Origin: Pseudodesulfovibrio profundus
GTDB lineage: Bacteria > Desulfobacterota > Desulfovibrionia > Desulfovibrionales > Desulfovibrionaceae
Length of the DNA stretch: 64,000 bases
Reading direction: 5' to 3'
Assembly: GCF_900217235.1 (NCBI RefSeq)
Contig: NZ_LT907975.1
Span: 186,001 to 250,000, forward strand
Part shown: one piece after another, positions 1 to 64,000 of the stretch
Layout: the number at the start of each line of letters is the position of its first letter
Position numbering within the stretch: position 1 is the first letter of the stretch
Program-made: the position numbers and the translations under genes
The notes under the pieces: generated by a model
Told to the model about the DNA's origin: nothing
What the model saw: only the letters and a program-made list of their open reading frames with translations
Database searches by the model: none

Positions 1-533
1 GCGGAATACTGGCCTGGAATATCTTCATAGCCGTGGACTACATCCGGGTCTGGTGAATCGCTGGTAAAGTGATCGACCATGACGTTCAGGATGTCGAGCT
101 TATCCGCATCTCGGACCAGCTTCACAATGGTTTCGTACTTGGTAGGCAGAGTTTTGGAGAGTTCTTTCAGGTTATGCTGGGCGATGGCGAGTCGGATGGT
201 GCGCCAGTCTCTCGAAGAGAGTTCGCCCGGAAGAGGAAGGTTGCGGAGAGTTTGTACACCGAGTCGTGCATGATTGGTGGAGATCCTGTCGTTGAATGTC
301 CCATATTCAACAAACTGAGGGAATCGGCCTATATCATGATACAGGGCCGCCAGTTGGCAAAGCTGATTTAAATGACCATCAATACATTCTCCGGCCATAA
401 TACTCTCTGCGCATTCCAACACCCTCATGGAATGGCCGAGTTTGAGCCGCAGCATCGCATCCTGCTCGTCCGTGCCGGTGTAGTGAGACTCTGCGAAGGC
501 GGTGAGTGTTTCTACATGTTCGGCAAGTGACAC
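1..533 (-). CDS. HD-domain phosphohydrolase (partial, 3' end off window)
   Basis: Translating the minus strand gives 177 codons that run off the left edge, so the C-terminus is missing. HD-superfamily metal ligands are visible: His34 in LGHSM, the His66-Asp67 pair in LYHDIGRF, a QHN motif near residue 122 and RDADKLD near 145. The family hydrolyses phosphate esters, often nucleotides; the substrate cannot be told here. The GTG start is chosen because it lies one base after the stop of the upstream small membrane gene, implying translational coupling. No ATG in this frame lies close enough upstream of the domain. Confidence 0.8.
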   Translation of the reverse strand, partial: MSLAEHVETLTAFAESHYTGTDEQDAMLRLKLGHSMRVLECAESIMAGECIDGHLNQLCQLAALYHDIGRFPQFVEYGTFNDRISTNHARLGVQTLRNLPLPGELSSRDWRTIRLAIAQHNLKELSKTLPTKYETIVKLVRDADKLDILNVMVDHFTSDSPDPDVVHGYEDIPGQYS

Positions 534-534
534 A

Positions 535-864
535 TCAATCTCTGAGTGCTTTCATTTTGATTTTGAATTCAATTTCGGAAATCTCGCCGCGTTCGAGCAG
601 GGCTTCCAGTTCGGCTCTTTCCTGACGACGTTCTTCTTCTGCTTCTCTGTCCATTTCCTCATCCCGGAAATAGCCGTTTGGTCCAAAAAGAACGCGTAAA
701 AATCCTATAATAACAGCAAAAATGAGTGCAACAAAGACCATTCTGGCGATTGCAGGGCCTATATGTTCGCCATAGCCTGCATTAAAGGGCCAGGCTCGCC
801 ATATGGGGCTATCCAGAAAATCAAAAAACTCGGTGACCATCTGAGGCAACTTATAAGAAAGCAT
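535..864 (-). CDS. Small membrane protein with SHOCT-like C-terminus
   Basis: 109 aa. One clear transmembrane segment lies at about residues 38-60 (rich in I, V, F, L, A), followed by a charged Glu/Arg helix. The last 25 residues (ELEALLERGEISEIEFKIK...) follow the SHOCT pattern of a short C-terminal oligomerisation/anchoring helix pair. The N-terminal 35 residues are aromatic-rich and probably periplasmic. Its stop is directly followed by the start of the HD-domain gene, so the two are likely cotranscribed. Function unknown; SHOCT assignment is by pattern only. Confidence 0.7.
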   Translation of the reverse strand: MLSYKLPQMVTEFFDFLDSPIWRAWPFNAGYGEHIGPAIARMVFVALIFAVIIGFLRVLFGPNGYFRDEEMDREAEEERRQERAELEALLERGEISEIEFKIKMKALRD

Positions 865-1055
865 TGAATTCTCCGCTAATCAAACATGTTCTGTACAGAG
901 GGGTTTCTACGTTGCTATACGCTGCCTTGCAAGACTTTTAGCGCGGTTGTGCAAGTCAGATTATCATCAGCTTGTGCTTGCTCTCGGTTGTGATTATCTT
1001 TCCGTTGAGTTTGCATTCGGCTTGGTGTAGGAGTTCAATGGCTCCGGGAGGTGTG

Positions 1056-1454
1056 ATGCGTATCCTGATTGTGGAAGATGAATTTACAAGTCGCAAGTTG
1101 TTGACGGCTTTTTTAAAGGATGTCGGCGAGTGTGATACTGCCGCCGATGGTGTCGAGTGCGTCGACATGTTTAAAAAAGCATTGGATGAAGGTCGACCAT
1201 ATGACTTGTTGTGTCTTGACATAATGATGCCCAACAAGGACGGACACCAGGCACTCAAGGAGATTCGAGCAATTGAGTTTGAGCGAGGGATTTTCTCGCC
1301 GGACGACGTAAAGGTGATGATGGTCACCGCGCTCAACGACCCTCAAACCGTGGTCAAGGCGTACTACAAAGGGGGGGCGGCAGCTTATCTGCCAAAACCC
1401 ATCGAAGTGGAAAGCTTACGCGCCATTCTCAGAGATCTGGGATTTATTGACTGA
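1056..1454 (+). CDS. Single-domain response regulator (CheY-like)
   Basis: 132 aa receiver domain with no output domain. The acidic pocket is Glu7-Asp8, the phospho-acceptor is Asp55 in LLCLDIMMP, Thr91 follows the fourth strand (MMVTALND) and Lys114 sits in the LPKP motif, so all conserved receiver residues are present. The ATG at 1056 is preceded by GGGAGG at 1046-1051; reading further upstream only adds non-conserved residues. It probably relays a phosphoryl group from a histidine kinase outside the window. It is distinct from the flagellar CheY at 12337-12717, with a longer loop before strand 4 (residues 70-85). Confidence 0.9.
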   Translation: MRILIVEDEFTSRKLLTAFLKDVGECDTAADGVECVDMFKKALDEGRPYDLLCLDIMMPNKDGHQALKEIRAIEFERGIFSPDDVKVMMVTALNDPQTVVKAYYKGGAAAYLPKPIEVESLRAILRDLGFID

Positions 1455-1481
1455 TAAACGGGACCAGTTTACACACATCAT

Positions 1482-2228
1482 ATGATTAAAACTATATTTT
1501 TGTTGCGGAGTATCGGTACGCAAGTCTTCTCTGCTACCGTAGCATCTGTCCTGATGCTGCTTGTAGCTGCGACTCCTGCCCTTGCCAATCAACAGGCCCC
1601 GGCGACGGGTGGCAGTGTGCTCAATATTTTGTTGCTTGCGCTTATTGCGTATTTTCTCGTACGCATGTTTCGTCGCCGATCCGGCGGTGATGATTCCCGC
1701 CCCGGGAATTGGACACAAAACGATTCTGAAGAAAAGAAAGGGCGGGTCATTCGTCCAATGGACCGCCATGAAGCTGCCCGAAGCGCATGGGACCACTTGC
1801 GTTCTGACAGTGATTCAGCAGATGTCGATTCTCATGTCAGTTCACCTGTCGAAACGGGGGGATTCAATGAAGCTGAGTTTCTGGAAGGAGCTAAGCTGTT
1901 CTTTTCTCGTTTCCAGCAGGCGGCAGACGATCGCGATTTCGAACAATTGAAAGTATTTTTGTCTGATGAAGTGTACGCAGACGCTGTTCTGAATGCTCAA
2001 AACAATCCAGGGGATGTTACCGAAATCATGTTGCTCAATGCTCGCATGATGGAGATGAAGCAGGAAGACAACAAAACGTTTGCTACAGTTTTTTATGACG
2101 CTCAGGTTCGTAAAGGCGGGCCCGGCGGTCAGTCGCAACATTTGCGGAGCGTTTGGGAATTTTCTCGTGATGATTCCGTGGATAACGGTCTGTGGACTCT
2201 GGAAAAAATCAATAAAGTAGACCAATAG
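1482..2228 (+). CDS. Tim44-like domain membrane protein
   Basis: 248 aa. A hydrophobic N-terminus (residues 10-35, ending in an Ala-Leu-Ala-Asn cleavage-like site) is followed by a second hydrophobic segment at about 46-62 and a basic FRRR stop-transfer. After an acidic, low-complexity linker, residues 130-245 form a Tim44-like alpha+beta domain (the NTF2-like fold found in mitochondrial Tim44). Bacterial Tim44 proteins are inner-membrane anchored, and their role in bacteria is not settled. It sits 23 nt upstream of the methyltransferase gene and is probably the first gene of the methyltransferase-YcaO transcript. Confidence 0.75.
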   Translation: MIKTIFLLRSIGTQVFSATVASVLMLLVAATPALANQQAPATGGSVLNILLLALIAYFLVRMFRRRSGGDDSRPGNWTQNDSEEKKGRVIRPMDRHEAARSAWDHLRSDSDSADVDSHVSSPVETGGFNEAEFLEGAKLFFSRFQQAADDRDFEQLKVFLSDEVYADAVLNAQNNPGDVTEIMLLNARMMEMKQEDNKTFATVFYDAQVRKGGPGGQSQHLRSVWEFSRDDSVDNGLWTLEKINKVDQ

Positions 2229-2250
2229 CGTTAGGCTTTGGGGAGGTACG

Positions 2251-2967
2251 ATGGCTGAAAAGTCATACGATCTGACTCTGCCCATGGACAAGCTGATCGA
2301 TATTGCCGTGAATAAATTCGGTGATGTTGAATTTCAGGATGTGGCCGTGGGGGGAGAGTCTTTCAAGGTGTTGCAGATTAAAAATATGCAGCAGTATATT
2401 GACAAACTCATGGATAAAACTCGTGCTGGAAAGAGTGTGGTTTTGCCGCTTTGGGCAAAACTGTGGCCTGCCAGCATGGTGATGGGACACTCTCTTTCCA
2501 AATTCTCTTTAAGCGATGATGCAGAGGTTTTGGAAATTGGCGGCGGCGCAGCGCTTTCAGCTCTTGTGCTGGCGCGCAGAGGGTTCTCGGTCACCGTGAC
2601 AGATATAGACCAGGACGCGTTGCTGTTCAGCCGCATCAATGCCTTGAAGAATGATGTGGGAGAGCGCTTTACGGTTGTCAGCAGTGATTTCCAGAATGGC
2701 TTGGGCAAACACTATGACTGTATAGTTGCTTGCGAGTTGCTTTATGAAGAAAAGCAGTTCGATCTGCTGGCTTCATTTATTGATAAGAACCTCGTTCAAG
2801 CTGAGTCCGGAGAAGTATTTCTTTCTTTGGATCTTAAGCGCGTTGCTCAGAATTTCTTTAAAGAGAGCAGCGAGGTTTTCAAAATCATGAAATCGACTGC
2901 AACGTTCAAGGAGCAAGATACAGGTGAAGCCAAACCTGTAAATCTGTTCCGTTTCAAAAGGAAATAG
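2251..2967 (+). CDS. Class I SAM methyltransferase, Methyltransf_16 type
   Basis: 238 aa. The SAM-binding motif I is LEIGGGAA at 94-101, the acidic end of strand 2 is TDID at 117-120, and the family-typical PLWAKLWP motif lies at 66-73. The ACELLYEE stretch near 160-167 takes the place of the catalytic post-motif II loop. PxWAxxWP plus this loop is characteristic of the family that includes protein lysine methyltransferases such as ETFB-KMT, so a protein substrate is likely but unproven. RBS GGGGAGG lies at 2239-2245. The stop is 2 nt from the GTG start of the YcaO gene, so the pair is translationally coupled. A role in the same modification pathway as YcaO is inference. Confidence 0.8.
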   Translation: MAEKSYDLTLPMDKLIDIAVNKFGDVEFQDVAVGGESFKVLQIKNMQQYIDKLMDKTRAGKSVVLPLWAKLWPASMVMGHSLSKFSLSDDAEVLEIGGGAALSALVLARRGFSVTVTDIDQDALLFSRINALKNDVGERFTVVSSDFQNGLGKHYDCIVACELLYEEKQFDLLASFIDKNLVQAESGEVFLSLDLKRVAQNFFKESSEVFKIMKSTATFKEQDTGEAKPVNLFRFKRK

Positions 2968-2969
2968 AC

Positions 2970-4697
2970 GTGATCGTTCTTAAGGACTGCAATAAGCAGT
3001 ATACAACCGATCAGGACAAGGCTTGCTCCCCGCAGGAAACTGTAGCCCGGGTCAGAGACCTGTTGGCAAAGAAATGTGAAGGTGTGTTGGCTGAAACCGA
3101 TCAGGTGGACACCGGACGTTTGGGTATTCCTGTCTTTGTCTCCAAATGTGGGCCGGCTGCAAAAGCTGTCATGCCGACTCGAAAGCAGATGGGTAAAGGG
3201 GCTTCACCGGAACAGGCGGAAGCTTCCGCTCTCATGGAACTTGTTGAACGCTTTTCGTATTTCAGCTTTTGGTCCAACGAAGAGAATTTCGTTAAGTTGA
3301 CGTGGTCTGAAGCTATTGAGAAGTGGCCTGGCCAGGTGATGGATATTTCCAGGATTTCTTGTTCTGTGGACGAAGACATCGCTGACGATGATGCCGTCCG
3401 GCTGATGGACCTGCATAAGTGGCGTTTCCATCCTGCAATGAATATTGCGACCGGTGAACACGAGTACGTTCCTTTGGATTGGTTCAAGAAATTAAATGAA
3501 TTCAACGGTTCCTCTGCGGGTAACACGTTTGAAGAGTCGATATCCCAAGGTGGTTGCGAGCTGGTTGAACGGCATGTTTGTGCTGTCATTGATCGGACGC
3601 GTCCGACACTGCCGACCATTGATTTGAATTCTTCGGATGATCCAGTCTTCAAACGCCTTGTCCAGTGCTTTGAGAAGAATGGTATTACGCTGATCCTCAA
3701 GGACTTTTCCATGGATTACCCGGTGCCGACAGTTGGCGCCATTGCATGGGATGGCAAAACGTTTCCTGCATTGAGTGAAATTGTTTTCACTGCTGGTACT
3801 GCTGCATCGCCTCTGAAGGCAGCCGTGCGTGCAATTACCGAGGTTGCTCAGTTGGCCGGTGATTTTGAAACCAGTCGCGTTTACGAAGCTTCCGGGTTGC
3901 CCAAGTTCACTGATCTTGAGCAGGTGAAATGGCTTCAGGAAGGGGAGATTGTCCCTCTAGATTCGCTTCCTTCCGTAGAAGACGGCAATATCTACGTGGA
4001 ATTGATGACCCTGGCCAAGGGCCTTGAGTCGGGCGGTACCCCGCTTTATTCGGTAGACACCCGTCATCCGGACCTGATGGTAACAACGAACTACAATTTT
4101 GTTCCAGGGTTTGATTTTCGTGAAAGGACACCAAATCGCAGCATAGGTCTTTTTGTCGGTCGTATTCTGGCTGAAGACGCAGACTTTGGAGATGCCTTGG
4201 AAGGGCTTGATGTAATAGAAGATATATATCCTGATTCATACTTCCTTCCGTTCTTCAGAGGTCTGTTGGCTTTGCGGATGGGAGATGTAGAATACGCAAT
4301 CGAGCAGTTTGACGCTGCCGAGCCCCTCCAGCCAGCCAACGAGGAACGAGCACTTGCAGCTTTCTATCAGGCTTATGCGCTGTCTCAGTTGGAACGTTGG
4401 GAAGAGACCGTCAAGCCTCTTGATCGAGCCATTCAGTTGGACAACGATTGTAAGGAATTCTTCAATCTTCGAGGGGTTGCACACTTCAAGGCCGAGCGAT
4501 ACGCGGAGGCTGCACAGGATTTCCAAGCTTCACTGACTATCGACAGTGGCACGGCTCATGATCTTGCCAATCTCGGTCTTTGTCATAAATTCATGGGAAA
4601 TGAGTCTGAAGCTCTTGACTATCTTGGAGCAGCGCTTAAGTTGGACCCAGAGTTGGAATATGCTCGGGCTCACTATGATGAAATAAAGCAATCCTAG
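2970..4697 (+). CDS. YcaO-domain protein with C-terminal TPR repeats
   Basis: 575 aa from a GTG start 2 nt after the upstream stop; AAAGGA at 2957-2962 serves as RBS. YcaO ATP-binding motifs are visible: GKGASPEQAEASALMELVER at about 75-94 and SSAGNTFEES at 181-190, followed by CELVER. Residues about 390-570 are TPR helices (for example AFYQAYALSQLERW, ANLGLCHKFMGNESEAL). YcaO enzymes activate amide backbones with ATP to form azolines or thioamides; E. coli YcaO, which also has a C-terminal TPR-type region, supports RimO-dependent methylthiolation of ribosomal protein S12. No precursor peptide, TfuA or dehydrogenase gene is adjacent. The next gene downstream is dsrC, on its own promoter. Confidence 0.85.
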   Translation: MIVLKDCNKQYTTDQDKACSPQETVARVRDLLAKKCEGVLAETDQVDTGRLGIPVFVSKCGPAAKAVMPTRKQMGKGASPEQAEASALMELVERFSYFSFWSNEENFVKLTWSEAIEKWPGQVMDISRISCSVDEDIADDDAVRLMDLHKWRFHPAMNIATGEHEYVPLDWFKKLNEFNGSSAGNTFEESISQGGCELVERHVCAVIDRTRPTLPTIDLNSSDDPVFKRLVQCFEKNGITLILKDFSMDYPVPTVGAIAWDGKTFPALSEIVFTAGTAASPLKAAVRAITEVAQLAGDFETSRVYEASGLPKFTDLEQVKWLQEGEIVPLDSLPSVEDGNIYVELMTLAKGLESGGTPLYSVDTRHPDLMVTTNYNFVPGFDFRERTPNRSIGLFVGRILAEDADFGDALEGLDVIEDIYPDSYFLPFFRGLLALRMGDVEYAIEQFDAAEPLQPANEERALAAFYQAYALSQLERWEETVKPLDRAIQLDNDCKEFFNLRGVAHFKAERYAEAAQDFQASLTIDSGTAHDLANLGLCHKFMGNESEALDYLGAALKLDPELEYARAHYDEIKQS

Positions 4698-4753
4698 TGG
4701 GTTGGATCGTGTTTCCAGGCCCCGTGATTGTTGTTTTGAAATGCTAAGGATGC

Positions 4754-4782
4754 TTGACAAGACAAAAGGGGAGAAGTAATGT
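4754..4782 (+). promoter_or_regulatory. sigma-70 promoter of dsrC
   Basis: TTGACA at 4754-4759 and TAATGT at 4777-4782 are separated by 17 nt. Transcription would begin near 4789, giving a leader of about 118 nt before dsrC. The perfect -35 fits the very high expression usual for dsrC. Confidence 0.7.
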
Positions 4783-4820
4783 CCCCCCACGGTTTTGGCC
4801 GTATCTTTATATAGGTATCA

Positions 4821-4871
4821 AACAGCGGATCGCTGTTTACATGGATATGGTTGCTCCGAATTGTGTCGGAG
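4821..4871 (+). other. Two tandem hairpins in the dsrC leader
   Basis: AACAGCG/CGCTGTT (4821-4827 and 4831-4837, loop GAT) and CTCCGA/TCGGAG (4854-4859 and 4866-4871, loop of 6) lie between the predicted start of transcription and the AGGAGG RBS at 4895-4900. Neither is followed by a T-run, so they are not terminators; mRNA stabilisation is the simplest reading. Confidence 0.5.
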
Positions 4872-4906
4872 TCCATCTTGAAAAACTATCCACTTAGGAG
4901 GATAAA

Positions 4907-5224
4907 ATGGCTGTTGTTGAATACCAGGGTACTTCTTTTGAGGTTGATGAGGACGGTTTCCTGCAGAAATTCGAAGACTGGACCCCTGATTGGGTTGAGT
5001 ACGTAAAAGAGTCTGAAGGCATCAAGGAAATCACCGAAGATCACCAGAAAGTCATCGACTTCCTGCAGGACTACTACAAGAAGAACGGCATCGCACCGAT
5101 GGTCCGTATCCTCTCCAAGGTCACTGGCTTCAAACTGAAGCAGATCTACGAGCTGTTCCCCTCCGGACCTGGTAAGGGAGCCTGTAAGATGGCTGGCCTG
5201 CCCAAGCCCACCGGCTGCGTATAG
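4907..5224 (+). CDS. dsrC: DsrC, sulfur carrier of dissimilatory sulfite reduction
   Basis: 105 aa, full length. The C-terminal arm GKGACKMAGLPKPTGCV carries the two redox cysteines Cys93 and Cys104, 11 residues apart as in all functional DsrC; these form the DsrC trisulfide during sulfite reduction by DsrAB, which is then reduced by DsrMKJOP. Presence of both cysteines separates true DsrC from TusE/RspA paralogues. Strong RBS AGGAGG 7 nt before the ATG. It is monocistronic between its own promoter and a strong terminator, with dsrAB not in this window, the usual arrangement in sulfate reducers. Codon choice is noticeably biased to C-ending codons (AAG, GAC, ATC) relative to neighbours, as expected of a very highly expressed gene. 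Confidence 0.97.
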   Translation: MAVVEYQGTSFEVDEDGFLQKFEDWTPDWVEYVKESEGIKEITEDHQKVIDFLQDYYKKNGIAPMVRILSKVTGFKLKQIYELFPSGPGKGACKMAGLPKPTGCV

Positions 5225-5246
5225 TTCGCAATCGAGCTTGATATTC

Positions 5247-5277
5247 AAAGGGTGGAAGTTAACCTTCCACCCTTTTT
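5247..5277 (+). terminator. Intrinsic terminator of dsrC
   Basis: Perfect 9-bp stem GGGTGGAAG/CTTCCACCC (5250-5258, 5264-5272) with a 5-nt loop and a TTTTT tract. Confidence 0.9.
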
Positions 5278-5403
5278 CATTTTTCCCTACGTCGGTTGTC
5301 TTGGTGTCGACGCTATCGCAGGCTTTTGGCTGTAAGCTATTTTCTCGAAACTATGTTGCTCATGCCGGTTTCATGGGCTAGTGTTTTTGAAGTATTTTTT
5401 TTC

Positions 5404-5432
5404 TTGCCAAGCGATGGTACAGTGCGTATAAG
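5404..5432 (+). promoter_or_regulatory. sigma-70 promoter of rpmE
   Basis: TTGCCA at 5404-5409 and TATAAG at 5427-5432, spacing 17. The RBS ACAGGAG at 5457-5463 follows after a short leader. Confidence 0.65.
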
Positions 5433-5469
5433 ACCGAGTTCCGAACGAAATTAATGACAGGAGTACGTC

Positions 5470-5694
5470 ATGAAAGCCGATATTCATCCGAAGACCTACA
5501 AGGCTAACTTCCGTTGCCACTGTGGCTACGAAGCCGAATTGCTGACCACCAAAGGCGAGCAGCTTGAAGTCGAAATCTGCTCCAACTGCCATCCTTTCTA
5601 CACTGGAAAGCAGCGTTTTGTTGATACTGCCGGTCGTATTGATCGCTTCCGTAAGAAGTACGCAGCCTTCGGCAAAAACAAAGATTCCAAGTAA
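5470..5694 (+). CDS. rpmE: 50S ribosomal protein L31
   Basis: 74 aa, the normal length for L31. It is the zinc-containing type: CHCG at residues 16-19 and CSNC at 37-40 give the cysteine ligands. The C-terminus has the family signature [21 protein letters not shown] gene order of rpmE, DUF1385, prfA, prmC is recurrent in bacteria and is seen here. Own promoter upstream; a long hairpin follows downstream. Confidence 0.97.
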
Positions 5695-5721
5695 CTTCTT
5701 TTCACGGCGTAAAGCCGCTGT

Positions 5722-5769
5722 ATATGCCTTCGTTGGGGTAGCTTTAGAGCTCGCCCTTCGGAGGCATAT
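5722..5769 (+). other. Extended hairpin between rpmE and the DUF1385 gene
   Basis: Outer arms ATATGCCTTCG (5722-5732) and CGGAGGCATAT (5759-5769) pair with one mismatch. Inside, GGG pairs with CCC and AGCT with AGCT around a TTAG loop. No T-run follows (TGCTTTATC), so it is at best a weak terminator; a processed or regulatory mRNA structure is possible. Confidence 0.5.
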
Positions 5770-5913
5770 TGCTTTATCTGGCAATTGAAAAATACTGTCA
5801 GTCGATCTTTACAAACGACGATTAATTCATAATTGTGGTTTGTACAGTGCACAGCGCAAGAGGTTTGCGCACGACGTGCCACATACCTTTTCTTCTTATC
5901 GGAGGGTGACTGG

Positions 5914-6861
5914 TTGAATTTGAGAGGATTGTTTGCTTTGGCCGCACCGCAGTCTGTTGGCGGGCAGGCTGTAATCGAAGGTGTCATGATGCGCGCCAAG
6001 GATACACTTGCCATTGCCATTCGTAAGGCTGACGGAGAAATTGTTACCGAGGTTCGTCCCTGGTTCTCTCTTTCCATTCATCCTTGGTTGAAAAAACCGT
6101 TTCTCCGCGGATTTCCAATTCTCATGGAAACCATGGTAAATGGCATCAAAGCCCTCAATTATTCAGCTGTCCAAGCGGCAGAAGATGATGACGATGATAC
6201 AGAGCTGACTAGCTGGCATCTGATTTTAACAATGGTACTTGCTCTGGGTGCAGCGCTCGGACTTTTCGTTGTTCTTCCGCACTTTCTTTCTGTTGGCATG
6301 GAGTATCTTGGCCTTGCTGGTGATGTCGATTCTTTGAGTTTTCACATCTGGGATGGTATCATTAAAATGGTCGTCTTTGTCGGGTACATCCTTGCCATTT
6401 CGTACATCCCCGACATCAAGAGAGTCTTTCAGTACCACGGAGCCGAGCATAAAGTGATATGGACCTGGGAAGAGGGCAAGGAATTGTCGCCTGTCTCCAC
6501 TCGTCTTTACAGTCGCCTTCATCCACGTTGCGGCACTGCTTTTCTTCTTTTTGTTCTTGTTATTTCTATTTTACTCTATGCAGTGCTTGTGCCGTATCTT
6601 TTGACCTTTTATTCTCCTGAATATTTTGTTTTCAAACATCTGTACATTGTAGGCCTGAAGTTGTTTCTCATGATCCCTGTCAGCAATATTGCGTATGAGA
6701 TGATCAAATTTTCGGGCAAATACAGCAAGTCCATGTTGTGCAAGATCATGTGTTGGCCTGGCATGATGATGCAGATGCTTACCACCAAAGAACCTGATGA
6801 CAGTCAGATTGAAGTGGCTATTGCCGCTTTGGAGTGCGCCGTCAATACCAAGGAGTCATAG
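5914..6861 (+). CDS. DUF1385 family membrane protein (YqhQ-like)
   Basis: 315 aa from a TTG start chosen because GGAGGG (5901-5906) lies 7 nt upstream; the earlier in-frame ATG at 5833 adds residues without similarity and overlaps the hairpin region. N-terminal GGQAVIEGVMMR is the family signature. Several membrane spans lie around residues 95-115, 140-160, 205-235 and 245-265. A conserved YHGAEHK stretch near residue 170 and HPRCGTAF near 200 contain His/Cys residues that could bind metal. Function unknown. It sits 3 nt upstream of prfA, so it is cotranscribed with the termination factor gene. Confidence 0.85.
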   Translation: MNLRGLFALAAPQSVGGQAVIEGVMMRAKDTLAIAIRKADGEIVTEVRPWFSLSIHPWLKKPFLRGFPILMETMVNGIKALNYSAVQAAEDDDDDTELTSWHLILTMVLALGAALGLFVVLPHFLSVGMEYLGLAGDVDSLSFHIWDGIIKMVVFVGYILAISYIPDIKRVFQYHGAEHKVIWTWEEGKELSPVSTRLYSRLHPRCGTAFLLFVLVISILLYAVLVPYLLTFYSPEYFVFKHLYIVGLKLFLMIPVSNIAYEMIKFSGKYSKSMLCKIMCWPGMMMQMLTTKEPDDSQIEVAIAALECAVNTKES

Positions 6862-6864
6862 ACC

Positions 6865-7932
6865 ATGTTTGGCAAGCTTGAAGAAATTGAAGCGAAATAC
6901 GAGGAACTGGAGCAGGAGCTTGCCCAGCCGGATATCTTTAATGACCAGGAGCGCTACAAGAAGGTTTCTAAAGCGCACGCTGATCTTGGTGAAATCGTAG
7001 CTGTTTTTCGTGATTATCGGCAAGTTGTTCAGGATTTGCAGGATAATCGCGAGATGCTCCATGACTCAGATCCTGACATTCAGGAAATGGCTAAAATGGA
7101 GATCGACGAGCTTGAGCCACAGATCCCTTCCCTTGAAGACCGACTCAAGGTTTTGCTTCTGCCCAAAGACCCCATGGATGAGAAGAATATCATTCTTGAA
7201 ATCCGAGCTGGTACCGGCGGCGATGAGGCTGCTTTGTTCGCTGCTGATCTTTACAGAATGTATAGTCGGTATGCTGAGAACAACGGCTGGAAAGTCGAGG
7301 AGATGAGCTCCAACTCTACTGGATCAGGGGGCCTGAAAGAAGTCATTGCCACCATTTCCGGTGACATGGTTTACAGTAAACTGAAATTTGAATCCGGTAC
7401 CCATCGTGTCCAACGTGTGCCGGCGACAGAATCGCAGGGACGTATTCACACTTCCGCTGTAACTGTTGCCATTATGCCTGAAGCTGAAGAGGTTGACGTG
7501 GATCTTCGCAACGAGGATTTGCGAATCGATGTTTTCAGAGCTTCCGGGCCAGGCGGACAGTCTGTTAATACCACTGACTCGGCTATTCGTGTAACTCATG
7601 TACCTACTGGGTTGGTCGTTATTTGCCAGGATGAAAAGTCCCAGCATAAGAATAAAGCCAAAGCCCTCAAGGTCCTGCGTTCAAGATTGTTGCAGCTGGA
7701 GCAGGAGAAGGCAAAAGCCGAAGAAGATGCTACGCGCCGTAGCCAAGTCGGTAGCGGTGATCGTTCCGAGCGTATTCGGACATACAACTTCCCGCAGGGA
7801 CGCGTATCGGATCATCGAATCAACTTGACTCTACATTCGCTTCATAAAGTAATGGAAGGCGAGATTGATGAAATGACCGATGCGTTGATCAGTCATTTCC
7901 AGGCCGAAGCCATGAAAGGGCAGGGGCAGTAG
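6865..7932 (+). CDS. prfA: Peptide chain release factor 1
   Basis: 355 aa, normal length. The GGQ peptidyl-hydrolysis motif lies in [19 protein letters not shown] near residue 230, and the UAA/UAG-reading PxT tripeptide is PAT in [10 protein letters not shown]. Absence of the RF2 SPF motif and of a programmed frameshift confirms RF1. Starts 3 nt after the DUF1385 stop. The downstream prmC product methylates the Gln of GGQ, so enzyme and substrate are cotranscribed. Confidence 0.97.
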
Positions 7933-7953
7933 CTCGTTAGCCCCCGTCGATTG

Positions 7954-8808
7954 ATGTCGCAATCCATAATTGAACTGCTGCAAGTCTGCGAACAGCGGTT
8001 GTTTGCTGTCGATTCACCACGATTGAGTGCTGAGTTGTTGATTGCTCATGTACTTGAGTGTTCTCGTTTGGACCTTGTTCTGAACAAGGATCGGATGCTT
8101 GCATCTGCTGAATTGAGTCAGATTGAAGAGCTGGTTGCACGACGTGAAGGTGGGGAACCAATTGCCTATATTTTGGGGAGTAAAGAATTCTTTGGGCTGG
8201 ATTTTGAAGTTGCCCAGGGAGTGCTTATTCCCCGTCCAGAAACCGAACATCTAGTTGAGGCCGTTCAGGAGCGATTCAGCCCAGATGCTGAATTCCTTTT
8301 TGCGGATTTGGGGACTGGATCTGGAATACTGGCCGTAACGATTGCGACCTTGTTTCCCAACGCAAAAGGAGTCGCTGTTGATTTGAGTCCTGAAGCTTTG
8401 AAGATTGCTTCTCGCAACAGTGTTACACACGGTGTAAGCGATAGGGTTTCATTTGTTCAGGCAGATTTTACCTGCCCTTTGTTTCAGCCTCAGTCTTTTG
8501 ATCTCATCGTTACCAATCCGCCCTATGTTCCGCTTTACGAATATGAAAGCGCGAGCCATGAGGTTGTATCCTTTGAGCCTCGTACCGCTTTGGTGAGTGG
8601 AATTGATGGGCTTGATCATATGCGACTGCTGTTACCTCATGTCGAGAAGGCGCTGCGCTCAAATGGTTCTTTCCTGTCAGAAATCGGATACCAGCACGGC
8701 GATCAGTTGGTGAGAATGTTTACTGATAACTGGCCTGAATTTTATGATGTATTAATTAGAAAAGACCTTTCTGGACATGATCGTATTATAATTTCACAGC
8801 GACGCTAA
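7954..8808 (+). CDS. prmC: Release factor glutamine methyltransferase
   Basis: 284 aa from the ATG at 7954; a TTG one codon earlier is equally in frame and no good RBS precedes either. SAM motif I is DLGTGSG at about 117-123 and the catalytic NPPY is at about 188-191, the signature of Gln/Asn N5-methyltransferases. An N-terminal helical domain (residues 1-80) binds the release factor. Located 21 nt after prfA. Confidence 0.95.
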   Translation: MSQSIIELLQVCEQRLFAVDSPRLSAELLIAHVLECSRLDLVLNKDRMLASAELSQIEELVARREGGEPIAYILGSKEFFGLDFEVAQGVLIPRPETEHLVEAVQERFSPDAEFLFADLGTGSGILAVTIATLFPNAKGVAVDLSPEALKIASRNSVTHGVSDRVSFVQADFTCPLFQPQSFDLIVTNPPYVPLYEYESASHEVVSFEPRTALVSGIDGLDHMRLLLPHVEKALRSNGSFLSEIGYQHGDQLVRMFTDNWPEFYDVLIRKDLSGHDRIIISQRR

Positions 8809-8942
8809 TCTCAAAAAAACAACAGTTTTTCACCAATGTTGTTGTAAAAATACAAGAAGTCGCTAAATCACCACATGCTGAAAATCATCGATAGTTAAGA
8901 TAAAGTCAGTTTCTTCAGTGTTTTATATGAATCAGGGTTTGT

Positions 8943-8956
8943 GGCACATTAATTGC
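8943..8956 (+). promoter_or_regulatory. sigma-54 (-24/-12) promoter of lpxC
   Basis: TGGCAC-N5-TTGCT: GG at 8943-8944 and GC at 8955-8956 are exactly 10 nt apart, matching the RpoN consensus. Start of transcription would be near 8967, 22 nt before the lpxC ATG. About 100 nt upstream an inverted repeat AACAACA/TGTTGTT (8818-8824, 8837-8843) could be an activator site or the end of the prmC transcript. No good sigma-70 promoter is obvious between 8809 and 8940. Confidence 0.6.
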
Positions 8957-8988
8957 TTTATTATGTGTGGTTATCAACCGGAGGAATA

Positions 8989-9909
8989 ATGCTACAAACC
9001 ACTATACATAAAACAGTTCGGTGTACCGGAGTCGGACTCCACAGCGGAAAGCAGGTGGAGATGGTTTTGCGTCCCGCAGCTGAAGATACAGGAATTCTTT
9101 TCTCATTGCACAATGGGGATGGTTCCACTTTCCTTACACCAGCCCCAAACCTTGTTGTTGAAACTGGCTTGGCGACTGTGTTGGGCAATGGGCGCGAGAC
9201 CGTTGCAACGGTAGAGCACTTGCTCGCAGCCGTGTCGGGAATGGGTATCGACAATATACATATCGAAGTGACTGGACGTGAGCTTCCCATTATGGATGGA
9301 AGTGCTGCTTCTTTTGTTTATCTGCTGAAGCAGGCTGGCGTTCGTGAACTGGGCAAGCCACGTACCGTGATGGCAATCAAAAAAGCTATTGAATTTGAGC
9401 AGGATGGCAAGTCCATCAAGGCTCGCCCATATGATGGTTTCCGAGTTGATTACACCATCGAGTTTGCACACCCTCTCATTGGTGTCCAAAATATGTCTCT
9501 TGAGGTGACTCCTGAGAATTTTGTGGCTGAAATCGCAAAAGCAAGAACTTTCGGTTTTCTCAAGGAAGTAGACTATCTCCATGCCAATGGGCTTGCTCTT
9601 GGCGGCTCTTTGGATAACGCAATCGTCCTTGATGAATATGGTGTCCTGAATGCGGAGGGACTCCGTTTCCAGGATGAGTTTGTTCGCCACAAGATCTTAG
9701 ACTTTGTTGGAGATATGGCAGTTCTGGGTGCTCCGCTTCAAGGACATTTCACTGTCTTTGCTTCTGGACATGCAATGAACAATGCTTTCCTGCGTCATAT
9801 CGATGAAAATAGAGAGATGTATCTTGAAACGAAAACATTGGCTGACTCTCTTCGTGTTGAGGAAACCGTACATGAGGGTGTTGTTGAGGCTGCTCCGGTC
9901 CCAGCATAG
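8989..9909 (+). CDS. lpxC: UDP-3-O-acyl-N-acetylglucosamine deacetylase
   Basis: 306 aa, normal length; start at 8989 with CCGGAGG at 8979-8984. LpxC removes the acetyl group from UDP-3-O-acyl-GlcNAc, the committed step of lipid A synthesis. The zinc ligands His77 (VEHLLA), His234 and Asp238 (RHKILDFVGD) and the catalytic His261 (SGHAMNN) are all visible. N-terminal signature HKTVRCTGVGLHSG present. It stands alone between a sigma-54-type promoter and a strong terminator, away from the lpxD-fabZ-lpxA-lpxI genes at 54002-57154. Confidence 0.97.
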   Translation: MLQTTIHKTVRCTGVGLHSGKQVEMVLRPAAEDTGILFSLHNGDGSTFLTPAPNLVVETGLATVLGNGRETVATVEHLLAAVSGMGIDNIHIEVTGRELPIMDGSAASFVYLLKQAGVRELGKPRTVMAIKKAIEFEQDGKSIKARPYDGFRVDYTIEFAHPLIGVQNMSLEVTPENFVAEIAKARTFGFLKEVDYLHANGLALGGSLDNAIVLDEYGVLNAEGLRFQDEFVRHKILDFVGDMAVLGAPLQGHFTVFASGHAMNNAFLRHIDENREMYLETKTLADSLRVEETVHEGVVEAAPVPA

Positions 9910-9930
9910 ATCAGCATTTTTAGATTTCAA

Positions 9931-9964
9931 AAGAAACCCCGCCAAAAGCGGGGTTTCTTTTTTG
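9931..9964 (+). terminator. Terminator of lpxC, probably bidirectional
   Basis: 12-bp stem AAGAAACCCCGC/GCGGGGTTTCTT with loop CAAAA and a following T-run. It lies between convergent lpxC and the last gene of the flagellar operon and can serve both. Confidence 0.92.
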
Positions 9965-9977
9965 GGCTGGTAACGGC

Positions 9978-10796
9978 TTATTGCTTGAATAGTATTTCAG
10001 CTAAAATGCCACCATGCTGATGTTTGGGAAGAGGGCCAACACCCAAGCAGTGAAAGTTGTCAAACCCTTCAATATGGCAAGTACCAAGTACTCTCTTGAT
10101 TTGGTTGGCGTAGCTGGGGTGTTCAAGGCGTAAGCGGTAGCTGACCGCTGATGGCTTGTACAAAAAGTCTGCTCGGATGAGTCCAAGACTCGGTAGCTCT
10201 AGTTCGTAACGTACCTCTGAGATCCCTACTGGGTCTAGTTTCATCAATCCGATGTGGTTGCGTGCTCCTGCGACGATCCAAGGAGTATAAAACAGTATAC
10301 CATTTTTATGCTGATCAATTGTTGAATTGATAGTTTTTATACAATTGATTGTATCGACATATGCGGCGAACAATTGATCGTTTGATGAAAGCGCATCCAG
10401 GAAGTGTCTTTTATCAGCAGATTGACCGAAGCCAACCGTAGGCTTTTGCTGATGAAATCTTGTTTGAAATAGGGTGCGAGCGGTTTCAAAGTTCCTCGCA
10501 AGAGAGAGTGCTCCAGAATTTCCACCCGTTGGGGCGAAGAGCTCTTTCAAGACAATATCGGGGTTGAGTTGCTTGATGACAAAGGTGAGTGTTGCGCCAA
10601 CAAGCGGCTTGGAGTTGAGTTGAGCCAATAGTTTATGGCCTTCAATATTGACCCATGCCATATCGCCTGAGACCCATTTCAGTAGGGTTCCTCTGACTTT
10701 ATCATCAACTTTTCGACCTTTCTTGAACGTATCCGAGCGACTGCCTCCACGGCTGAACAAGCCAAAGAAGCCTGGACCTGAGTTGTGGAACCCCAT
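9978..10796 (-). CDS. FliK-like flagellar hook-length control candidate
   Basis: 272 aa, last gene of the flagellar operon, 2 nt after the DUF2802 gene. I do not recognise it with certainty. Residues 30-75 (GTLLKWVSGDMAWVNIEG..LLAQL.....GATLTFVIKQL) look like the small beta-barrel found in N-terminal parts of FliK-like proteins. Residues 190-255 (LDPVGISEVRYELELPSLGLIRADF) resemble the C-terminal Flg_hook domain, with its LxLxPxxxGxVxV pattern. The first 25 residues are Gly/Ser/Phe-rich. If correct it would take part in hook-length sensing or export switching at FlhB, encoded in the same operon. Confidence 0.5.
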   Translation of the reverse strand: MGFHNSGPGFFGLFSRGGSRSDTFKKGRKVDDKVRGTLLKWVSGDMAWVNIEGHKLLAQLNSKPLVGATLTFVIKQLNPDIVLKELFAPTGGNSGALSLARNFETARTLFQTRFHQQKPTVGFGQSADKRHFLDALSSNDQLFAAYVDTINCIKTINSTIDQHKNGILFYTPWIVAGARNHIGLMKLDPVGISEVRYELELPSLGLIRADFLYKPSAVSYRLRLEHPSYANQIKRVLGTCHIEGFDNFHCLGVGPLPKHQHGGILAEILFKQ

Positions 10797-10798
10797 GC

Positions 10799-11206
10799 CT
10801 ATGCCTGATCGAGTATTAACTCAACTTCTTCGAGGCTCAATCCTGTGGACTTTGCCAATTGAACAGGGCTTTTACCACTTTTTCGACCATTCAAAATGAT
10901 TTCGCGCATGAATTGGGGCGATTTGCAATAATCATTGGCCAGGTCGATGAGTTTTTTCAATTCGGCAGCTTTCTTCTCCAGGTCATTGTTTAGAGTGATG
11001 AGTTCCATCTGTCGCTGCTCAAAGGTGGAAACCAGTTCATTTTCCAATTGCGTATTGAATTGCAGTCTTTTGATGAACTCTTCCTGTTTTACCTGAAGTC
11101 CGGAGAGCAGGGTCTCTGATTTTTTCAGACGAAGAAAGAAGACAATGACAATGCCGAGAAGGATTACTTCGCTGACAGTAAAGAGAATAAGAAGAAGATC
11201 AGACAT
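10799..11206 (-). CDS. DUF2802-type membrane-anchored coiled-coil protein
   Basis: 135 aa. One transmembrane helix (residues about 4-25), a coiled coil (about 30-90) and a short C-terminal helical unit SPVQLAKSTGLSLEEVELIL that resembles a helix-turn-helix or adaptor motif. DUF2802 proteins recur in polar flagellar/chemotaxis clusters; their role is unknown. Assigned by layout and motif, not by close identity. Confidence 0.6.
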   Translation of the reverse strand: MSDLLLILFTVSEVILLGIVIVFFLRLKKSETLLSGLQVKQEEFIKRLQFNTQLENELVSTFEQRQMELITLNNDLEKKAAELKKLIDLANDYCKSPQFMREIILNGRKSGKSPVQLAKSTGLSLEEVELILDQA

Positions 11207-11278
11207 GGTTTGCTAGGGATTAATATGTTGAAAAAAAGTTTAAGCCTATAGGAAGCATAACGGTAATGATTTTGAAAT

Positions 11279-11605
11279 TCAAATCTTTACGTTAACTATA
11301 TTGCCCGACCAAGGGGAAGGGTTAGCTGAAGTGGTTTCCTTGTCGGATTCTTCTTGCTTCTTTGTGCGTTCCTTTTGCGGTGCATCGTGTTGTGAGGCGT
11401 GTCTACCATCACGATCAACCGCTGAAGTCTGTTCCTTCTTGTTGACCTGTTGAACCTTGCCTTCCTTATCACGTAAGCGCTGCTGTAGCAGGGGGCCAAA
11501 AAGCTGCTTTTCAGCTTCAGGCTTTGCACGTTCTGCATGGGCAATCTTCGCAACATGATGCATTTGCGATATCAAGACCGGAAGATCCAGCGGAGTAGAG
11601 CTCAT
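11279..11605 (-). CDS. Hypothetical charged protein of the flagellar operon
   Basis: 108 aa, not recognised. The N-terminal 55 residues are probably helical (LPVLISQMHHVAKIAHAERAKPEAEKQLFGPLLQQ); the rest is low-complexity Lys/Glu/Gln/Ser and probably disordered. No signal peptide or membrane segment. It starts 3 nt after fliL, so it is surely in the same transcript. The 72 nt between its stop and the next gene hold no terminator. Confidence 0.6.
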   Translation of the reverse strand: MSSTPLDLPVLISQMHHVAKIAHAERAKPEAEKQLFGPLLQQRLRDKEGKVQQVNKKEQTSAVDRDGRHASQHDAPQKERTKKQEESDKETTSANPSPWSGNIVNVKI

Positions 11606-11608
11606 AGC

Positions 11609-12313
11609 CTACCTCACAAGGTATTGTTCGAAGAGCAGTGTCTCAAATTGGCCAAAACCCATATACTGATTGATAATGGCCAGTAATTCTTTTTTGAGCT
11701 TATCACTATTCTCTTTATCGGACAAAAACTGAAGATCCTTATTCTTCATGTAATAATAAAGTGCATTTCGTACCGTGAAAGTTTCCTGCTTGAATTGCTT
11801 TGCCAATCCTTCATCAGGAGTGCTGATGACAATTCGTACCTCCAAAAAGCGGATGGTATTCTCTTTGTCTCTTTGCTCTATGAGGAAAGGTTCAAGTCTG
11901 ATGAGAGTCTCAGGTATCTCTTCCACGATTGGTTCAGCTGGAACAGCTTCTTCAACAATTTCCTGTTCCTGTTGAGGCGGGGGAGGGGGCAGCGTTTCTG
12001 GTTCTCGCATAATGAGAAAACCGATTACGCCAATCAGAAGCAGTATTATGCCAATAAAAATTATGACAAGTTTATTTTTGAAAAGGGCTTTGAGGTCAAA
12101 GCCCTTTTTTTCTTCTTCTGCCAGTAGAGGAGTTTCTTCCTCTTCAAAAACGACATCTTCCTCTTCCTCGTCTTCATCTTCGAGGAAAGGCGCATCGTCG
12201 AGGTCAAGATCAACCTTTTGCGTTGCCTTGCCAGCTTCGCTGTCGTCAAGCTGTGCTTTGGGCTTTTCTGTTGCCTCTAAAGCATCTGAGTCGTCAGGTA
12301 CAAGCAAGACCAT
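11609..12313 (-). CDS. fliL: Flagellar basal-body protein FliL
   Basis: 234 aa, longer than usual because of an acidic N-terminal cytoplasmic extension (residues 1-80, runs of Glu/Asp). One transmembrane helix at about 85-107, a Pro-rich linker (PPPPPPQ) and the periplasmic FliL domain from about 135 (LEPFLIEQRDKENTIRFLEVRIVI). FliL surrounds the stator at the basal body and affects torque. The long acidic tail in the cytoplasm is unlike the short tail of enteric FliL. 23 nt downstream of cheY. Confidence 0.88.
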   Translation of the reverse strand: MVLLVPDDSDALEATEKPKAQLDDSEAGKATQKVDLDLDDAPFLEDEDEEEEDVVFEEEETPLLAEEEKKGFDLKALFKNKLVIIFIGIILLLIGVIGFLIMREPETLPPPPPQQEQEIVEEAVPAEPIVEEIPETLIRLEPFLIEQRDKENTIRFLEVRIVISTPDEGLAKQFKQETFTVRNALYYYMKNKDLQFLSDKENSDKLKKELLAIINQYMGFGQFETLLFEQYLVR

Positions 12314-12336
12314 ATTCTACGCCTGAAAGGCTGTCT

Positions 12337-12717
12337 TTAGCCAAAGATTTTGTCGATCTTCTGGCCCAGTGTTTCCGGAGTGAACGGCTTGACGATGTAG
12401 TTAGACACCTTGGCCTGCACGGCCTCAATGATGTTTTCCTGCTGTGCTTCAGCAGTAACCATCAGGAAGGGGATGTCTGCATACTCTTCGCTGGCGCGGA
12501 CCTTGCGGAGCAGTTCAATACCGGACATGGTGGGCATGTTCCAGTCAGAAACGATGAAATCAATGTTGTCCTTGTTGAGAGTTTCCCAGGCTGTGGAGCC
12601 GTCATCGGCTTCAACTATGTTGGTGAAACCGAGCTGGCGCAAAATGTTCTTAACGATCTTGCGCATGGTGGAAAAGTCGTCAACAACAAGGACGCGCATG
12701 TTTTTATCGTAGCTCAT
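12337..12717 (-). CDS. cheY: Chemotaxis response regulator CheY
   Basis: 126 aa receiver. Acidic pair Asp13-Asp14 (VVDDF), phospho-acceptor in IVSDWNMP (about Asp58), Thr in MVTAEA and Lys in VKPF are present. The WNMPxMSGIELL stretch is the classic CheY signature for FliM binding. RBS AAAGGAG precedes the ATG. Placed between fliA and fliL, so it is made with the export apparatus; a role in switching motor direction is expected. Confidence 0.93.
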   Translation of the reverse strand: MSYDKNMRVLVVDDFSTMRKIVKNILRQLGFTNIVEADDGSTAWETLNKDNIDFIVSDWNMPTMSGIELLRKVRASEEYADIPFLMVTAEAQQENIIEAVQAKVSNYIVKPFTPETLGQKIDKIFG

Positions 12718-12736
12718 CAGGGTCTCCTTTCATTGC

Positions 12737-13522
12737 TTACTCGCTTTCATAGCGAGCTCTGAATGTTTTTCTTAATTTTTTAAGGGCTTGGGAGTGAAGT
12801 TGTGAGACTCGTCCTTCGGTTATGTCCATAACCTCAGCAGTCTCTTTCATATTCAGTTCCTCGCCGTAGTATAAAGATATGACCAATTTTTCCCGTGGCG
12901 TCAATTCCTCAATGAGATTCGCTACTTTGTCAACAATCTCTTGAAAGGCTGTAGACTGAAATGGCTCATCTTCGGTCATGTGTTTTCGGCCAATCACGTT
13001 TTCATGAAAACTGTCCAGGCTAAGGCATATTTGATTGTGCAAGGCTTCCAGTCCCTGCTGGACCTCTTTTTCAGACATTCCGGTGTGCTCTTGTAGCTGT
13101 TCTGTCGTGGCCGGGGCGCCTGTTTCATGCTCAATATGTCGTTGCGCATCTTCGATGACTTTGACCTTTTGACGTAACCCTCTGGAAAACCAATCCATCC
13201 GACGCAATTCATCAAGCATTGCCCCTTTGATGCGGTTCTCGGAGTATGTGTCAAACTTGATTCCAAGTTCGGGATTGAACTTTCCGAGTGCATCAAGAAG
13301 TCCCAGGCTGCCTGCGCTGATCAACTCGTTGAGTTCAACGCTTTGGGGGAGCTTGGCTTTGAGTCGCAGCGCTAGAATCCGGATTTTGGGCGAGTAGAAG
13401 CGAACGATTTCCTCACGGTCTCGAGCCGAGAAATCGTTCCAGCTTTTATCTCCCTGTTCCAGCTTACGCCACGGATCGTTCCTGGAAGAGGAGTTTTTTC
13501 CAGAAGAATTTAATATTGCCAT
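12737..13522 (-). CDS. fliA: Flagellar sigma factor FliA (sigma-28)
   Basis: 261 aa. Region 2 (ELISAGSLGLLDALGKFNPELGIKFDTYSENRIKGAMLDELR), region 3 and region 4 with helix-turn-helix (LNMKETAEVMDITEGRVSQLHSQALKKL) are complete. The ATG at 13522 overlaps the upstream flhG by 59 nt and has no convincing RBS; a later non-ATG start is possible but would shorten the N-terminus only. It should direct late flagellar genes such as flagellin and chemotaxis genes outside the window. Confidence 0.92.
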   Translation of the reverse strand: MAILNSSGKNSSSRNDPWRKLEQGDKSWNDFSARDREEIVRFYSPKIRILALRLKAKLPQSVELNELISAGSLGLLDALGKFNPELGIKFDTYSENRIKGAMLDELRRMDWFSRGLRQKVKVIEDAQRHIEHETGAPATTEQLQEHTGMSEKEVQQGLEALHNQICLSLDSFHENVIGRKHMTEDEPFQSTAFQEIVDKVANLIEELTPREKLVISLYYGEELNMKETAEVMDITEGRVSQLHSQALKKLRKTFRARYESE

Positions 13523-14291
13523 CAGTATTGGGTGTTACATTCCAATTGTTAATTGTCTTAGCAGTTTGCCGAACAGCAATGCTGGCCGGAGATTTTGGGT
13601 ATTTATGACAAAACGGCGTTTGCGCAATGACCGAGTTTCGTACATTCGGATCAAAGGGTATGAAGCCGACAAGATCCAGAGATATACCGTCCAAGAAATG
13701 GTCGCAAGCCTGAAGTAGCTTTATATAAACATCTTTTGCCGATTTCTGGTCTTTGACCATGTTCACCACAACCCTGAAGCGTTCAACGCCGTGCTGGAGC
13801 TTGAGAACTTTAATCAGCGCGTAAGCATCCGTTAGGGAGGTGGGTTCGGGAGTTATGACAAGCAGACGTTCCTGAACCGCAAGGTTGAAATACAGAACGT
13901 TGTCATTGATCCCGGCCCCGGTATCAACAATGAGGTAGTCGACATTGTCGTCGAGGGTGTCCATGGCATCCAGCAAATCAAGCTTCTGCCCCTTGTCAAG
14001 GTCGACCATATCGCTCACACCGGATGATGCCGGAAGAATGCGGAAACCGTATGGGGTTTCGTACAGGATTTTGTCCAGTGTCACATCCTCATGGAAAAGG
14101 TGGAACAGGTTGTGTTCCGGCGCAAGACCGAGAATAACATCGACATTGGCAAGACCCAGGTCGGCATCAAGCAGGACAACATTCTTGCCTGCCATGCTGA
14201 GGGAGTAGGCCAGGTTGACGGACATGTTGGTTTTTCCAACACCCCCTTTACCTGAAGTGACCGAAAGCACCATTGGGAAATTTGTCGTCAT
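13464..14291 (-). CDS. flhG: Flagellar number regulator FlhG (MinD/ParA ATPase)
   Basis: 275 aa. Deviant Walker A SGKGGVGKT at 13-21, Walker B-like LLDADLGLANVD at 40-51 and VDTGAGI near 122. FlhG counts or limits polar flagella and stimulates FlhF. The conventional C-terminal membrane-targeting amphipathic helix may be the FFWKKLLFQERSV tail, which lies in the overlap with fliA. 17 nt downstream of flhF. Confidence 0.93.
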   Translation of the reverse strand: MTTNFPMVLSVTSGKGGVGKTNMSVNLAYSLSMAGKNVVLLDADLGLANVDVILGLAPEHNLFHLFHEDVTLDKILYETPYGFRILPASSGVSDMVDLDKGQKLDLLDAMDTLDDNVDYLIVDTGAGINDNVLYFNLAVQERLLVITPEPTSLTDAYALIKVLKLQHGVERFRVVVNMVKDQKSAKDVYIKLLQACDHFLDGISLDLVGFIPFDPNVRNSVIAQTPFCHKYPKSPASIAVRQTAKTINNWNVTPNTDGNIKFFWKKLLFQERSVA

Positions 14292-14308
14292 GGCGTAGAG
14301 TCTTCTCC

Positions 14309-15397
14309 TTATTGTTGAATGTCGCCACCGGGCAGTTTACGCATAAACAACAGCCGCCAAATCATTTCATTTGTTGCCGGAGCCAAGCTGTTTTTCAATC
14401 CGGATCCATAGGACAGTGCGGATACAGGCAGCCCGCTTGCGAACGCCATGTTCAATATTGAGCCAAATGTACAGGCTTCATCGAGTTTCGTCCAGATAAC
14501 GCTTGCAAGTTGTTCACTTTTGTACTTTTCAAGGAACTTTTCGAACTGAACCTGTGAATAGTATGGATTCAGGACCAGGTGATATTCGAGATCTTCAGAG
14601 CCGGAAAAGCCGTATAATGCGCCCCATTCCTCAAGGGTCGTAGTGCCCGACAAGCCAGGAAGATCTATGAATATACGATCAAATTGGTTGGCCTCTTTCT
14701 TGAGATGAAGGAAATCTTCGCGAGTTATGATTTCGCGAAAAGCGAGCCCGGACAACTCGGCATAATGCTTCAGAATCAGTCGACCTTTGCCTCTTCCTCC
14801 GTCTGCTGTTGCAAGACAGATTCGAGCCTTGGGGTTTTCCTTTTTTTCCTTCAGGGCGAGCCGTACTAAGGTGGAGGTTTTTCCGGAGCCACCGGGACCG
14901 GCAAAAGCATGGAAAGTTTTCGTCATGTTTTTGGCGCTGAACTTCTTGGTGCCAAGGAGGGTGTCCAGAACCGTGACAATGGATCGATTCTTGTCACTCC
15001 GCAGGTCACAAAAGATCTTTGCGAGGACCTTATCGTTGACCTCTTCCCGTTCCATGTACTGCATCGCCAGATTCTGCTTGGGAGTCAGTTGGGCCGGGTC
15101 CATCTGCGGCTTCATGAGCTGCATTATCTGACCTTTGATCTGGCTCCATTCCTGTTGCCACCCAACGGTGTTTTGCAGCGCATCTTCAACGACTTCAGCC
15201 TTGGTTTGAAGGCCTGTCTGTTGGGATGAAGAGGATACGGTCGGCGTGGAGTCCACTGCAGCAACAATTTCGCAGCACTTGGTGCCATTGTCTGTCACAG
15301 TCGTGTTGGACAAAATGACAGCATCTTCACCCAGGTCGGCCTTAACTTTTGCGAATGCCGCAGTGGAGTTGGCGGCACGGTACGTTTTCATTCTCAT
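14309..15397 (-). CDS. flhF: Flagellar SRP-type GTPase FlhF (divergent G motifs)
   Basis: 362 aa. N-terminal B domain begins MRMKTYRAANSTAAFAKVK as in FlhF; residues 160-360 are the NG GTPase. P-loop GPGGSGKTST (167-176) and G4 TKLDE (303-307) are intact. However the usual DTYRxGA of the insertion-box/G2 region is ADGGRGKG (198-205), and the G3 DTAGR is DLPGLSG (245-251). FlhF normally dimerises on GTP to recruit the first flagellar proteins to the pole; with these changes hydrolysis may be altered. Order flhA-flhF-flhG-fliA is standard. Confidence 0.92.
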   Translation of the reverse strand: MRMKTYRAANSTAAFAKVKADLGEDAVILSNTTVTDNGTKCCEIVAAVDSTPTVSSSSQQTGLQTKAEVVEDALQNTVGWQQEWSQIKGQIMQLMKPQMDPAQLTPKQNLAMQYMEREEVNDKVLAKIFCDLRSDKNRSIVTVLDTLLGTKKFSAKNMTKTFHAFAGPGGSGKTSTLVRLALKEKKENPKARICLATADGGRGKGRLILKHYAELSGLAFREIITREDFLHLKKEANQFDRIFIDLPGLSGTTTLEEWGALYGFSGSEDLEYHLVLNPYYSQVQFEKFLEKYKSEQLASVIWTKLDEACTFGSILNMAFASGLPVSALSYGSGLKNSLAPATNEMIWRLLFMRKLPGGDIQQ

Positions 15398-15407
15398 GAG
15401 TTAAATC

Positions 15408-17513
15408 CTACAGTTCAACGGTTGCTGCTGATTGAATCTTCACATCCGCAGGTATTTCGGCCTGGGAGATGACTGGAAGTGTCGGTATGAAACGAGTCAG
15501 AAGTTGTGCAAATTGGCTTCTGATTTGAGGTGAAACCAGGAGAACCGGTGTGCCATCAGCAACCATTGCATCCTCCGTAGATCTGTTGATTGCCTGGATG
15601 ATCTGCTGGGCGACGCCGGGTTCGAGGGCAAGATAACCACCTTGTTCAGCGGGACGCATGGCTCCAGCAAGAATTTCATCAATTTGCGGGCTCATCGTGA
15701 TGATGGAAAGAGTACCATCTTCACCAACATACGGCTTGATGATGGTTCTACCCATCTTGGCACGGACAAACTCTGTCAACTGAGGCGGATCTTGTGTCGC
15801 AACACCGTAGTCAGCCAGAGTTTCGACAATGGTCAGCAGGTCGCGAATCGAAACGTTCTCTTCAACCAGTGATTGAAGAACCTTTTGGACTCCACCAAGG
15901 CTGAGTACGCCCGGTACGAGGCTTTCCACGGCCTTTGGAGCACGCTTGGAGAGGTTATCCAGCAGTTCCTGGACTTCCTGACGACCGAGGAACTCATGCA
16001 GATTGCGGCGAAAGACTTCGGTAAGGTGAGTCGCGATAACTGTGGAAGGATCAACCACAGTATATCCGGCCAGCATCGCTTCTTCCTTTTGCGCTTCTGG
16101 AATCCAGACTGCAGGAAGGTTGAATGCAGGCTCCACGGTTTCCACACCTTCGATACGGTGTTTGGCATCGCCCGGATCCATGGCGAGATAGTGATCGATC
16201 AGCAGTTCGGCCTGGGCTACAGGGTTGCCCTTGATGACCACCCGGTACTCTCCGGGCTTGAGCTGAAGATTGTCTCTGAGGTGGAGAGAAGGAACGACCA
16301 CACCCATGTCCAGAGCGAACTGACGGCGTATGGAGCGAATGCGAGACAGCAGGTTGCCGCTTTGTTCTTCGTCGACGAGGGGAATAAGTCCATATCCGAC
16401 TTCCAGTTCCAGCTGATCCAGAGGCAGGAGAGCCTGTACTTCTTCAGGAGTGTCGAGAGTTGCCTGTTCTGACCCGGATGAAGCTGAGTCATCTGCCTGG
16501 ACTTCAAGGTGAGCAAATCGCTTTTGAGAAAGATGTCCAACACCGAAGGTGATAGCAGCAAGCAACAAGAAAGGCAGAGTGGGCATTCCAGGTACTATTG
16601 CGAAAATAAGAAGGATGCCGGAGACAAGCTTGAGTGCGCGGTAGTGGAAGGACAGCTGCCCGATGAATTCCTCACCCATCTTTGCTTCGGCAGCAGCGCG
16701 AGATACGATGATACCTGCTGATGTGGAAATGATCAGTGAAGGGATCGTGGCAACAAGACCATCACCGATAGTCAGCAATGTGTATGTTTGCGCTGCATCC
16801 ATCCACTCCATGTCTTTTTGGATAATTCCAATAAGGAATCCACCAATGATATTGATGCAGGTAATCATGAAGCCGGCATTAACATCTCCAGAAACGAACT
16901 TACCAGCACCGTCCATTGCACCGTAGAAGTCTGCTTCTCTGCGCATGTACTGGCGCTTCTCGTTGGCCTCTTCCTCAGTGATCAGCCCTGCGTTAAGATC
17001 GGCCTCAACGGCCATCTGCTTACCGGGCATGGCATCCAAGGTGAATCGGGCTGCGACCTCTGCGATTCGTGTCGTACCAGTAACAATGACCTGCTTATTC
17101 AACAGAAAAAGGATCAGGAAAATGACGATACCGATGACATAGTTACCACCAACAACAAATTCACCGAAACTTTGAATGACGGAACCGGCTGCGTCAGTAC
17201 CTTCGTCACCATGGAGCAGGATAGCTCGTGTCGTTGCAACGTTCAAAGCCAGTCTCAGCAAGGTGGTGACCAAGAGGAGTGTGGGGAAAATCGAGAACTC
17301 AAGAGGGGATTCCATGAACATTGATGTGACCAGAACAACGAGTCCCAGCGAAATACTGACAGTCAGCATGAAATCGATAAAAAACGTTGGTAGTGGAATG
17401 AGCATCACAAACAGGATGACCACAACACCGCCAGCGAGAAGTAAGTCGCCTTGCTTGGCGAACTTGGAGTAGTCGATTTTTGATGACAGAGGAGCGTTGG
17501 AAGATTGAGACAT
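15408..17513 (-). CDS. flhA: Flagellar export protein FlhA
   Basis: 701 aa, full length. Eight membrane helices fill residues about 20-320; the FHIPEP-family cytoplasmic loop (AEVAARFTLDAMPGKQMAVE near 150-170) is present. The C-terminal cytoplasmic domain (about 355-690) binds chaperone-substrate complexes. Part of the proton-driven export gate with FlhB, FliP, FliQ and FliR. 66 nt separate it from flhB, the largest gap in the operon. Confidence 0.97.
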   Translation of the reverse strand: MSQSSNAPLSSKIDYSKFAKQGDLLLAGGVVVILFVMLIPLPTFFIDFMLTVSISLGLVVLVTSMFMESPLEFSIFPTLLLVTTLLRLALNVATTRAILLHGDEGTDAAGSVIQSFGEFVVGGNYVIGIVIFLILFLLNKQVIVTGTTRIAEVAARFTLDAMPGKQMAVEADLNAGLITEEEANEKRQYMRREADFYGAMDGAGKFVSGDVNAGFMITCINIIGGFLIGIIQKDMEWMDAAQTYTLLTIGDGLVATIPSLIISTSAGIIVSRAAAEAKMGEEFIGQLSFHYRALKLVSGILLIFAIVPGMPTLPFLLLAAITFGVGHLSQKRFAHLEVQADDSASSGSEQATLDTPEEVQALLPLDQLELEVGYGLIPLVDEEQSGNLLSRIRSIRRQFALDMGVVVPSLHLRDNLQLKPGEYRVVIKGNPVAQAELLIDHYLAMDPGDAKHRIEGVETVEPAFNLPAVWIPEAQKEEAMLAGYTVVDPSTVIATHLTEVFRRNLHEFLGRQEVQELLDNLSKRAPKAVESLVPGVLSLGGVQKVLQSLVEENVSIRDLLTIVETLADYGVATQDPPQLTEFVRAKMGRTIIKPYVGEDGTLSIITMSPQIDEILAGAMRPAEQGGYLALEPGVAQQIIQAINRSTEDAMVADGTPVLLVSPQIRSQFAQLLTRFIPTLPVISQAEIPADVKIQSAATVEL

Positions 17514-17579
17514 GTTTTTGACACCTCTTGGGCACTGTAGATTATCGTTGCCTGGAGGAAGTGTCTTGTCTGTAAGTCC

Positions 17580-18644
17580 TTAGCGTCTTTTGAATTTTTC
17601 CAGTTTCGCTAGGATGGCGGCTACTGCCTGAAAGAGTTCCTCCGGGATTGTTTCCCCGATTTCCACTTGTTTATACAAAGCGCGTGCCAAGGGTGGGTTG
17701 GCTTCAATTGGAATGTTGTTTTCTTTTGCAACTTCTTTAATTCGCTCAGCAACTCGGTTTACACCTTTGGCGAGAATCAACGGGGCAGGAGCAACCATGG
17801 CATCGTATTGCAAGGCAACTGCAAAGTGAGTGGGGTTGGTGATAACAACGTCGGCCTTGGGGATGTCCTGGAACATCCTGCTTGTCATCATCTCCATCAT
17901 TTTCTGCTTTTGGCGTTGCTTTATTTCTGGGTTACCTTCTGCCTGTTTGCGTTCGTCCTTGATCTCATCTTTGGTCATTTTCAACTCTTCCTCGTAATTC
18001 CAGCGCGTATACCACAGGTCAAACAATGCGATAATCATCATGGGAATGAGGGCGTAGTAGGCCATTTTATAACCGACAGCCAGCAGGTAGGTGGCTATGC
18101 CATGAGCGTTAGCATAAAATAGCGGAAGGAGGTTCGGAAGCTCCTGCTTGATTACAATATATGGAGCAATGCCAACGGCAATCGCCTGCCCGAGGCTTTT
18201 TCCTAGATTGACCAACGTTTTCGGGCTGAGGAACAGGCGTTTAAGCCCTCCGATAATATTGAAGAGTTTGCTAAATTTAGGTTTCAGGGGTTTCAGGGTC
18301 CAAAGTTTTCCGACCTGCATGCGCATTGTAACGAAGGAGACAACAAAGAGGACCAACAGGAATGGAAGAGTCATGATGGATATCTTCTGTAGTCCCCACG
18401 TAAAGAGGTTGTAGGCAACCTGTTTGTTGACTTCCAGATCGATGGCTTCTCGGAATGTCCACTCATAGATTTCAGTAAACTGTTCGTAATAAAAGCCAAT
18501 CAGAAAGCGTAGTGCCAATATTCCTGCCAGCAGGATGATCGTTTTTGAAAGCTCCTGACTTTTGGGAACACTGCCTTCCTTGCGCTGTTTGTTTCGCCTT
18601 TTGTCAGTGGCTTTTTCTGTTTTACTCGGATCTTTTTGCGCCAT
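17580..18644 (-). CDS. flhB: Flagellar export switch protein FlhB
   Basis: 354 aa. Four membrane segments between residues 30 and 210 and the autocleavage site NPTH at 270-273, which is used to switch export from rod/hook to filament substrates. N-terminus is the typical charged SKTEKATDKRRNKQRKEG. Its partner for the switch, a FliK-like protein, may be the one encoded at 9978-10796. 9 nt after fliR. Confidence 0.96.
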   Translation of the reverse strand: MAQKDPSKTEKATDKRRNKQRKEGSVPKSQELSKTIILLAGILALRFLIGFYYEQFTEIYEWTFREAIDLEVNKQVAYNLFTWGLQKISIMTLPFLLVLFVVSFVTMRMQVGKLWTLKPLKPKFSKLFNIIGGLKRLFLSPKTLVNLGKSLGQAIAVGIAPYIVIKQELPNLLPLFYANAHGIATYLLAVGYKMAYYALIPMMIIALFDLWYTRWNYEEELKMTKDEIKDERKQAEGNPEIKQRQKQKMMEMMTSRMFQDIPKADVVITNPTHFAVALQYDAMVAPAPLILAKGVNRVAERIKEVAKENNIPIEANPPLARALYKQVEIGETIPEELFQAVAAILAKLEKFKRR

Positions 18645-18653
18645 GACGAGTTC

Positions 18654-19445
18654 CTAAAAGTCTCCAGGGGATCCGGCTTTCATGATTGTGCGGAAGAGGA
18701 GTTCGATCTCCCTGAGGAAGTCCGTTACATAGATAGACATGATCGTGAAAATGAACGCGAGAAAAAAGAATCCGACAGAAATTTTGATAGGAAATCCAAG
18801 TACCAAAACATGCATTTGAGGAGCTGCTCTTGATATTAAGGCCAGCGAAAGGTCAACCAGAAATAAGGCGGCCATAATGGGGGCTGCGATCTTAATGGCA
18901 AGAACAAACATGAGGTTTGAGAATTCCAGAACGCTGTTTGAGACAGCAGGCGTAAGCAATAGGCCACCTGGGGGAATGTACTCAAAGCTGAGACCCAGGG
19001 CATTCAATAATGCCAGATGGCCGTTGAGCACCAGGAAGGTGAGCATGGTGCACATATACAGAAAATGAGCAGTGATCGCATTGGATACACCTGTAATTGG
19101 ATCAACAACGTTGACCATGGCAAATCCCATTTGGAAACCGATTATCTGGCCACCAAACTGAACGGCAGAGAAAAGAAAATGAACCAGCATGCCAAGCATC
19201 AAGCCAAGGATGAATTCTCCAAGTACCATGAGCAGGATGCCGAGCCCCGTAGAAGGGAACATTTCACCAGGGAAAGATAATTGAGGCCAAAGTGCGGCAG
19301 ACAACACAAGGACAAGTGCCGCCTTAACTGGCTTTGGAATGGATTTACCACCAAAAAAAGGCATCAGAAAAAGCACGATGCTAATTCTGAATAGGGTTAG
19401 CATGTAGCTGAGCATATCCCCGGGGCTAAATCCAAATATGTCCAT
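18654..19445 (-). CDS. fliR: Flagellar export protein FliR
   Basis: 263 aa, hydrophobic throughout with about six membrane helices; typical motifs are FRISIVLFLMPFFGG near the N-terminus, GFQMGFAMVNVVDP and the C-terminal GFPIKISVG. First gene of the operon as seen here (no upstream flagellar gene before the M23 peptidase gene). No clear RBS precedes the ATG at 19445. A sigma-54-like element lies immediately upstream. Confidence 0.95.
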   Translation of the reverse strand: MDIFGFSPGDMLSYMLTLFRISIVLFLMPFFGGKSIPKPVKAALVLVLSAALWPQLSFPGEMFPSTGLGILLMVLGEFILGLMLGMLVHFLFSAVQFGGQIIGFQMGFAMVNVVDPITGVSNAITAHFLYMCTMLTFLVLNGHLALLNALGLSFEYIPPGGLLLTPAVSNSVLEFSNLMFVLAIKIAAPIMAALFLVDLSLALISRAAPQMHVLVLGFPIKISVGFFFLAFIFTIMSIYVTDFLREIELLFRTIMKAGSPGDF

Positions 19446-19458
19446 AGTGTCGATCTCT

Positions 19459-19472
19459 GCAAAAGCTGAACC
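19459..19472 (-). promoter_or_regulatory. Possible sigma-54 promoter before fliR
   Basis: On the minus strand TGGTTC-N5-TTGCA has GG (19472-19471) and GC (19460-19459) spaced by exactly 10 nt. The predicted start of transcription, near 19447, leaves almost no leader before the ATG at 19445, which weakens the call. RpoN control of flagellar operons is common in polar flagellates. Confidence 0.3.
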
Positions 19473-19533
19473 AGAGCCTGGTACTCTTACCGTTTCGGTT
19501 GGTCGAAGCGTAACAGGAAATAATCTCTCGTCA

Positions 19534-19574
19534 AATAAATAACCCTCTTGGAAGGATGTAATCCAAGAGGGTTA
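19534..19574 (-). terminator. Terminator of the M23 peptidase gene
   Basis: 13-bp perfect stem TAACCCTCTTGGA/TCCAAGAGGGTTA (19540-19552, 19562-19574), loop of 9. On the minus strand a T-rich tract (TTATTTATTTG) follows. Confidence 0.8.
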
Positions 19575-19598
19575 CTGTATTGAACATGTATAAACAGG

Positions 19599-20504
19599 TT
19601 AGTTCAGTATGTATCGTTTGGGGTTCACCGGAACGCCGTTAAGTCGGACTTCATAGTGCAGGTGAGGTCCAGTGCTTCGTCCTGTATTGCCGACGTAGCC
19701 AATGAGCTCGCCACGAGTCACTGTTTTTCCGGATTTTACGGCAATTCTATGCAGGTGAGCAAAACGGGTTGTGAGGCTTGTGTTGTGCTTGAGTCGGATA
19801 CTCAAGCCGTAAGCACCATCCCGACCGGTGAAGCTGACGCTACCCCGGGCTGGAGCATAGACGGGTGTTCCGCGTGGGGAGGAAATGTCTATGCCTTTGT
19901 GGAACTCACGTTTGCCGGTGAAAGGTGAGGTTCTCCATGCAAAGCCGGAAGTAACCCAGCCGGATGTTGGCCAGATGGAAGGAGTCGCCTCAAGGATGTT
20001 CTGGTTGCTCCTCAAGGTGTGCATGATTTCTTGTTGCTTTACTTCTTCCAGTCGAGCTTCAACATTTAGTTGACGAAGGAATTCATGCATCTTTCGGGCA
20101 AGCAGTTCTTGTCTGTACAGAGGCAGATATCCTTTGGAAAAGTTTTCATTGGCTGGGCCGCCCTGAGGAGCGGTGGCCTGGCTGCCGTCCTGATCCAAGT
20201 TGATCATGACACGCAACTTGGAATCAAAGTCTCTGATTCTGTCCAGGTTGCTTTGGAGGGAAGATATTTTTTGTGACAGGCTGAGAAGTTGTGTCTTTTG
20301 TTCTTGTACAGTCTTTTCGGCCAGAGTGAGTCCTTTCTCCAGTCTTGCATGGTTGGAGTACTTCTCCCACAGCAAAACATTGCCTGCGGTAAGCCCAATC
20401 ATGAGGAGGAATAAGGAGGCAATAAACCATCCACGCACTTGAAATTTCTTACAAGTACCCTGTTTGTCTTTGAAGACAACTATTTGGTATTTTCTGAAAA
20501 GCAT
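19599..20504 (-). CDS. M23 family murein endopeptidase, membrane-anchored
   Basis: 301 aa. One transmembrane helix (about 26-47), a coiled coil (about 50-100) and a C-terminal LytM/M23 domain from about 195. Zinc ligands are visible in FHKGIDIS (His and Asp) and in the HxH of GPHLHYEVRLNG. Such proteins cleave peptidoglycan cross-links; the coiled coil plus anchor is the architecture of MepM-type enzymes and of divisome activators. Not in an obvious operon; located next to but transcribed separately from the flagellar operon. A role in flagellar passage through the wall is possible but only by neighbourhood. Confidence 0.85.
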   Translation of the reverse strand: MLFRKYQIVVFKDKQGTCKKFQVRGWFIASLFLLMIGLTAGNVLLWEKYSNHARLEKGLTLAEKTVQEQKTQLLSLSQKISSLQSNLDRIRDFDSKLRVMINLDQDGSQATAPQGGPANENFSKGYLPLYRQELLARKMHEFLRQLNVEARLEEVKQQEIMHTLRSNQNILEATPSIWPTSGWVTSGFAWRTSPFTGKREFHKGIDISSPRGTPVYAPARGSVSFTGRDGAYGLSIRLKHNTSLTTRFAHLHRIAVKSGKTVTRGELIGYVGNTGRSTGPHLHYEVRLNGVPVNPKRYILN

Positions 20505-20565
20505 AGCCTTTGCAGTTGGTTATAGAGTTGTGGCCAGCCAGGAGCAAGGCTGAAACAAACCTAAT

Positions 20566-21315
20566 CTAGGGTTTTTCACGTGTCAAGTCAACCTGTTGTC
20601 GCGTTATGGCATTGAAGATATTGTTCTTTATTCGCTTGTCGTTTTTCCACGCTGACCGGAGCCAGTCATGTACTTCGTCGCGTTTTGTAACGCCATTGGA
20701 AGGGCAGGTGTTTTCCCAGACGGGAAGTTCCCACTGATTGGCAGCTTTGATTACCGTTTTTTTATCCAGAAGCATGGTGGGGCGAATGACCTGCAGGTTG
20801 CCGCCAAAGAACGATTCACTTGCCGACATGCCGTCGGCCCGTCCATTTTGCAGGATATTCATGAAGAACGTGACAACATTGTCGTCGGCATTGTGACCGA
20901 AGGCCAAGTGGGTAAGGCCATAGTCTCTGCATAGTTCGAACAGTCGCTTCCTTCGAAGCATGCTGCAGTAAAAGCAGGGGGAGTTCTTGCGATTCTCTTC
21001 AGAGTGAGCACGGGGGCCATAATCCGTAAGCTCTACGTGGAGCGATACACCGTGGTCAGCGCACCAATCCACCAATGGAGCATGTGATTCGTTGTCAAAG
21101 CCTGCATTGATGTGCAGCGCCATCAACTCTACCGGGAACGGCATTATGGCTTTACGAATAGTTAAGACCTTGAGCATGAGAAAGCTGTCGACACCTCCGG
21201 ACGCGGCTACGCCAATTCTCGCCCCATGATTAACCATTTCGGTTTGTTGCATGAGTTTGCCGGTTGCCGAAACACACTTCTTCTGCGCAAAGGTAAGTTT
21301 GCCCCAAGATGCCAT
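20566..21315 (-). CDS. TtcA-like PP-loop tRNA thiolation enzyme
   Basis: 249 aa from the ATG at 21315, chosen because GGGGAGG lies about 11 nt upstream; the longer reading frame to 21438 adds residues with no family similarity. PP-loop SGGVDS at 39-44 binds ATP; CFYC (Cys114, Cys117) and a third cysteine in NTCPSNG near 209 are positioned to hold the [4Fe-4S] cluster of TtcA. TtcA makes 2-thiocytidine at tRNA position 32. The specific base is inference, as TtcA/TuiA relatives differ in target. Confidence 0.82.
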   Translation of the reverse strand: MASWGKLTFAQKKCVSATGKLMQQTEMVNHGARIGVAASGGVDSFLMLKVLTIRKAIMPFPVELMALHINAGFDNESHAPLVDWCADHGVSLHVELTDYGPRAHSEENRKNSPCFYCSMLRRKRLFELCRDYGLTHLAFGHNADDNVVTFFMNILQNGRADGMSASESFFGGNLQVIRPTMLLDKKTVIKAANQWELPVWENTCPSNGVTKRDEVHDWLRSAWKNDKRIKNNIFNAITRQQVDLTREKP

Positions 21316-21485
21316 TAGTTTTCTTCCTCCCCGATGGTGCTTGTCGTCTGTGATACCCGCCAGTGGAGCCAGATAGATTATTCCCGCTTGACTTGCAAGC
21401 GCTCTTTGAGGCATTTTATCAAGCTTCCTCAACGTCACTTGGCTAATAGGCCAAAGAGTTTCTGCTTTTCCGTCGGAGGGATGAT

Positions 21486-22826
21486 TTGAAACGGATTTCG
21501 TTTGTGGTCAGTATAGTCATCCTGGCGGTTGTCGCCGGTGTGGGGTATTGGTTCAATACAATAGAAAAAAGGGATTTTGACAATTCTTCCTGGTTGTCGA
21601 GTCCTGGCGATGATGTGCGTTCAATTCAAGTCCAAGGCGCAAAGGGTTCAATTCTGCTTGAAACTGTCAAGGGCGGGTGGAAGGCGCGAGTCCCAAGTAC
21701 CTCGGATGATATTACTGCTCACGCCCTGCCGGACAGGGTTGCTGAATATGTGCAGCGTATAACGGAGATCGCACCATATCGTTCCGTTGTTGGCTTTGAT
21801 CGAGGTGGCCCTGAAGCGTATGGGCTGGAGTCGCCACAGTTGGTTGTGACGTTGTCTTTTGCCAAGGCCAATAGCGAGAATCTGACTATTAAAATGGCTC
21901 CGGCGGATAACGGCAGCGTATATGCTTGGAGTTCTCGAAGCCCCTCACTTGTGTATGAGTTCGATAAAGACGTTTTGGGATTGTTGGATGTTGAAACTGG
22001 TTGGTTTTTAGATAAGCGTGTTTTCCAGTTTGACGAGAAGGCAATAACACGGTTGCAACTTCTTCAGCCTTTTGGTTCCAGTTGGTTGGTAGAAAAGCGC
22101 AAAGATGGATACTTTTTCAATTTGCCGGGCTACCTGAAAGACGAGCCTGCATCAAACTCCCAATTGAATCTTTATATTCACTCGCTGGCTTTGCTCAGGG
22201 CAAATAGTCTTGTGATGGAGCCGGTTAGTTTTGATAATAAAATACCGTCGCTGACCCTTCGTGTATGGTCCGGCGAAAAAGAAGCGCCTTCGACGGTTGC
22301 TTTTTATGCCGTTGAAGGAGCACCTGATATTTACATGGGGAAATCCTCATGGCTAACGGTGCCGTTTATCTTGGACGGACAAAGTGTTGCACAGTTAACC
22401 CGTAGTGCTTTTGATATTCAGGGACGTTCCGTTCTCAAGCTGGATATCGGAAAGGTCGCACGTTTTATTGTCATGCATGGTAGAGCTGAATATGAAATGC
22501 AGCGTGGTGAAAAGAGTTGGCGGCTTCTCGGGGTAGAAAAAGATATACCCGGCATTGACATGTTCCTCTGGCGATTTACAGAGTTACAGTTTGAAGCATT
22601 ACCGCTCAACAATCTTCCCGCTACAGCCATGCCCTTGCTTTACTGCAAGCTGGTTGACGAAAAGGGTGGAGCATTGGCGGAGATTACGTTTTATGCTGAC
22701 CCCAAGTTGCCCCAGGGGCAATGTTGGATGAAAAACGGTGACGGGATGTATTATCCTGTCTCAAGTAGACTACTCAAGGATTTGCAGGGAATGTTTCCTG
22801 CCAACGTTTCATCGGCCGACGGTTGA
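21486..22826 (+). CDS. DUF4340 domain-containing protein
   Basis: 446 aa from a TTG start with GGAGG 6 nt upstream. An N-terminal transmembrane segment or uncleaved signal (residues 4-22, ISFVVSIVILAVVAGVGYW) is followed by repeated beta-rich DUF4340 units, each with ITRLQL/VARFIV-type strands and a Trp-rich WLLxG pattern. In many bacteria DUF4340 lies with a Gld-type ABC exporter; none is adjacent here. It is followed by rpoZ after 39 nt. Function unknown; an exported or periplasmic protein is expected. Confidence 0.75.
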   Translation: MKRISFVVSIVILAVVAGVGYWFNTIEKRDFDNSSWLSSPGDDVRSIQVQGAKGSILLETVKGGWKARVPSTSDDITAHALPDRVAEYVQRITEIAPYRSVVGFDRGGPEAYGLESPQLVVTLSFAKANSENLTIKMAPADNGSVYAWSSRSPSLVYEFDKDVLGLLDVETGWFLDKRVFQFDEKAITRLQLLQPFGSSWLVEKRKDGYFFNLPGYLKDEPASNSQLNLYIHSLALLRANSLVMEPVSFDNKIPSLTLRVWSGEKEAPSTVAFYAVEGAPDIYMGKSSWLTVPFILDGQSVAQLTRSAFDIQGRSVLKLDIGKVARFIVMHGRAEYEMQRGEKSWRLLGVEKDIPGIDMFLWRFTELQFEALPLNNLPATAMPLLYCKLVDEKGGALAEITFYADPKLPQGQCWMKNGDGMYYPVSSRLLKDLQGMFPANVSSADG

Positions 22827-22865
22827 GAAACGCCTGTAAAGGATCTATTCTTAAGGAGAATAATT

Positions 22866-23099
22866 ATGGCACGCATTACAGTTGAAGATTGTCTGGCTCA
22901 GGTCAGCAACCGCTTTCTCATTACGCAGATGGGCATTAAACGCGTCAAGCAGTATCGCGAAGGTTACGAGCCTCTTGTTGAAAGCAAGAACAAGGAGATC
23001 GTAAGCTCCTTGCGTGAAATTGCTGCGGGCAAAATCCTTCCGGATCGTCCCATTGCTGAGGCCAACATTGATATTCCTTCTGAGGATGCTGACAAGTAG
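22866..23099 (+). CDS. rpoZ: RNA polymerase omega subunit
   Basis: 77 aa. The N-terminus [29 protein letters not shown] is the standard omega signature; it aids folding of beta-prime and, in proteobacteria, contributes to the ppGpp site. AAGGAG at 22854-22859 is the RBS. dnaJ starts 2 nt after its stop. Confidence 0.95.
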
Positions 23100-23101
23100 T
23101 C

Positions 23102-24223
23102 ATGGCAAAACGCGATTACTACGAGCTTCTCGGTGTTTCTCAGGATGCTTCAGAGTCTGAAATAAAGACAGCGTACCGTAAGCTTGCCTTTAAATATCAC
23201 CCTGATCGCAATCAGGATGATCCCGAGGCTGAAGCCAAGTTCAAAGAAGCTGCGGAAGCATATGAAGTCTTGGGGAATGCGGAAAAGCGTCAGACATACG
23301 ACCGCTTCGGACATGAAGGGGTCAGTGGCAACGGTTTCTCCGGATTTTCCAGTAATGAAGATGTTTTCGGTGCTTTCAGTGACATCTTTGGGGAAATGTT
23401 TGGGTTTTCCGCTGCAGGTGGACGAGGTGGTGCAAACAGGCCGCGTCCCGGGGCGGATTTGCGGTACAATCTGGACATTACTTTCCGCGAAGCTGCACAG
23501 GGTGCTGAAGTTGATATCCAGCTTCCTGTCGAGCAGAAATGTGACACCTGTGATGGCTCAGGTTCTTCACCGGGTACACAGCCTGATACATGCCCGCAAT
23601 GTGGTGGGGCAGGTAGTGTTCAGCAGGCTCAAGGTTTCTTCCGTATTTCTGTAACCTGTCCCAACTGTCGTGGAGCAGGTCAGATCATAACTGATCCATG
23701 TGACGATTGTATGGGACGTGGCTCGGTTATACGGGAAAAGGACCTCAAAGTTCGTATTCCGGCTGGTGTGGATAACAATTCCCGACTTCGTCTTCGAGGC
23801 GAAGGTGAGGCTGGCTTCAATGGTGGCCCTCCCGGTGATCTTTATGTTGTGATACATGTTGAACCGGATAAGGTGTTTCAGCGACAAGGCCAGAACCTTA
23901 TTATCAGCCGCGAAATAACTTTTGTTGAAGCAGCCCTTGGGCATCGATTGGAAGTTCCCACGTTGGAAGAGCCTGTTGATCTCGATATTCCCAAGGGAAC
24001 GCAAAGCGGTGAGGTTTTCCGTTTGCGCGGTCTTGGGCTGCCACACTTGGGGAGCACGCATAAAGGCGATCTGCTTGTAGAGGTCACGGTTAAGACCCCG
24101 ACGAGCATCAATAGTCGTCAGGAAGAGTTGCTCAAAGAGTTTGCGGAGATCGAGGCCGGTAAACTGACCAACAAGGCCAAAGGCTTTTTCAAGAAAGCGA
24201 AAGACAAGGTAATGGGTGAATAA
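23102..24223 (+). CDS. dnaJ: Chaperone DnaJ
   Basis: 373 aa, full type I architecture: J domain with HPD at about 33-35, Gly/Phe-rich linker (75-125), four zinc motifs [24 protein letters not shown] and CDDCMGRG between about 145 and 210, and the beta-sandwich substrate domains. It stimulates DnaK, which is not in the window. The grouping with rpoZ and moaC rather than dnaK-grpE is a lineage-specific arrangement. Its 3' end is 1 nt from the chosen moaC start. Confidence 0.97.
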
Positions 24224-24224
24224 C

Positions 24225-24704
24225 GTGTCTGACGGCTTTTCGCACATGGATGATGATGGCAATGCCAGGATGGTTGACGTTTCAAGCAAAAAGGACAGCG
24301 CACGTACTGCCATTGTCCGGTGTTTGATACGTCTTGCTCCAGAAACTTTGCAATTGCTCAAGGAAAATGCATTGCCCAAAGGTGATGTATTGACAACTGC
24401 CAAAATTGCCGGGATTCAGGCTGCGAAACGCACGTCTGATTTGATTCCCATGTGCCATCCGTTGCCAATCTCTTATGTAGATATTCGCTTTAATGTGGTT
24501 GATAGCGAGTCTGTCATTGAGTTGGAGGCCGAGGTTCGCACCAGTTACAAGACGGGTGTAGAAATGGAGGCTTTGGTTGCTGCCCAGATGGCTGCTGCAA
24601 CCATCTACGATATGTGCAAAGCCGTTCAAAAGGACATTGTTATTGATGCTTGTCGCCTAGTATACAAAAGTGGCGGTAAAAGCGGTACATTCGTTAGCGA
24701 ATAG
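24225..24704 (+). CDS. moaC: Cyclic pyranopterin monophosphate synthase
   Basis: 159 aa from GTG at 24225, preferred because the resulting start ([20 protein letters not shown]) aligns with the usual MoaC N-terminus; an in-frame GTG at 24216 overlapping dnaJ is the alternative. MoaC acts after MoaA in the first step of molybdopterin synthesis. Family motifs [29 protein letters not shown] (signature around 47-75), [10 protein letters not shown] and MCKAVQK are present. Molybdopterin or tungstopterin enzymes such as formate dehydrogenases are expected in sulfate reducers. Confidence 0.95.
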
Positions 24705-24762
24705 ACTGCCTGCCACTGTCTGATTCTTGCTGGGGTGCTTTGGTACTCCGCGAAGAGAATGA

Positions 24763-24804
24763 AAGACCAGTACCCATGATCATGGGTACTGGTCTTGTTT
24801 TGTT
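24763..24804 (+). terminator. Terminator after moaC
   Basis: Perfect 34-nt palindrome at 24763-24796 (half-site AAGACCAGTACCCATGA) followed by GTTTTGTT. It lies between convergent genes and may act in both directions. Confidence 0.85.
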
Positions 24805-24828
24805 ATGGTTCTGCTTGTATCGCGTTTG

Positions 24829-25113
24829 TTAGAAACGAGATTTGGCTGATTTGATGGCCTCATCAAGGTAGTCCCAAGCTCCCTGGAGTCCAACTTTCAA
24901 ATCTTGCCAAGCGCTATCTCCAGCCTGTTGGAACTCTTCGATTTTGGCTTTGGCCTCTTCCCGACGCTCTTTCAACTTGGCAATTTCGTCTTTGTACTTG
25001 ATTCGAAGATCGGCTTCAGTTCCTTTTGCTTTGGCTTCCAGGCGAGAGACCTCGGCATTGAGTTCGTCCACCTTAGCTTTTATCTTCTGTACAATTTCTT
25101 CACGGTTCGACAT
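24829..25113 (-). CDS. Small coiled-coil protein (sll1863-like)
   Basis: 94 aa. Residues 5-65 form a continuous charged coiled coil (heptads of Lys/Glu with Val, Leu, Ile). The C-terminal 30 residues, with AWQDLKVGLQGAWDYLDEAIKSA, match the short tail seen in stress-associated coiled-coil proteins related to sll1863. No signal or membrane segment. RBS AGGAGT before the ATG. Monocistronic; function unknown. Confidence 0.65.
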   Translation of the reverse strand: MSNREEIVQKIKAKVDELNAEVSRLEAKAKGTEADLRIKYKDEIAKLKERREEAKAKIEEFQQAGDSAWQDLKVGLQGAWDYLDEAIKSAKSRF

Positions 25114-25284
25114 GAGTGTACTCCTTCATGTTTGCTATTATCAATTTCCAGCATTCGATAACATTACTGTAAGGGTACATGAAAAAGAGGCTTTGTCAAA
25201 GAAGCTCGAGTTCTTATTCTGGTACTGAAGGCTTATAAACCAGTTGGTCTATGGAGTCTCAAACAAAACAGGACTGTCTGCAAG

Positions 25285-25326
25285 GCAATAAAGAAGGCCA
25301 CAATCGATTGTGGCCTTCTTTATTGC
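25285..25326 (-). terminator. Terminator of hisF
   Basis: Perfect 42-nt palindrome (half-site begins GCAATAAAGAAGGCCACAAT), 15 nt after the hisF stop. The A/T-rich outer arm supplies the U-tract in either direction. Confidence 0.85.
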
Positions 25327-25341
25327 TAACAAGGAAGACTG

Positions 25342-26121
25342 CTACCAAACAGATCGTATCTGCACTCCTGCATCCTTCATGTATTTTTTCAGCTCCGGTA
25401 TCGTATACTCTCCATAATGGACAATAGATGCGATAAGCGCTGCTGTTGCCCGACCATCGGTTACGGCTTCTACCATGTGCTGCGGGTTTCCTGCACCACC
25501 AGATGCAATTACTGGAATGGTGACGGACTCAGAAACAAGACGGGTTAACTCGATATCATATCCATTTTTAACGCCGTCCGCGTCAATTGAGTTCAGGCAA
25601 ATTTCACCTGCGCCAAGGGCTTCGCCAGTCTTTGCCCACTCCAAGGCATCTAGACCCATGTATTTTCGACCGCCGTGAATGACGATTTCAAATCCGGAGG
25701 GAATGTCTTCAGACTTGTCTACACGTTTGACGTCCATGCCGAGGACGACACATTGTGAGCCAAAACGGGCAGCTCCCTCGCTGATGATGTCGGGATTTTT
25801 AACTGCTCCGGAGTTGACTGAAACTTTTTCGGCTCCGGCAAGGAGAACATCTCGCATGTCGTCTACGGAATTGATTCCGCCACCAACAGAGAATGGGATG
25901 AATATTTGTGAGGCAACCTGTTCTACGACATCAAGGAAAATACCACGATCTTCATGCGAGGCGGTGATGTCGTAAAAGACGATCTCGTCTGCACCTTCTT
26001 CATAGTATTTTTTAGCCGTTTCAACCGGGTCGCCGATATCCACGTTGCCTTTGAACTTGATCCCCTTGGTCAGACGTCCATTCCGCACGTCGAGGCAGGG
26101 GATAATGCGCTTACTCAGCAT
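25342..26121 (-). CDS. hisF: Imidazole glycerol phosphate synthase cyclase subunit
   Basis: 259 aa from ATG at 26121, which overlaps the hisH 3' end by 11 nt; further upstream reading has no family similarity. (beta/alpha)8 barrel with catalytic Asp11 in IPCLDVRNG, phosphate-binding FSVGGGI and VIASGGAG loops. It uses ammonia from HisH to convert PRFAR to IGP and AICAR in histidine synthesis. Confidence 0.96.
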
Positions 26122-26752
26122 CGGCGGCCTCCTGACAGTAGTTGTAGAAATTTTGAAGAAGTTGAAGTCCAGGCCTGCCGCTTTTTTCCGGGTGGAACTG
26201 TACAGCCCACAAACCTTGCTTTCCATGCACGGAGCAAAAGTCGATTCCATATCGGGTCGTGGCGATTACAAATTCGTCCGAGGGGGCAGGGTAGTAACTG
26301 TGCACAAAATAGAAGTCGGCTTTTTCATCAATATTCTTGAAAAGTTCGCATTCTTTTTTGACTGCAACCTGATTCCAGCCCATGTGAGGGACACGAATTG
26401 GAATGTTCTCGTAATCGACCCATGAAGGATTGAAGAGTCGACATTCTCCAGGGATGACTTCCAGTGCCTTGGTGTCGTTTTCTTCACTATAGTCCAGTAG
26501 TATTTGACACCCTACACAGATGCCCAGGACGGGTTTTTTCTTTTTGATGAGTTCTTTAATGACATCGTCGAGGCCGGCTGAATGGAGCTCTTCCATGGCT
26601 TGACCGGCTGCGCCGACACCGGGAAAGATGATACCGACGGCATTGTCCAGGTCTTCTGGAGCATTAGTTATTTTATTTGGAACACCTAAGTGCTCCAATG
26701 CTCTGTGAACACTTGTCTGATTTCCCGCTTTGTAATCGAATATGGCGAGCAT
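26111..26752 (-). CDS. hisH: Imidazole glycerol phosphate synthase glutaminase subunit
   Basis: 213 aa from ATG at 26752 with GGAGGGA immediately upstream. Class I glutamine amidotransferase triad: Cys in GICVGCQ, His and Glu in VQFHPEKSG. The nucleophile elbow is GICVGCQ rather than the more common GICLGMQ, a small variation. Only hisH and hisF of the pathway are in the window, so the genes are dispersed. The 296 nt upstream, to the next gene at 27049, are AT-rich, with a TATAAT-like TAATTATAAAG element on the minus strand near 26776. Confidence 0.95.
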
Positions 26753-27048
26753 GGTCCCTCCGCTATGGATTTCTTTATAATTAGCCAACTAGTAAAAAAA
26801 ATGGGGGAAAACAAGGGGTTTTTTTGATTTGTCAAAAATGGTTAAATCCAGAACGGGTCTGAACCATAATGTAACTAGTTCATTTTTGACTGATCCGTTC
26901 TTGAATTAAAATGAGCATGGTTGAGTGCCGTTTGGGTGAGACATGGGACGAAAAACGCCTCTCTGTAGTACTTTCAGAATTGCGTTTGCTCGCTCCTTGA
27001 CTGCAAAGGTCTATTGTATTCCGTGAGTATGGGAAGCAGAGAAATTTG

Positions 27049-27837
27049 TCACTTTGCCAAGATCTTCAGCAGCAGATCCCCTTTGATAGGGCCAAGTTTT
27101 TTTCCTAGTCCTTTCAGTCGGATAGGTCTTCCAACTACAAAGTCTCTGGGGAGTGTGACTTCGATAGACTTGGGTCCGTCCGTGAATTTTTGCTCAACCG
27201 AGATTCGTATCTTGCGTCCGGGAACCAGATGTATCGCGGGAAAGTAAACAGTCTGTTCATGGTCCATCTGATGTTTCAACCATGATTTGATTGAGCCGCG
27301 AATACCCTTGGAGAAATCAAGGTTGAGTGTGCGCTCACCCCAGTGCAGTTGCAGACTTCGTTTTTTCAGTTCAAGCGGACCTTTGTAGCCCGGTTGCTCT
27401 TTACGAATCTGGCTGTATATGTCTTCAAAAACCTTTTTGGCGAACGGGTCCCCAAGGATGGTTTTGAGAACCTCTTCTTCTTTGTAGTAGAAATTTTGCT
27501 GGCGGGAACGGGCTGTGCTGTGCGCTTTGCGTTGAGCTTTCTTTTGGGCGCCGGGGCCGGGTTGTTGACGTTGATACGCCTTTGCTCCCTCGTTTCGGCT
27601 GGCCTTGGGCCCTTTGTCTGCCCGTGGAGATTGCTTTTGCTTGCCCTGGGTGTCTTGCAACTGTTCTTTGGCAAAGACATACGCTTCATTCACTTCCCGA
27701 AATCGGGAACTGGCACCCGGATCTGAATTCAGATCCGGGTGATATTTGAAAGCGAGCTTGCGAAAGGCGGATTTGACCTCATCCAGACTAGCTCCAGAAT
27801 CAAGCTGTAGTATCCGGTAGCACTCTTGGAGGGTCAT
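27049..27837 (-). CDS. J-domain protein without zinc finger (CbpA-like)
   Basis: 262 aa. J domain at 1-70 with HPD at 33-35, a long basic Lys/Gln/Arg/Pro-rich linker (70-130), and a C-terminal part ending in GRPIRLKGLGKKLGPIKGDLLLKI, the last beta strands of the DnaJ substrate-binding fold. The four CxxC zinc motifs of DnaJ are missing, so it is type II or III. It is a second DnaK partner besides dnaJ at 23102. The downstream gene order suggests no client. Its upstream neighbour in the same direction is a YkgJ protein, 19 nt away. Confidence 0.8.
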   Translation of the reverse strand: MTLQECYRILQLDSGASLDEVKSAFRKLAFKYHPDLNSDPGASSRFREVNEAYVFAKEQLQDTQGKQKQSPRADKGPKASRNEGAKAYQRQQPGPGAQKKAQRKAHSTARSRQQNFYYKEEEVLKTILGDPFAKKVFEDIYSQIRKEQPGYKGPLELKKRSLQLHWGERTLNLDFSKGIRGSIKSWLKHQMDHEQTVYFPAIHLVPGRKIRISVEQKFTDGPKSIEVTLPRDFVVGRPIRLKGLGKKLGPIKGDLLLKILAK

Positions 27838-27856
27838 ATCATTGTCCTTTATTTGT

Positions 27857-28291
27857 TTAGTCGTCTGAAATCAGGGCATTGGGAGAGTCGGGATCATAGC
27901 GCAAAAGGTCTTCGTCGCGCAAATACTGCTTTCCCTGTTTCACAAATTCAGCATGTCCCGCCTCTGGATTAACTCCCGGACAGTACTCCTGAATCATCTC
28001 CCAACTCATTGAATCAATAAGGTTGCCGCGGAAGTACGGCCAGGCACGACATATATCGGGCCTGCCGGGATGAACACCACAGCCTTCTTTGAAAAAGAAG
28101 CAGTATCCGTCTTCTTTAGTGATGAGGTGCAGTTTTCCACCTCGTTCTTCCGTATACTTTTCTACAAGCTCAGCTTCGGTGATTCCTAGAAAGGCGGAAA
28201 GGCGTTGTCTGTCCTTGGCGGTCATGACAATACCGCCTTCGCCATGGCAACAGTGACCGCACATGCGGCAATCAAATGCGGATACGGTCAT
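27857..28291 (-). CDS. YkgJ family cysteine-cluster protein
   Basis: 144 aa. The N-terminal FDCRMCGHCCHGEGG and the later GCGVHPGRPDICRAWPY give the CxxCxxCC...C...C set typical of YkgJ (zinc or iron cluster binding, function unsettled). 4-nt overlap with the CoA-binding gene means coupled translation. Cytoplasmic, no signal. Confidence 0.85.
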   Translation of the reverse strand: MTVSAFDCRMCGHCCHGEGGIVMTAKDRQRLSAFLGITEAELVEKYTEERGGKLHLITKEDGYCFFFKEGCGVHPGRPDICRAWPYFRGNLIDSMSWEMIQEYCPGVNPEAGHAEFVKQGKQYLRDEDLLRYDPDSPNALISDD

Positions 28292-28707
28292 CGAGTGATT
28301 CCAAAGCGCTGGAGTTCAACCTTCAGGCAGCGGTCTTCAATGACGACGATACCGCTGTCAGCCAGGATTTCACGTGCTTCCGGGCTGATAATACCGGACT
28401 GCATCCAAAAACACTTGGGCTTGTGTTCCATGGCAAGCACTTCACGGGCATGATCCGGACAAAACTGGGCGTTTCGAAACAGATCAACAACGTCAACAGG
28501 GCGGTCGATATCTTTTACGGAAGCATACGTTTCCAGTCCCCATACGTCTTTGCGAATAGGGTGGACGGGAATGACATCAAAACCCATATCAATCATTTCC
28601 CTGCCAACACCATCTACAGGGCGTCCTGGCTTATCGACAGCACCGATTACGGCTATTGTCTTGACCTCAGCCAGCATGGCAGCTAGCTCTTTATCGTTGT
28701 ACAGCAT
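28288..28707 (-). CDS. CoA-binding domain protein (YccU-like)
   Basis: 139 aa, a lone Rossmann-like CoA-binding domain. The motif KTIAVIGAVDKPGRPVDGVG binds the nucleotide; the central IDRPVDVVDLFRN and KCFWMQSGI stretches are family signatures. Overlaps the YkgJ gene. The ligand may be CoA or a related nucleotide; function unknown. Confidence 0.85.
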   Translation of the reverse strand: MLYNDKELAAMLAEVKTIAVIGAVDKPGRPVDGVGREMIDMGFDVIPVHPIRKDVWGLETYASVKDIDRPVDVVDLFRNAQFCPDHAREVLAMEHKPKCFWMQSGIISPEAREILADSGIVVIEDRCLKVELQRFGITR

Positions 28708-28787
28708 TATTCACCTCGTTAATTAAGGGGATTCTCTTACAGGAATCCATTTTGGTTGCCTAGGCCTTATATAGCAAGGAGAAGGTT

Positions 28788-30011
28788 TTGTTTGAACCCA
28801 CTCGACATATTTCGGCAGATGAACTCAGGTTGCGACACGACAGTGTTCGTTCTCATTTGAAAACCGTAGCAGAAAAGGCTGGCGGGATTCTGGTTTTTTC
28901 GCGTCTCAATATCTATTATTTAACAGGAACATTTGGCCAGGGCGTCCTGTGGCTTCCCATGGAAGGCGAACCGGTACTGATGATTCGCAAGGGTGTCAAC
29001 AGGGCCCGACTCGAATCACCTCTGAAACACATCTATCAGTTCAAGTCCTACTCTGAGCTTGGTCCTCTTTGCGCCAATGTAAACAGCCCGCTGACCAAGG
29101 TGGTTGCGGCCGTGATGAGTGGGTTGACATGGCAGCTTGGAAATATGCTCGCCTCAAAGCTGAAAGAGCATACAATTGTCTCTGGTGACCATGCAATAGC
29201 ATTGGCTAAAATGGTAAAGTCCGAATACGAACTGGACATCATGCGCCGATGCGGCGCCATTCATCACAAGTGTTTGTACGACATCCTGCCTGAAAAAATT
29301 CAGCCTGGCATGACGGAACGCGAGATATCCCATTTGGCGTGGGAGGTGTTCTTTGCTGAAGGACACATGGGCATACTACGGATGCAGGCCCACGGCGAAG
29401 AAGCCTTTTTAGGACATGTGGCCGCAGGTGACTCGGGCAATTACCCCAGTTCTTTCAATGGCCCACTTGGTTTGCGCGGAGAGCATCCGGGGTCGGCGCT
29501 CATGGGGAGCGCAAGCAAGGTATGGGAGCCGGGTGAACCGCTCATGCTTGATATTGGTTTCCAGATTGAAGGGTACCATACAGATAAAACGCAGGCATAT
29601 TTCGCAGGAGAGGAATCATCCATACCGGATGAAGTCAGACAGGCGCATGATTTCTGTATCGAAATGCAGGATTGGGTCTGTGAAAATGCTGCACCCGGCG
29701 TGCTGCCCAGCGACTTGTATGCGTATTGCATAGAGCAGGCCGAAAAGCGTGGATATGCAGAAGGGTTCATGGGACTTGATGAGAATCAGGTACCCTTCAT
29801 AGGTCATGGAATCGGGTTGACCATCGATGAATTCCCTCCCATTGCCAAAGGGTTTGATTCGCCGCTTCAACAGGGAATGGTCATCGCCATCGAACCAAAG
29901 CAAGGGATTCGTGGTGTTGGTATGGTTGGCGTTGAAAACACCTTTGAGATCACCGCAGATGGTTGCCGGTGTATTACTGGCGATTCTTACGAAATGGTGC
30001 CGGTTGAGTAG
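28788..30011 (+). CDS. M24 family aminopeptidase (Xaa-Pro type)
   Basis: 407 aa from a TTG start with AAGGAG 5 nt upstream. N-terminal creatinase-like domain (1-150), then a pita-bread fold in which all five metal ligands are visible: Asp in LMLDIGF, Asp in YHTDKTQ, His in FIGHGIGL, Glu in IAIEPKQ and Glu in VGVENTF. The substrate is probably X-Pro peptides. Its stop codon abuts the stop of the opposing gene with no base between. Confidence 0.88.
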   Translation: MFEPTRHISADELRLRHDSVRSHLKTVAEKAGGILVFSRLNIYYLTGTFGQGVLWLPMEGEPVLMIRKGVNRARLESPLKHIYQFKSYSELGPLCANVNSPLTKVVAAVMSGLTWQLGNMLASKLKEHTIVSGDHAIALAKMVKSEYELDIMRRCGAIHHKCLYDILPEKIQPGMTEREISHLAWEVFFAEGHMGILRMQAHGEEAFLGHVAAGDSGNYPSSFNGPLGLRGEHPGSALMGSASKVWEPGEPLMLDIGFQIEGYHTDKTQAYFAGEESSIPDEVRQAHDFCIEMQDWVCENAAPGVLPSDLYAYCIEQAEKRGYAEGFMGLDENQVPFIGHGIGLTIDEFPPIAKGFDSPLQQGMVIAIEPKQGIRGVGMVGVENTFEITADGCRCITGDSYEMVPVE

Positions 30012-30512
30012 CTATCTCGTTTTCCCGGCATGGATCATTCGGGAAAAAATCAGATGGTGAAACGGTCTGACCAGGAAGAAGTAGAAACGGCCGGTCCAGT
30101 GTTTGTAATTGACTATTGTGTCTATTTCAAAGTGGTTCATGCCATTGGGGAGCGGTGTCATCATGGTAAGTATGTCGGCTCGAAGATGGTTTGCTTCATA
30201 TCTCAGGGCTAGGTAGTCGTCTTCCTTGCCATGTAATACGGTGAAGACGGAGCATTTGTCTCCCGGAGCAAAGCAGATGGATTCTTCATCCTGTGGTTTT
30301 GTGTCGAATTTGACGTCATCGATGCGCAACACCTTGGCTACAACGGAGCGTAGCCTGAAGAGATAGGTCAACCAGCGGGGAGAGTAGAAGAGAAAACCGA
30401 CCATGAACCGACGAAGAGTATTCGTTGATTCGGTTGATTTGCTTTCGGTGTAGTCAGCACCAGTATACAGATTTAAAAGTTCAGGATGATCTTTTATTTT
30501 AGTTTGATTCAT
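30012..30512 (-). CDS. DUF2867 family protein
   Basis: 166 aa from ATG at 30512, or 175 aa from ATG at 30539, which lies inside the preceding terminator stem and has AAGG 6 nt before it. The family pattern is seen in LRSVVAKVLRI, CSVFTVLHGKEDDYLALRYEANHLRA and the C-terminal HWTGRFYFFLVRPFHHLIFSRMI. DUF2867 adopts a helix-grip type fold that could bind a hydrophobic ligand, but its role is unknown. No promoter space separates it from the alcohol dehydrogenase terminator. Confidence 0.72.
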   Translation of the reverse strand: MNQTKIKDHPELLNLYTGADYTESKSTESTNTLRRFMVGFLFYSPRWLTYLFRLRSVVAKVLRIDDVKFDTKPQDEESICFAPGDKCSVFTVLHGKEDDYLALRYEANHLRADILTMMTPLPNGMNHFEIDTIVNYKHWTGRFYFFLVRPFHHLIFSRMIHAGKTR

Positions 30513-30519
30513 AGCTATG

Positions 30520-30551
30520 AAAAAAGGCGCACGATCCATCGTGCGCCTTTT
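30520..30551 (-). terminator. Terminator of the alcohol dehydrogenase gene
   Basis: Stem AAAAGGCGCACGAT/ATCGTGCGCCTTTT with a minus-strand T6 tract at 30525-30520. Lies between the dehydrogenase stop and the next start. Confidence 0.8.
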
Positions 30552-30557
30552 CTTTTT

Positions 30558-31748
30558 TTATTCGTATGCCGCCTCAAAGATGGCAATAACATCGTCTTGA
30601 GACATGGGCACGGGAGTAATGTCGAAGAGTGCTCCCATGGTGGTCAGGGCGTTTTCTGCCAAATCGGGAATTTCTTCTCGCGTGACCCCGTAGTCGGACA
30701 GCTTTTCATCGGCTAGGCCGACTTGGGTAATAAGCCGGTCAAGAGCATCAAGGAAGGCAACTCCCGGGACTTCTTCTTCAAGGTCCTCTTGCAATGTGTC
30801 ACCCATTGCAAGGGCGAGGTCTCCGAGTCGCTCCTCACCGCGAGAGGCAAGAAATCCGAAATAGGCCTTGGATAGCATTACCAGTCCAGCGCCGTGGGGC
30901 AGGTCCGGATGGAATGCTGAAAGGGCATGCTCAAGCGAGTGGTGGGAGATGCATGAGGAATATGACTCGCACATCCCGGCAGCGGTACTTGCCCAGGCCA
31001 TCACGGTCCGTGCTTCAAGGTCGTCACCATTGGCTACGGCCTCAGGCAGCGTGTGCGCAATGAGGTGGACAGCTTCCAATGCGAGCATGTCACTGGCCGG
31101 CTGCCTGCATGTTGCCAGATATGCTTCAACTGCGTGGAAAAAGGCATCCATGCCGGTGTAAGCCGTCTGTTTGGGAGGAACGGAAAGCATGAGTTTGGGA
31201 TCAACGATGGAAAGCACTGGGAAAGTGGAGTCGTTGCCCCAGCCGATCTTCTCAGCAGAATCACTCTTGGTGATGACCGTCCACGGGTCAGCTTCGGTCC
31301 CGGTTCCTGCAGTTGTGGGAATTGCCACAATGGGCAAGGCGTCATTTTCAGGTTCTACACCGCCGCCAGAGCCGGACTGCATATAATCCCAGTAGTTGCC
31401 ACTGTTGGTTGCCATCAAAGCGATGGCCTTTGCAGAATCAATAGTTGATCCTCCGCCAAGACCGACAATGAATTCGACTTCTTTTTCGCGGCATATGGCA
31501 GCAGCTTCGTCAACCTGAGCTGACTCAGGGTTGGGCATGACTTTATCAAATACGATGCTTTGAACATCCTGTTTGGCGAGCTGGCTTTGTACTTTGGAAA
31601 GGTACCCGTGCTTTATCATAGCTCCTGATTCGCCAATGACGATCATGGCTTTGCTTCCTTTGGGAAGGTGTGATGTCTCGCCCAGTTGGTCGATCATATC
31701 AGGACCGAATAGGACTCTGGTGGGCATGAAATATTGGAAATTCAACAT
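30558..31748 (-). CDS. Iron-containing alcohol dehydrogenase
   Basis: 396 aa, group III ADH. NAD(P) binding GGGSTIDSAKAIA near 93-105 and the iron-binding His residues in MDAFFHAVEAYL and SLEHALSAFHPDLPHG. It likely interconverts a primary alcohol and aldehyde with NAD(P)H; ethanol and other alcohols are electron donors for sulfate reducers. Closest named type cannot be fixed from sequence alone. 19 nt after the DsbD gene. Confidence 0.92.
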   Translation of the reverse strand: MLNFQYFMPTRVLFGPDMIDQLGETSHLPKGSKAMIVIGESGAMIKHGYLSKVQSQLAKQDVQSIVFDKVMPNPESAQVDEAAAICREKEVEFIVGLGGGSTIDSAKAIALMATNSGNYWDYMQSGSGGGVEPENDALPIVAIPTTAGTGTEADPWTVITKSDSAEKIGWGNDSTFPVLSIVDPKLMLSVPPKQTAYTGMDAFFHAVEAYLATCRQPASDMLALEAVHLIAHTLPEAVANGDDLEARTVMAWASTAAGMCESYSSCISHHSLEHALSAFHPDLPHGAGLVMLSKAYFGFLASRGEERLGDLALAMGDTLQEDLEEEVPGVAFLDALDRLITQVGLADEKLSDYGVTREEIPDLAENALTTMGALFDITPVPMSQDDVIAIFEAAYE

Positions 31749-31767
31749 GTCGGCTCCTTATTTTTTG

Positions 31768-33558
31768 CTACTTTTTCCATGATTGCAGTAAGTTTTCAAG
31801 CTGAGATTCCGTGAATAAATCACGCAATACCCATGGTCGTGACGCTTCATCTCCGGGGATGAAGAATGCAGCGGTTGGCAGAGAAACTGAACCGAGCTTT
31901 TTGAGCAGTGTTTCTGCTTCTACATTCCGTTCAGTCATATCGACACGAACGAATGTCACATTGTAGTCATTTTTCCAACGAGTAATATTTTCAGGAGTAA
32001 GAACTGTTGCTTCAAGTACTTTGCATGTCGGACACCAGTCAGCAGTGAAATCGAGAAGCAGTGCTTCCTTACCCACGCGCTGATTAAATACTGCGGGGGA
32101 GAATTCCACCCACAGCTGTTCATCTACCTTGGGTGGGGTAGTCCAGATGATCGCGCCTATTAGTATGAGTATGCAAACAAGTCGCGCTGACCACTGTCGA
32201 ATGAAGATTGATGTTTTGGTCTGCTTCCATACCCATACGCCGAAAAGGATCGCCCACAGGGGTGCGAGTATGCGCAGCGTTTCACTCCCCAGCGCGATTG
32301 AGATAAGATAAAATGAAGTAGCGACAAGGAAGAAGGCAATCCCTTTTTCCACGTATGCGATCCATGGGCCGGATTTGGGCAGAAAGCGGGACAGGCGGGG
32401 ATTGATAGCCATAAGCAGGTAAGGCGATGACATGCCCACGCCAATTGATATGAACACGGTAGCAATAACCACAGGCCCTTGTACCAGTGCCCAGCTTAGA
32501 ACTCCGCCAAGGAATGGCCCACTACATGGCGTTGCCAGTAATGTGGTTAGGTTACCTGTAAAAAATGCCTGTACACGCGGGCTGTCGCTTTCCGAGCCGA
32601 ACTTGAGATCAACTATGGGGAGATGGAAAAATCCAAACAGGCTGAGCGATAAGGCAAGGATTACCATGGCAATGCCCATGACAAGCCATTGCTTTTGGAA
32701 CAACGCTCCCCAGGCTTGACCTGTTGCACCAAGAATGATCGCGAGAAAAACGAAAAAGCAAATGGCGCCAAGTGCGAAATAAATATTGTGCTCTCGAAAT
32801 GCCGAAATACGTTCCTTCTCGTCTTTCATGTGGGATGAGTTGAGCAGCGCAGTCAGTTTCAGACTGACCACAGGGAGCACACAAGGCATGATGTTGAGAA
32901 TGAGACCTGCCAACAGTCCCATGGCAATGGCTTTGAACAGACTGGTGACTTCCAGTGATGGCTGAAGGTATCTGGGGGAAAAGTCCCACTCAGAAAAATC
33001 GTTAGAGGCACTGAGAGATTTCTCTGCACCTTTTTCTCCTGGGGCAAGCGCTGAAAAGGACTTCCACCACTCCTGCGCTTCAGCGGATGGGAAAGGTGTA
33101 TCGCTCGTGTAGCTGAGGTCCTTTCTAGCCGGTACGCATTTGGTTGGATGGCAAAGCAGCAAGTCCAATCTGAGTTGTATGGGGAGCGGTGTTCCTTTAG
33201 GGAAGACAGCATAGATTTTGGTGCCGCCAAAGTACTTGTTGACCATGACGGTTGGGTCAAAAGCGTCAGGCTTGCTTACCCCTTTGGGATAGAACACTGT
33301 CGCTACAGTGCCGTCAGCAGCTGTCGCTATCAATTGTGTGGGTTTTCCCATGCCTCCAGGGTCATTTCCATACGTGTACCACTCTTCATCCATGTCGATG
33401 GTAAGAGTCAGTACAAGTTTTCCATTCTCGGTTTCGTAAGCCTCAATGGACGTTTCCAGTTGGGCAGGGGCGGCTGCATCCTGAGCATATGCAAAGGTAG
33501 TAAGTGTCAGGAATAAAAAAGCGAGAAACAGCGTGCGAATCGATTTGTTTAGCTGCAT
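31768..33558 (-). CDS. dsbD: Thiol:disulfide interchange protein DsbD
   Basis: 596 aa. Signal peptide (1-25, ending AYAQDA), N-terminal DsbD-alpha-type domain with two cysteines (LLCHPTKCVPARK), eight-helix membrane domain (about 210-465) with the redox cysteines in MPCVLPVVSLK and TPCSGPFLG, and a C-terminal thioredoxin-like domain with CPTC at 509-512. DsbD passes electrons from cytoplasmic thioredoxin to the periplasm, for example for cytochrome c maturation, abundant in these bacteria. All three cysteine pairs are intact. tRNA-Lys is divergent upstream. Confidence 0.92.
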   Translation of the reverse strand: MQLNKSIRTLFLAFLFLTLTTFAYAQDAAAPAQLETSIEAYETENGKLVLTLTIDMDEEWYTYGNDPGGMGKPTQLIATAADGTVATVFYPKGVSKPDAFDPTVMVNKYFGGTKIYAVFPKGTPLPIQLRLDLLLCHPTKCVPARKDLSYTSDTPFPSAEAQEWWKSFSALAPGEKGAEKSLSASNDFSEWDFSPRYLQPSLEVTSLFKAIAMGLLAGLILNIMPCVLPVVSLKLTALLNSSHMKDEKERISAFREHNIYFALGAICFFVFLAIILGATGQAWGALFQKQWLVMGIAMVILALSLSLFGFFHLPIVDLKFGSESDSPRVQAFFTGNLTTLLATPCSGPFLGGVLSWALVQGPVVIATVFISIGVGMSSPYLLMAINPRLSRFLPKSGPWIAYVEKGIAFFLVATSFYLISIALGSETLRILAPLWAILFGVWVWKQTKTSIFIRQWSARLVCILILIGAIIWTTPPKVDEQLWVEFSPAVFNQRVGKEALLLDFTADWCPTCKVLEATVLTPENITRWKNDYNVTFVRVDMTERNVEAETLLKKLGSVSLPTAAFFIPGDEASRPWVLRDLFTESQLENLLQSWKK

Positions 33559-33592
33559 GTCATCCTTACGAGAAAAAAAATGAAAAAGTTTG

Positions 33593-33619
33593 TTGACAAA
33601 TGAAAGCCTTACTTATAGT
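33593..33619 (+). promoter_or_regulatory. Promoter of tRNA-Lys
   Basis: TTGACA at 33593-33598 with TATAGT at 33614-33619; spacing of 15 nt is short, but a shifted -10 (TAGTTA, spacing 17) is possible. Confidence 0.5.
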
Positions 33620-33657
33620 TATTCACTCCGTCGCGAGGGCAACCCGCGGCACTGAGT

Positions 33658-33733
33658 GGGTCACTAGCTCAATTGGCAGAGCAGCGGACTCTTAATCCGG
33701 AGGTTCAAGGTTCGATTCCTTGGTGACCCACCA
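33658..33733 (+). tRNA. tRNA-Lys(CTT)
   Basis: 76 nt with encoded CCA. Acceptor stem GGGTCAC/GTGACCC, D arm GCTC/GAGC, anticodon loop CTCTTAA with anticodon CTT at 33691-33693, T arm CAAGG/CCTTG. The 27:43 pair is G-G, a mismatch at the top of the anticodon stem. Confidence 0.96.
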
Positions 33734-33743
33734 CTCTGAAACT

Positions 33744-33772
33744 CAAAGCCCGGTTCAAGCCGGGCTTTTTCT
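33744..33772 (+). terminator. Terminator of tRNA-Lys
   Basis: Stem AAGCCCGG/CCGGGCTT with a 6-nt loop, then TTTCTTTTT. Confidence 0.9.
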
Positions 33773-34067
33773 TTTTGTGCATTCCAATTATTCATTCTTA
33801 TCTCTCCATTGAGTTCATTAAAGATGGCTTTTCTCTGCTGAGAAAAAGCTCGCATCAGGGATATTAGCAGAGGGTAATTCAATGGTAAATCTAAAGTCTG
33901 CTATTCCATGATATAACACTAGTCCTGTTGCATTAGACGCAGGTCGTTACTGTTTATAGCCTGGGACAGAGGTAGTGTCATGTGGGAGTAAAATGTAGTT
34001 TACTCTCATCTAATGTCGTTAAAGAGTATAGTTTGATTTGGCACAAGATTGATCAGCAATAAAAAAG
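33773..34067 (+). other. Gene-less stretch between tRNA-Lys and the IS
   Basis: No open frame with a usable RBS. It holds one hairpin, GAGTAAA/TTTACTC (33986-33992, 33999-34005), without a T-run. The remaining sequence shows no repeat or tRNA fragment, so no integration event at tRNA-Lys is indicated. Confidence 0.6.
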
Positions 34068-34776
34068 GGGGCTGTACCAGATAACTCCTTTGGGTTATCG
34101 GTATGGCAATGCGAAAAAGTCGTTTGAGCAAGGACAAGCAGCTTCGTTTAATCGAACATTTTGTGGCTGGCACGACAGCTCGTTGCGCTGCCGATCTGGT
34201 TGGTGTGAACGTCAAAACAGCCGCCTATTACTTTCACCGGCTCCGGGAAATCATAGCGGTAGAAGAGTCCTGTGAAGGGATGGATTTTGGCGAATTTGAG
34301 GTCGATGAGAGCTACTTCGGTGGCAAGCGAAAGGGCAAAAGAGGACGTGGGGCGGCTGGTAAGGTTCCTGTTTTTGGAATCCTTAAAAGGGGCGGGAAGG
34401 TCTATACACAGGTGATTCCTGATGCGAAAGGTAAAACCTTGCTTCCCATTATTCAGGAAAGAATCCAGCCAGACAGTGTGGTTTACTCGGACTGCTGGTA
34501 TGGCTACAATGTCCTTGATGTGTCAGCGTTCAAACACTTCCGAATCAACCACTCGAAGCTGTTTGCAGATAGCCACAACCACATCAATGGAATCGAGAAT
34601 TTTTGGAACCAGGCCAAACGCCATATGAGGAAATTCAACGGCATTCCAACCAAGCATTTTTCTCTGTTTTTAAAGGAATGCGAGTGGCGTTTTAATAACA
34701 GCAATCCGCGAAGCCAGTTTAAACAACTGAAACAGTGGGTTAGAAGACATATGGGCTAGTTATCTGGTACAGCCCC
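34068..34776 (+). mobile_element. IS1595-family insertion sequence, copy 1 (709 bp)
   Basis: Perfect 19-bp terminal inverted repeats GGGGCTGTACCAGATAACT (34068-34086 and complement at 34758-34776), one transposase gene, and an 8-bp target duplication TAAAAAAG at 34060-34067 and 34777-34784. The size, IRs starting GGG and 8-bp duplications fit IS1595. It landed in the T-tract of the por terminator; the duplicated 8 bp restore that terminator. It is identical to the copy at 44192-44900 over all compared sequence. Confidence 0.95.
34103..34759 (+). CDS. IS1595-type (ISXO2-like) transposase, copy 1
   Basis: 218 aa. The N-terminus has a helix-turn-helix (TARCAADLVGVNVKTAAYYFHRL) that should bind the terminal repeats. 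The DDE-type catalytic domain shows Asp in EVDESYFGGKRKGKRG, Asp in YSDCWYGY and Glu in GIENFWNQAKRHM. The stop codon touches the right inverted repeat. Complete and apparently active, given its identical sister copy. Confidence 0.95.
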   Translation: MAMRKSRLSKDKQLRLIEHFVAGTTARCAADLVGVNVKTAAYYFHRLREIIAVEESCEGMDFGEFEVDESYFGGKRKGKRGRGAAGKVPVFGILKRGGKVYTQVIPDAKGKTLLPIIQERIQPDSVVYSDCWYGYNVLDVSAFKHFRINHSKLFADSHNHINGIENFWNQAKRHMRKFNGIPTKHFSLFLKECEWRFNNSNPRSQFKQLKQWVRRHMG

Positions 34777-34777
34777 T

Positions 34778-34808
34778 AAAAAAGCCCGCATTGAATGCGG
34801 GCTTTTTT
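34778..34808 (-). terminator. Terminator of por
   Basis: Stem AAAAAAGCCCGCAT/ATGCGGGCTTTTTT, loop TGA. The minus-strand T-tract is kept because the IS target duplication recreates it. Confidence 0.88.
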
Positions 34809-34826
34809 ATTGCGAGTTAGGGTGTT

Positions 34827-38755
<3,929 letters not shown>

Positions 38756-38764
<9 letters not shown>

Positions 38765-38789
38765 CAGGGCCTTGAAATTCAAGGCCCTG
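38756..38789 (-). terminator. Terminator of the persulfide dioxygenase gene
   Basis: Perfect 11-bp stem CAGGGCCTTGA/TCAAGGCCCTG (38765-38775, 38779-38789), followed on the minus strand by TCTTTTTGG. Confidence 0.88.
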
Positions 38790-38799
38790 CATGTGTGTG

Positions 38800-40182
38800 C
38801 TATTTTTCGATGTTGTATCCTGCTCGTGACCAGGCCAGAAAGCCGCCTGCAAGCGCTTTTACATCCCAGTATCCGTGTCGTTGCAGATAGGATGCTGCGA
38901 TATTGGAGCGATATCCCGAGGCGCAGTAGAGGATATGGTGTTCATCTTCTGCCAGTCCGAATTTGCCATCAAGGATATCGGCCAGCGGAATGGTTTTGGC
39001 ACCGGGGATGATGCCTTTGCCGACCTCACCAGGTGTTCGCACGTCGATAAGGCTGAGCGGAGTATTGCTTTCAAGGTTATGCTGGATGTCCTGAGCAGAC
39101 TCGATGGAGAGTTTGTCCACAGGTTTGCCACTGTAGACCCAGGATTGGATCCCACCGGAAAGGTAGCCGAGAATATTGTCGTAACCGATTCGGTGCAGTT
39201 CGGTCCGCATCCGGTCATAGTCGTTTTTGGAATCCACAATAAGCAGGAGATCGGCATTCGGTTCAACCACCATACCTACCCAGTTGGCCAAGCTGGGTTC
39301 AAACCCGATGTTGAGCGATCCCGGGACATGGTATCCGGCGTAGGATGCTGCATCTCTGACGTCGATGACTGTTGCGCCGTCGATCATTTTTTCTTCAAAG
39401 CGCATGGGCTCCATAGCCAGGTCCACCGGGCACCGTTCCAGTAGCGGGGTGCCGTTGGCGTTTGTCGAGATGATATGAGTAAAACTCTTCGGTCGAGCAG
39501 GGAAGTCCTGGCTCATGGCTAGATGAAATGATTCATAGGAATCAAAGCCGAGCATCGGATTATGCCGTCTTTCAAACCCCAGAGTGGAGTTCGGTTTGGA
39601 ACTCATGCCGCGACCGCACAATGAACCAGCTCCATGTGCCGGGAAAACTTCCAGGCTGTCGGGGTTTTCTTTGAATTTGACGTAGAGCGTGTTGTAGAGG
39701 TTGTCTATCTGCTCATCCAGTTTAGCGTCTCCAACCAGGTCTGGTCTGCCTATATCGCCGACGAAAAGCACATCTCCGGTAAGAAGCATCCAAGGCTCAT
39801 CACCTCGTGATCGGTCGGTGACCAGTAGGGAGAGAGCATCAGGTGTATGTCCCGGGCTGTGAATGACTTTCAGAACCGTATCGCCGACAGTCAGTTCCTG
39901 GTTCTCGATAAGGGGAGTAAAATCATAATTAACCGGTGAACTCTCGTACATCATGATATCGCACCCTGTGTGGGATTTAAGCTCCTGGGTGCCGGAGATG
40001 TGATCTGCATGTACGTGCGTATCGATGGTGTGCACGATCTTCATGCCTTCTTCACGAGAGATATCAAGATAATCCTGAACATCTCGTTTAGGGTCGATAA
40101 CTATCATCTCCCGAGCGGCTGGACAGCCGATAATATATGAAAAGCAGCCAAGTCCCGGGGTCGTTATTTGCTTAAAATACAT
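38800..40182 (-). CDS. CstB-like persulfide dioxygenase-rhodanese fusion
   Basis: 460 aa. Residues 1-240 form a metallo-beta-lactamase fold of the persulfide dioxygenase type with HVHADH at 56-61. A first rhodanese domain (about 260-345) has no active-site cysteine (IVDSKND at that place), and a second (about 365-460) has Cys420 in CASGYRS. This order, dioxygenase, pseudo-rhodanese, active rhodanese, is that of CstB of Staphylococcus, which turns persulfides into thiosulfate with O2. In a sulfide-producing anaerobe it may detoxify sulfane sulfur or O2, or work without O2. By family the iron site would be mononuclear Fe(II). Confidence 0.85.
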   Translation of the reverse strand: MYFKQITTPGLGCFSYIIGCPAAREMIVIDPKRDVQDYLDISREEGMKIVHTIDTHVHADHISGTQELKSHTGCDIMMYESSPVNYDFTPLIENQELTVGDTVLKVIHSPGHTPDALSLLVTDRSRGDEPWMLLTGDVLFVGDIGRPDLVGDAKLDEQIDNLYNTLYVKFKENPDSLEVFPAHGAGSLCGRGMSSKPNSTLGFERRHNPMLGFDSYESFHLAMSQDFPARPKSFTHIISTNANGTPLLERCPVDLAMEPMRFEEKMIDGATVIDVRDAASYAGYHVPGSLNIGFEPSLANWVGMVVEPNADLLLIVDSKNDYDRMRTELHRIGYDNILGYLSGGIQSWVYSGKPVDKLSIESAQDIQHNLESNTPLSLIDVRTPGEVGKGIIPGAKTIPLADILDGKFGLAEDEHHILYCASGYRSNIAASYLQRHGYWDVKALAGGFLAWSRAGYNIEK

Positions 40183-40264
40183 AGTAACTCCTAATGAAAT
40201 GAGTAGAACAAATTACCGTTCAGGGTACGATGCAATCATGTATGTTTCAATCGTCCGTCAGCAT

Positions 40265-41338
40265 TTAACTTGCAGCCAGTTTTTTGGCCTCCTGGCGAAA
40301 TCTTTCTGCCATGTCTTCAAGTGTCTCTGCCACAGCATCAAAGGTTGCTGTTTTGTCAGACTGTTGCGGCAGTGTGCGTCGGTAACTCCACTGAGCAAGG
40401 TAGAAAAGGTCGGAGGGAGAACAGCCTCCGCATGTATTACCAAGCTTGGTAATAATGGAGTTTTTGATCCTTTCGCGCTGAATGATGGCAGACTTCAAGC
40501 GATCGCTTGCATTGGAAACGTCCTTGTTGTCAGCAATGGCCATCTGCAGTTGGCTGTTATAGCGCTCAACCGCTTTAGCTGCCTGTAAGTAAGAAGCTGC
40601 GTCATCCATCAATGAAGGGTCGCTTGCAAGAGTGCGAAAGACACTGGCGGTCTGGTCCAGTCGAACAGCATTGAGTCGGAGCATCGAAGCCACTTCAATG
40701 TTTTCCAGAATCCGAAGCTGTTTTTCGCCGGAAACCAAATACTCTCGCTGTTCATTGGTCGCAGTCTCTTTGAGGTGCGCTAAAAAGGCCGGTGCGTAGA
40801 TTTGATGAAGTGTTCTCACCATATCGGGAGTGAACGCATAGTCGAGAACACTCGAACGAGCAGTCCTGATATTTTGAACTTGAACAGCAAATCCCTTGAG
40901 TTCCAAACCGAAATACATATTCAGGGATTTCGGAGAAACCTTTGTTGCAGGCTTGCCGTTTACATCCTGAGGTTGGAAATTTTTAAGAAGATACTCTGCA
41001 AGGGATTCGACAAAGCTGAAAGTGACGATGCTGTCTTCTTCCACTTCAGTTACTTGAGGGGCAGGCTGTTTGTCTTCCTTTTCAACTTTCGCAGTTGTAT
41101 CCGTTTGTTCAGACGGAGACTCTTCTTCCTGTTCTTTTTTTTGGGGAGGAGTGTAGTCAGGTTCAGCCTCCTGACCTTTTTCAACCCAGGCAGGAGCCTG
41201 AGCAGTCTCTTCAGGAGGGGAAACTTCCTGACGTAGTGATGTACTGTTTTCTTCCTGCTTGGGAATCAGCAGATAAGCGCCGAGGGCCAGAACCAACGCG
41301 CACCCAATCAATATAATCGCAAGTTTCTGACGGTTCAT
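40265..41338 (-). CDS. Hypothetical membrane-anchored protein with Pro/Glu-rich linker
   Basis: 357 aa from ATG at 41338 with GGAGG 7 nt upstream. One N-terminal membrane helix (about 6-26, includes LIGCALVLALGAYLL), a Pro/Glu/Lys/Gln linker (about 30-95) and an all-helical folded domain (100-350). A CGGC motif (NTCGGCSPSD) near 308 could hold a disulfide or metal. Not recognised. It is 32 nt downstream of the phosphate transporter gene and probably shares its transcript, so a role in phosphate or envelope homeostasis is possible but unproven. Confidence 0.6.
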   Translation of the reverse strand: MNRQKLAIILIGCALVLALGAYLLIPKQEENSTSLRQEVSPPEETAQAPAWVEKGQEAEPDYTPPQKKEQEEESPSEQTDTTAKVEKEDKQPAPQVTEVEEDSIVTFSFVESLAEYLLKNFQPQDVNGKPATKVSPKSLNMYFGLELKGFAVQVQNIRTARSSVLDYAFTPDMVRTLHQIYAPAFLAHLKETATNEQREYLVSGEKQLRILENIEVASMLRLNAVRLDQTASVFRTLASDPSLMDDAASYLQAAKAVERYNSQLQMAIADNKDVSNASDRLKSAIIQRERIKNSIITKLGNTCGGCSPSDLFYLAQWSYRRTLPQQSDKTATFDAVAETLEDMAERFRQEAKKLAAS

Positions 41339-41370
41339 AAGTATGCCTCCATTGGGCATTGAATATCAGG

Positions 41371-43029
41371 TTATTCTGATGGTTTCCAGGTGAAATCATT
41401 TTCCTTGTCAGCGTTTGCGCAGGTGATATCCCTGTTTCGCAAGTCTGCCCAGTAATCTGTCCCCTTGATGGCTTGATCGCACATCATGCGCATGTGCGAG
41501 TAATAATCGAGCAGGGCAACCATACGGTCGAGTTCGATCTTTCCGTTGGCCCCATCTTCAAGAAGTGCTTCTTTTAATTCTTGATACTGATCATGCAGTT
41601 CGTGAACGGACTGCTTTAATTGGTTGAACTCCGATGAGCATGGAGTGTGCGCAATATTCAAAATGTTTTTGACTTCGTGTTGAAAGTTTCTGGCACACTC
41701 ATGCGAGTAGTCTGGCAGTTGGTGGTTCAACAGGGCGTGTTCCTGTGAAACTTCATCAATGATGTTTACGGATTTTCTAAAATATTGAATTACGCGTAAG
41801 CTCAGTGGGAGTCTTGAGGCGACTGTCTCCGGTAGATTCACATGTTGGAGTTTTACGCAGAACTTTCTGATGGCTCTGACAAGCCCGTCGAATTGAGCCC
41901 GGTCTTTGATGAAGTCTTTATCTCGAAATTTCGAGGTCAGTGCCTTCTGTCCCATGGATCGTGTCAGTTCCCCCAGCCGCCCAAGCTCCATGAAAAGTGC
42001 ATCCATAGCCAAGGAAGGTGTGGATAGGACGTTGCTGTCAATGTACTTGGGTTTACCAAGATCGGCGAATTCTTTCCCGATGTGTTTGTTAAGAAGTGTG
42101 ACAAATCGTTTTGTGAAGGGGAGAAAGAGTATTACACCCAATACGTTGAAAAACGTATGAAAAACAGCAAGCGTCGCTGCGACGTTGGCTGCTTGGCCTG
42201 CAATGGGGATGAGTGAAATTGCATGTATGAAAAAAGGGATCAGCATCAATGCGACAACCCCTGTCGCAAAGTTGAAAACAATATGTGCCGCAGCAACCTT
42301 TTTGGCATTATAGGTGGCGCCAATAACTGAGAGGGCGGCTGTGGTAGTAGTGCCGATGTTGGTTCCAATGACGGCTGCCGCTGCGCTTTCAAGGGTGATG
42401 ACATTGGACATCGCTGCCGTTAGGACAAGGGCCATGGCTGCGCTGGAGCTTTGCATGACGAGCGTAAGCATTGTTCCAATACCAACGAACAAAAGTATCC
42501 CGGGGATACCCGCAACATTGAAAGTGGATAGGTCTATACTGCCCTGAATAATGTGAAAAGATGATTGCAGCGTTTCAATTCCAAGGAAAAAGATACCGAA
42601 TCCGGCAAAAGCATCGCCAAGATGCTTTCGGCGCGAAGTTCCGGTTGTTAATCGGAGTGCCGCACCTAGTCCGATGAGTGGGAGAGCAAGAGCCTTGACT
42701 TTTACACTCATGCCGACGGCAGCAACAATCCAACCTGTTACTGTGGTTCCTACGTTACTGCCGTAAATGACACCAATTGATTGCGCAAGGGACATCAGCC
42801 CGGCATTTACAAATCCAATGACTGCGACAGTGATGGCGCTGGAAGACTGAACCAGTGCTGTTATCATGAAGCCGGAAAACAGCCCGCGAATAGGCGTTTT
42901 TGTCCACTTTCCCAGTATACTTCTCAGTGCAGGGCCTGCGGCATTTCGGAGGCCGTTCGTCATCAGGCGCATGCCCAATAGAAAGAGGCCCACGCCTCCA
43001 ATTAATCCGGATATAAGTTCAACAGTCAT
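41371..43029 (-). CDS. Na/Pi cotransporter family protein with PhoU-like domain
   Basis: 552 aa. Two repeated membrane halves carry the QSSS motif of NaPi-II transporters (VQSSSAITVAVIGF near 62, MQSSSAAMALVLTA near 192) and the GTNIGTT/GSNVGTT loops. Residues about 340-540 are helical and PhoU-like. Imports phosphate with sodium, in keeping with a marine or sodium-rich habitat. No Pho box was identifiable upstream; an ATATGATTC/GAATCATAT repeat at 43151-43193 is the only notable element there. Confidence 0.92.
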   Translation of the reverse strand: MTVELISGLIGGVGLFLLGMRLMTNGLRNAAGPALRSILGKWTKTPIRGLFSGFMITALVQSSSAITVAVIGFVNAGLMSLAQSIGVIYGSNVGTTVTGWIVAAVGMSVKVKALALPLIGLGAALRLTTGTSRRKHLGDAFAGFGIFFLGIETLQSSFHIIQGSIDLSTFNVAGIPGILLFVGIGTMLTLVMQSSSAAMALVLTAAMSNVITLESAAAAVIGTNIGTTTTAALSVIGATYNAKKVAAAHIVFNFATGVVALMLIPFFIHAISLIPIAGQAANVAATLAVFHTFFNVLGVILFLPFTKRFVTLLNKHIGKEFADLGKPKYIDSNVLSTPSLAMDALFMELGRLGELTRSMGQKALTSKFRDKDFIKDRAQFDGLVRAIRKFCVKLQHVNLPETVASRLPLSLRVIQYFRKSVNIIDEVSQEHALLNHQLPDYSHECARNFQHEVKNILNIAHTPCSSEFNQLKQSVHELHDQYQELKEALLEDGANGKIELDRMVALLDYYSHMRMMCDQAIKGTDYWADLRNRDITCANADKENDFTWKPSE

Positions 43030-43246
43030 TTCTACAGTGTTTCCTTGTTTTATTTGTATTCACTGTAAGGAGCCAGAATTACAAAGTAAACACATTTCAA
43101 AGGAGTTTACGTTAATCGTTAGTCTTTGCTTTTACTGTTAACACAATAATATATGATTCGAAAAAAGTAATTATCATGGAAAATGAATCATATGTCATAC
43201 GTTCTTGGAAAGCATAGCGACAGCGCGGAGCAGGCGCCGTATTCAG

Positions 43247-43274
43247 CAAAAAAAAAACCGCGCTTGGGCGCGGT
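43247..43274 (-). terminator. Terminator of the 54-aa membrane protein gene
   Basis: Stem ACCGCGC/GCGCGGT, loop TTGG, with a minus-strand T-run. It supports transcription of the small gene upstream. Confidence 0.82.
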
Positions 43275-43297
43275 CTTTTGGCGGTAAAGAGTTCATG

Positions 43298-43462
43298 CTA
43301 ACTAAAGTAGCGATTTTTGTCCTCGCGTTCTTTTGCTGTATCAAAATCAATATTAATCCCAGGACGTTCATTTGGCTTGTTTTTGGCTTTTACTGCATAG
43401 AGTATTACGCCGAAAACAGCTACTGCTCCAACGATAATCGATGAAATGAGAATTGTTTCCAT
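43298..43462 (-). CDS. Small single-span membrane protein
   Basis: 54 aa from ATG at 43462. A transmembrane helix at about 3-25 (ILISSIIVGAVAVFGVILYAV), then a charged tail KAKNKPNERPG. A longer in-frame reading from 43651 enters the tRNA-derived repeat and is not credible. No good RBS, but a terminator follows directly. Function unknown. It is the last host gene before the tRNA-Asn island. Confidence 0.5.
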   Translation of the reverse strand: METILISSIIVGAVAVFGVILYAVKAKNKPNERPGINIDFDTAKEREDKNRYFS

Positions 43463-43596
43463 ATGATCACTTTTATCCCAATCACTACTCTCAGGCAAGC
43501 GGTTTTGAGCTGGCCTCTGTTGTATTTGTTGGTAGATTGAATGTTCCTGAACCATCAACTGCGGCTTCGATAAATCAAAAAAATGAACGGGTAAAG

Positions 43597-43685
43597 AAAA
43601 AGCCCTTACGATTTCTCGTAAGGGCTTGGTCATTCGGTGGCTCCCCAGCACGGACTTGAACCGCGAACCTAGTGATTAACAGTCA
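43597..43685 (-). repeat. attL: displaced 3' end of tRNA-Asn
   Basis: 89 bp matching 46905-46993 with a single difference (43632 A against 46940 T). It includes the tRNA 3' part at 43638-43685, from the anticodon stem to CCA, and the stem AAGCCCTTACGA/TCGTAAGGGCTT of the tRNA terminator. By the usual logic of tRNA integration this end is the original host segment displaced by the element. Confidence 0.92.
43638..43685 (-). pseudogene. 3'-half remnant of tRNA-Asn(GTT)
   Basis: 48 nt equal to positions 29-76 of the intact tRNA at 46946-47021. The 5' half is absent: past 43685 the sequence diverges completely. Cannot fold as a tRNA. Confidence 0.92.
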
Positions 43686-44191
43686 TGATCTTGTGCCTTT
43701 TGTTGGCTTTGACCATCTATGAATGCTTTCATAGGATTATTTTTATCAATTGGGACAGGGCGATTGTCACTCGTAGAAGTCTGATTTAAATGGGTTCCTC
43801 ATCTGGAAGCGTTACAAATTAATTTGGAGCCTAACAATAGCTTATGAGGATTGCTCGAGCTTAAAGTTCAAGAGCAAATGCGGTCAGAATGCGGCGTCAT
43901 AGGGCAGCTTTGTCAAGATATATTGATGATTTAAGATGTATGTGGAGGGGGGCATATTAAGTGATAGAGTCTGTATTACTAACAATCCACCGTGGTGGAC
44001 GATTTGGGGGGGCAATCGCAGGCTGTGGATATCATAAGTTAAGATGTTAAAAAGCGCACTACTTGGGGGATGTGAACGTGGCTCAATATCAATGGTTGTA
44101 CATGTATAAATTTACCTTAGTGGGTTTTCAAATACGGCATGGCGCTTGAGTATTTCTACAATAGGTCAACCCGAGATATTGTTTTAGTAAA
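43686..44191. other. Non-coding left part of the island
   Basis: Only very short frames occur: a GTG frame at 44072 (26 codons, GGGGGA before it) and a frame starting at 44139. If the IS and one 8-bp duplication are removed, the latter closes as a 26-codon peptide, so neither is likely to be a conserved gene. TCCACC/GGTGGA (43986-43999) is a short inverted repeat. Confidence 0.5.
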
Positions 44192-44900
44192 GGGGCTGTA
44201 CCAGATAACTCCTTTGGGTTATCGGTATGGCAATGCGAAAAAGTCGTTTGAGCAAGGACAAGCAGCTTCGTTTAATCGAACATTTTGTGGCTGGCACGAC
44301 AGCTCGTTGCGCTGCCGATCTGGTTGGTGTGAACGTCAAAACAGCCGCCTATTACTTTCACCGGCTCCGGGAAATCATAGCGGTAGAAGAGTCCTGTGAA
44401 GGGATGGATTTTGGCGAATTTGAGGTCGATGAGAGCTACTTCGGTGGCAAGCGAAAGGGCAAAAGAGGACGTGGGGCGGCTGGTAAGGTTCCTGTTTTTG
44501 GAATCCTTAAAAGGGGCGGGAAGGTCTATACACAGGTGATTCCTGATGCGAAAGGTAAAACCTTGCTTCCCATTATTCAGGAAAGAATCCAGCCAGACAG
44601 TGTGGTTTACTCGGACTGCTGGTATGGCTACAATGTCCTTGATGTGTCAGCGTTCAAACACTTCCGAATCAACCACTCGAAGCTGTTTGCAGATAGCCAC
44701 AACCACATCAATGGAATCGAGAATTTTTGGAACCAGGCCAAACGCCATATGAGGAAATTCAACGGCATTCCAACCAAGCATTTTTCTCTGTTTTTAAAGG
44801 AATGCGAGTGGCGTTTTAATAACAGCAATCCGCGAAGCCAGTTTAAACAACTGAAACAGTGGGTTAGAAGACATATGGGCTAGTTATCTGGTACAGCCCC
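44192..44900 (+). mobile_element. IS1595-family insertion sequence, copy 2 (709 bp)
   Basis: Same 19-bp perfect inverted repeats as the copy at 34068-34776, with 8-bp target duplication TTAGTAAA at 44184-44191 and 44901-44908. Intact duplications on both copies show two separate and recent transpositions, not a recombination. Confidence 0.95.
44227..44883 (+). CDS. IS1595-type transposase, copy 2
   Basis: 218 aa, identical to the product at 34103-34759, with the same DNA-binding region and DDE residues. The reading frame is complete with no frameshift. Confidence 0.95.
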   Translation: MAMRKSRLSKDKQLRLIEHFVAGTTARCAADLVGVNVKTAAYYFHRLREIIAVEESCEGMDFGEFEVDESYFGGKRKGKRGRGAAGKVPVFGILKRGGKVYTQVIPDAKGKTLLPIIQERIQPDSVVYSDCWYGYNVLDVSAFKHFRINHSKLFADSHNHINGIENFWNQAKRHMRKFNGIPTKHFSLFLKECEWRFNNSNPRSQFKQLKQWVRRHMG

Positions 44901-44975
44901 TTAGTAAATTTATATCCCTATTACGGAAATCTCTAAGGAATGTACTACGTCAAGTGATTGCTACAGGAGGTGAGA

Positions 44976-45176
44976 GTGTCGGCGAAGTTAGAAGTTAATA
45001 GGAGCAGCAGAAGGAGAAAATATAGCGCATTTGAAAATAACCATCCATTCAGTCTAGCGATACTAAAGTCTATGTCGTTTCCTCTGGGCTGTGTCTACAT
45101 GGACCAGATTTACGAAAGGGGACGGATATCCCCAAACGTGACAATCGAGATGGAGACAACCAGCTTGGTTAAGTAG
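44976..45176 (+). CDS. Small basic hypothetical protein of the island
   Basis: 66 aa from a GTG with AGGAGG 5 nt upstream, the best RBS in the island. Basic N-terminus (NRSSRRRKY), then AFENNHPFSLAILKSMSFPLGC. Not recognised. Its promoter, if upstream, is now separated by the IS. Could be a small regulator or a remnant. Confidence 0.35.
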   Translation: MSAKLEVNRSSRRRKYSAFENNHPFSLAILKSMSFPLGCVYMDQIYERGRISPNVTIEMETTSLVK

Positions 45177-45366
45177 TCAAAGAGGATGCCTGTTAAGGAT
45201 AGCTGCACTCCCAAACAGCATTAGGTATGGCAAGGTAAAGTCTTACAATTAAAGCAAATATGTCTGATATTTTGCCAGGAAGAGAGCTTAGGCCCCATCT
45301 AACTCAGCGGTATAAAAAACCAAAATTATACAATTTCAGTCTTTTGTTATACAGTGTTTGGTGAGT

Positions 45367-45993
45367 CTATAAGTCTCGGCTTACCCATACCGCCTGTCCA
45401 ATGACCTTTATAAGTTTAGCAGGACTTTGCCAGCTTTGATTGTCCATAAATATTAATCCATGGGGGCCATAACTGCAGCGTTTAAAACATATACATCCAC
45501 CAAGTTCAATAGCATAAATCTTATCAGGAACAGGGGGCCTGTCTTGCTTATTAAAAATGACTAGATCACCCTGTCTTATAGACTTGTATATTGAGTTGTC
45601 AGGAGCATACATACCTACTAAGTTTTCAAGCTTCCCGTACCTTTCCAACCAGTCAGGACTTAAGACAATGTAATCAACTATCTCATTATCCTCATGAGAT
45701 ACAACCGGCAATTCAATACCTATTCGTGAACGTGGTGACGTTTTTGAGTTTTTCCTCACAAGCCTTGGGTAGATAGCCCCCTTACCTGTCTTAAGGAACT
45801 CCTTGCTAATTTTATGTTGCTCCTCAAGGGTGCGAAGCCATGAGTGAGGGACTTTGCCAGTTCTCTTGACATAAGAAACAGCTGCCCTCGACAGTCCAAG
45901 TAGATCAGCTAACTCAGTTTGTTGAGTAATGCCTGAAGTTTCTTGGATTCTTGAAAAGAATTCTTCAAAATCTAAATCAGAACTTTTCCCCAT
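45367..45993 (-). CDS. CI-like phage repressor (HTH plus S24-type C-terminus)
   Basis: 208 aa. N-terminal helix-turn-helix of the Bacteriophage CI type (GITQQTELADLLGLSRAAVSYVKR, residues 20-43). C-terminal part from about 95 resembles the S24/LexA fold: DNSIYKSIRQGD aligns with the GDSMxPxIxxGD block, with Ser retained, and GGCICFKRC with the strand carrying the catalytic Lys. No Ala-Gly or Cys-Gly cleavage site stands out in the linker, so self-cleavage is uncertain. Typical of lysogeny control; here it may maintain silence of the element. Divergent AT-rich promoter region upstream. Confidence 0.8.
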   Translation of the reverse strand: MGKSSDLDFEEFFSRIQETSGITQQTELADLLGLSRAAVSYVKRTGKVPHSWLRTLEEQHKISKEFLKTGKGAIYPRLVRKNSKTSPRSRIGIELPVVSHEDNEIVDYIVLSPDWLERYGKLENLVGMYAPDNSIYKSIRQGDLVIFNKQDRPPVPDKIYAIELGGCICFKRCSYGPHGLIFMDNQSWQSPAKLIKVIGQAVWVSRDL

Positions 45994-46049
45994 TGCTTCC
46001 TCAATTAGTAGGCTTGATAGTTTTTAGGACGGAGCTTTATCTTTATAAG

Positions 46050-46075
46050 CACCTTTAATAATTTAATTAAGGGTG
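46050..46075. promoter_or_regulatory. Candidate operator of the CI-like repressor
   Basis: A 26-bp imperfect palindrome with ends CACCTTTAAT and ATTAAGGGTG, 57 nt upstream of the repressor start. The location fits autoregulation and control of a divergent promoter. Confidence 0.35.
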
Positions 46076-46768
46076 AATAATGTTCTTGTCAAATGGAGTC
46101 TTGATTGTCCGTTAAGATTTAACTGTAAGCAAGGGGGGCTAAATCATGAAATGGTTAAACGTATGAATGATGCCAGTAATTATTATATCTTAGTATGTTT
46201 ATTCCATAAAAAACATTAAGATAGAGTGTGCAAGCGGTGGAGGGGGCGGTAAGATTACTTATTGAATATAAATTGTTACCCACTTAATCAATTGTGTTTG
46301 GTGTTGTGAGCTAAGAATCAGCGCGAGCACTCTCCAATCATTCGTAAGCACGTTCAAAGGATTGAGAAAGTATACGGAAGGGGTAGTCCTATTATTGTGC
46401 TGTACTCCAAGTAGGCACTTAATATGCCGGAGATAAAAGGTGTTTGCAGGGCGAGTTGGCTTTCGATTCTGCGAAATGTTATTGGTTGGACTTTCTCTTG
46501 GACACATAGGCTCTCACATCCACTTGTGGGCTAATAGAAGCGGACAACATTGACTTCCCACTATGCTATGCCTGTCGAGCTTTGTTGAATTAACATTACT
46601 AGCGGGCTATCCAGCGTCAGGATGCCACATCGACAAAGTTGTCTTAGAAATTGTTGAGGAGTTAAGTATTCCGAAGGCACCTCCTATGCCAACTCTTGCC
46701 CTTCTTTTTTTGTGAATTAGGGATTTTTGGAAGGACTTGTAGGTATGTTTAGGTAATTATAAAAAGTT
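46076..46768. other. Non-coding right part of the island
   Basis: Nothing that looks like a gene. The longest frame on the minus strand (46259-46507) has no RBS and amino-acid use unlike a protein. A plus-strand fragment at 46635-46714 ends in a stop and may be a decayed gene end. Promoter-like TTGTAG (46737-46742) and TATAAA (46758-46763) precede the predicted sRNA. Confidence 0.5.
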
Positions 46769-46842
46769 AGTAACCAACTTTGGCACAAGCCAATTGATTG
46801 TTACTGGTGTGTGGGGAGTAGAGCTTGCTGCTCCCTTTTTTT
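46769..46842 (+). ncRNA. Predicted structured small RNA of the island
   Basis: About 74 nt. Hairpin 1: AGTAAC (46769-46774) pairs GTTACT (46800-46805), CAA with TTG, and TTGGC (46780-46784) with GCCAA (46789-46793) around an ACAA tetraloop. Hairpin 2 is GGGAG/CTCCC (46814-46818, 46831-46835) followed by T7, a factor-independent terminator. A TATAAA box ends 5 nt upstream. No protein frame fits within it. Structure and signals are seen; expression is inference. Confidence 0.45.
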
Positions 46843-46898
46843 ATAAAAATTAGATCGTAGGTGGAGCAAGCCGCTACCAATCGTACTGTTTTATTTAA

Positions 46899-46935
46899 TA
46901 AAAAAAAAAGCCCTTACGATTTCTCGTAAGGGCTT
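46899..46935 (-). terminator. Terminator of tRNA-Asn
   Basis: Perfect 12-bp stem AAGCCCTTACGA/TCGTAAGGGCTT with a minus-strand T10 tract. It lies within the direct repeat. Confidence 0.9.
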
Positions 46936-46993
46936 GGTCTTTCGGTGGCTCCCCAGCACGGACTTGAACCGCGAACCTAGTGATTAACAGTCA
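46905..46993 (-). repeat. attR: direct repeat at intact tRNA-Asn
   Basis: 89 bp matching 43597-43685 except one position. It spans the terminator and tRNA positions 29-76, so the element brought a copy that rebuilt the tRNA. Confidence 0.92.
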
Positions 46994-47021
46994 CCCGCTC
47001 TGCCGATTGAGCTACTGGGGA
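46946..47021 (-). tRNA. tRNA-Asn(GTT)
   Basis: 76 nt with encoded CCA. Acceptor TCCCCAG/CTGGGGA, discriminator G, anticodon loop CTGTTAA (anticodon GTT at 46988-46986). It is the integration target of the adjacent island. Confidence 0.97.
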
Positions 47022-47045
47022 ACATTTGCCGTCGAAGCGAAAGAG

Positions 47046-47074
47046 GGTTTAAATAAATCAGCGCAGGGCGTCAA
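47046..47074 (-). promoter_or_regulatory. Promoter of tRNA-Asn
   Basis: Minus strand: TTGACG (47074-47069) and TAAACC (47051-47046), spacing 17; start near 47039. Confidence 0.45.
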
Positions 47075-47220
47075 GCATAAATTTAAATTTTTTTAAAAAA
47101 AGTTTAAATGTCCAGTTACATGTTAAAGGGTCCATTTTCTTGACGGGAAGCGTTATTTGGCATACGCATTTGACGTCTCTTGTATTTTTCTAGACTTAGC
47201 AAGAGTTAGGGATAAATAAA

Positions 47221-48804
47221 TTGTCAAAGAATAAGAAAAAAGCAAAGAAAATCAAGCTTGCGACCAAGTCCGCTCACGCGGAACGGTTTATGCCCATGCT
47301 CGAAGCCCTGCAGTCCAGGGACGAGCTCAATCCTGTTATCAAGACCCGTGTCGAGAAGGCATGTGGCCTGTTGGATGAAAATGTTCATCTTTATCCTAAT
47401 GACTTCAAGCGTGATACTGAGATTCAGGAAATCTGGGATCAGTATATTGAAGTTGAAGGAGAGGAGTTGGAAGCCGTCGACCGTGAATTCGCTATCGCGG
47501 GTCGCGTCGTTTCCTATCGTTCCTTTGGTAAGGTGACATTCTTTCATGTGCAGGACCGCAGCTCGAAGATTCAGGTTTATGCTGCCCGTGATGAACTCGG
47601 CGCCGATCCGTACAAGCTCTTCAAGAAGACAGATGTCGGAGATATAGTAGGCGTCGTCGGTGGGTTGTTCCGCACTAAAACTGGTGAACTCACCCTCAAA
47701 ACCAAATCGTTCCAGCTTGTCAGCAAGTCCATGCGTCCGTTACCGGAGAAATACCATGGGCTTAAAGATGTTGAGACACGGTATCGTCAACGATATGTCG
47801 ATCTTATCGTTACTCCTCGGACCAAGGAAATCTTTGAAATGCGAACTGCAATTGTTCGTGAATTGCGTGATTTTCTTGACGAGAAAGGGTTCATGGAAGT
47901 TGAAACCCCTATGATGCAGGCCATTCCAGGTGGAGCTACTGCCAAGCCTTTTGAAACGCATCATAACGCTCTCGACATGAAGTTGTACATGCGTATTGCT
48001 CCCGAGCTTTACCTCAAGCGTCTGCTGGTTGGTGGCTTTGAGCGAGTATACGAAATCAACCGAAATTTCCGAAACGAAGGTATTTCAACACAGCACAATC
48101 CAGAGTTCACCATGCTGGAGTTCTACTGGGCGTATGCAAACTTCGAAGATCTCATGGATCTTACTGAAGAGATGTTTTCTCGTATCGCCAAAAAGGTCAC
48201 CGGCTCTTCCGTAGTCCCTTATCAGGGCGTGGATGTCGATCTTTCCGTCGGTGCCTGGACTCGCATGGCATTCCATGAGTCTCTGGAAAAGATCGGTGGT
48301 GTGCCTCCCGAAATTTATGCTGATTATGATAAGTGTAGAGACTTCGTTAAGGAGAAGGGCGAAAAGGTTATCGAGGGAGAAAAACTCGGTAAGCTTCAGG
48401 CCAAGCTGTTTGACGTTCTCGTAGAGCCTAAGTTGGTTCAGCCGCACTTCATCTATCATTACCCGACAGATATCTCTCCGCTTTCTCGTCGCAATGAGGA
48501 TAATCCTGATATCACTGACCGCTTTGAGCTGTTCATGACGGGGCGCGAGATGGCAAATGCCTTTTCCGAGTTGAACGATCCAGTGGATCAGCGTGGTCGA
48601 TTTGAAGATCAGGTTGCGGAAAAGGAAGCTGGCGACGAAGAAGCCCACTTCATGGATGATGACTATGTACGTGCCCTGGAATACGGAATGCCACCGGCTG
48701 CAGGGCAGGGTGTCGGAATTGATCGCCTGGTTATGCTGTTAACAGATAGTGCTTCCATCAGGGAAGTCATTCTGTTTCCGCTGCTCAGGCCGGAGGTTGG
48801 GTAA
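47221..48804 (+). CDS. lysS: Lysyl-tRNA synthetase, class II
   Basis: 527 aa from a TTG start; the Lys-rich N-terminus (KNKKKAKKIKLATKSAHAERF) is typical of class II LysRS, and an internal ATG at 47290 is the less likely choice. OB-fold anticodon domain (about 88-175), class II motif 2 in NRNFRNEGISTQHNPEFTML and motif 3 in AAGQGVGIDRLVML. A candidate promoter is TTGACG at 47140 with TACGCA at 47163. It leads into the envelope operon after a 31-nt gap. Confidence 0.96.
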   Translation: MSKNKKKAKKIKLATKSAHAERFMPMLEALQSRDELNPVIKTRVEKACGLLDENVHLYPNDFKRDTEIQEIWDQYIEVEGEELEAVDREFAIAGRVVSYRSFGKVTFFHVQDRSSKIQVYAARDELGADPYKLFKKTDVGDIVGVVGGLFRTKTGELTLKTKSFQLVSKSMRPLPEKYHGLKDVETRYRQRYVDLIVTPRTKEIFEMRTAIVRELRDFLDEKGFMEVETPMMQAIPGGATAKPFETHHNALDMKLYMRIAPELYLKRLLVGGFERVYEINRNFRNEGISTQHNPEFTMLEFYWAYANFEDLMDLTEEMFSRIAKKVTGSSVVPYQGVDVDLSVGAWTRMAFHESLEKIGGVPPEIYADYDKCRDFVKEKGEKVIEGEKLGKLQAKLFDVLVEPKLVQPHFIYHYPTDISPLSRRNEDNPDITDRFELFMTGREMANAFSELNDPVDQRGRFEDQVAEKEAGDEEAHFMDDDYVRALEYGMPPAAGQGVGIDRLVMLLTDSASIREVILFPLLRPEVG

Positions 48805-48835
48805 GGCCACGGGGTCACCCAGGTAGAATCCGTAT

Positions 48836-50065
48836 ATGCGATTCGAGACTTTTGTAGCATTAAGGTATTTGTTCGCACTGCGAAAGCAGTCGTTCATCTC
48901 TATCATTTCCTTATTCGCAATTTGCGGCGTTGCAATTGGAGTCGGAGCACTCATTGTCGTCATTGGCGTAATGAATGGTTTTTCCCATGATCTTCGAGAA
49001 AAGATTCTTGGTGTGAACTCCCATATACTTGTGACCTCCATTCGTGGTGGAATCAACGATTACAGAGAAATGGCTGGCGCTGCCAGTAGTGTGAAAGGAG
49101 TAACTGGTGTTACTCCCTTCATTTATTCCGAGGTCATGCTTTCCACTCGAAATGGGGTGAAAGGCGTTGTTCTGAGAGGGATCGACCCTGGAACATCTGA
49201 TTCCGTTTTAAGTCTTTCGAAAGACATGATCAGCGGGGATGTCGCGAATCTTGAGGTTAATGGCGATGTGCCGGGTATTATTGTTGGAGCTGAGCTCGCA
49301 CGACGGCTTGGTCTCTCGCAAGGATCAGAGGTAAATCTGCTTTCACCTTCAGGGCGATCCGGTTCTGCGGGATTTACTCCTAAAATTCGTCGCTTCGTTG
49401 TGGCAGGCGTATTCCGAACAGGTATGTTCGAGTATGACTCGACGTTAGGATACGTGACCATACCCGCTGCAAGGAAGTTGTTGGGATTCAAGGGCGACAT
49501 TGTTTCCGGGTTGGAAATAAGTGTTGATGATGTCTACAATGTTAGCGCTATTTCTGAGGCGATAAAGCAAAAGGTCGGTTCTTTTACTGTCTATGTTCGC
49601 CATTGGCAGGAAATGAATGCGAATCTTTTCGCTGCATTGGAGCTGGAAAAAACAGCCATGTTTATCATCCTGGCGATGATAGTCCTTGTTGGTTCCTTTT
49701 CCATCGTGACGACCCTGGTGATGCTGGTGATTCAGAAGACGAAAGATATCGCTGTGCTGATGTCGGTTGGAGCAGATACTGCCAGTATTCGCAGAATATT
49801 CATGCTCCAGGGAACCTTTATTGGTGCGACGGGTACAGCCATCGGATTCCTCATAGGGGTTCCTTTGAGTCTGCTTTTGAAGAAGTATCAGTTTATAAAA
49901 TTACCAAGCAACGTGTACCCAGTTGACTACCTGCCGGTCAGGCTTGAATTCATGGATATGGCTGCTATTGGTGTTGCAGCGTTCATGTTGTGTTTTTTGG
50001 CAACCATATATCCGGCTCGACGTGCTGCCGCACTAAGTCCGAGCGATGCCTTGCGTTATGAGTAG
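48836..50065 (+). CDS. lolC: Lipoprotein-releasing ABC permease LolC/LolE
   Basis: 409 aa. Topology of LolCE: one N-terminal helix (about 21-45), a large periplasmic domain (45-270) and three C-terminal helices (275-300, 320-350, 380-400). The FxALRYLFALRKQSFISIISLFAICGVAIGVGALIVV start is the family signature. A single permease gene next to lolD suggests a homodimeric LolC/E-type transporter. It releases lipoproteins for transport to the outer membrane. Confidence 0.92.
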   Translation: MRFETFVALRYLFALRKQSFISIISLFAICGVAIGVGALIVVIGVMNGFSHDLREKILGVNSHILVTSIRGGINDYREMAGAASSVKGVTGVTPFIYSEVMLSTRNGVKGVVLRGIDPGTSDSVLSLSKDMISGDVANLEVNGDVPGIIVGAELARRLGLSQGSEVNLLSPSGRSGSAGFTPKIRRFVVAGVFRTGMFEYDSTLGYVTIPAARKLLGFKGDIVSGLEISVDDVYNVSAISEAIKQKVGSFTVYVRHWQEMNANLFAALELEKTAMFIILAMIVLVGSFSIVTTLVMLVIQKTKDIAVLMSVGADTASIRRIFMLQGTFIGATGTAIGFLIGVPLSLLLKKYQFIKLPSNVYPVDYLPVRLEFMDMAAIGVAAFMLCFLATIYPARRAAALSPSDALRYE

Positions 50066-50741
50066 AGAACTATTATATCGCTTGGTTGCCGTCGAAAAGG
50101 AATTTGAAGGGCCTTCTGAAACCCTTCGAATTTTGCGCAAAATCGATTTGGATATACCGCAAGGAGAGTCCTTGGCGGTTGTTGGTGCTTCCGGCTCAGG
50201 TAAGACAACCCTATTGCACTTGCTTGGCACATTGGATACAGCCTCAAGTGGGCAGGTTTTTTTGGATGGGGTTGATTTAACCACGTTGGACAATAGGCAA
50301 AAGGCTCGGTTACGAAACCGAGATATTGGTTTTGTATTTCAATTTCACCACCTTTTGCCTGAATTCTCCACGCTGGAGAATGTTGCCATGCCTGCTTTCA
50401 TTGGAAAGATGGGGCGCTCTGAAGGGATTCGTTTAGCCAAAGAAGCCCTGGAAATGGTCGGGCTAGGACACAGGCTGGACCATAAAGTCACCACGTTGTC
50501 CGGTGGTGAGCGACAAAGAGCAGCTATTGCCAGGGCGATATTGTTGAAGCCAAAAGTGCTTCTCGCTGATGAGCCGACAGGAAACCTTGATGAGGAAAAC
50601 GGTGCTATGATTGGTAATCTTTTGGTTTCCTTGAATAAAGAATTGGGAATGACATTTGTCGTTGTTACGCATAATCCTGAACTCGCGGGTATGATGCACC
50701 GTCGGGTTGAATTGCGTTTAGGAGAACTCTATGCGCTTTAG
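50058..50741 (+). CDS. lolD: Lipoprotein-releasing ABC ATPase LolD
   Basis: 227 aa from ATG at 50058, overlapping lolC by 8 nt; an in-frame ATG at 50046 is the alternative. Walker A GASGSGKTT near 39-47, signature LSGGERQRAAIARAILL and Walker B LLADEPTGNLDE are present. Energises the LolC/E permease. Its 3' end overlaps bamA by 11 nt. Confidence 0.94.
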   Translation: MSRELLYRLVAVEKEFEGPSETLRILRKIDLDIPQGESLAVVGASGSGKTTLLHLLGTLDTASSGQVFLDGVDLTTLDNRQKARLRNRDIGFVFQFHHLLPEFSTLENVAMPAFIGKMGRSEGIRLAKEALEMVGLGHRLDHKVTTLSGGERQRAAIARAILLKPKVLLADEPTGNLDEENGAMIGNLLVSLNKELGMTFVVVTHNPELAGMMHRRVELRLGELYAL

Positions 50742-53445
50742 TCTTTTTCGCAGCTATTTGATCGGATTCTTAGCCGCTGTATTACTGTTTACTGCCAGTA
50801 CTTCGCAAGCTGCTCAAAATGTCTCCCAGGACGTCAAGGTTGCTGTCCTGCCTTTTACTATTAATGCAGGTGAAGATTTAGCTTATCTTCAGGACAGTCT
50901 GCCGGAGCTGATAGCTGATCGGCTCGGTGAAGCTGGCTTTCAAGTCGTGAGCAGTGATGTTGTTGACAAGCTCATCGCCGACAAAGGAATTACCAGTATT
51001 GATTCCGGCATTGCAAAGGAGTTGGCCTTGCAATCTGGAGCCGCATTTTCAATTTATGGTGACCTCAACCAAATCGGTGAAAACCTGTCACTTGATGCAC
51101 GCTTGATCGATGCTTATTCCGATGATCCGGCAAAAAAGATATCTGTTACAAAAGAAGGGTTAATCAACCTTCTGCCTGCCGTAGATGCTCTTGTTGAACG
51201 CATGCGCATGGATTTGTTGCGTTTGGACGTCATTGGCGAAGTCGATGTAGAAGGCACCAAAGTTCTGGATAAAGATGTTGTGCTGATGCGGTTGACTTTG
51301 CAGAAAGGTGATCTGCTGACTGCGAAAACCGTCAACACGGCGTTGAAGAATATTTATGATTTGGGGTACTTTGACGATGTTCGCGTCAAGGTTACACCTG
51401 CTGACGAAGGCAAACGTGTTACGTTTGTAGTCGAAGAAAAGCCACGAATTCTTGCAGTCGGAGTAACAGGCTCAGACAATATCGATTCGGAAGATATTGT
51501 TGAAGCCATGTCCACCAAGAAGGGTGGTGTAGTTAACCCGAAAGTCTTGGCTGAAGATATTCGCGTGATCCGCGAGATGTACAGGAAAGACGGATACTAT
51601 AAAGCCAAAGTCACTCATGAGATTGAGGATGCCGGAAACGGTACGGCCAGATTGACACTGATTGTCGATGAAGGACGCAAGCTTTATATTGAAAATGTTG
51701 TCATTGACGGTGCAGAGCAGGTCGACCCGGATGACGTAAAGGACGTTCTTGCTTTGCAGGAAAGAGGCATGTTCTCTTTCATTACTGATACTGGCGTCTT
51801 GAAAGAAGAGCTGCTTGAGCGTGATACTTCTGCCATTCAGGCTTTCTATCAGAGTAAAGGCTTCCTGAATATCAAGGTTGGCCGTCCTGAAGTAGAGATC
51901 AAAGAAGACGGAATTACAGTCATCTACCGAGTCTGGGAAGGTGATCGCTACAAAATGGGGGCGACTGCCTTCAAGGGCGATCTGATTGAAGATACTTCCA
52001 AATTGCTTGAAGTTGTTTCCATTGATGAGTTGCAGACGGAAGACGAGTACTTTGACCGTTCCGTGATTCAGGGCGACGTGGCGAAACTCACTTCTTATTA
52101 TAATGATTATGGCTACGCCTACGCCGATGTAAAAGTGCATCTCCAAGACGATGCTGCAACCAAATCGGTTGGGGTCGTTTATACGATCAGCAAGCACCAG
52201 CGTGTGCATATTCGCCGCGTACTGATCGAAGGTAATACTCGAACCCGTGACAACGTTATTCTTCGTGAGATGCGACTTGCTGATGGTGACCTTTTCAGCG
52301 GTAAGAAGCTCAAACGCTCTTACGCTCGTCTGGGGAATTTGAACTATTTCGAAAAGGTTGACATCACCCCCGCACCGACAGGTAATCCTGAAGAAATGGA
52401 CCTTATTGTTAAGGTTAAGGATAAACCAACCGGCAACATCGGTGGTGGTATCGGTTATTCCACATACGAGAATGTATATATTGGCGGTAATATCACGGAG
52501 ACCAACTTGTTTGGTAAAGGGTATCACCTGGCTTTAAATGCTTCATTCAGTGGAGTAAGTACCAAGTATGCTTTAACTTTCCGCAACCCGCATATTAACG
52601 ATACGGATGTTGGTTTTACCGCTGAAATCCATAATCGAGAAGATGAATATAACCGTTATGACAAGGATTCGACCGGTGGAAGTATCAACTTCTCTTATCC
52701 CATAGGCGAATACACCAATCTTTCCTGGGGATATCTGGCAGAATCTTATGAAATCAAAAACGTTGACTCTGAAGCCTCAGATGACGTTAAGGAAGATGAA
52801 GGTTCTCACTTCCTCAGTCAGCTGAACGGTCGATTTGTCCGTGATACCCGAGATTCAAACAGGGCCACTCGCACAGGCACCAGGACCGCTCTGACCGTTC
52901 TTTACGGTGGTGGTGCCATTGGTGGTACAGATAACTTTGTAAAGTACATGGGCGAGTATAACTGGTGGACTCCGGTATTCGAAGAGGTGGTTTTCCATTC
53001 AAAATTCTGGGCAGGATTTGTTCACAAGAACTTCAACGGGGATGAAATTCCCACTGACCAGCGTTTTGATTTGGGTGGCATCGGAGATGTGCGCGGCTAC
53101 TCCCGAGACAAGATTACTCCGCTTGACAGTTCTGGTGATGAACTTGGTGGTACCAAGGCTTTTTACACCAACCTTGAGTTGACGAGGGTAATCAATAAGG
53201 AATACGGGATCAGCGGACTCGTTTTCTTCGATGCTGGTAACGTCTGGAAAGAGGAAGAAACAATGTTCTCATCTCCGACCAGACACGGTGAAAGTCCTGT
53301 AGGGGGCTTGTACAAAAGTGTTGGCGCCGGTATCAACTGGTATTCCCCCATGGGACCACTTGCTCTCGTTTACGGATACGGTCTCGACCAGATCGGCTCC
53401 AGTGGACGTCATAAGTTTGAGTTCACCATGGGCCAACAGTTCTAA
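50731..53445 (+). CDS. bamA: BamA outer-membrane assembly factor with extra N-terminal domain
   Basis: 904 aa, about 100 longer than E. coli BamA. Signal peptide 1-27 (FTASTSQAAQ). Residues about 33-165 form an additional periplasmic domain (VKVAVLPFTINAGEDLAYLQD...ADRLGEAGF...LQSGAAFSIYGDL) resembling CsgG/TolB_N folds. POTRA domains follow from about 168 (LDVIGEVDVEGTKVLDKDVVLMRL) to about 560, then the 16-strand barrel ending in FTMGQQF with terminal Phe. The barrel signature RFDLGGIGDVRGYSRD (loop 6 VRGF/Y) is present. It inserts barrel proteins into the outer membrane. Confidence 0.93.
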   Translation: MRFSLFRSYLIGFLAAVLLFTASTSQAAQNVSQDVKVAVLPFTINAGEDLAYLQDSLPELIADRLGEAGFQVVSSDVVDKLIADKGITSIDSGIAKELALQSGAAFSIYGDLNQIGENLSLDARLIDAYSDDPAKKISVTKEGLINLLPAVDALVERMRMDLLRLDVIGEVDVEGTKVLDKDVVLMRLTLQKGDLLTAKTVNTALKNIYDLGYFDDVRVKVTPADEGKRVTFVVEEKPRILAVGVTGSDNIDSEDIVEAMSTKKGGVVNPKVLAEDIRVIREMYRKDGYYKAKVTHEIEDAGNGTARLTLIVDEGRKLYIENVVIDGAEQVDPDDVKDVLALQERGMFSFITDTGVLKEELLERDTSAIQAFYQSKGFLNIKVGRPEVEIKEDGITVIYRVWEGDRYKMGATAFKGDLIEDTSKLLEVVSIDELQTEDEYFDRSVIQGDVAKLTSYYNDYGYAYADVKVHLQDDAATKSVGVVYTISKHQRVHIRRVLIEGNTRTRDNVILREMRLADGDLFSGKKLKRSYARLGNLNYFEKVDITPAPTGNPEEMDLIVKVKDKPTGNIGGGIGYSTYENVYIGGNITETNLFGKGYHLALNASFSGVSTKYALTFRNPHINDTDVGFTAEIHNREDEYNRYDKDSTGGSINFSYPIGEYTNLSWGYLAESYEIKNVDSEASDDVKEDEGSHFLSQLNGRFVRDTRDSNRATRTGTRTALTVLYGGGAIGGTDNFVKYMGEYNWWTPVFEEVVFHSKFWAGFVHKNFNGDEIPTDQRFDLGGIGDVRGYSRDKITPLDSSGDELGGTKAFYTNLELTRVINKEYGISGLVFFDAGNVWKEEETMFSSPTRHGESPVGGLYKSVGAGINWYSPMGPLALVYGYGLDQIGSSGRHKFEFTMGQQF

Positions 53446-53477
53446 TGTTTAGCGAAGCAATCTCAAGGAGTTTTGAT

Positions 53478-53996
53478 ATGAAGAAAGTATTGTTTCTTGT
53501 TCTGGTTTTCTCTTTGGCTTTTCAGGTATCAGCTTTTGCTGAGACCAAAATTGGAGTCGTTAGCCTTCAGCGCATTGTAAAGACATGTGATTACGGTAAA
53601 GAGGTGGCGACTAAGTTAAAGGCCAAATTCGAGCCCTTGCAGAATGACATCGAACGGGAAGCCGAAGAGATCAGACAGCTGGAAAGTGAGATCAAGAATC
53701 AGGATCTCGCATTGAAGCTCGAGGCTCAACAGGATCGCCAGCGCGATTTTCGTCGTAAAGTTCGTGATCACCAGGATAGCGTAGCTGCTTACCGTCAGAA
53801 GCTGCAGAGTGAAACTCAAAAGCTGCAGAAGCCCATCATTGAAAAAGTTTCTGTTGTGCTCGGTGAATACGGCAAAAAGAATGGCTATTCTCTCATCCTC
53901 GAAGGTACCAATATCGCTGTGTATGTTGGTGAGAAAATCGATTTGACTGATGCAATCATTGCTGAATTGAACAAGATGAAGAAAGCAGGCAAGTAA
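53478..53996 (+). CDS. skp: OmpH/Skp family periplasmic chaperone
   Basis: 172 aa from ATG at 53478 with AAGGAG 7 nt upstream. Signal peptide 1-20 ([14 protein letters not shown]). After a short beta strand ([11 protein letters not shown]), a long charged coiled-coil (about 45-120) and a closing strand region. Chaperones outer-membrane proteins to BamA, encoded just upstream. Confidence 0.92.
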
Positions 53997-54001
53997 GACA
54001 A

Positions 54002-55048
54002 ATGAAAATTCTGTTATCGGCTTTGGCCGAGAAGCTTGGGCTGGAGTACACCGGTGATGATATTGAAATTACTGGCGTCAACACTCTGGAGAAGGCCGGA
54101 AATGATCAAATTTCCTTTCTTGTAAACCCCAAGTACGCAGATTTAATGGAATCGACCCGGGCCGGATGTGTTCTCACTTCCGGCCCGCACGCCGATAAGA
54201 CCAAACGGGCCTTGATCAGCTCCAATGTGTACATGGACCTGGCAAAGATCGTTGAGATGTTTGCTGAGCCACAAGGGTGTCTCACCGGCATCAGTGACAT
54301 GGCTTTTGTTCATCCTGAAGCCGTTGTACCAGATTCCGTCACCGTGTATCCGTTCGTTTTTATTGGTGCCAATGCAACAATAGGCGAAGGTACTGTTCTT
54401 TTCCCGGGTGTTTATATCGGAGAAAAGACTTCCATTGGCTCCAATTGCCTTTTTTATCCCAATGCAGTCGTAATGGGGGGCCTTTCAATTGGAGATAACG
54501 CCATTCTCCAGCCTGGTGCCGTAATTGGTGGGGATGGCTACGGCTATGCTCAAACTCCCATGGGACATCAAAAAATCCCTCAGATCGGTAATGTGGCAAT
54601 AGGCGATAATGTCGAAATTGGATCAAATACCGCGATTGATAGAGCGGCTCTTGATACAACCAAGATTGGAAATGGTACCAAAATCGACAACTTGGTACAG
54701 ATTGGCCATAATGTTGAGGTTGGAGAACATTGCCTTATCATTGGGCAGGTCGGCATTGGTGGAAGCACCAAGGTTGGCAATGGTGTTGTTCTTGCCGGGC
54801 AGGTTGGCGTAGCTGACAATGCCGAAATTGGTGACGGTGCAATGATCGGCGCGCAAAGTGGTATTGCTGGCAATGTCGAGCCTGGAAGCAAGCTTGCCGG
54901 TAGCCCTGCCATGCCTGCGGGAACGTTCCTGCGTGCTTCGTCTGTCTGCTTGCCCAAACTTCCGGATTTGTTCAAGCGGGTTAAAAAATTAGAGAAAGAA
55001 CTCGCGGCTGTGAAGTTGGCCGCTGAGAATGGTGACAATGATGCATGA
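54002..55048 (+). CDS. lpxD: UDP-3-O-acyl-glucosamine N-acyltransferase
   Basis: 348 aa. N-terminal domain of LpxD, then a left-handed beta-helix of hexapeptide repeats from about 105 to 300 (for example [20 protein letters not shown]), and a C-terminal helix. The catalytic His is in the [20 protein letters not shown] stretch (near 195). Adds the N-linked acyl chain in lipid A synthesis. 6 nt after skp. Confidence 0.96.
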
Positions 55049-55499
55049 TGATCAAATCCTCGACATTCGCCGAATAATGGAAATGTTACCGCATAGGTAC
55101 CCTTTCCTTCTCGTGGATCGTGTCCTTGAGTTTGAACCTGGACAACGACTCAAAGCCATGAAAAACGTGACCATGAATGAGAACTTTTTCCAGGGTCACT
55201 TCCCGGGATTGCCTGTTATGCCCGGAGTGCTCCAATTGGAGGCTCTTGCTCAAGCTGGCGGGATCATGGTCATGAACTCTCTCAAAGAGCCGTTAGGTGA
55301 TAAGGTGTTTCTTTTCACCGGCTTGAATAAAGTCAAATTTCGTCGTCCGGTAGTTCCCGGAGACCAGTTGGTACTCAATGTTTTCTTTGAGAAAAGTAAG
55401 TTGAATATTTATAAAATGCGCGGTGTTGCCGAAGTCGATGGACAGGTCACTGCGCAGGGTGAGTTTTCCGCTGCTGTAGCGAATAAAGGGGATATGTAG
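55041..55499 (+). CDS. fabZ: 3-hydroxyacyl-ACP dehydratase FabZ
   Basis: 152 aa from ATG at 55041 (ATG at 55038 also possible), overlapping lpxD by 8 nt. Hot-dog fold with catalytic His in [13 protein letters not shown] and Glu in LEALAQAGG. Dehydrates 3-hydroxyacyl-ACP; competes with LpxA and LpxD for the same substrate, which explains its place in the operon. Confidence 0.96.
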
Positions 55500-56311
55500 T
55501 GGCAAATATGATTCATCCCAGTGCTGTTATTGATCCGACAGCAGAATTGGGTGATAACGTCACAGTTGGACCATTTGTGGTTGTCGGTGCCGAATGTAAA
55601 GTCGGTGATGGGACCATTCTTGAATCCCATGTTGTCCTGAAGGACTATACTGAACTGGGATGCAACAACCATATACATCCCCAGGCAGTTATTGGTGGAG
55701 AACCTCAGCACCTCGCATACAAAGGTGAAAAAACCTTTACCCGACTCGGCGACAATAATCATATTCGTGAATGTGTCACTATTCACAGAGGGACCATTCA
55801 AGGGGAAGGGGAGACTGTTCTTGGCTCGAACTGTATGCTGATGGCATATGCGCACGTAGCCCACGATTGTCGCGTTTCAGATAATGTAATACTTGCCAAT
55901 GCAGTGCAGCTTGCTGGTCATGTCGAGATCGGTCGTAATGTCATCATTAGCGGGCTTTCTGCTGTCCAGCAGTTCATCCGTATTGGTGACTATGCTTTCC
56001 TGGGAGGAGCGAGCGGTTACAAGCTTGATGTTCCTCCGTATATGTTGGCCCATGGCGTACGAGGGATGCTGTTTGGTCCGAATCTCATCGGATTGCGCAG
56101 AAATGGCTTTACTACTGAGGCCTGCAAAGGACTGAAGAAAGCCTATAAAATCATTTTCCGTTCCGGCTTGAAGCGGGAAGCTGGACTTGATCAGGTCGAA
56201 CAGGAAATTCAAGGAATTCCTGAAGTAGATAATCTGGTCCGTTTCATACGTGAAAGTAAAAACGGAGTTACTCCCGATCATAAGCAGCGTAACGGCAACT
56301 CCGAATCCTAA
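55499..56311 (+). CDS. lpxA: UDP-N-acetylglucosamine acyltransferase
   Basis: 270 aa from a GTG whose G is shared with the fabZ stop; GGGG lies 7 nt upstream. Hexapeptide beta-helix (about 2-190) with the LpxA signature HPQAVIGGEPQHLAYKGE and catalytic His in YAHVAHDCRV. Begins lipid A synthesis. C-terminal helices from about 195. Confidence 0.96.
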   Translation: MANMIHPSAVIDPTAELGDNVTVGPFVVVGAECKVGDGTILESHVVLKDYTELGCNNHIHPQAVIGGEPQHLAYKGEKTFTRLGDNNHIRECVTIHRGTIQGEGETVLGSNCMLMAYAHVAHDCRVSDNVILANAVQLAGHVEIGRNVIISGLSAVQQFIRIGDYAFLGGASGYKLDVPPYMLAHGVRGMLFGPNLIGLRRNGFTTEACKGLKKAYKIIFRSGLKREAGLDQVEQEIQGIPEVDNLVRFIRESKNGVTPDHKQRNGNSES

Positions 56312-56320
56312 TCTTCAATA

Positions 56321-57154
56321 ATGTCTGATACACCAACTACTATCGGCCTGATTTCAGGCGGCATGCAGTTTCCCGTTCTCGTGGCAAAAGGCGCTAAAGA
56401 GAAAGGGGATAAACTAGTTGTAGCCGGTTTTACGGGGCACACCAATATGGATGTTGTCCCGTATGCCGATGTTTGGGCCGAGTTGAAACTTGGTAAGCTC
56501 AATAAGCTTATCAGTTTTTTCAAGTCGAATGGTGTTGAGAAAATCATCATGGCTGGCACGATCAACAAGCCCAAAGCCATGGACCTCAGACATCTCGATA
56601 TGCGTGCCGTCAAGTTGTTGTTCACACAGAAGAATAAAGGTGACTCCGCGATTCTCGGTATTCTTGCGAAAGAACTTGAGAAAGAGGGGATGCCCGTAAT
56701 CCCTGCTCATTCCTATCTTCCTGATCTTGTAACTCCTACAGGTGTGCTTACTCGTCGCGAGCCAGACGAACGAGAGTGGAGCGACCTCCGTTTTGGTTGG
56801 AATATAGCCAAGGAATTAGGCCGAATGGACATCGGACAATGCCTTGTAGTGAGAGAAGGCATTGTCTCAGCAGTCGAAGCGTTGGAAGGGACAGATGTCG
56901 CCATCGAACGCGGTTGTCAGCTGGGCGGCGAAGGGTGTGTCGTCGTGAAGATATTCAAGCCTGGTCAACAAGAACAGATTGACCTACCCAGTTTGGGCGC
57001 TGAAACCATCCAGAAGATGATTGATGGCAAAGCTTCCTGTCTTGGAGTCGAAGCTGGGAAAAGTCTTTTTTTTGACAGGGATACCGCCATCGCCTTGGCT
57101 GATAAGCATAATATCGCCATAGTAGGTCTTTCTTCCGATCAGTTCACATCATAA
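56321..57154 (+). CDS. lpxI: UDP-2,3-diacylglucosamine pyrophosphatase LpxI
   Basis: 277 aa, the DUF1009/LpxI type used by alpha- and some deltaproteobacteria in place of LpxH. N-terminal IGLISGGMQFPVLVA and the C-terminal GIVSAVEALEGTD...GCVVVKIFKPGQ are family landmarks; the metal and catalytic Asp is in the latter region. Completes the run lpxD-fabZ-lpxA-lpxI; lpxB is not next to it. Confidence 0.93.
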   Translation: MSDTPTTIGLISGGMQFPVLVAKGAKEKGDKLVVAGFTGHTNMDVVPYADVWAELKLGKLNKLISFFKSNGVEKIIMAGTINKPKAMDLRHLDMRAVKLLFTQKNKGDSAILGILAKELEKEGMPVIPAHSYLPDLVTPTGVLTRREPDEREWSDLRFGWNIAKELGRMDIGQCLVVREGIVSAVEALEGTDVAIERGCQLGGEGCVVVKIFKPGQQEQIDLPSLGAETIQKMIDGKASCLGVEAGKSLFFDRDTAIALADKHNIAIVGLSSDQFTS

Positions 57155-57271
57155 AGATATTTTTTTCTAAATGTTCCTTTTCAGCGCCTTGCTTTAAGAG
57201 GGGCTATGTGTCATTTGATTGTGGTAATATCCATAATAACCTGACATTTATCTTGCTCTAAGGTGTAAGAA

Positions 57272-58147
57272 ATGAATACTTCTTTGGATTGTATGCCGTG
57301 TTTCATGAAAATGGTTATTCGTGAGGCGCGCTTGGCATGCCCGGATAATGAAGCCTTGCAAAATGAAATTGTAATGGCTTGGGGCCATAAAATTGGCAAT
57401 CTCGATTTACAAGTTCCCCCACCAGAAATAGCAAGACATCTTGCCGAGTTAATCCGTGCTAAAACAGGGTGTGGTGATCTGTATGCAGCGGATAAGCGAC
57501 AAGCCAATGATAAAGTAATGCAGATCCTGCCCAGACTTCAGGATATGCTGGAGGAAGAGCGTGCCAAAAAGCATGGAGATCCTTTAGCACTTGCATTGGA
57601 GTTGGCCATCATCGGTAATTATATAGATCGGGGTGTAGATATTGAAGTGGATTGGGAAACCGAACTGCACAATGTTTCACTTGGAATCGATGAAGCTGTC
57701 CTCGATGTGTTCCGTCAGCAGATCAGGGACACAACTCAAATCCTCGTTCTTGGCGATAATACGGGAGAAATCGTCCTTGATACTTTGTTGGTCAAAGAGT
57801 TGCAGCGTTTGGGGAAGGATGTGACGTATGCAGTCCGATCGTTCCCTGTTATTAATGATGCCACCATGGACGATGCAGAGTATGTGGGCATGACACAGCT
57901 TTGTCGTGTAGTTGAAAGCGGGGTCGATACGCCAGGAACCGTGCTTGAGAGATGTTCTGCTGATTTTATTGGGCAACTCGAGAGGGCTGATGTTATTCTC
58001 AGTAAAGGGCAAGGAAATTTTGAATCACTTGAAGGGCGGAAAGCAGGAGTTTTCTGTGCTTTTAAGGTTAAATGCAAACGAGTCGCTCGTGATTCAGGAC
58101 TCCCTTTGGGAAGTTCAGCGTTTGTCATTACCAAAATGTCTGATTAG
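57272..58147 (+). CDS. DUF89 family damage-control phosphatase
   Basis: 291 aa. N-terminal CxxC (Cys7-Met-Pro-Cys10) and a metal-binding LGDNTGEIVLD motif near 155-165 with Asp and Asn ligands; ILSKGQGNFESLEG near 247-260 closes the site. DUF89 proteins are metal-dependent phosphatases that remove phosphate from damaged sugar phosphates or cofactors. The exact substrate is unknown. It is 117 nt after lpxI with no clear terminator, and 28 nt before the AsmA gene. Confidence 0.85.
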   Translation: MNTSLDCMPCFMKMVIREARLACPDNEALQNEIVMAWGHKIGNLDLQVPPPEIARHLAELIRAKTGCGDLYAADKRQANDKVMQILPRLQDMLEEERAKKHGDPLALALELAIIGNYIDRGVDIEVDWETELHNVSLGIDEAVLDVFRQQIRDTTQILVLGDNTGEIVLDTLLVKELQRLGKDVTYAVRSFPVINDATMDDAEYVGMTQLCRVVESGVDTPGTVLERCSADFIGQLERADVILSKGQGNFESLEGRKAGVFCAFKVKCKRVARDSGLPLGSSAFVITKMSD

Positions 58148-58175
58148 AATACGGTGACAATTGTAAAAGGAAGAT

Positions 58176-61100
58176 ATGATTAGGCGTTCAACGGTCATAG
58201 TAGTGGAGATACTGTTTGCTATTATCGTAATAGTGACTGGTGTTTTGCTATGGGCATCGTTTTATGTCGATACCGATGAATTTCGTCACGATTTTACTCA
58301 TACTCTTGAACAATTTGTTGGTTTGCCTGTCTCACTTGAGGGTGAACTGAATATTGCCTTATTCCCCAATCCATCGCTTGAGGTCGTTGGCCTTATTTTA
58401 CACAACCCTCCTGAGTACGAGAACGACGTATTGGTTTCATTCGAGACCGTTGGCGTTGGTGTTCGGCTGTTGCCATTATATTCTAAACGAGTAGAGCTGC
58501 ATCGTATCGATGTCGAAGGAATGCGTGTCAATATCATTCAGCGCACCAGTGATGAGAACAACCTGACCCAACTCATCCAAAGGTTTTCATCCTTTTCTGA
58601 TGACTCTGCATCCTCGGAACCTGCTGTTTCTGATGCTTTTCAGATCATGACATTGAACGGAATTGAAATATCCAATGCAAACATCACATACAATGATCTT
58701 GCAGGTGGTAATTCGATGAGTTTTGATGGCATAGACATCAGGACTGGAGCAATACAGTCAGGAAAACCGGTGTCATTTACCGCAGACAGTGCTTTTGCCT
58801 GGAATGAAGGAGAAGTGGAGTCAAGTATCGTCTTTAAAGGGATGGTGCAATTCAATGCCGAATCAGGGGCACTCCAAGTTCATGATGCTTCTTTGAACGC
58901 CTCTGTTGGCGGCTCCTTTTTGCCTGAAGGTGCAGCGCCGGGTGAGTTGACTTCTGCAATTTCATTGGATTGGGAAGGTAAATCAATATCTTTAGATAAT
59001 TTACGTTTGGGATTTCTCGGATTGCGGGCAGAAGGCCACCTGAAAAGTGGGAACTTGACTGAGTCCACTGCCGCAACCGGTAAAATAACAATAAAGCCTT
59101 TCTCTCCCCTCAAAATCATCCGTCGGTTTAATCCGGAATATGACTCTGGAGAAAATGCACTGCATAGTGGGCAACTGTCTACTTCGTTCAACGTTGACCA
59201 GTCTGGTTTCGCTTTTTCGAATTTGATTGGCCGTATTGATCAAACTCAATTCTCCGGCCGTGGGTCCATAACCGGCTTCTCCTCACCGGTTGTTTCTGCG
59301 GCGCTTGATGTCGATTCAATTGTTTTGGATAATTATATCATTTCTTCAGGCTCAAAGAGTCATGACATCGTTAAGTGGGGTGATATCCCTCTGGAGCTGT
59401 TTGGAAAGCTCTCTGGAGACTTGACGCTCAATGTTGGAAGCGCCCAGATTGAGGGGCATTCTTTTTCCAAAGTAAGTATTGGGTTGAACGCGGATAAAGG
59501 AGCTTTGACTCTGGCTACTTCGACTGTGGTTAATGAGAGTAGCTTCGCAGCAAGTGCCAAGGTGTTGATTAATGAAAATGATACACGGCTCCCGGTTTTA
59601 TCGTTGAATGGGAAAGTAGATGCATCCAGTTCATCAGACGGATTCAGCTTTATTCAGACTGCTGATGCCGGGGTCACCGGCCAACAGACCATATCCATCT
59701 CTTTTGATGGTGGGCCATTCGTTTGTAATCCTGTGGATCCTATCACCTCATTGCTGAGTGCGATAAAGGGAAATATTTTTTGGAAGGCGCGTGAGGGACA
59801 ATTACGAATTAGCCAGTCCAAAGACAAGCAAGCCTTTGCTTTTGCTGAAGCACAATTGCAATCCAGCCTCCAGTTTAACGAGGTGGCCAATGATGATTAT
59901 CGATTTGGCATTGATGGCAATCTCCACCTAAAAAAGATTGGGACTATTCATTCAATGTCATTAGCCGCTGCTGGTGAGGTTGGTCTGAATTTGAAAGAGG
60001 GGGCTGTGAAGAGTCCGGGACTTAATGTGAAGGTTGGAGCCAATGGCACGATCCAAGATGTAGCCGCACGGGTACAATCGTCTGGCACTATCGCATTTGA
60101 TTCAAACAAAGGAACCCTCAACGTAAGAAAACTCAGTCTTCGTACTCTTGGGACTACATTGAATGCTGACTTGAATATCAAGGACCTCAATAAGTCTTTT
60201 TCGGGCAAGGGCTCATTCAATATTCCAAATGCAAACGTTCGGCATATCATCTATGAGCTAACCAAATTTTCCTACCAATCTGAAGATCCTGAAGCGTTGA
60301 CCAAAGCCAGCCTGCAAGGGAACATAACTTTCAACTCCAAAGGATTTACCTTGAGGGCTTTGAAAGGAAATCTTGATGGTATGCCTATCAAAGGAGAGGC
60401 TTCCGGTAACAGCTATGTAGATCCAAAGATCAATTTTTCTCTCTCTGCTGGTGAGTTTGATTTGGATAGATACCTCCCTCCCTCTGATGATGAAACAGCA
60501 TCATCCGGTGCAGATGATGCTGTGGACTTGCCTTTGACATTCCTTCGAATGCTGAATGTCAGTGGTAAAGCCCATTTTGATTTATTTAAAATGTTTGATG
60601 TGTATTTGGAAAATCTGAATGGTTCCATTGAAGCTGATAAAGGCAAAATTTTGATTTCCAGCCTGGAGGCTGTCGTAAACAAAGGGACTGCCACAGGTCA
60701 CTGGAGCGGGAAAATAGGTCAATCTGAACTGTTGACACGTTTGAAGGTACGGTTGAGTGGTATGGACATGGGCGGATTCATGGATAATCAATTCCAGCGT
60801 CAATACTTGAGAGGCCAGACAGATGCCATGTTCGATTTGACCAGTACGGGTAAGACAGATGAGGATATCGTTGATAATCTTGCAGGTACTGCATGGATTC
60901 GAATGACCAATGGTTCGTACAAGTTCATTGGCTATGATGATAGCGCGAGCAAGCAAAAGACCAAGTCCTCGGATTTTGATTTTTATAAAAACAATAAAAA
61001 CGATCAGAGAACATCATTTAGTAAAACGACTTCAGAGATGACCATTAAAAAAGGTGTTATCAACCTGGACCGGTTCCGGATGGAAGCGCCTCCCATTCTT

Positions 61101-61322
61101 CAGGCATACGGGCAGGGGTGGATCAGTCTGGCTTCGAACAAAATTGATGTTTCCATTCGTAACGACTTTGTGGCTGTTCCAAGTGTTACTGTTAGCATTA
61201 AAGGTGCGTTGTCCAATCCCCAGATAAGTTTTCCCAAGGGAAATATTGTCAACGATACAGTCCGCAACGTACTGGGGTTACCTGAAAAGTCTTTCAATTT
61301 TTTGCTTGATATTTTTAAATAG
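58176..61322 (+). CDS. AsmA-like envelope protein
   Basis: 1048 aa. One N-terminal transmembrane helix (about 7-28), an AsmA N-terminal segment (LVSLEGELNIALFPNPSLEVVGL...VEGMRVN), a long region of beta strands of the bridge-like type and a C-terminal AsmA_2 region. AsmA proteins span the periplasm and are thought to carry phospholipids to the outer membrane or modulate its assembly. Fits the envelope operon upstream. Confidence 0.9.
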   Translation: MIRRSTVIVVEILFAIIVIVTGVLLWASFYVDTDEFRHDFTHTLEQFVGLPVSLEGELNIALFPNPSLEVVGLILHNPPEYENDVLVSFETVGVGVRLLPLYSKRVELHRIDVEGMRVNIIQRTSDENNLTQLIQRFSSFSDDSASSEPAVSDAFQIMTLNGIEISNANITYNDLAGGNSMSFDGIDIRTGAIQSGKPVSFTADSAFAWNEGEVESSIVFKGMVQFNAESGALQVHDASLNASVGGSFLPEGAAPGELTSAISLDWEGKSISLDNLRLGFLGLRAEGHLKSGNLTESTAATGKITIKPFSPLKIIRRFNPEYDSGENALHSGQLSTSFNVDQSGFAFSNLIGRIDQTQFSGRGSITGFSSPVVSAALDVDSIVLDNYIISSGSKSHDIVKWGDIPLELFGKLSGDLTLNVGSAQIEGHSFSKVSIGLNADKGALTLATSTVVNESSFAASAKVLINENDTRLPVLSLNGKVDASSSSDGFSFIQTADAGVTGQQTISISFDGGPFVCNPVDPITSLLSAIKGNIFWKAREGQLRISQSKDKQAFAFAEAQLQSSLQFNEVANDDYRFGIDGNLHLKKIGTIHSMSLAAAGEVGLNLKEGAVKSPGLNVKVGANGTIQDVAARVQSSGTIAFDSNKGTLNVRKLSLRTLGTTLNADLNIKDLNKSFSGKGSFNIPNANVRHIIYELTKFSYQSEDPEALTKASLQGNITFNSKGFTLRALKGNLDGMPIKGEASGNSYVDPKINFSLSAGEFDLDRYLPPSDDETASSGADDAVDLPLTFLRMLNVSGKAHFDLFKMFDVYLENLNGSIEADKGKILISSLEAVVNKGTATGHWSGKIGQSELLTRLKVRLSGMDMGGFMDNQFQRQYLRGQTDAMFDLTSTGKTDEDIVDNLAGTAWIRMTNGSYKFIGYDDSASKQKTKSSDFDFYKNNKNDQRTSFSKTTSEMTIKKGVINLDRFRMEAPPILQAYGQGWISLASNKIDVSIRNDFVAVPSVTVSIKGALSNPQISFPKGNIVNDTVRNVLGLPEKSFNFLLDIFK

Positions 61323-61385
61323 TTACTCTGTTGAATAACAAACGGCTACCGTCCTCATGAAGGACGAGATTCGCCTGGAGTTAAT

Positions 61386-62789
61386 ATGACACCGCGTATT
61401 GAGCGAACGTCTAAAAGGGTTAAGAACCATTTCTCTCAGTCGATTTGGGTTCGCAATTCTCCTGACACCCCTTCCTACATACGGCTTTGGAGATCCTTTT
61501 CCCGATTGATGTATCTTATTGGGCAAGGAGTTATTAAGGATCAATGCATTATCCGTGCAGCAGCATTGACCTTCACCACGATCCTTTCTTTTGTGCCATT
61601 CCTGGCAGTAGCATTTTCCATTTCCAAAGGTTTCGGGCTTCAGAACTCGGAAGTCATGCGAGATTGGGTTCTTCGCCTGACTACGGGGAGGCCAGAGGTT
61701 GCAGATAAAATCATTGAGTATATTGACCGGACAAACGTCCAGGCTCTTGGTTGGGTCGGTGTCGCTACCTTGCTGATAACGGTTTTGTCTTTGGTTGGAA
61801 CCATTGAGAAGGCCTTCAATACCATATGGAATGTCCGAAAAGGGCGGACCACATGGCGAAAGGTGACAGACTTCTTCCCGGTGATTGTTTTCGGTCCGAT
61901 AATTCTGCTTGTCGCATCCAGCTTTAATGTCAGCCTGCAAAAACAGGAAATTGTGACAACGTTGTTGAGTCTGCAAGCTATTGGGTGGCTGGAAAGCGTC
62001 TTTCTGAAAATGACCCCGTACATGCTCATTATTATCGCCTTCACGATGATGTATGCATTTATTCCCAACATTCGGGTGAAGACGAGTGCGGCCGTGGCCG
62101 GTGGTGTCATGGGAGGAATCCTATGGCAGTTGGCTCAATGGGGTTACATCAATTGGCAAATCGGGGCATCGAAATACAATGCCATTTATGGCAGCTTTGC
62201 TCAGTTTCCCGTTTTGCTTATATGGATTTACATTAGCTGGATCATCGTGCTTATTGGCGGAGAAGTGAGTTATGCATGGCAGAATATGAATTCATTTCTC
62301 AAGCAACGTTTTTTTGGTGATGCTACGCCTTTTGAGCGACAAAAACTGGCAGTGTTGATCATGATCTTCCTGGCTAAGCGATTTCATGATGGTCAACCGT
62401 TGCCTTCAGTGAATGCTCTATCCGACTCGCTTATGGCGCCAGTGGACCTGATCTCGGATTTGTTCAAACGGCTGCAGGATGCCGGTTATACTGTCCTGGT
62501 TGATATGGAAGGATGTGAGGTGTATGCGCCGGCCCGAGCGCTGGATAACGTGCGTGTGCTTGATGTTATTAAAGTCATCAACATGGATGGGCAGAATCGG
62601 ATTTATCAGGATTTTGCAAAGAAATTCAGTTTTCTTGATACGTTGTTTGTTCAGCTTGGTGAAGCAACCAAGGCAAGTGATGCCAATATGACGTTGTTGG
62701 AATGTGCCGAGAAGTATCCATCGTACGTTCTGGACCTCGGTGAAACACTCGAACAACATGTATGTCACTCGGATTCTGACGATAAATAA
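61386..62789 (+). CDS. YihY/BrkB family membrane protein
   Basis: 467 aa with GGAG 7 nt before the ATG. Six membrane helices between residues 60 and 300 with family motifs RAAALTFTTILSFVPFLAV near 57-76 and LIWIYISWIIVLIGGEVSYAWQN near 275-297. The C-terminal domain (about 320-467) is cytoplasmic and includes a winged-helix-like part (LSDSLMAPVDLISDLFKRLQDAGY). YihY proteins are proposed with AsmA-type proteins to take part in lipid transport; here the two are adjacent. Confidence 0.88.
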   Translation: MTPRIERTSKRVKNHFSQSIWVRNSPDTPSYIRLWRSFSRLMYLIGQGVIKDQCIIRAAALTFTTILSFVPFLAVAFSISKGFGLQNSEVMRDWVLRLTTGRPEVADKIIEYIDRTNVQALGWVGVATLLITVLSLVGTIEKAFNTIWNVRKGRTTWRKVTDFFPVIVFGPIILLVASSFNVSLQKQEIVTTLLSLQAIGWLESVFLKMTPYMLIIIAFTMMYAFIPNIRVKTSAAVAGGVMGGILWQLAQWGYINWQIGASKYNAIYGSFAQFPVLLIWIYISWIIVLIGGEVSYAWQNMNSFLKQRFFGDATPFERQKLAVLIMIFLAKRFHDGQPLPSVNALSDSLMAPVDLISDLFKRLQDAGYTVLVDMEGCEVYAPARALDNVRVLDVIKVINMDGQNRIYQDFAKKFSFLDTLFVQLGEATKASDANMTLLECAEKYPSYVLDLGETLEQHVCHSDSDDK

Positions 62790-62803
62790 GCAGAGAATGA
62801 ACG

Positions 62804-62837
62804 AAAGGGGGGTGCCATTGTGATGGCGCCCCCCTTT
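62804..62837. terminator. Bidirectional terminator between the YihY gene and tgt
   Basis: Stem AAAGGGGGGTGCCAT/ATGGCGCCCCCCTTT with loop TGTG and one G-T pair; T-runs in both directions. Confidence 0.88.
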
Positions 62838-62867
62838 TCCTGTTCTTTCTTGGGATTGGTAAACTTG

Positions 62868-63989
<1,122 letters not shown>

Positions 63990-64000
63990 TTAACTCCCTT

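Follow-up and report, generated by a model that had tools for sequence, protein, structure and literature searches.

The protein DsrC carries the sulfur intermediate in the globally important process of dissimilatory sulfite reduction. In Pseudodesulfovibrio profundus, a sequence-only reading of a 64,000-nucleotide stretch of DNA (the window; NZ_LT907975.1, positions 186,001 to 250,000) placed genes for a methyltransferase and a YcaO-TPR protein directly upstream of dsrC. Why do these two enzymes accompany DsrC, and could DsrC be the protein on which they act? The gene arrangement is confirmed, with three genes on the plus strand. The relevant features of the window are as follows.

2251 to 2967, plus strand: METTL21-like (Methyltransf_16) methyltransferase, a putative protein-lysine methyltransferase (238 aa; PF10294)
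2970 to 4697, plus strand: YcaO-TPR protein (575 aa; YcaO domain at residues 74-381, C-terminal TPR domain at about 391-575)
3513 to 3572, plus strand: codons of the YcaO ATP-binding motif Sx6Ex3Qx3ExxER (residues 182-201, SAGNTFEESISQGGCELVER)
4907 to 5224, plus strand: dsrC, canonical two-cysteine sulfur carrier (105 aa; TIGR03342, 2xsj/2v4j DsrC chains)
5048 to 5050, plus strand: DsrC Lys48 codon, assigned from sequence; the D. vulgaris counterpart is reported as trimethylated or acetylated (PMC3125180 Table 1)
5138 to 5140, plus strand: DsrC Lys78 codon, a candidate methyltransferase site assigned from sequence; the D. vulgaris counterpart is reported as trimethylated (PMC3125180 Table 1)
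5171 to 5173, plus strand: DsrC Gly89 codon, the proposed thioamidation site (GPGKGACKMAG arm)
5247 to 5275, plus strand: terminator-like hairpin after dsrC (12-pair stem, T-rich tail; a consensus match only)

The YcaO-TPR gene begins with a GTG codon 2 nt downstream from the methyltransferase stop codon. This gap spans -14 to +14 nt in 26 of 31 measured pairs and 33-155 nt in the remaining 5, values that are approximate because gene starts were set by alignment. The gap between the YcaO-TPR gene and dsrC is 209 nt in the window and 160-374 nt across 30 measured loci, and therefore dsrC probably has its own promoter. A scan of positions 4600-5500 for sigma-70-like promoters found none.

The YcaO-TPR protein is a member of the YcaO superfamily (PF02624, 191.1 bits versus a Pfam gathering cut-off of 25.7) and also matches the Pfam model TPR_1 (52.8 bits). 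Its ATP-binding motif follows the pattern Sx6-7Ex3Qx3ExxER given in PMC7774982; among 25 YcaO-TPR sequences, E189, E197, E200, and R201 are invariant, and S182 and Q193 are present in at least 90%. The solved structure that best matches the AlphaFold2 model (pLDDT 92.7) is M. jannaschii YcaO (6peu_B; Z 38.8, rmsd 2.7, 345 residues), which represents the methanogen enzymes that thioamidate a glycine of McrA (TIGR03266; 6PEU/6PE3). TIGR03266 is likewise the best-scoring NCBIfam model, at 108.2 bits against a cut-off of 365, whereas TIGR03604 (SagD-type RiPP cyclodehydratase) gives 76.9 bits against 219.25. Both enzymes would act on a central protein of anaerobic respiration, the glycine target being a proposal in the present case. 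Unlike the methanogen enzyme, YcaO-TPR has a fused C-terminal TPR domain, is linked to dsrC, and scores below the TIGR03266 cut-off. The idea that an invariant Cys538 in the TPR part serves as a sulfur relay was dropped because this residue is absent from the invariant columns when distant families are included.

The methyltransferase matches PF10294 (Methyltransf_16) with 39.2 bits against a gathering cut-off of 21. Its AlphaFold2 model (pLDDT 91.9) retrieves human METTL21A-D chains at Foldseek ranks 1-7 and calmodulin-lysine methyltransferase at rank 8, and E95, G97, D118, and E162 are invariant among 19 family members. The post-II motif ELLY is of the (D/E)xxY type shared by METTL21A-D and other Methyltransf_16 protein-lysine methyltransferases. 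Unlike METTL21A-D, the protein is bacterial, and its identity to the best structural match is 18%. The third gene encodes DsrC proper: The product scores 121.3 bits with TIGR03342 (DsrC/TusE; cut-off 53.5), the solved structures closest to it are the DsrC chains in the sulfite reductases 2xsj and 2v4j, and the sequence GPGKGACKMAGLPKPTGCV has the two arm cysteines, at 93 and 104.

A gene-neighborhood survey, the check proposed with the original reading, found the linkage with dsrC conserved within and beyond Desulfovibrionaceae. In this family, dsrC lies within 1.5 kb at 69 of 99 YcaO-TPR loci (22 of 33 genera), and the methyltransferase is present at 86 of 99; dsrC is not adjacent at the other 30 loci, nor in most other families. 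Neighbors were counted at 41 YcaO loci, comprising the window and 40 fetched stretches of Desulfovibrionaceae. The methyltransferase occurs in 35 and dsrC in 30 (31 if L047, a contig ending inside dsrC, is included), against 13 for the next commonest neighbor; by these counts, the linkage of the trio is not due to chance. Of the 30 fetched loci with linked dsrC, 19 have none of six genes that border the trio in the window, and 18 of them retain all three genes (a few of these stretches are short). Background synteny as the sole cause was rejected because the surrounding block is shared only among close relatives. That block comprises genes for a response regulator, Tim44, DUF1385, prfA, prmC, and lpxC.

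Within Desulfovibrionaceae, the linkage is kept at 50-60% YcaO identity. Outside this family, the YcaO-TPR gene and dsrC lie within 1.5 kb of each other in 24 of 130 genomes, representing 10 of 39 families. The YcaO-TPR gene precedes dsrC in families f30, f48, f55, f61, f66, f79, f84, and f93, and the order is reversed in family f16 (9/9). The methyltransferase is a partner of YcaO-TPR in Desulfovibrionaceae alone, being beside it in none of 40 neighborhoods from other families.

Among 395 Desulfobacterota genomes, dsrA is found in 144 of the 148 with a canonical YcaO-TPR (p 2e-60, with no correction for kinship). This count leaves out G149, whose YcaO match is false (1e-31 to the A1 query, no PF02624), as well as G186 and G281, which have only non-canonical YcaO. 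Conversely, 43 of 190 dsrA-containing genomes have no YcaO match; dsrD failed as a marker that would explain them, since it is present in 29 of the 43. The scan of genome contigs yielded close Desulfobacterota-type relatives of the query only, and the counts apply to this phylum.

One residue of the DsrC arm follows the distribution of the enzyme. The arm reads GPGKGACKM in all 143 genomes that have a canonical YcaO-TPR and a detectable dsrC. Residue 89 is Gly in 75/75 sequences from YcaO-TPR genomes; of 35 sequences from dsrA-containing genomes of other families without YcaO-TPR, 32 have Ala at this position. The invariant columns that track YcaO-TPR number 0 of 155 in DsrA, 0 of 133 in DsrB, and 7 of 58 in DsrC. 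Only G89 among these seven is also changed in a pair of f39 genomes without the canonical enzyme. Because DsrC from this pair has A89 but retains M95, residue 89 is favored over residue 95, and Met95, which also lies outside the published peptide described below, was set aside as a target. Lys48 and Lys78 failed as markers of the enzymes; they are conserved with and without YcaO and the methyltransferase. The cysteines of the arm, which had been suggested as the site of modification, are not the best candidates either, the tracking residue being located four positions before Cys93.

Gly89 does not need YcaO-TPR, since it is retained in 23 of 24 sampled Desulfovibrionaceae genomes without the enzyme and in 10 such genomes from other parts of the phylum. 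The DsrC tree shows just three changes at residue 89, and a sign test is not significant. An independent Gly89-to-Ala change in the f39 pair was considered but not upheld, because the AU test (p 0.785) does not reject a single origin of the Ala89 forms in which the pair groups with the remaining Ala sequences. A single event may account for the Gly/Ala switch.

We tentatively propose that YcaO-TPR serves to mature DsrC and that in Desulfovibrionaceae the methyltransferase acts on DsrC as well. With ATP, the YcaO domain would phosphorylate the oxygen of a backbone amide within the flexible arm at the DsrC C terminus, most likely at Gly89. Sulfide, which is abundant in a sulfate reducer, would then replace the phosphorylated oxygen to give thioglycine, as in McrA of methanogens. 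The TPR domain may keep DsrC in place or form the dimer. The co-transcribed METTL21-like enzyme of Desulfovibrionaceae would methylate a DsrC lysine (Lys78 or Lys48). Such modification would tune the arm near Cys93 and would not be essential for respiration in the laboratory.

Published mass data bear on this proposal. From three baits, D. vulgaris DsrC peptide 77-90 was reported as trimethylated and oxidized, in a study in which cysteines were blocked with iodoacetic acid and ApsA and ApsB were likewise reported as methylated (PMC3125180). The peptide contains Gly89 and Lys78 and has no Met, Trp, or Cys. We compute mass additions of 58.005 Da for carboxymethylation, 58.042 Da for trimethyl plus oxygen, and 58.024 Da for trimethyl plus thioamide. 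The +58 Da peptide may be a reagent artifact, and the data are ambiguous. Our search of the openly licensed literature found no paper on YcaO with DsrC, nor on DsrC with a thioamide.

Judged by its sequence, DVU2210 of Desulfovibrio vulgaris is most likely the orthologue of YcaO-TPR: 19 of 20 residues of its ATP motif, SAGNTEEESILQGSCELVER, are the same as in the YcaO-TPR of locus L054. The locus numbers DVU2210 and DVU2776 indicate that it does not adjoin dsrC. Loss of DVU2210 is reported to confer molybdate resistance only when sat is also lost, and a molybdate-adenylating side reaction has been proposed for it (PMC7774982). A deletion strain is described as growing on sulfate similarly to wild type, which speaks against the proposal. 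In its favor, DVU2210 and the DsrC gene are both reported to be repeatedly mutated in syntrophic evolution lines.

DsrC and its homologue TusE are established sulfur carriers, and persulfidated DsrC might instead donate sulfur to YcaO-TPR, replacing TfuA/ThiS-like carriers while another protein is thioamidated. The linkage and the phylogenetic profile fit this role equally well. Moreover, how sulfide reaches E. coli YcaO is described in the literature as unknown, and in L264 and L165 YcaO-TPR is near genes that we read from sequence as NIL-ferredoxin-like and MnmA-like. What a donor role leaves unexplained is the fixation of a non-cysteine residue, Gly89 (143/143), though this residue could be part of a docking surface; we consider a donor role rather unlikely. 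We judge it unlikely that YcaO-TPR modifies some other protein of the Dsr pathway or energy metabolism and is near dsrC merely through pathway membership. Its co-occurrence with dsrA, the reported methylation of ApsA and ApsB, and the dependence of the molybdate phenotype on sat are all consistent with such a target. However, the recurrent neighbor in the fetched neighborhoods is dsrC rather than another dsr or aps gene, and, in the comparison of DsrA, DsrB, and DsrC, no DsrA or DsrB column tracks the enzyme.

Co-inheritance of YcaO-TPR with one dsrC clade by descent and transfer, with no interaction and with Gly89 as a clade marker, would suit both the two main reductive clades described for DsrC (PMC10504309) and the few changes at residue 89. 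This explanation is improbable given that the linkage outlasts a change of both flanks, loss of dsrAB proximity, reversal of gene order, and YcaO divergence in Desulfovibrionaceae, and that the split is absent from DsrA and DsrB. A ribosomal target, of which S12 had been put forward, draws on the resemblance to E. coli YcaO, a free-standing member of the same superfamily that works with no RiPP precursor and also has a C-terminal TPR-type domain. That enzyme is reported to thioamidate folded uL16 (Met82), not S12, in vitro with sulfide (PMC13063428). YcaO-TPR gives only 50.1 bits with its model, NF040716 (YcaO_for_S12; cut-off 700), is structurally nearer to methanogen YcaO (Z 38.8 versus 30.2), and is proposed to have a different substrate. 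Modification of either S12 or uL16 would not explain the confinement of YcaO-TPR to dsrA-containing genomes and is scarcely credible.

Turning back to maturation of DsrC by YcaO-TPR, we consider it reasonably probable that DsrC is the substrate and not the donor. If so, a thioamide is quite likely to be the chemistry, and with a thioamide there is a good chance that Gly89 is the site. Action of the methyltransferase on DsrC is possible but more tentative. The full statement, that one large group of sulfate reducers carries a DsrC thioamide at Gly89 installed by YcaO-TPR, with trimethyl-Lys78 added by the METTL21-like partner in Desulfovibrionaceae, is doubtful as a whole. The initial suggestion of a Dsr protein, conceivably DsrC, as the target of the pair gains from the linkage, the dsrA co-occurrence, and the arm residue that tracks YcaO, but is unproven, the published mass data being ambiguous.

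If the proposal is true, DsrC would join McrA and uL16 as a third known protein target of YcaO thioamidation, and this modification would distinguish the two reductive DsrC clades. The prediction pins one residue, and deletion strains have already been made. Confirmation would change the reading of the trisulfide mechanism, of assays with recombinant, unmodified DsrC, and of isotope models. It would also provide a function for DVU2210, a gene known from molybdate sensitivity and from mutation in evolving syntrophic cultures.

The sequence-only reading had described a methyltransferase gene and a YcaO-TPR gene directly ahead of dsrC, and coordinates and profile matches bear out all three genes and their positions.

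2251-2967: Methyltransf_16 methyltransferase
2970-4697: YcaO-TPR protein, GTG start
4907-5224: dsrC, with a terminator-like hairpin 3' of the gene

The first two genes are 2 nt apart, and 209 nt separate the YcaO-TPR gene from dsrC. The full ATP motif is present in the YcaO domain. The structure nearest to the YcaO-TPR model (pLDDT 92.7) is methanogen YcaO 6peu (Z 38.8, rmsd 2.7 over 345 residues), whereas E. coli YcaO is more distant (Z 30.2). The protein falls below the cut-offs of the McrA, S12 and SagD models in profile searches, and is therefore a YcaO of a separate subfamily. For the methyltransferase model (pLDDT 91.9), Foldseek ranks 1-7 are chains of human METTL21A-D, which are described as protein-lysine methyltransferases (PMC10238732). 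The window's own genome (G000) encodes a second, unlike YcaO protein of 572 aa with a C-terminal YcaO domain (stretch L002, G000:C1:124110-124979), and a transposase gene abuts its end. The genome also has three or more copies of a 218-aa transposase gene with identical translation (window 34103-34759 and 44227-44883; L002:542-1198).

The neighbourhood survey that the earlier reading had called for reveals conserved dsrC linkage in Desulfovibrionaceae (69 of 99 placed YcaO-TPR loci) and beyond (10 of 39 families). The family sample comprised 149 genomes, 142 with DsrC. Within 1.5 kb, the methyltransferase gene is found at 86 of the 99 loci and both partners at 61; all 86 family genomes with a trio-type methyltransferase have YcaO-TPR. 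Among 41 family neighbourhoods (the window plus 40), the methyltransferase gene is present in 35, dsrC in 30 or 31 and the third most frequent cluster in 13. Of 30 dsrC-linked loci, 19 lack each of six genes flanking the trio in the window, and 18 of those 19 retain all three genes, so the trio has been kept through changing surroundings.

Against this linkage, dsrC as counted is non-adjacent at 30 of the 99 loci, in at least one of which (G020) the contig ends inside dsrC; these loci include 8/8 of genus g38 and 8/8 of genus g40. The g38 YcaO motif differs by one residue from that of DVU2210, the likely D. vulgaris orthologue. Several family genomes (G028, G117, G013, G139, G029) carry two near-identical dsrC genes, one adjoining YcaO-TPR and the other elsewhere, and the second copies (L086-L090) likewise encode Gly89.

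Across 395 Desulfobacterota genomes, 151 matches were reduced to 148 canonical YcaO-TPR proteins by removing three. G149 was dropped because PF02624 is absent, and G186 and G281 (the f39 pair) because they hold only a 484-485-aa variant of the type seen in G246, plus a distant YcaO, with the canonical enzyme missing. Outside the family, canonical DsrC (E ≤ 1e-40) occurs in 129 of 134 YcaO-matching genomes. Of 130 placed genomes, 24 have the two genes no more than 1.5 kb apart. YcaO is upstream in eight of the ten linked families; in f16, dsrC is upstream by ∼150 nt (9/9 genomes), and in 2 of 11 f29 genomes the YcaO copy ∼510 nt from dsrC is an additional, shorter one, 485 aa long in G246. Nine of 40 stretches fetched around YcaO in other families contain canonical dsrC, against five for the next most frequent neighbour; a tenth (L150) has instead a DsrC paralogue, 40% identical. 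No methyltransferase reached 45 bits in these 40. Because dsrC recurs outside the family whereas the methyltransferase is absent, the YcaO-dsrC association extends further than the trio, apparently with more than one origin.

In G246, a small helix-hairpin-helix-like gene separates the short YcaO gene (L264:14440-15897) from dsrC (L264:16401-16721), as in G481; full-length YcaO-TPR lies ∼8.5 kb from this pair in G246 and 13.7 kb in G481. Full-length YcaO-TPR adjoins a putative NIL-domain ferredoxin-like gene, close to a putative MnmA-like tRNA thiolase gene, at L264:5704-9005 and L165 ∼8652-10130. Judging by these gene names, both neighbourhoods may be sulfur-transfer contexts.

The DsrC arm reads GPGKGACKM in all 143 canonical YcaO-TPR genomes with a findable dsrC; the remaining five of 148 gave no DsrC match, among them G258, whose YcaO is partial. 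Of 35 DsrC sequences seen from dsrA+ genomes of other families lacking canonical YcaO-TPR, 32 have Ala89, in most cases paired with Leu, Val or Ile at residue 95, and three (G181, G329, G359) retain Gly89. The f39 pair has Ala89 but keeps Met95. Within the family, Gly89 is present in 23 of 24 sampled genomes without YcaO-TPR, and Ser in one (G131, L111). The Gly motif also occurs in ten genomes that lack the enzyme, seven of which have no dsrA either. The rule is one-way: YcaO-TPR predicts Gly89 and the converse fails, the behaviour to be expected at a substrate site. In a set of 141 DsrC sequences, Gly89 is (post hoc) the sole site near-invariant with the enzyme and altered in G131 as well as in the f39 pair. 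Lys34, distant in sequence from the arm, is a second position dividing the groups (Lys in 74/75 YcaO-TPR sequences, Ala in 6/6 control sequences without the enzyme). Family f82 (L330-L334) has a DsrC-like protein with GPGKGACKMAG and an altered end (KPEGC or KPDGC), no strong dsrA match and no YcaO; it may be a DsrC for some other use.

The dsrA gene (E ≤ 1e-100) is found in 190 of 395 genomes, including 144 of the 148 with canonical YcaO-TPR; 46 dsrA+ genomes lack the enzyme. Its presence is nearly all-or-none per family (40 of 54 dsrA+ families, G149 excluded). None of 11 YcaO-less dsrA+ genomes checked has any YcaO domain. Since 29 of 43 such genomes carry dsrD, they are not simply poor in reductive markers. 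Co-inheritance of YcaO-TPR and dsrC would also tie the two together. The phyletic-profile P values were computed ignoring kinship, residue 89 changes only three times on the DsrC tree, and a tree test does not reject a single origin for the Ala forms; we nevertheless regard this explanation as quite improbable. A published phylogeny divides reductive DsrC into two main clades and notes the split as unexplained (PMC10504309).

Alternatively, another Dsr protein could be the target, which we judge unlikely. Taking the columns that do not vary across 12 YcaO genomes (155 in DsrA, 133 in DsrB), none changes in all six YcaO-less genomes, whereas in DsrC (eight of those 12, same six) 7 of 58 change, and only Gly89 of these is also altered in the f39 pair. 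DsrC, but not DsrAB, co-diverges with YcaO. DsrC might instead be the sulfur donor, a doubtful role in our estimation. The four YcaO genomes that lack dsrA include G061 and G447, both nearly complete and with DsrC; the DsrC-target idea must accommodate them.

Published D. vulgaris data bear on DsrC as target. A pull-down study lists DsrC peptide ESEGISDISPDHQK*IIDFLQDYYK as trimethyl or acetyl, LK*EVYELFPSGPGK as trimethyl plus oxidation (three baits, scores 1.5-1.7; an asterisk follows the modified residue), and methylated ApsA, ApsB and RplL; the study used iodoacetic acid to block cysteines, and trimethyl and acetyl are inseparable at its accuracy, per the authors (PMC3125180). The second peptide, residues 77-90, contains Lys78 and Gly89. 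As it lacks Met, Trp and Cys, a thioamide may account for the additional 16 Da; stray carboxymethylation explains the mass sum about as well. A paralogous methyltransferase (28% identical; G000:C1:767189-767794), also in many family genomes including YcaO-less ones, is a candidate for the ApsA/ApsB or RplL methylation. Without DVU2210, growth on sulfate reportedly resembles that of the wild type and fermentative yield is higher; combined with sat loss, DVU2210 deletion or an S195R change in its ATP motif gives molybdate resistance (PMC7774982). McrA thioglycine is also reported to be dispensable, stress excepted (PMC5589413). Syntrophic evolution reportedly yielded DsrC missense mutations in six lines, with DVU2210 among the high-score mutated genes (PMC8319347).

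YcaO protein thioamidation is already known for McrA and uL16. In the open-licence literature we found no report of DsrC as a YcaO target, the dsrC linkage, the phyletic profile or the Gly89 rule. In the interpretation we favour, YcaO-TPR would bind DsrC with the arm inserted and phosphorylate an amide oxygen at Gly89, which sulfide would then replace; a general remark holds the TfuA carrier dispensable for organisms in high sulfide (PMC13063428). In Desulfovibrionaceae, the methyltransferase may place a second mark on DsrC. The prediction for DsrC thioamidation reaches a single residue, Gly89, where we infer that the modification would stiffen or tune the hinge ahead of Cys93 in the trisulfide arm.
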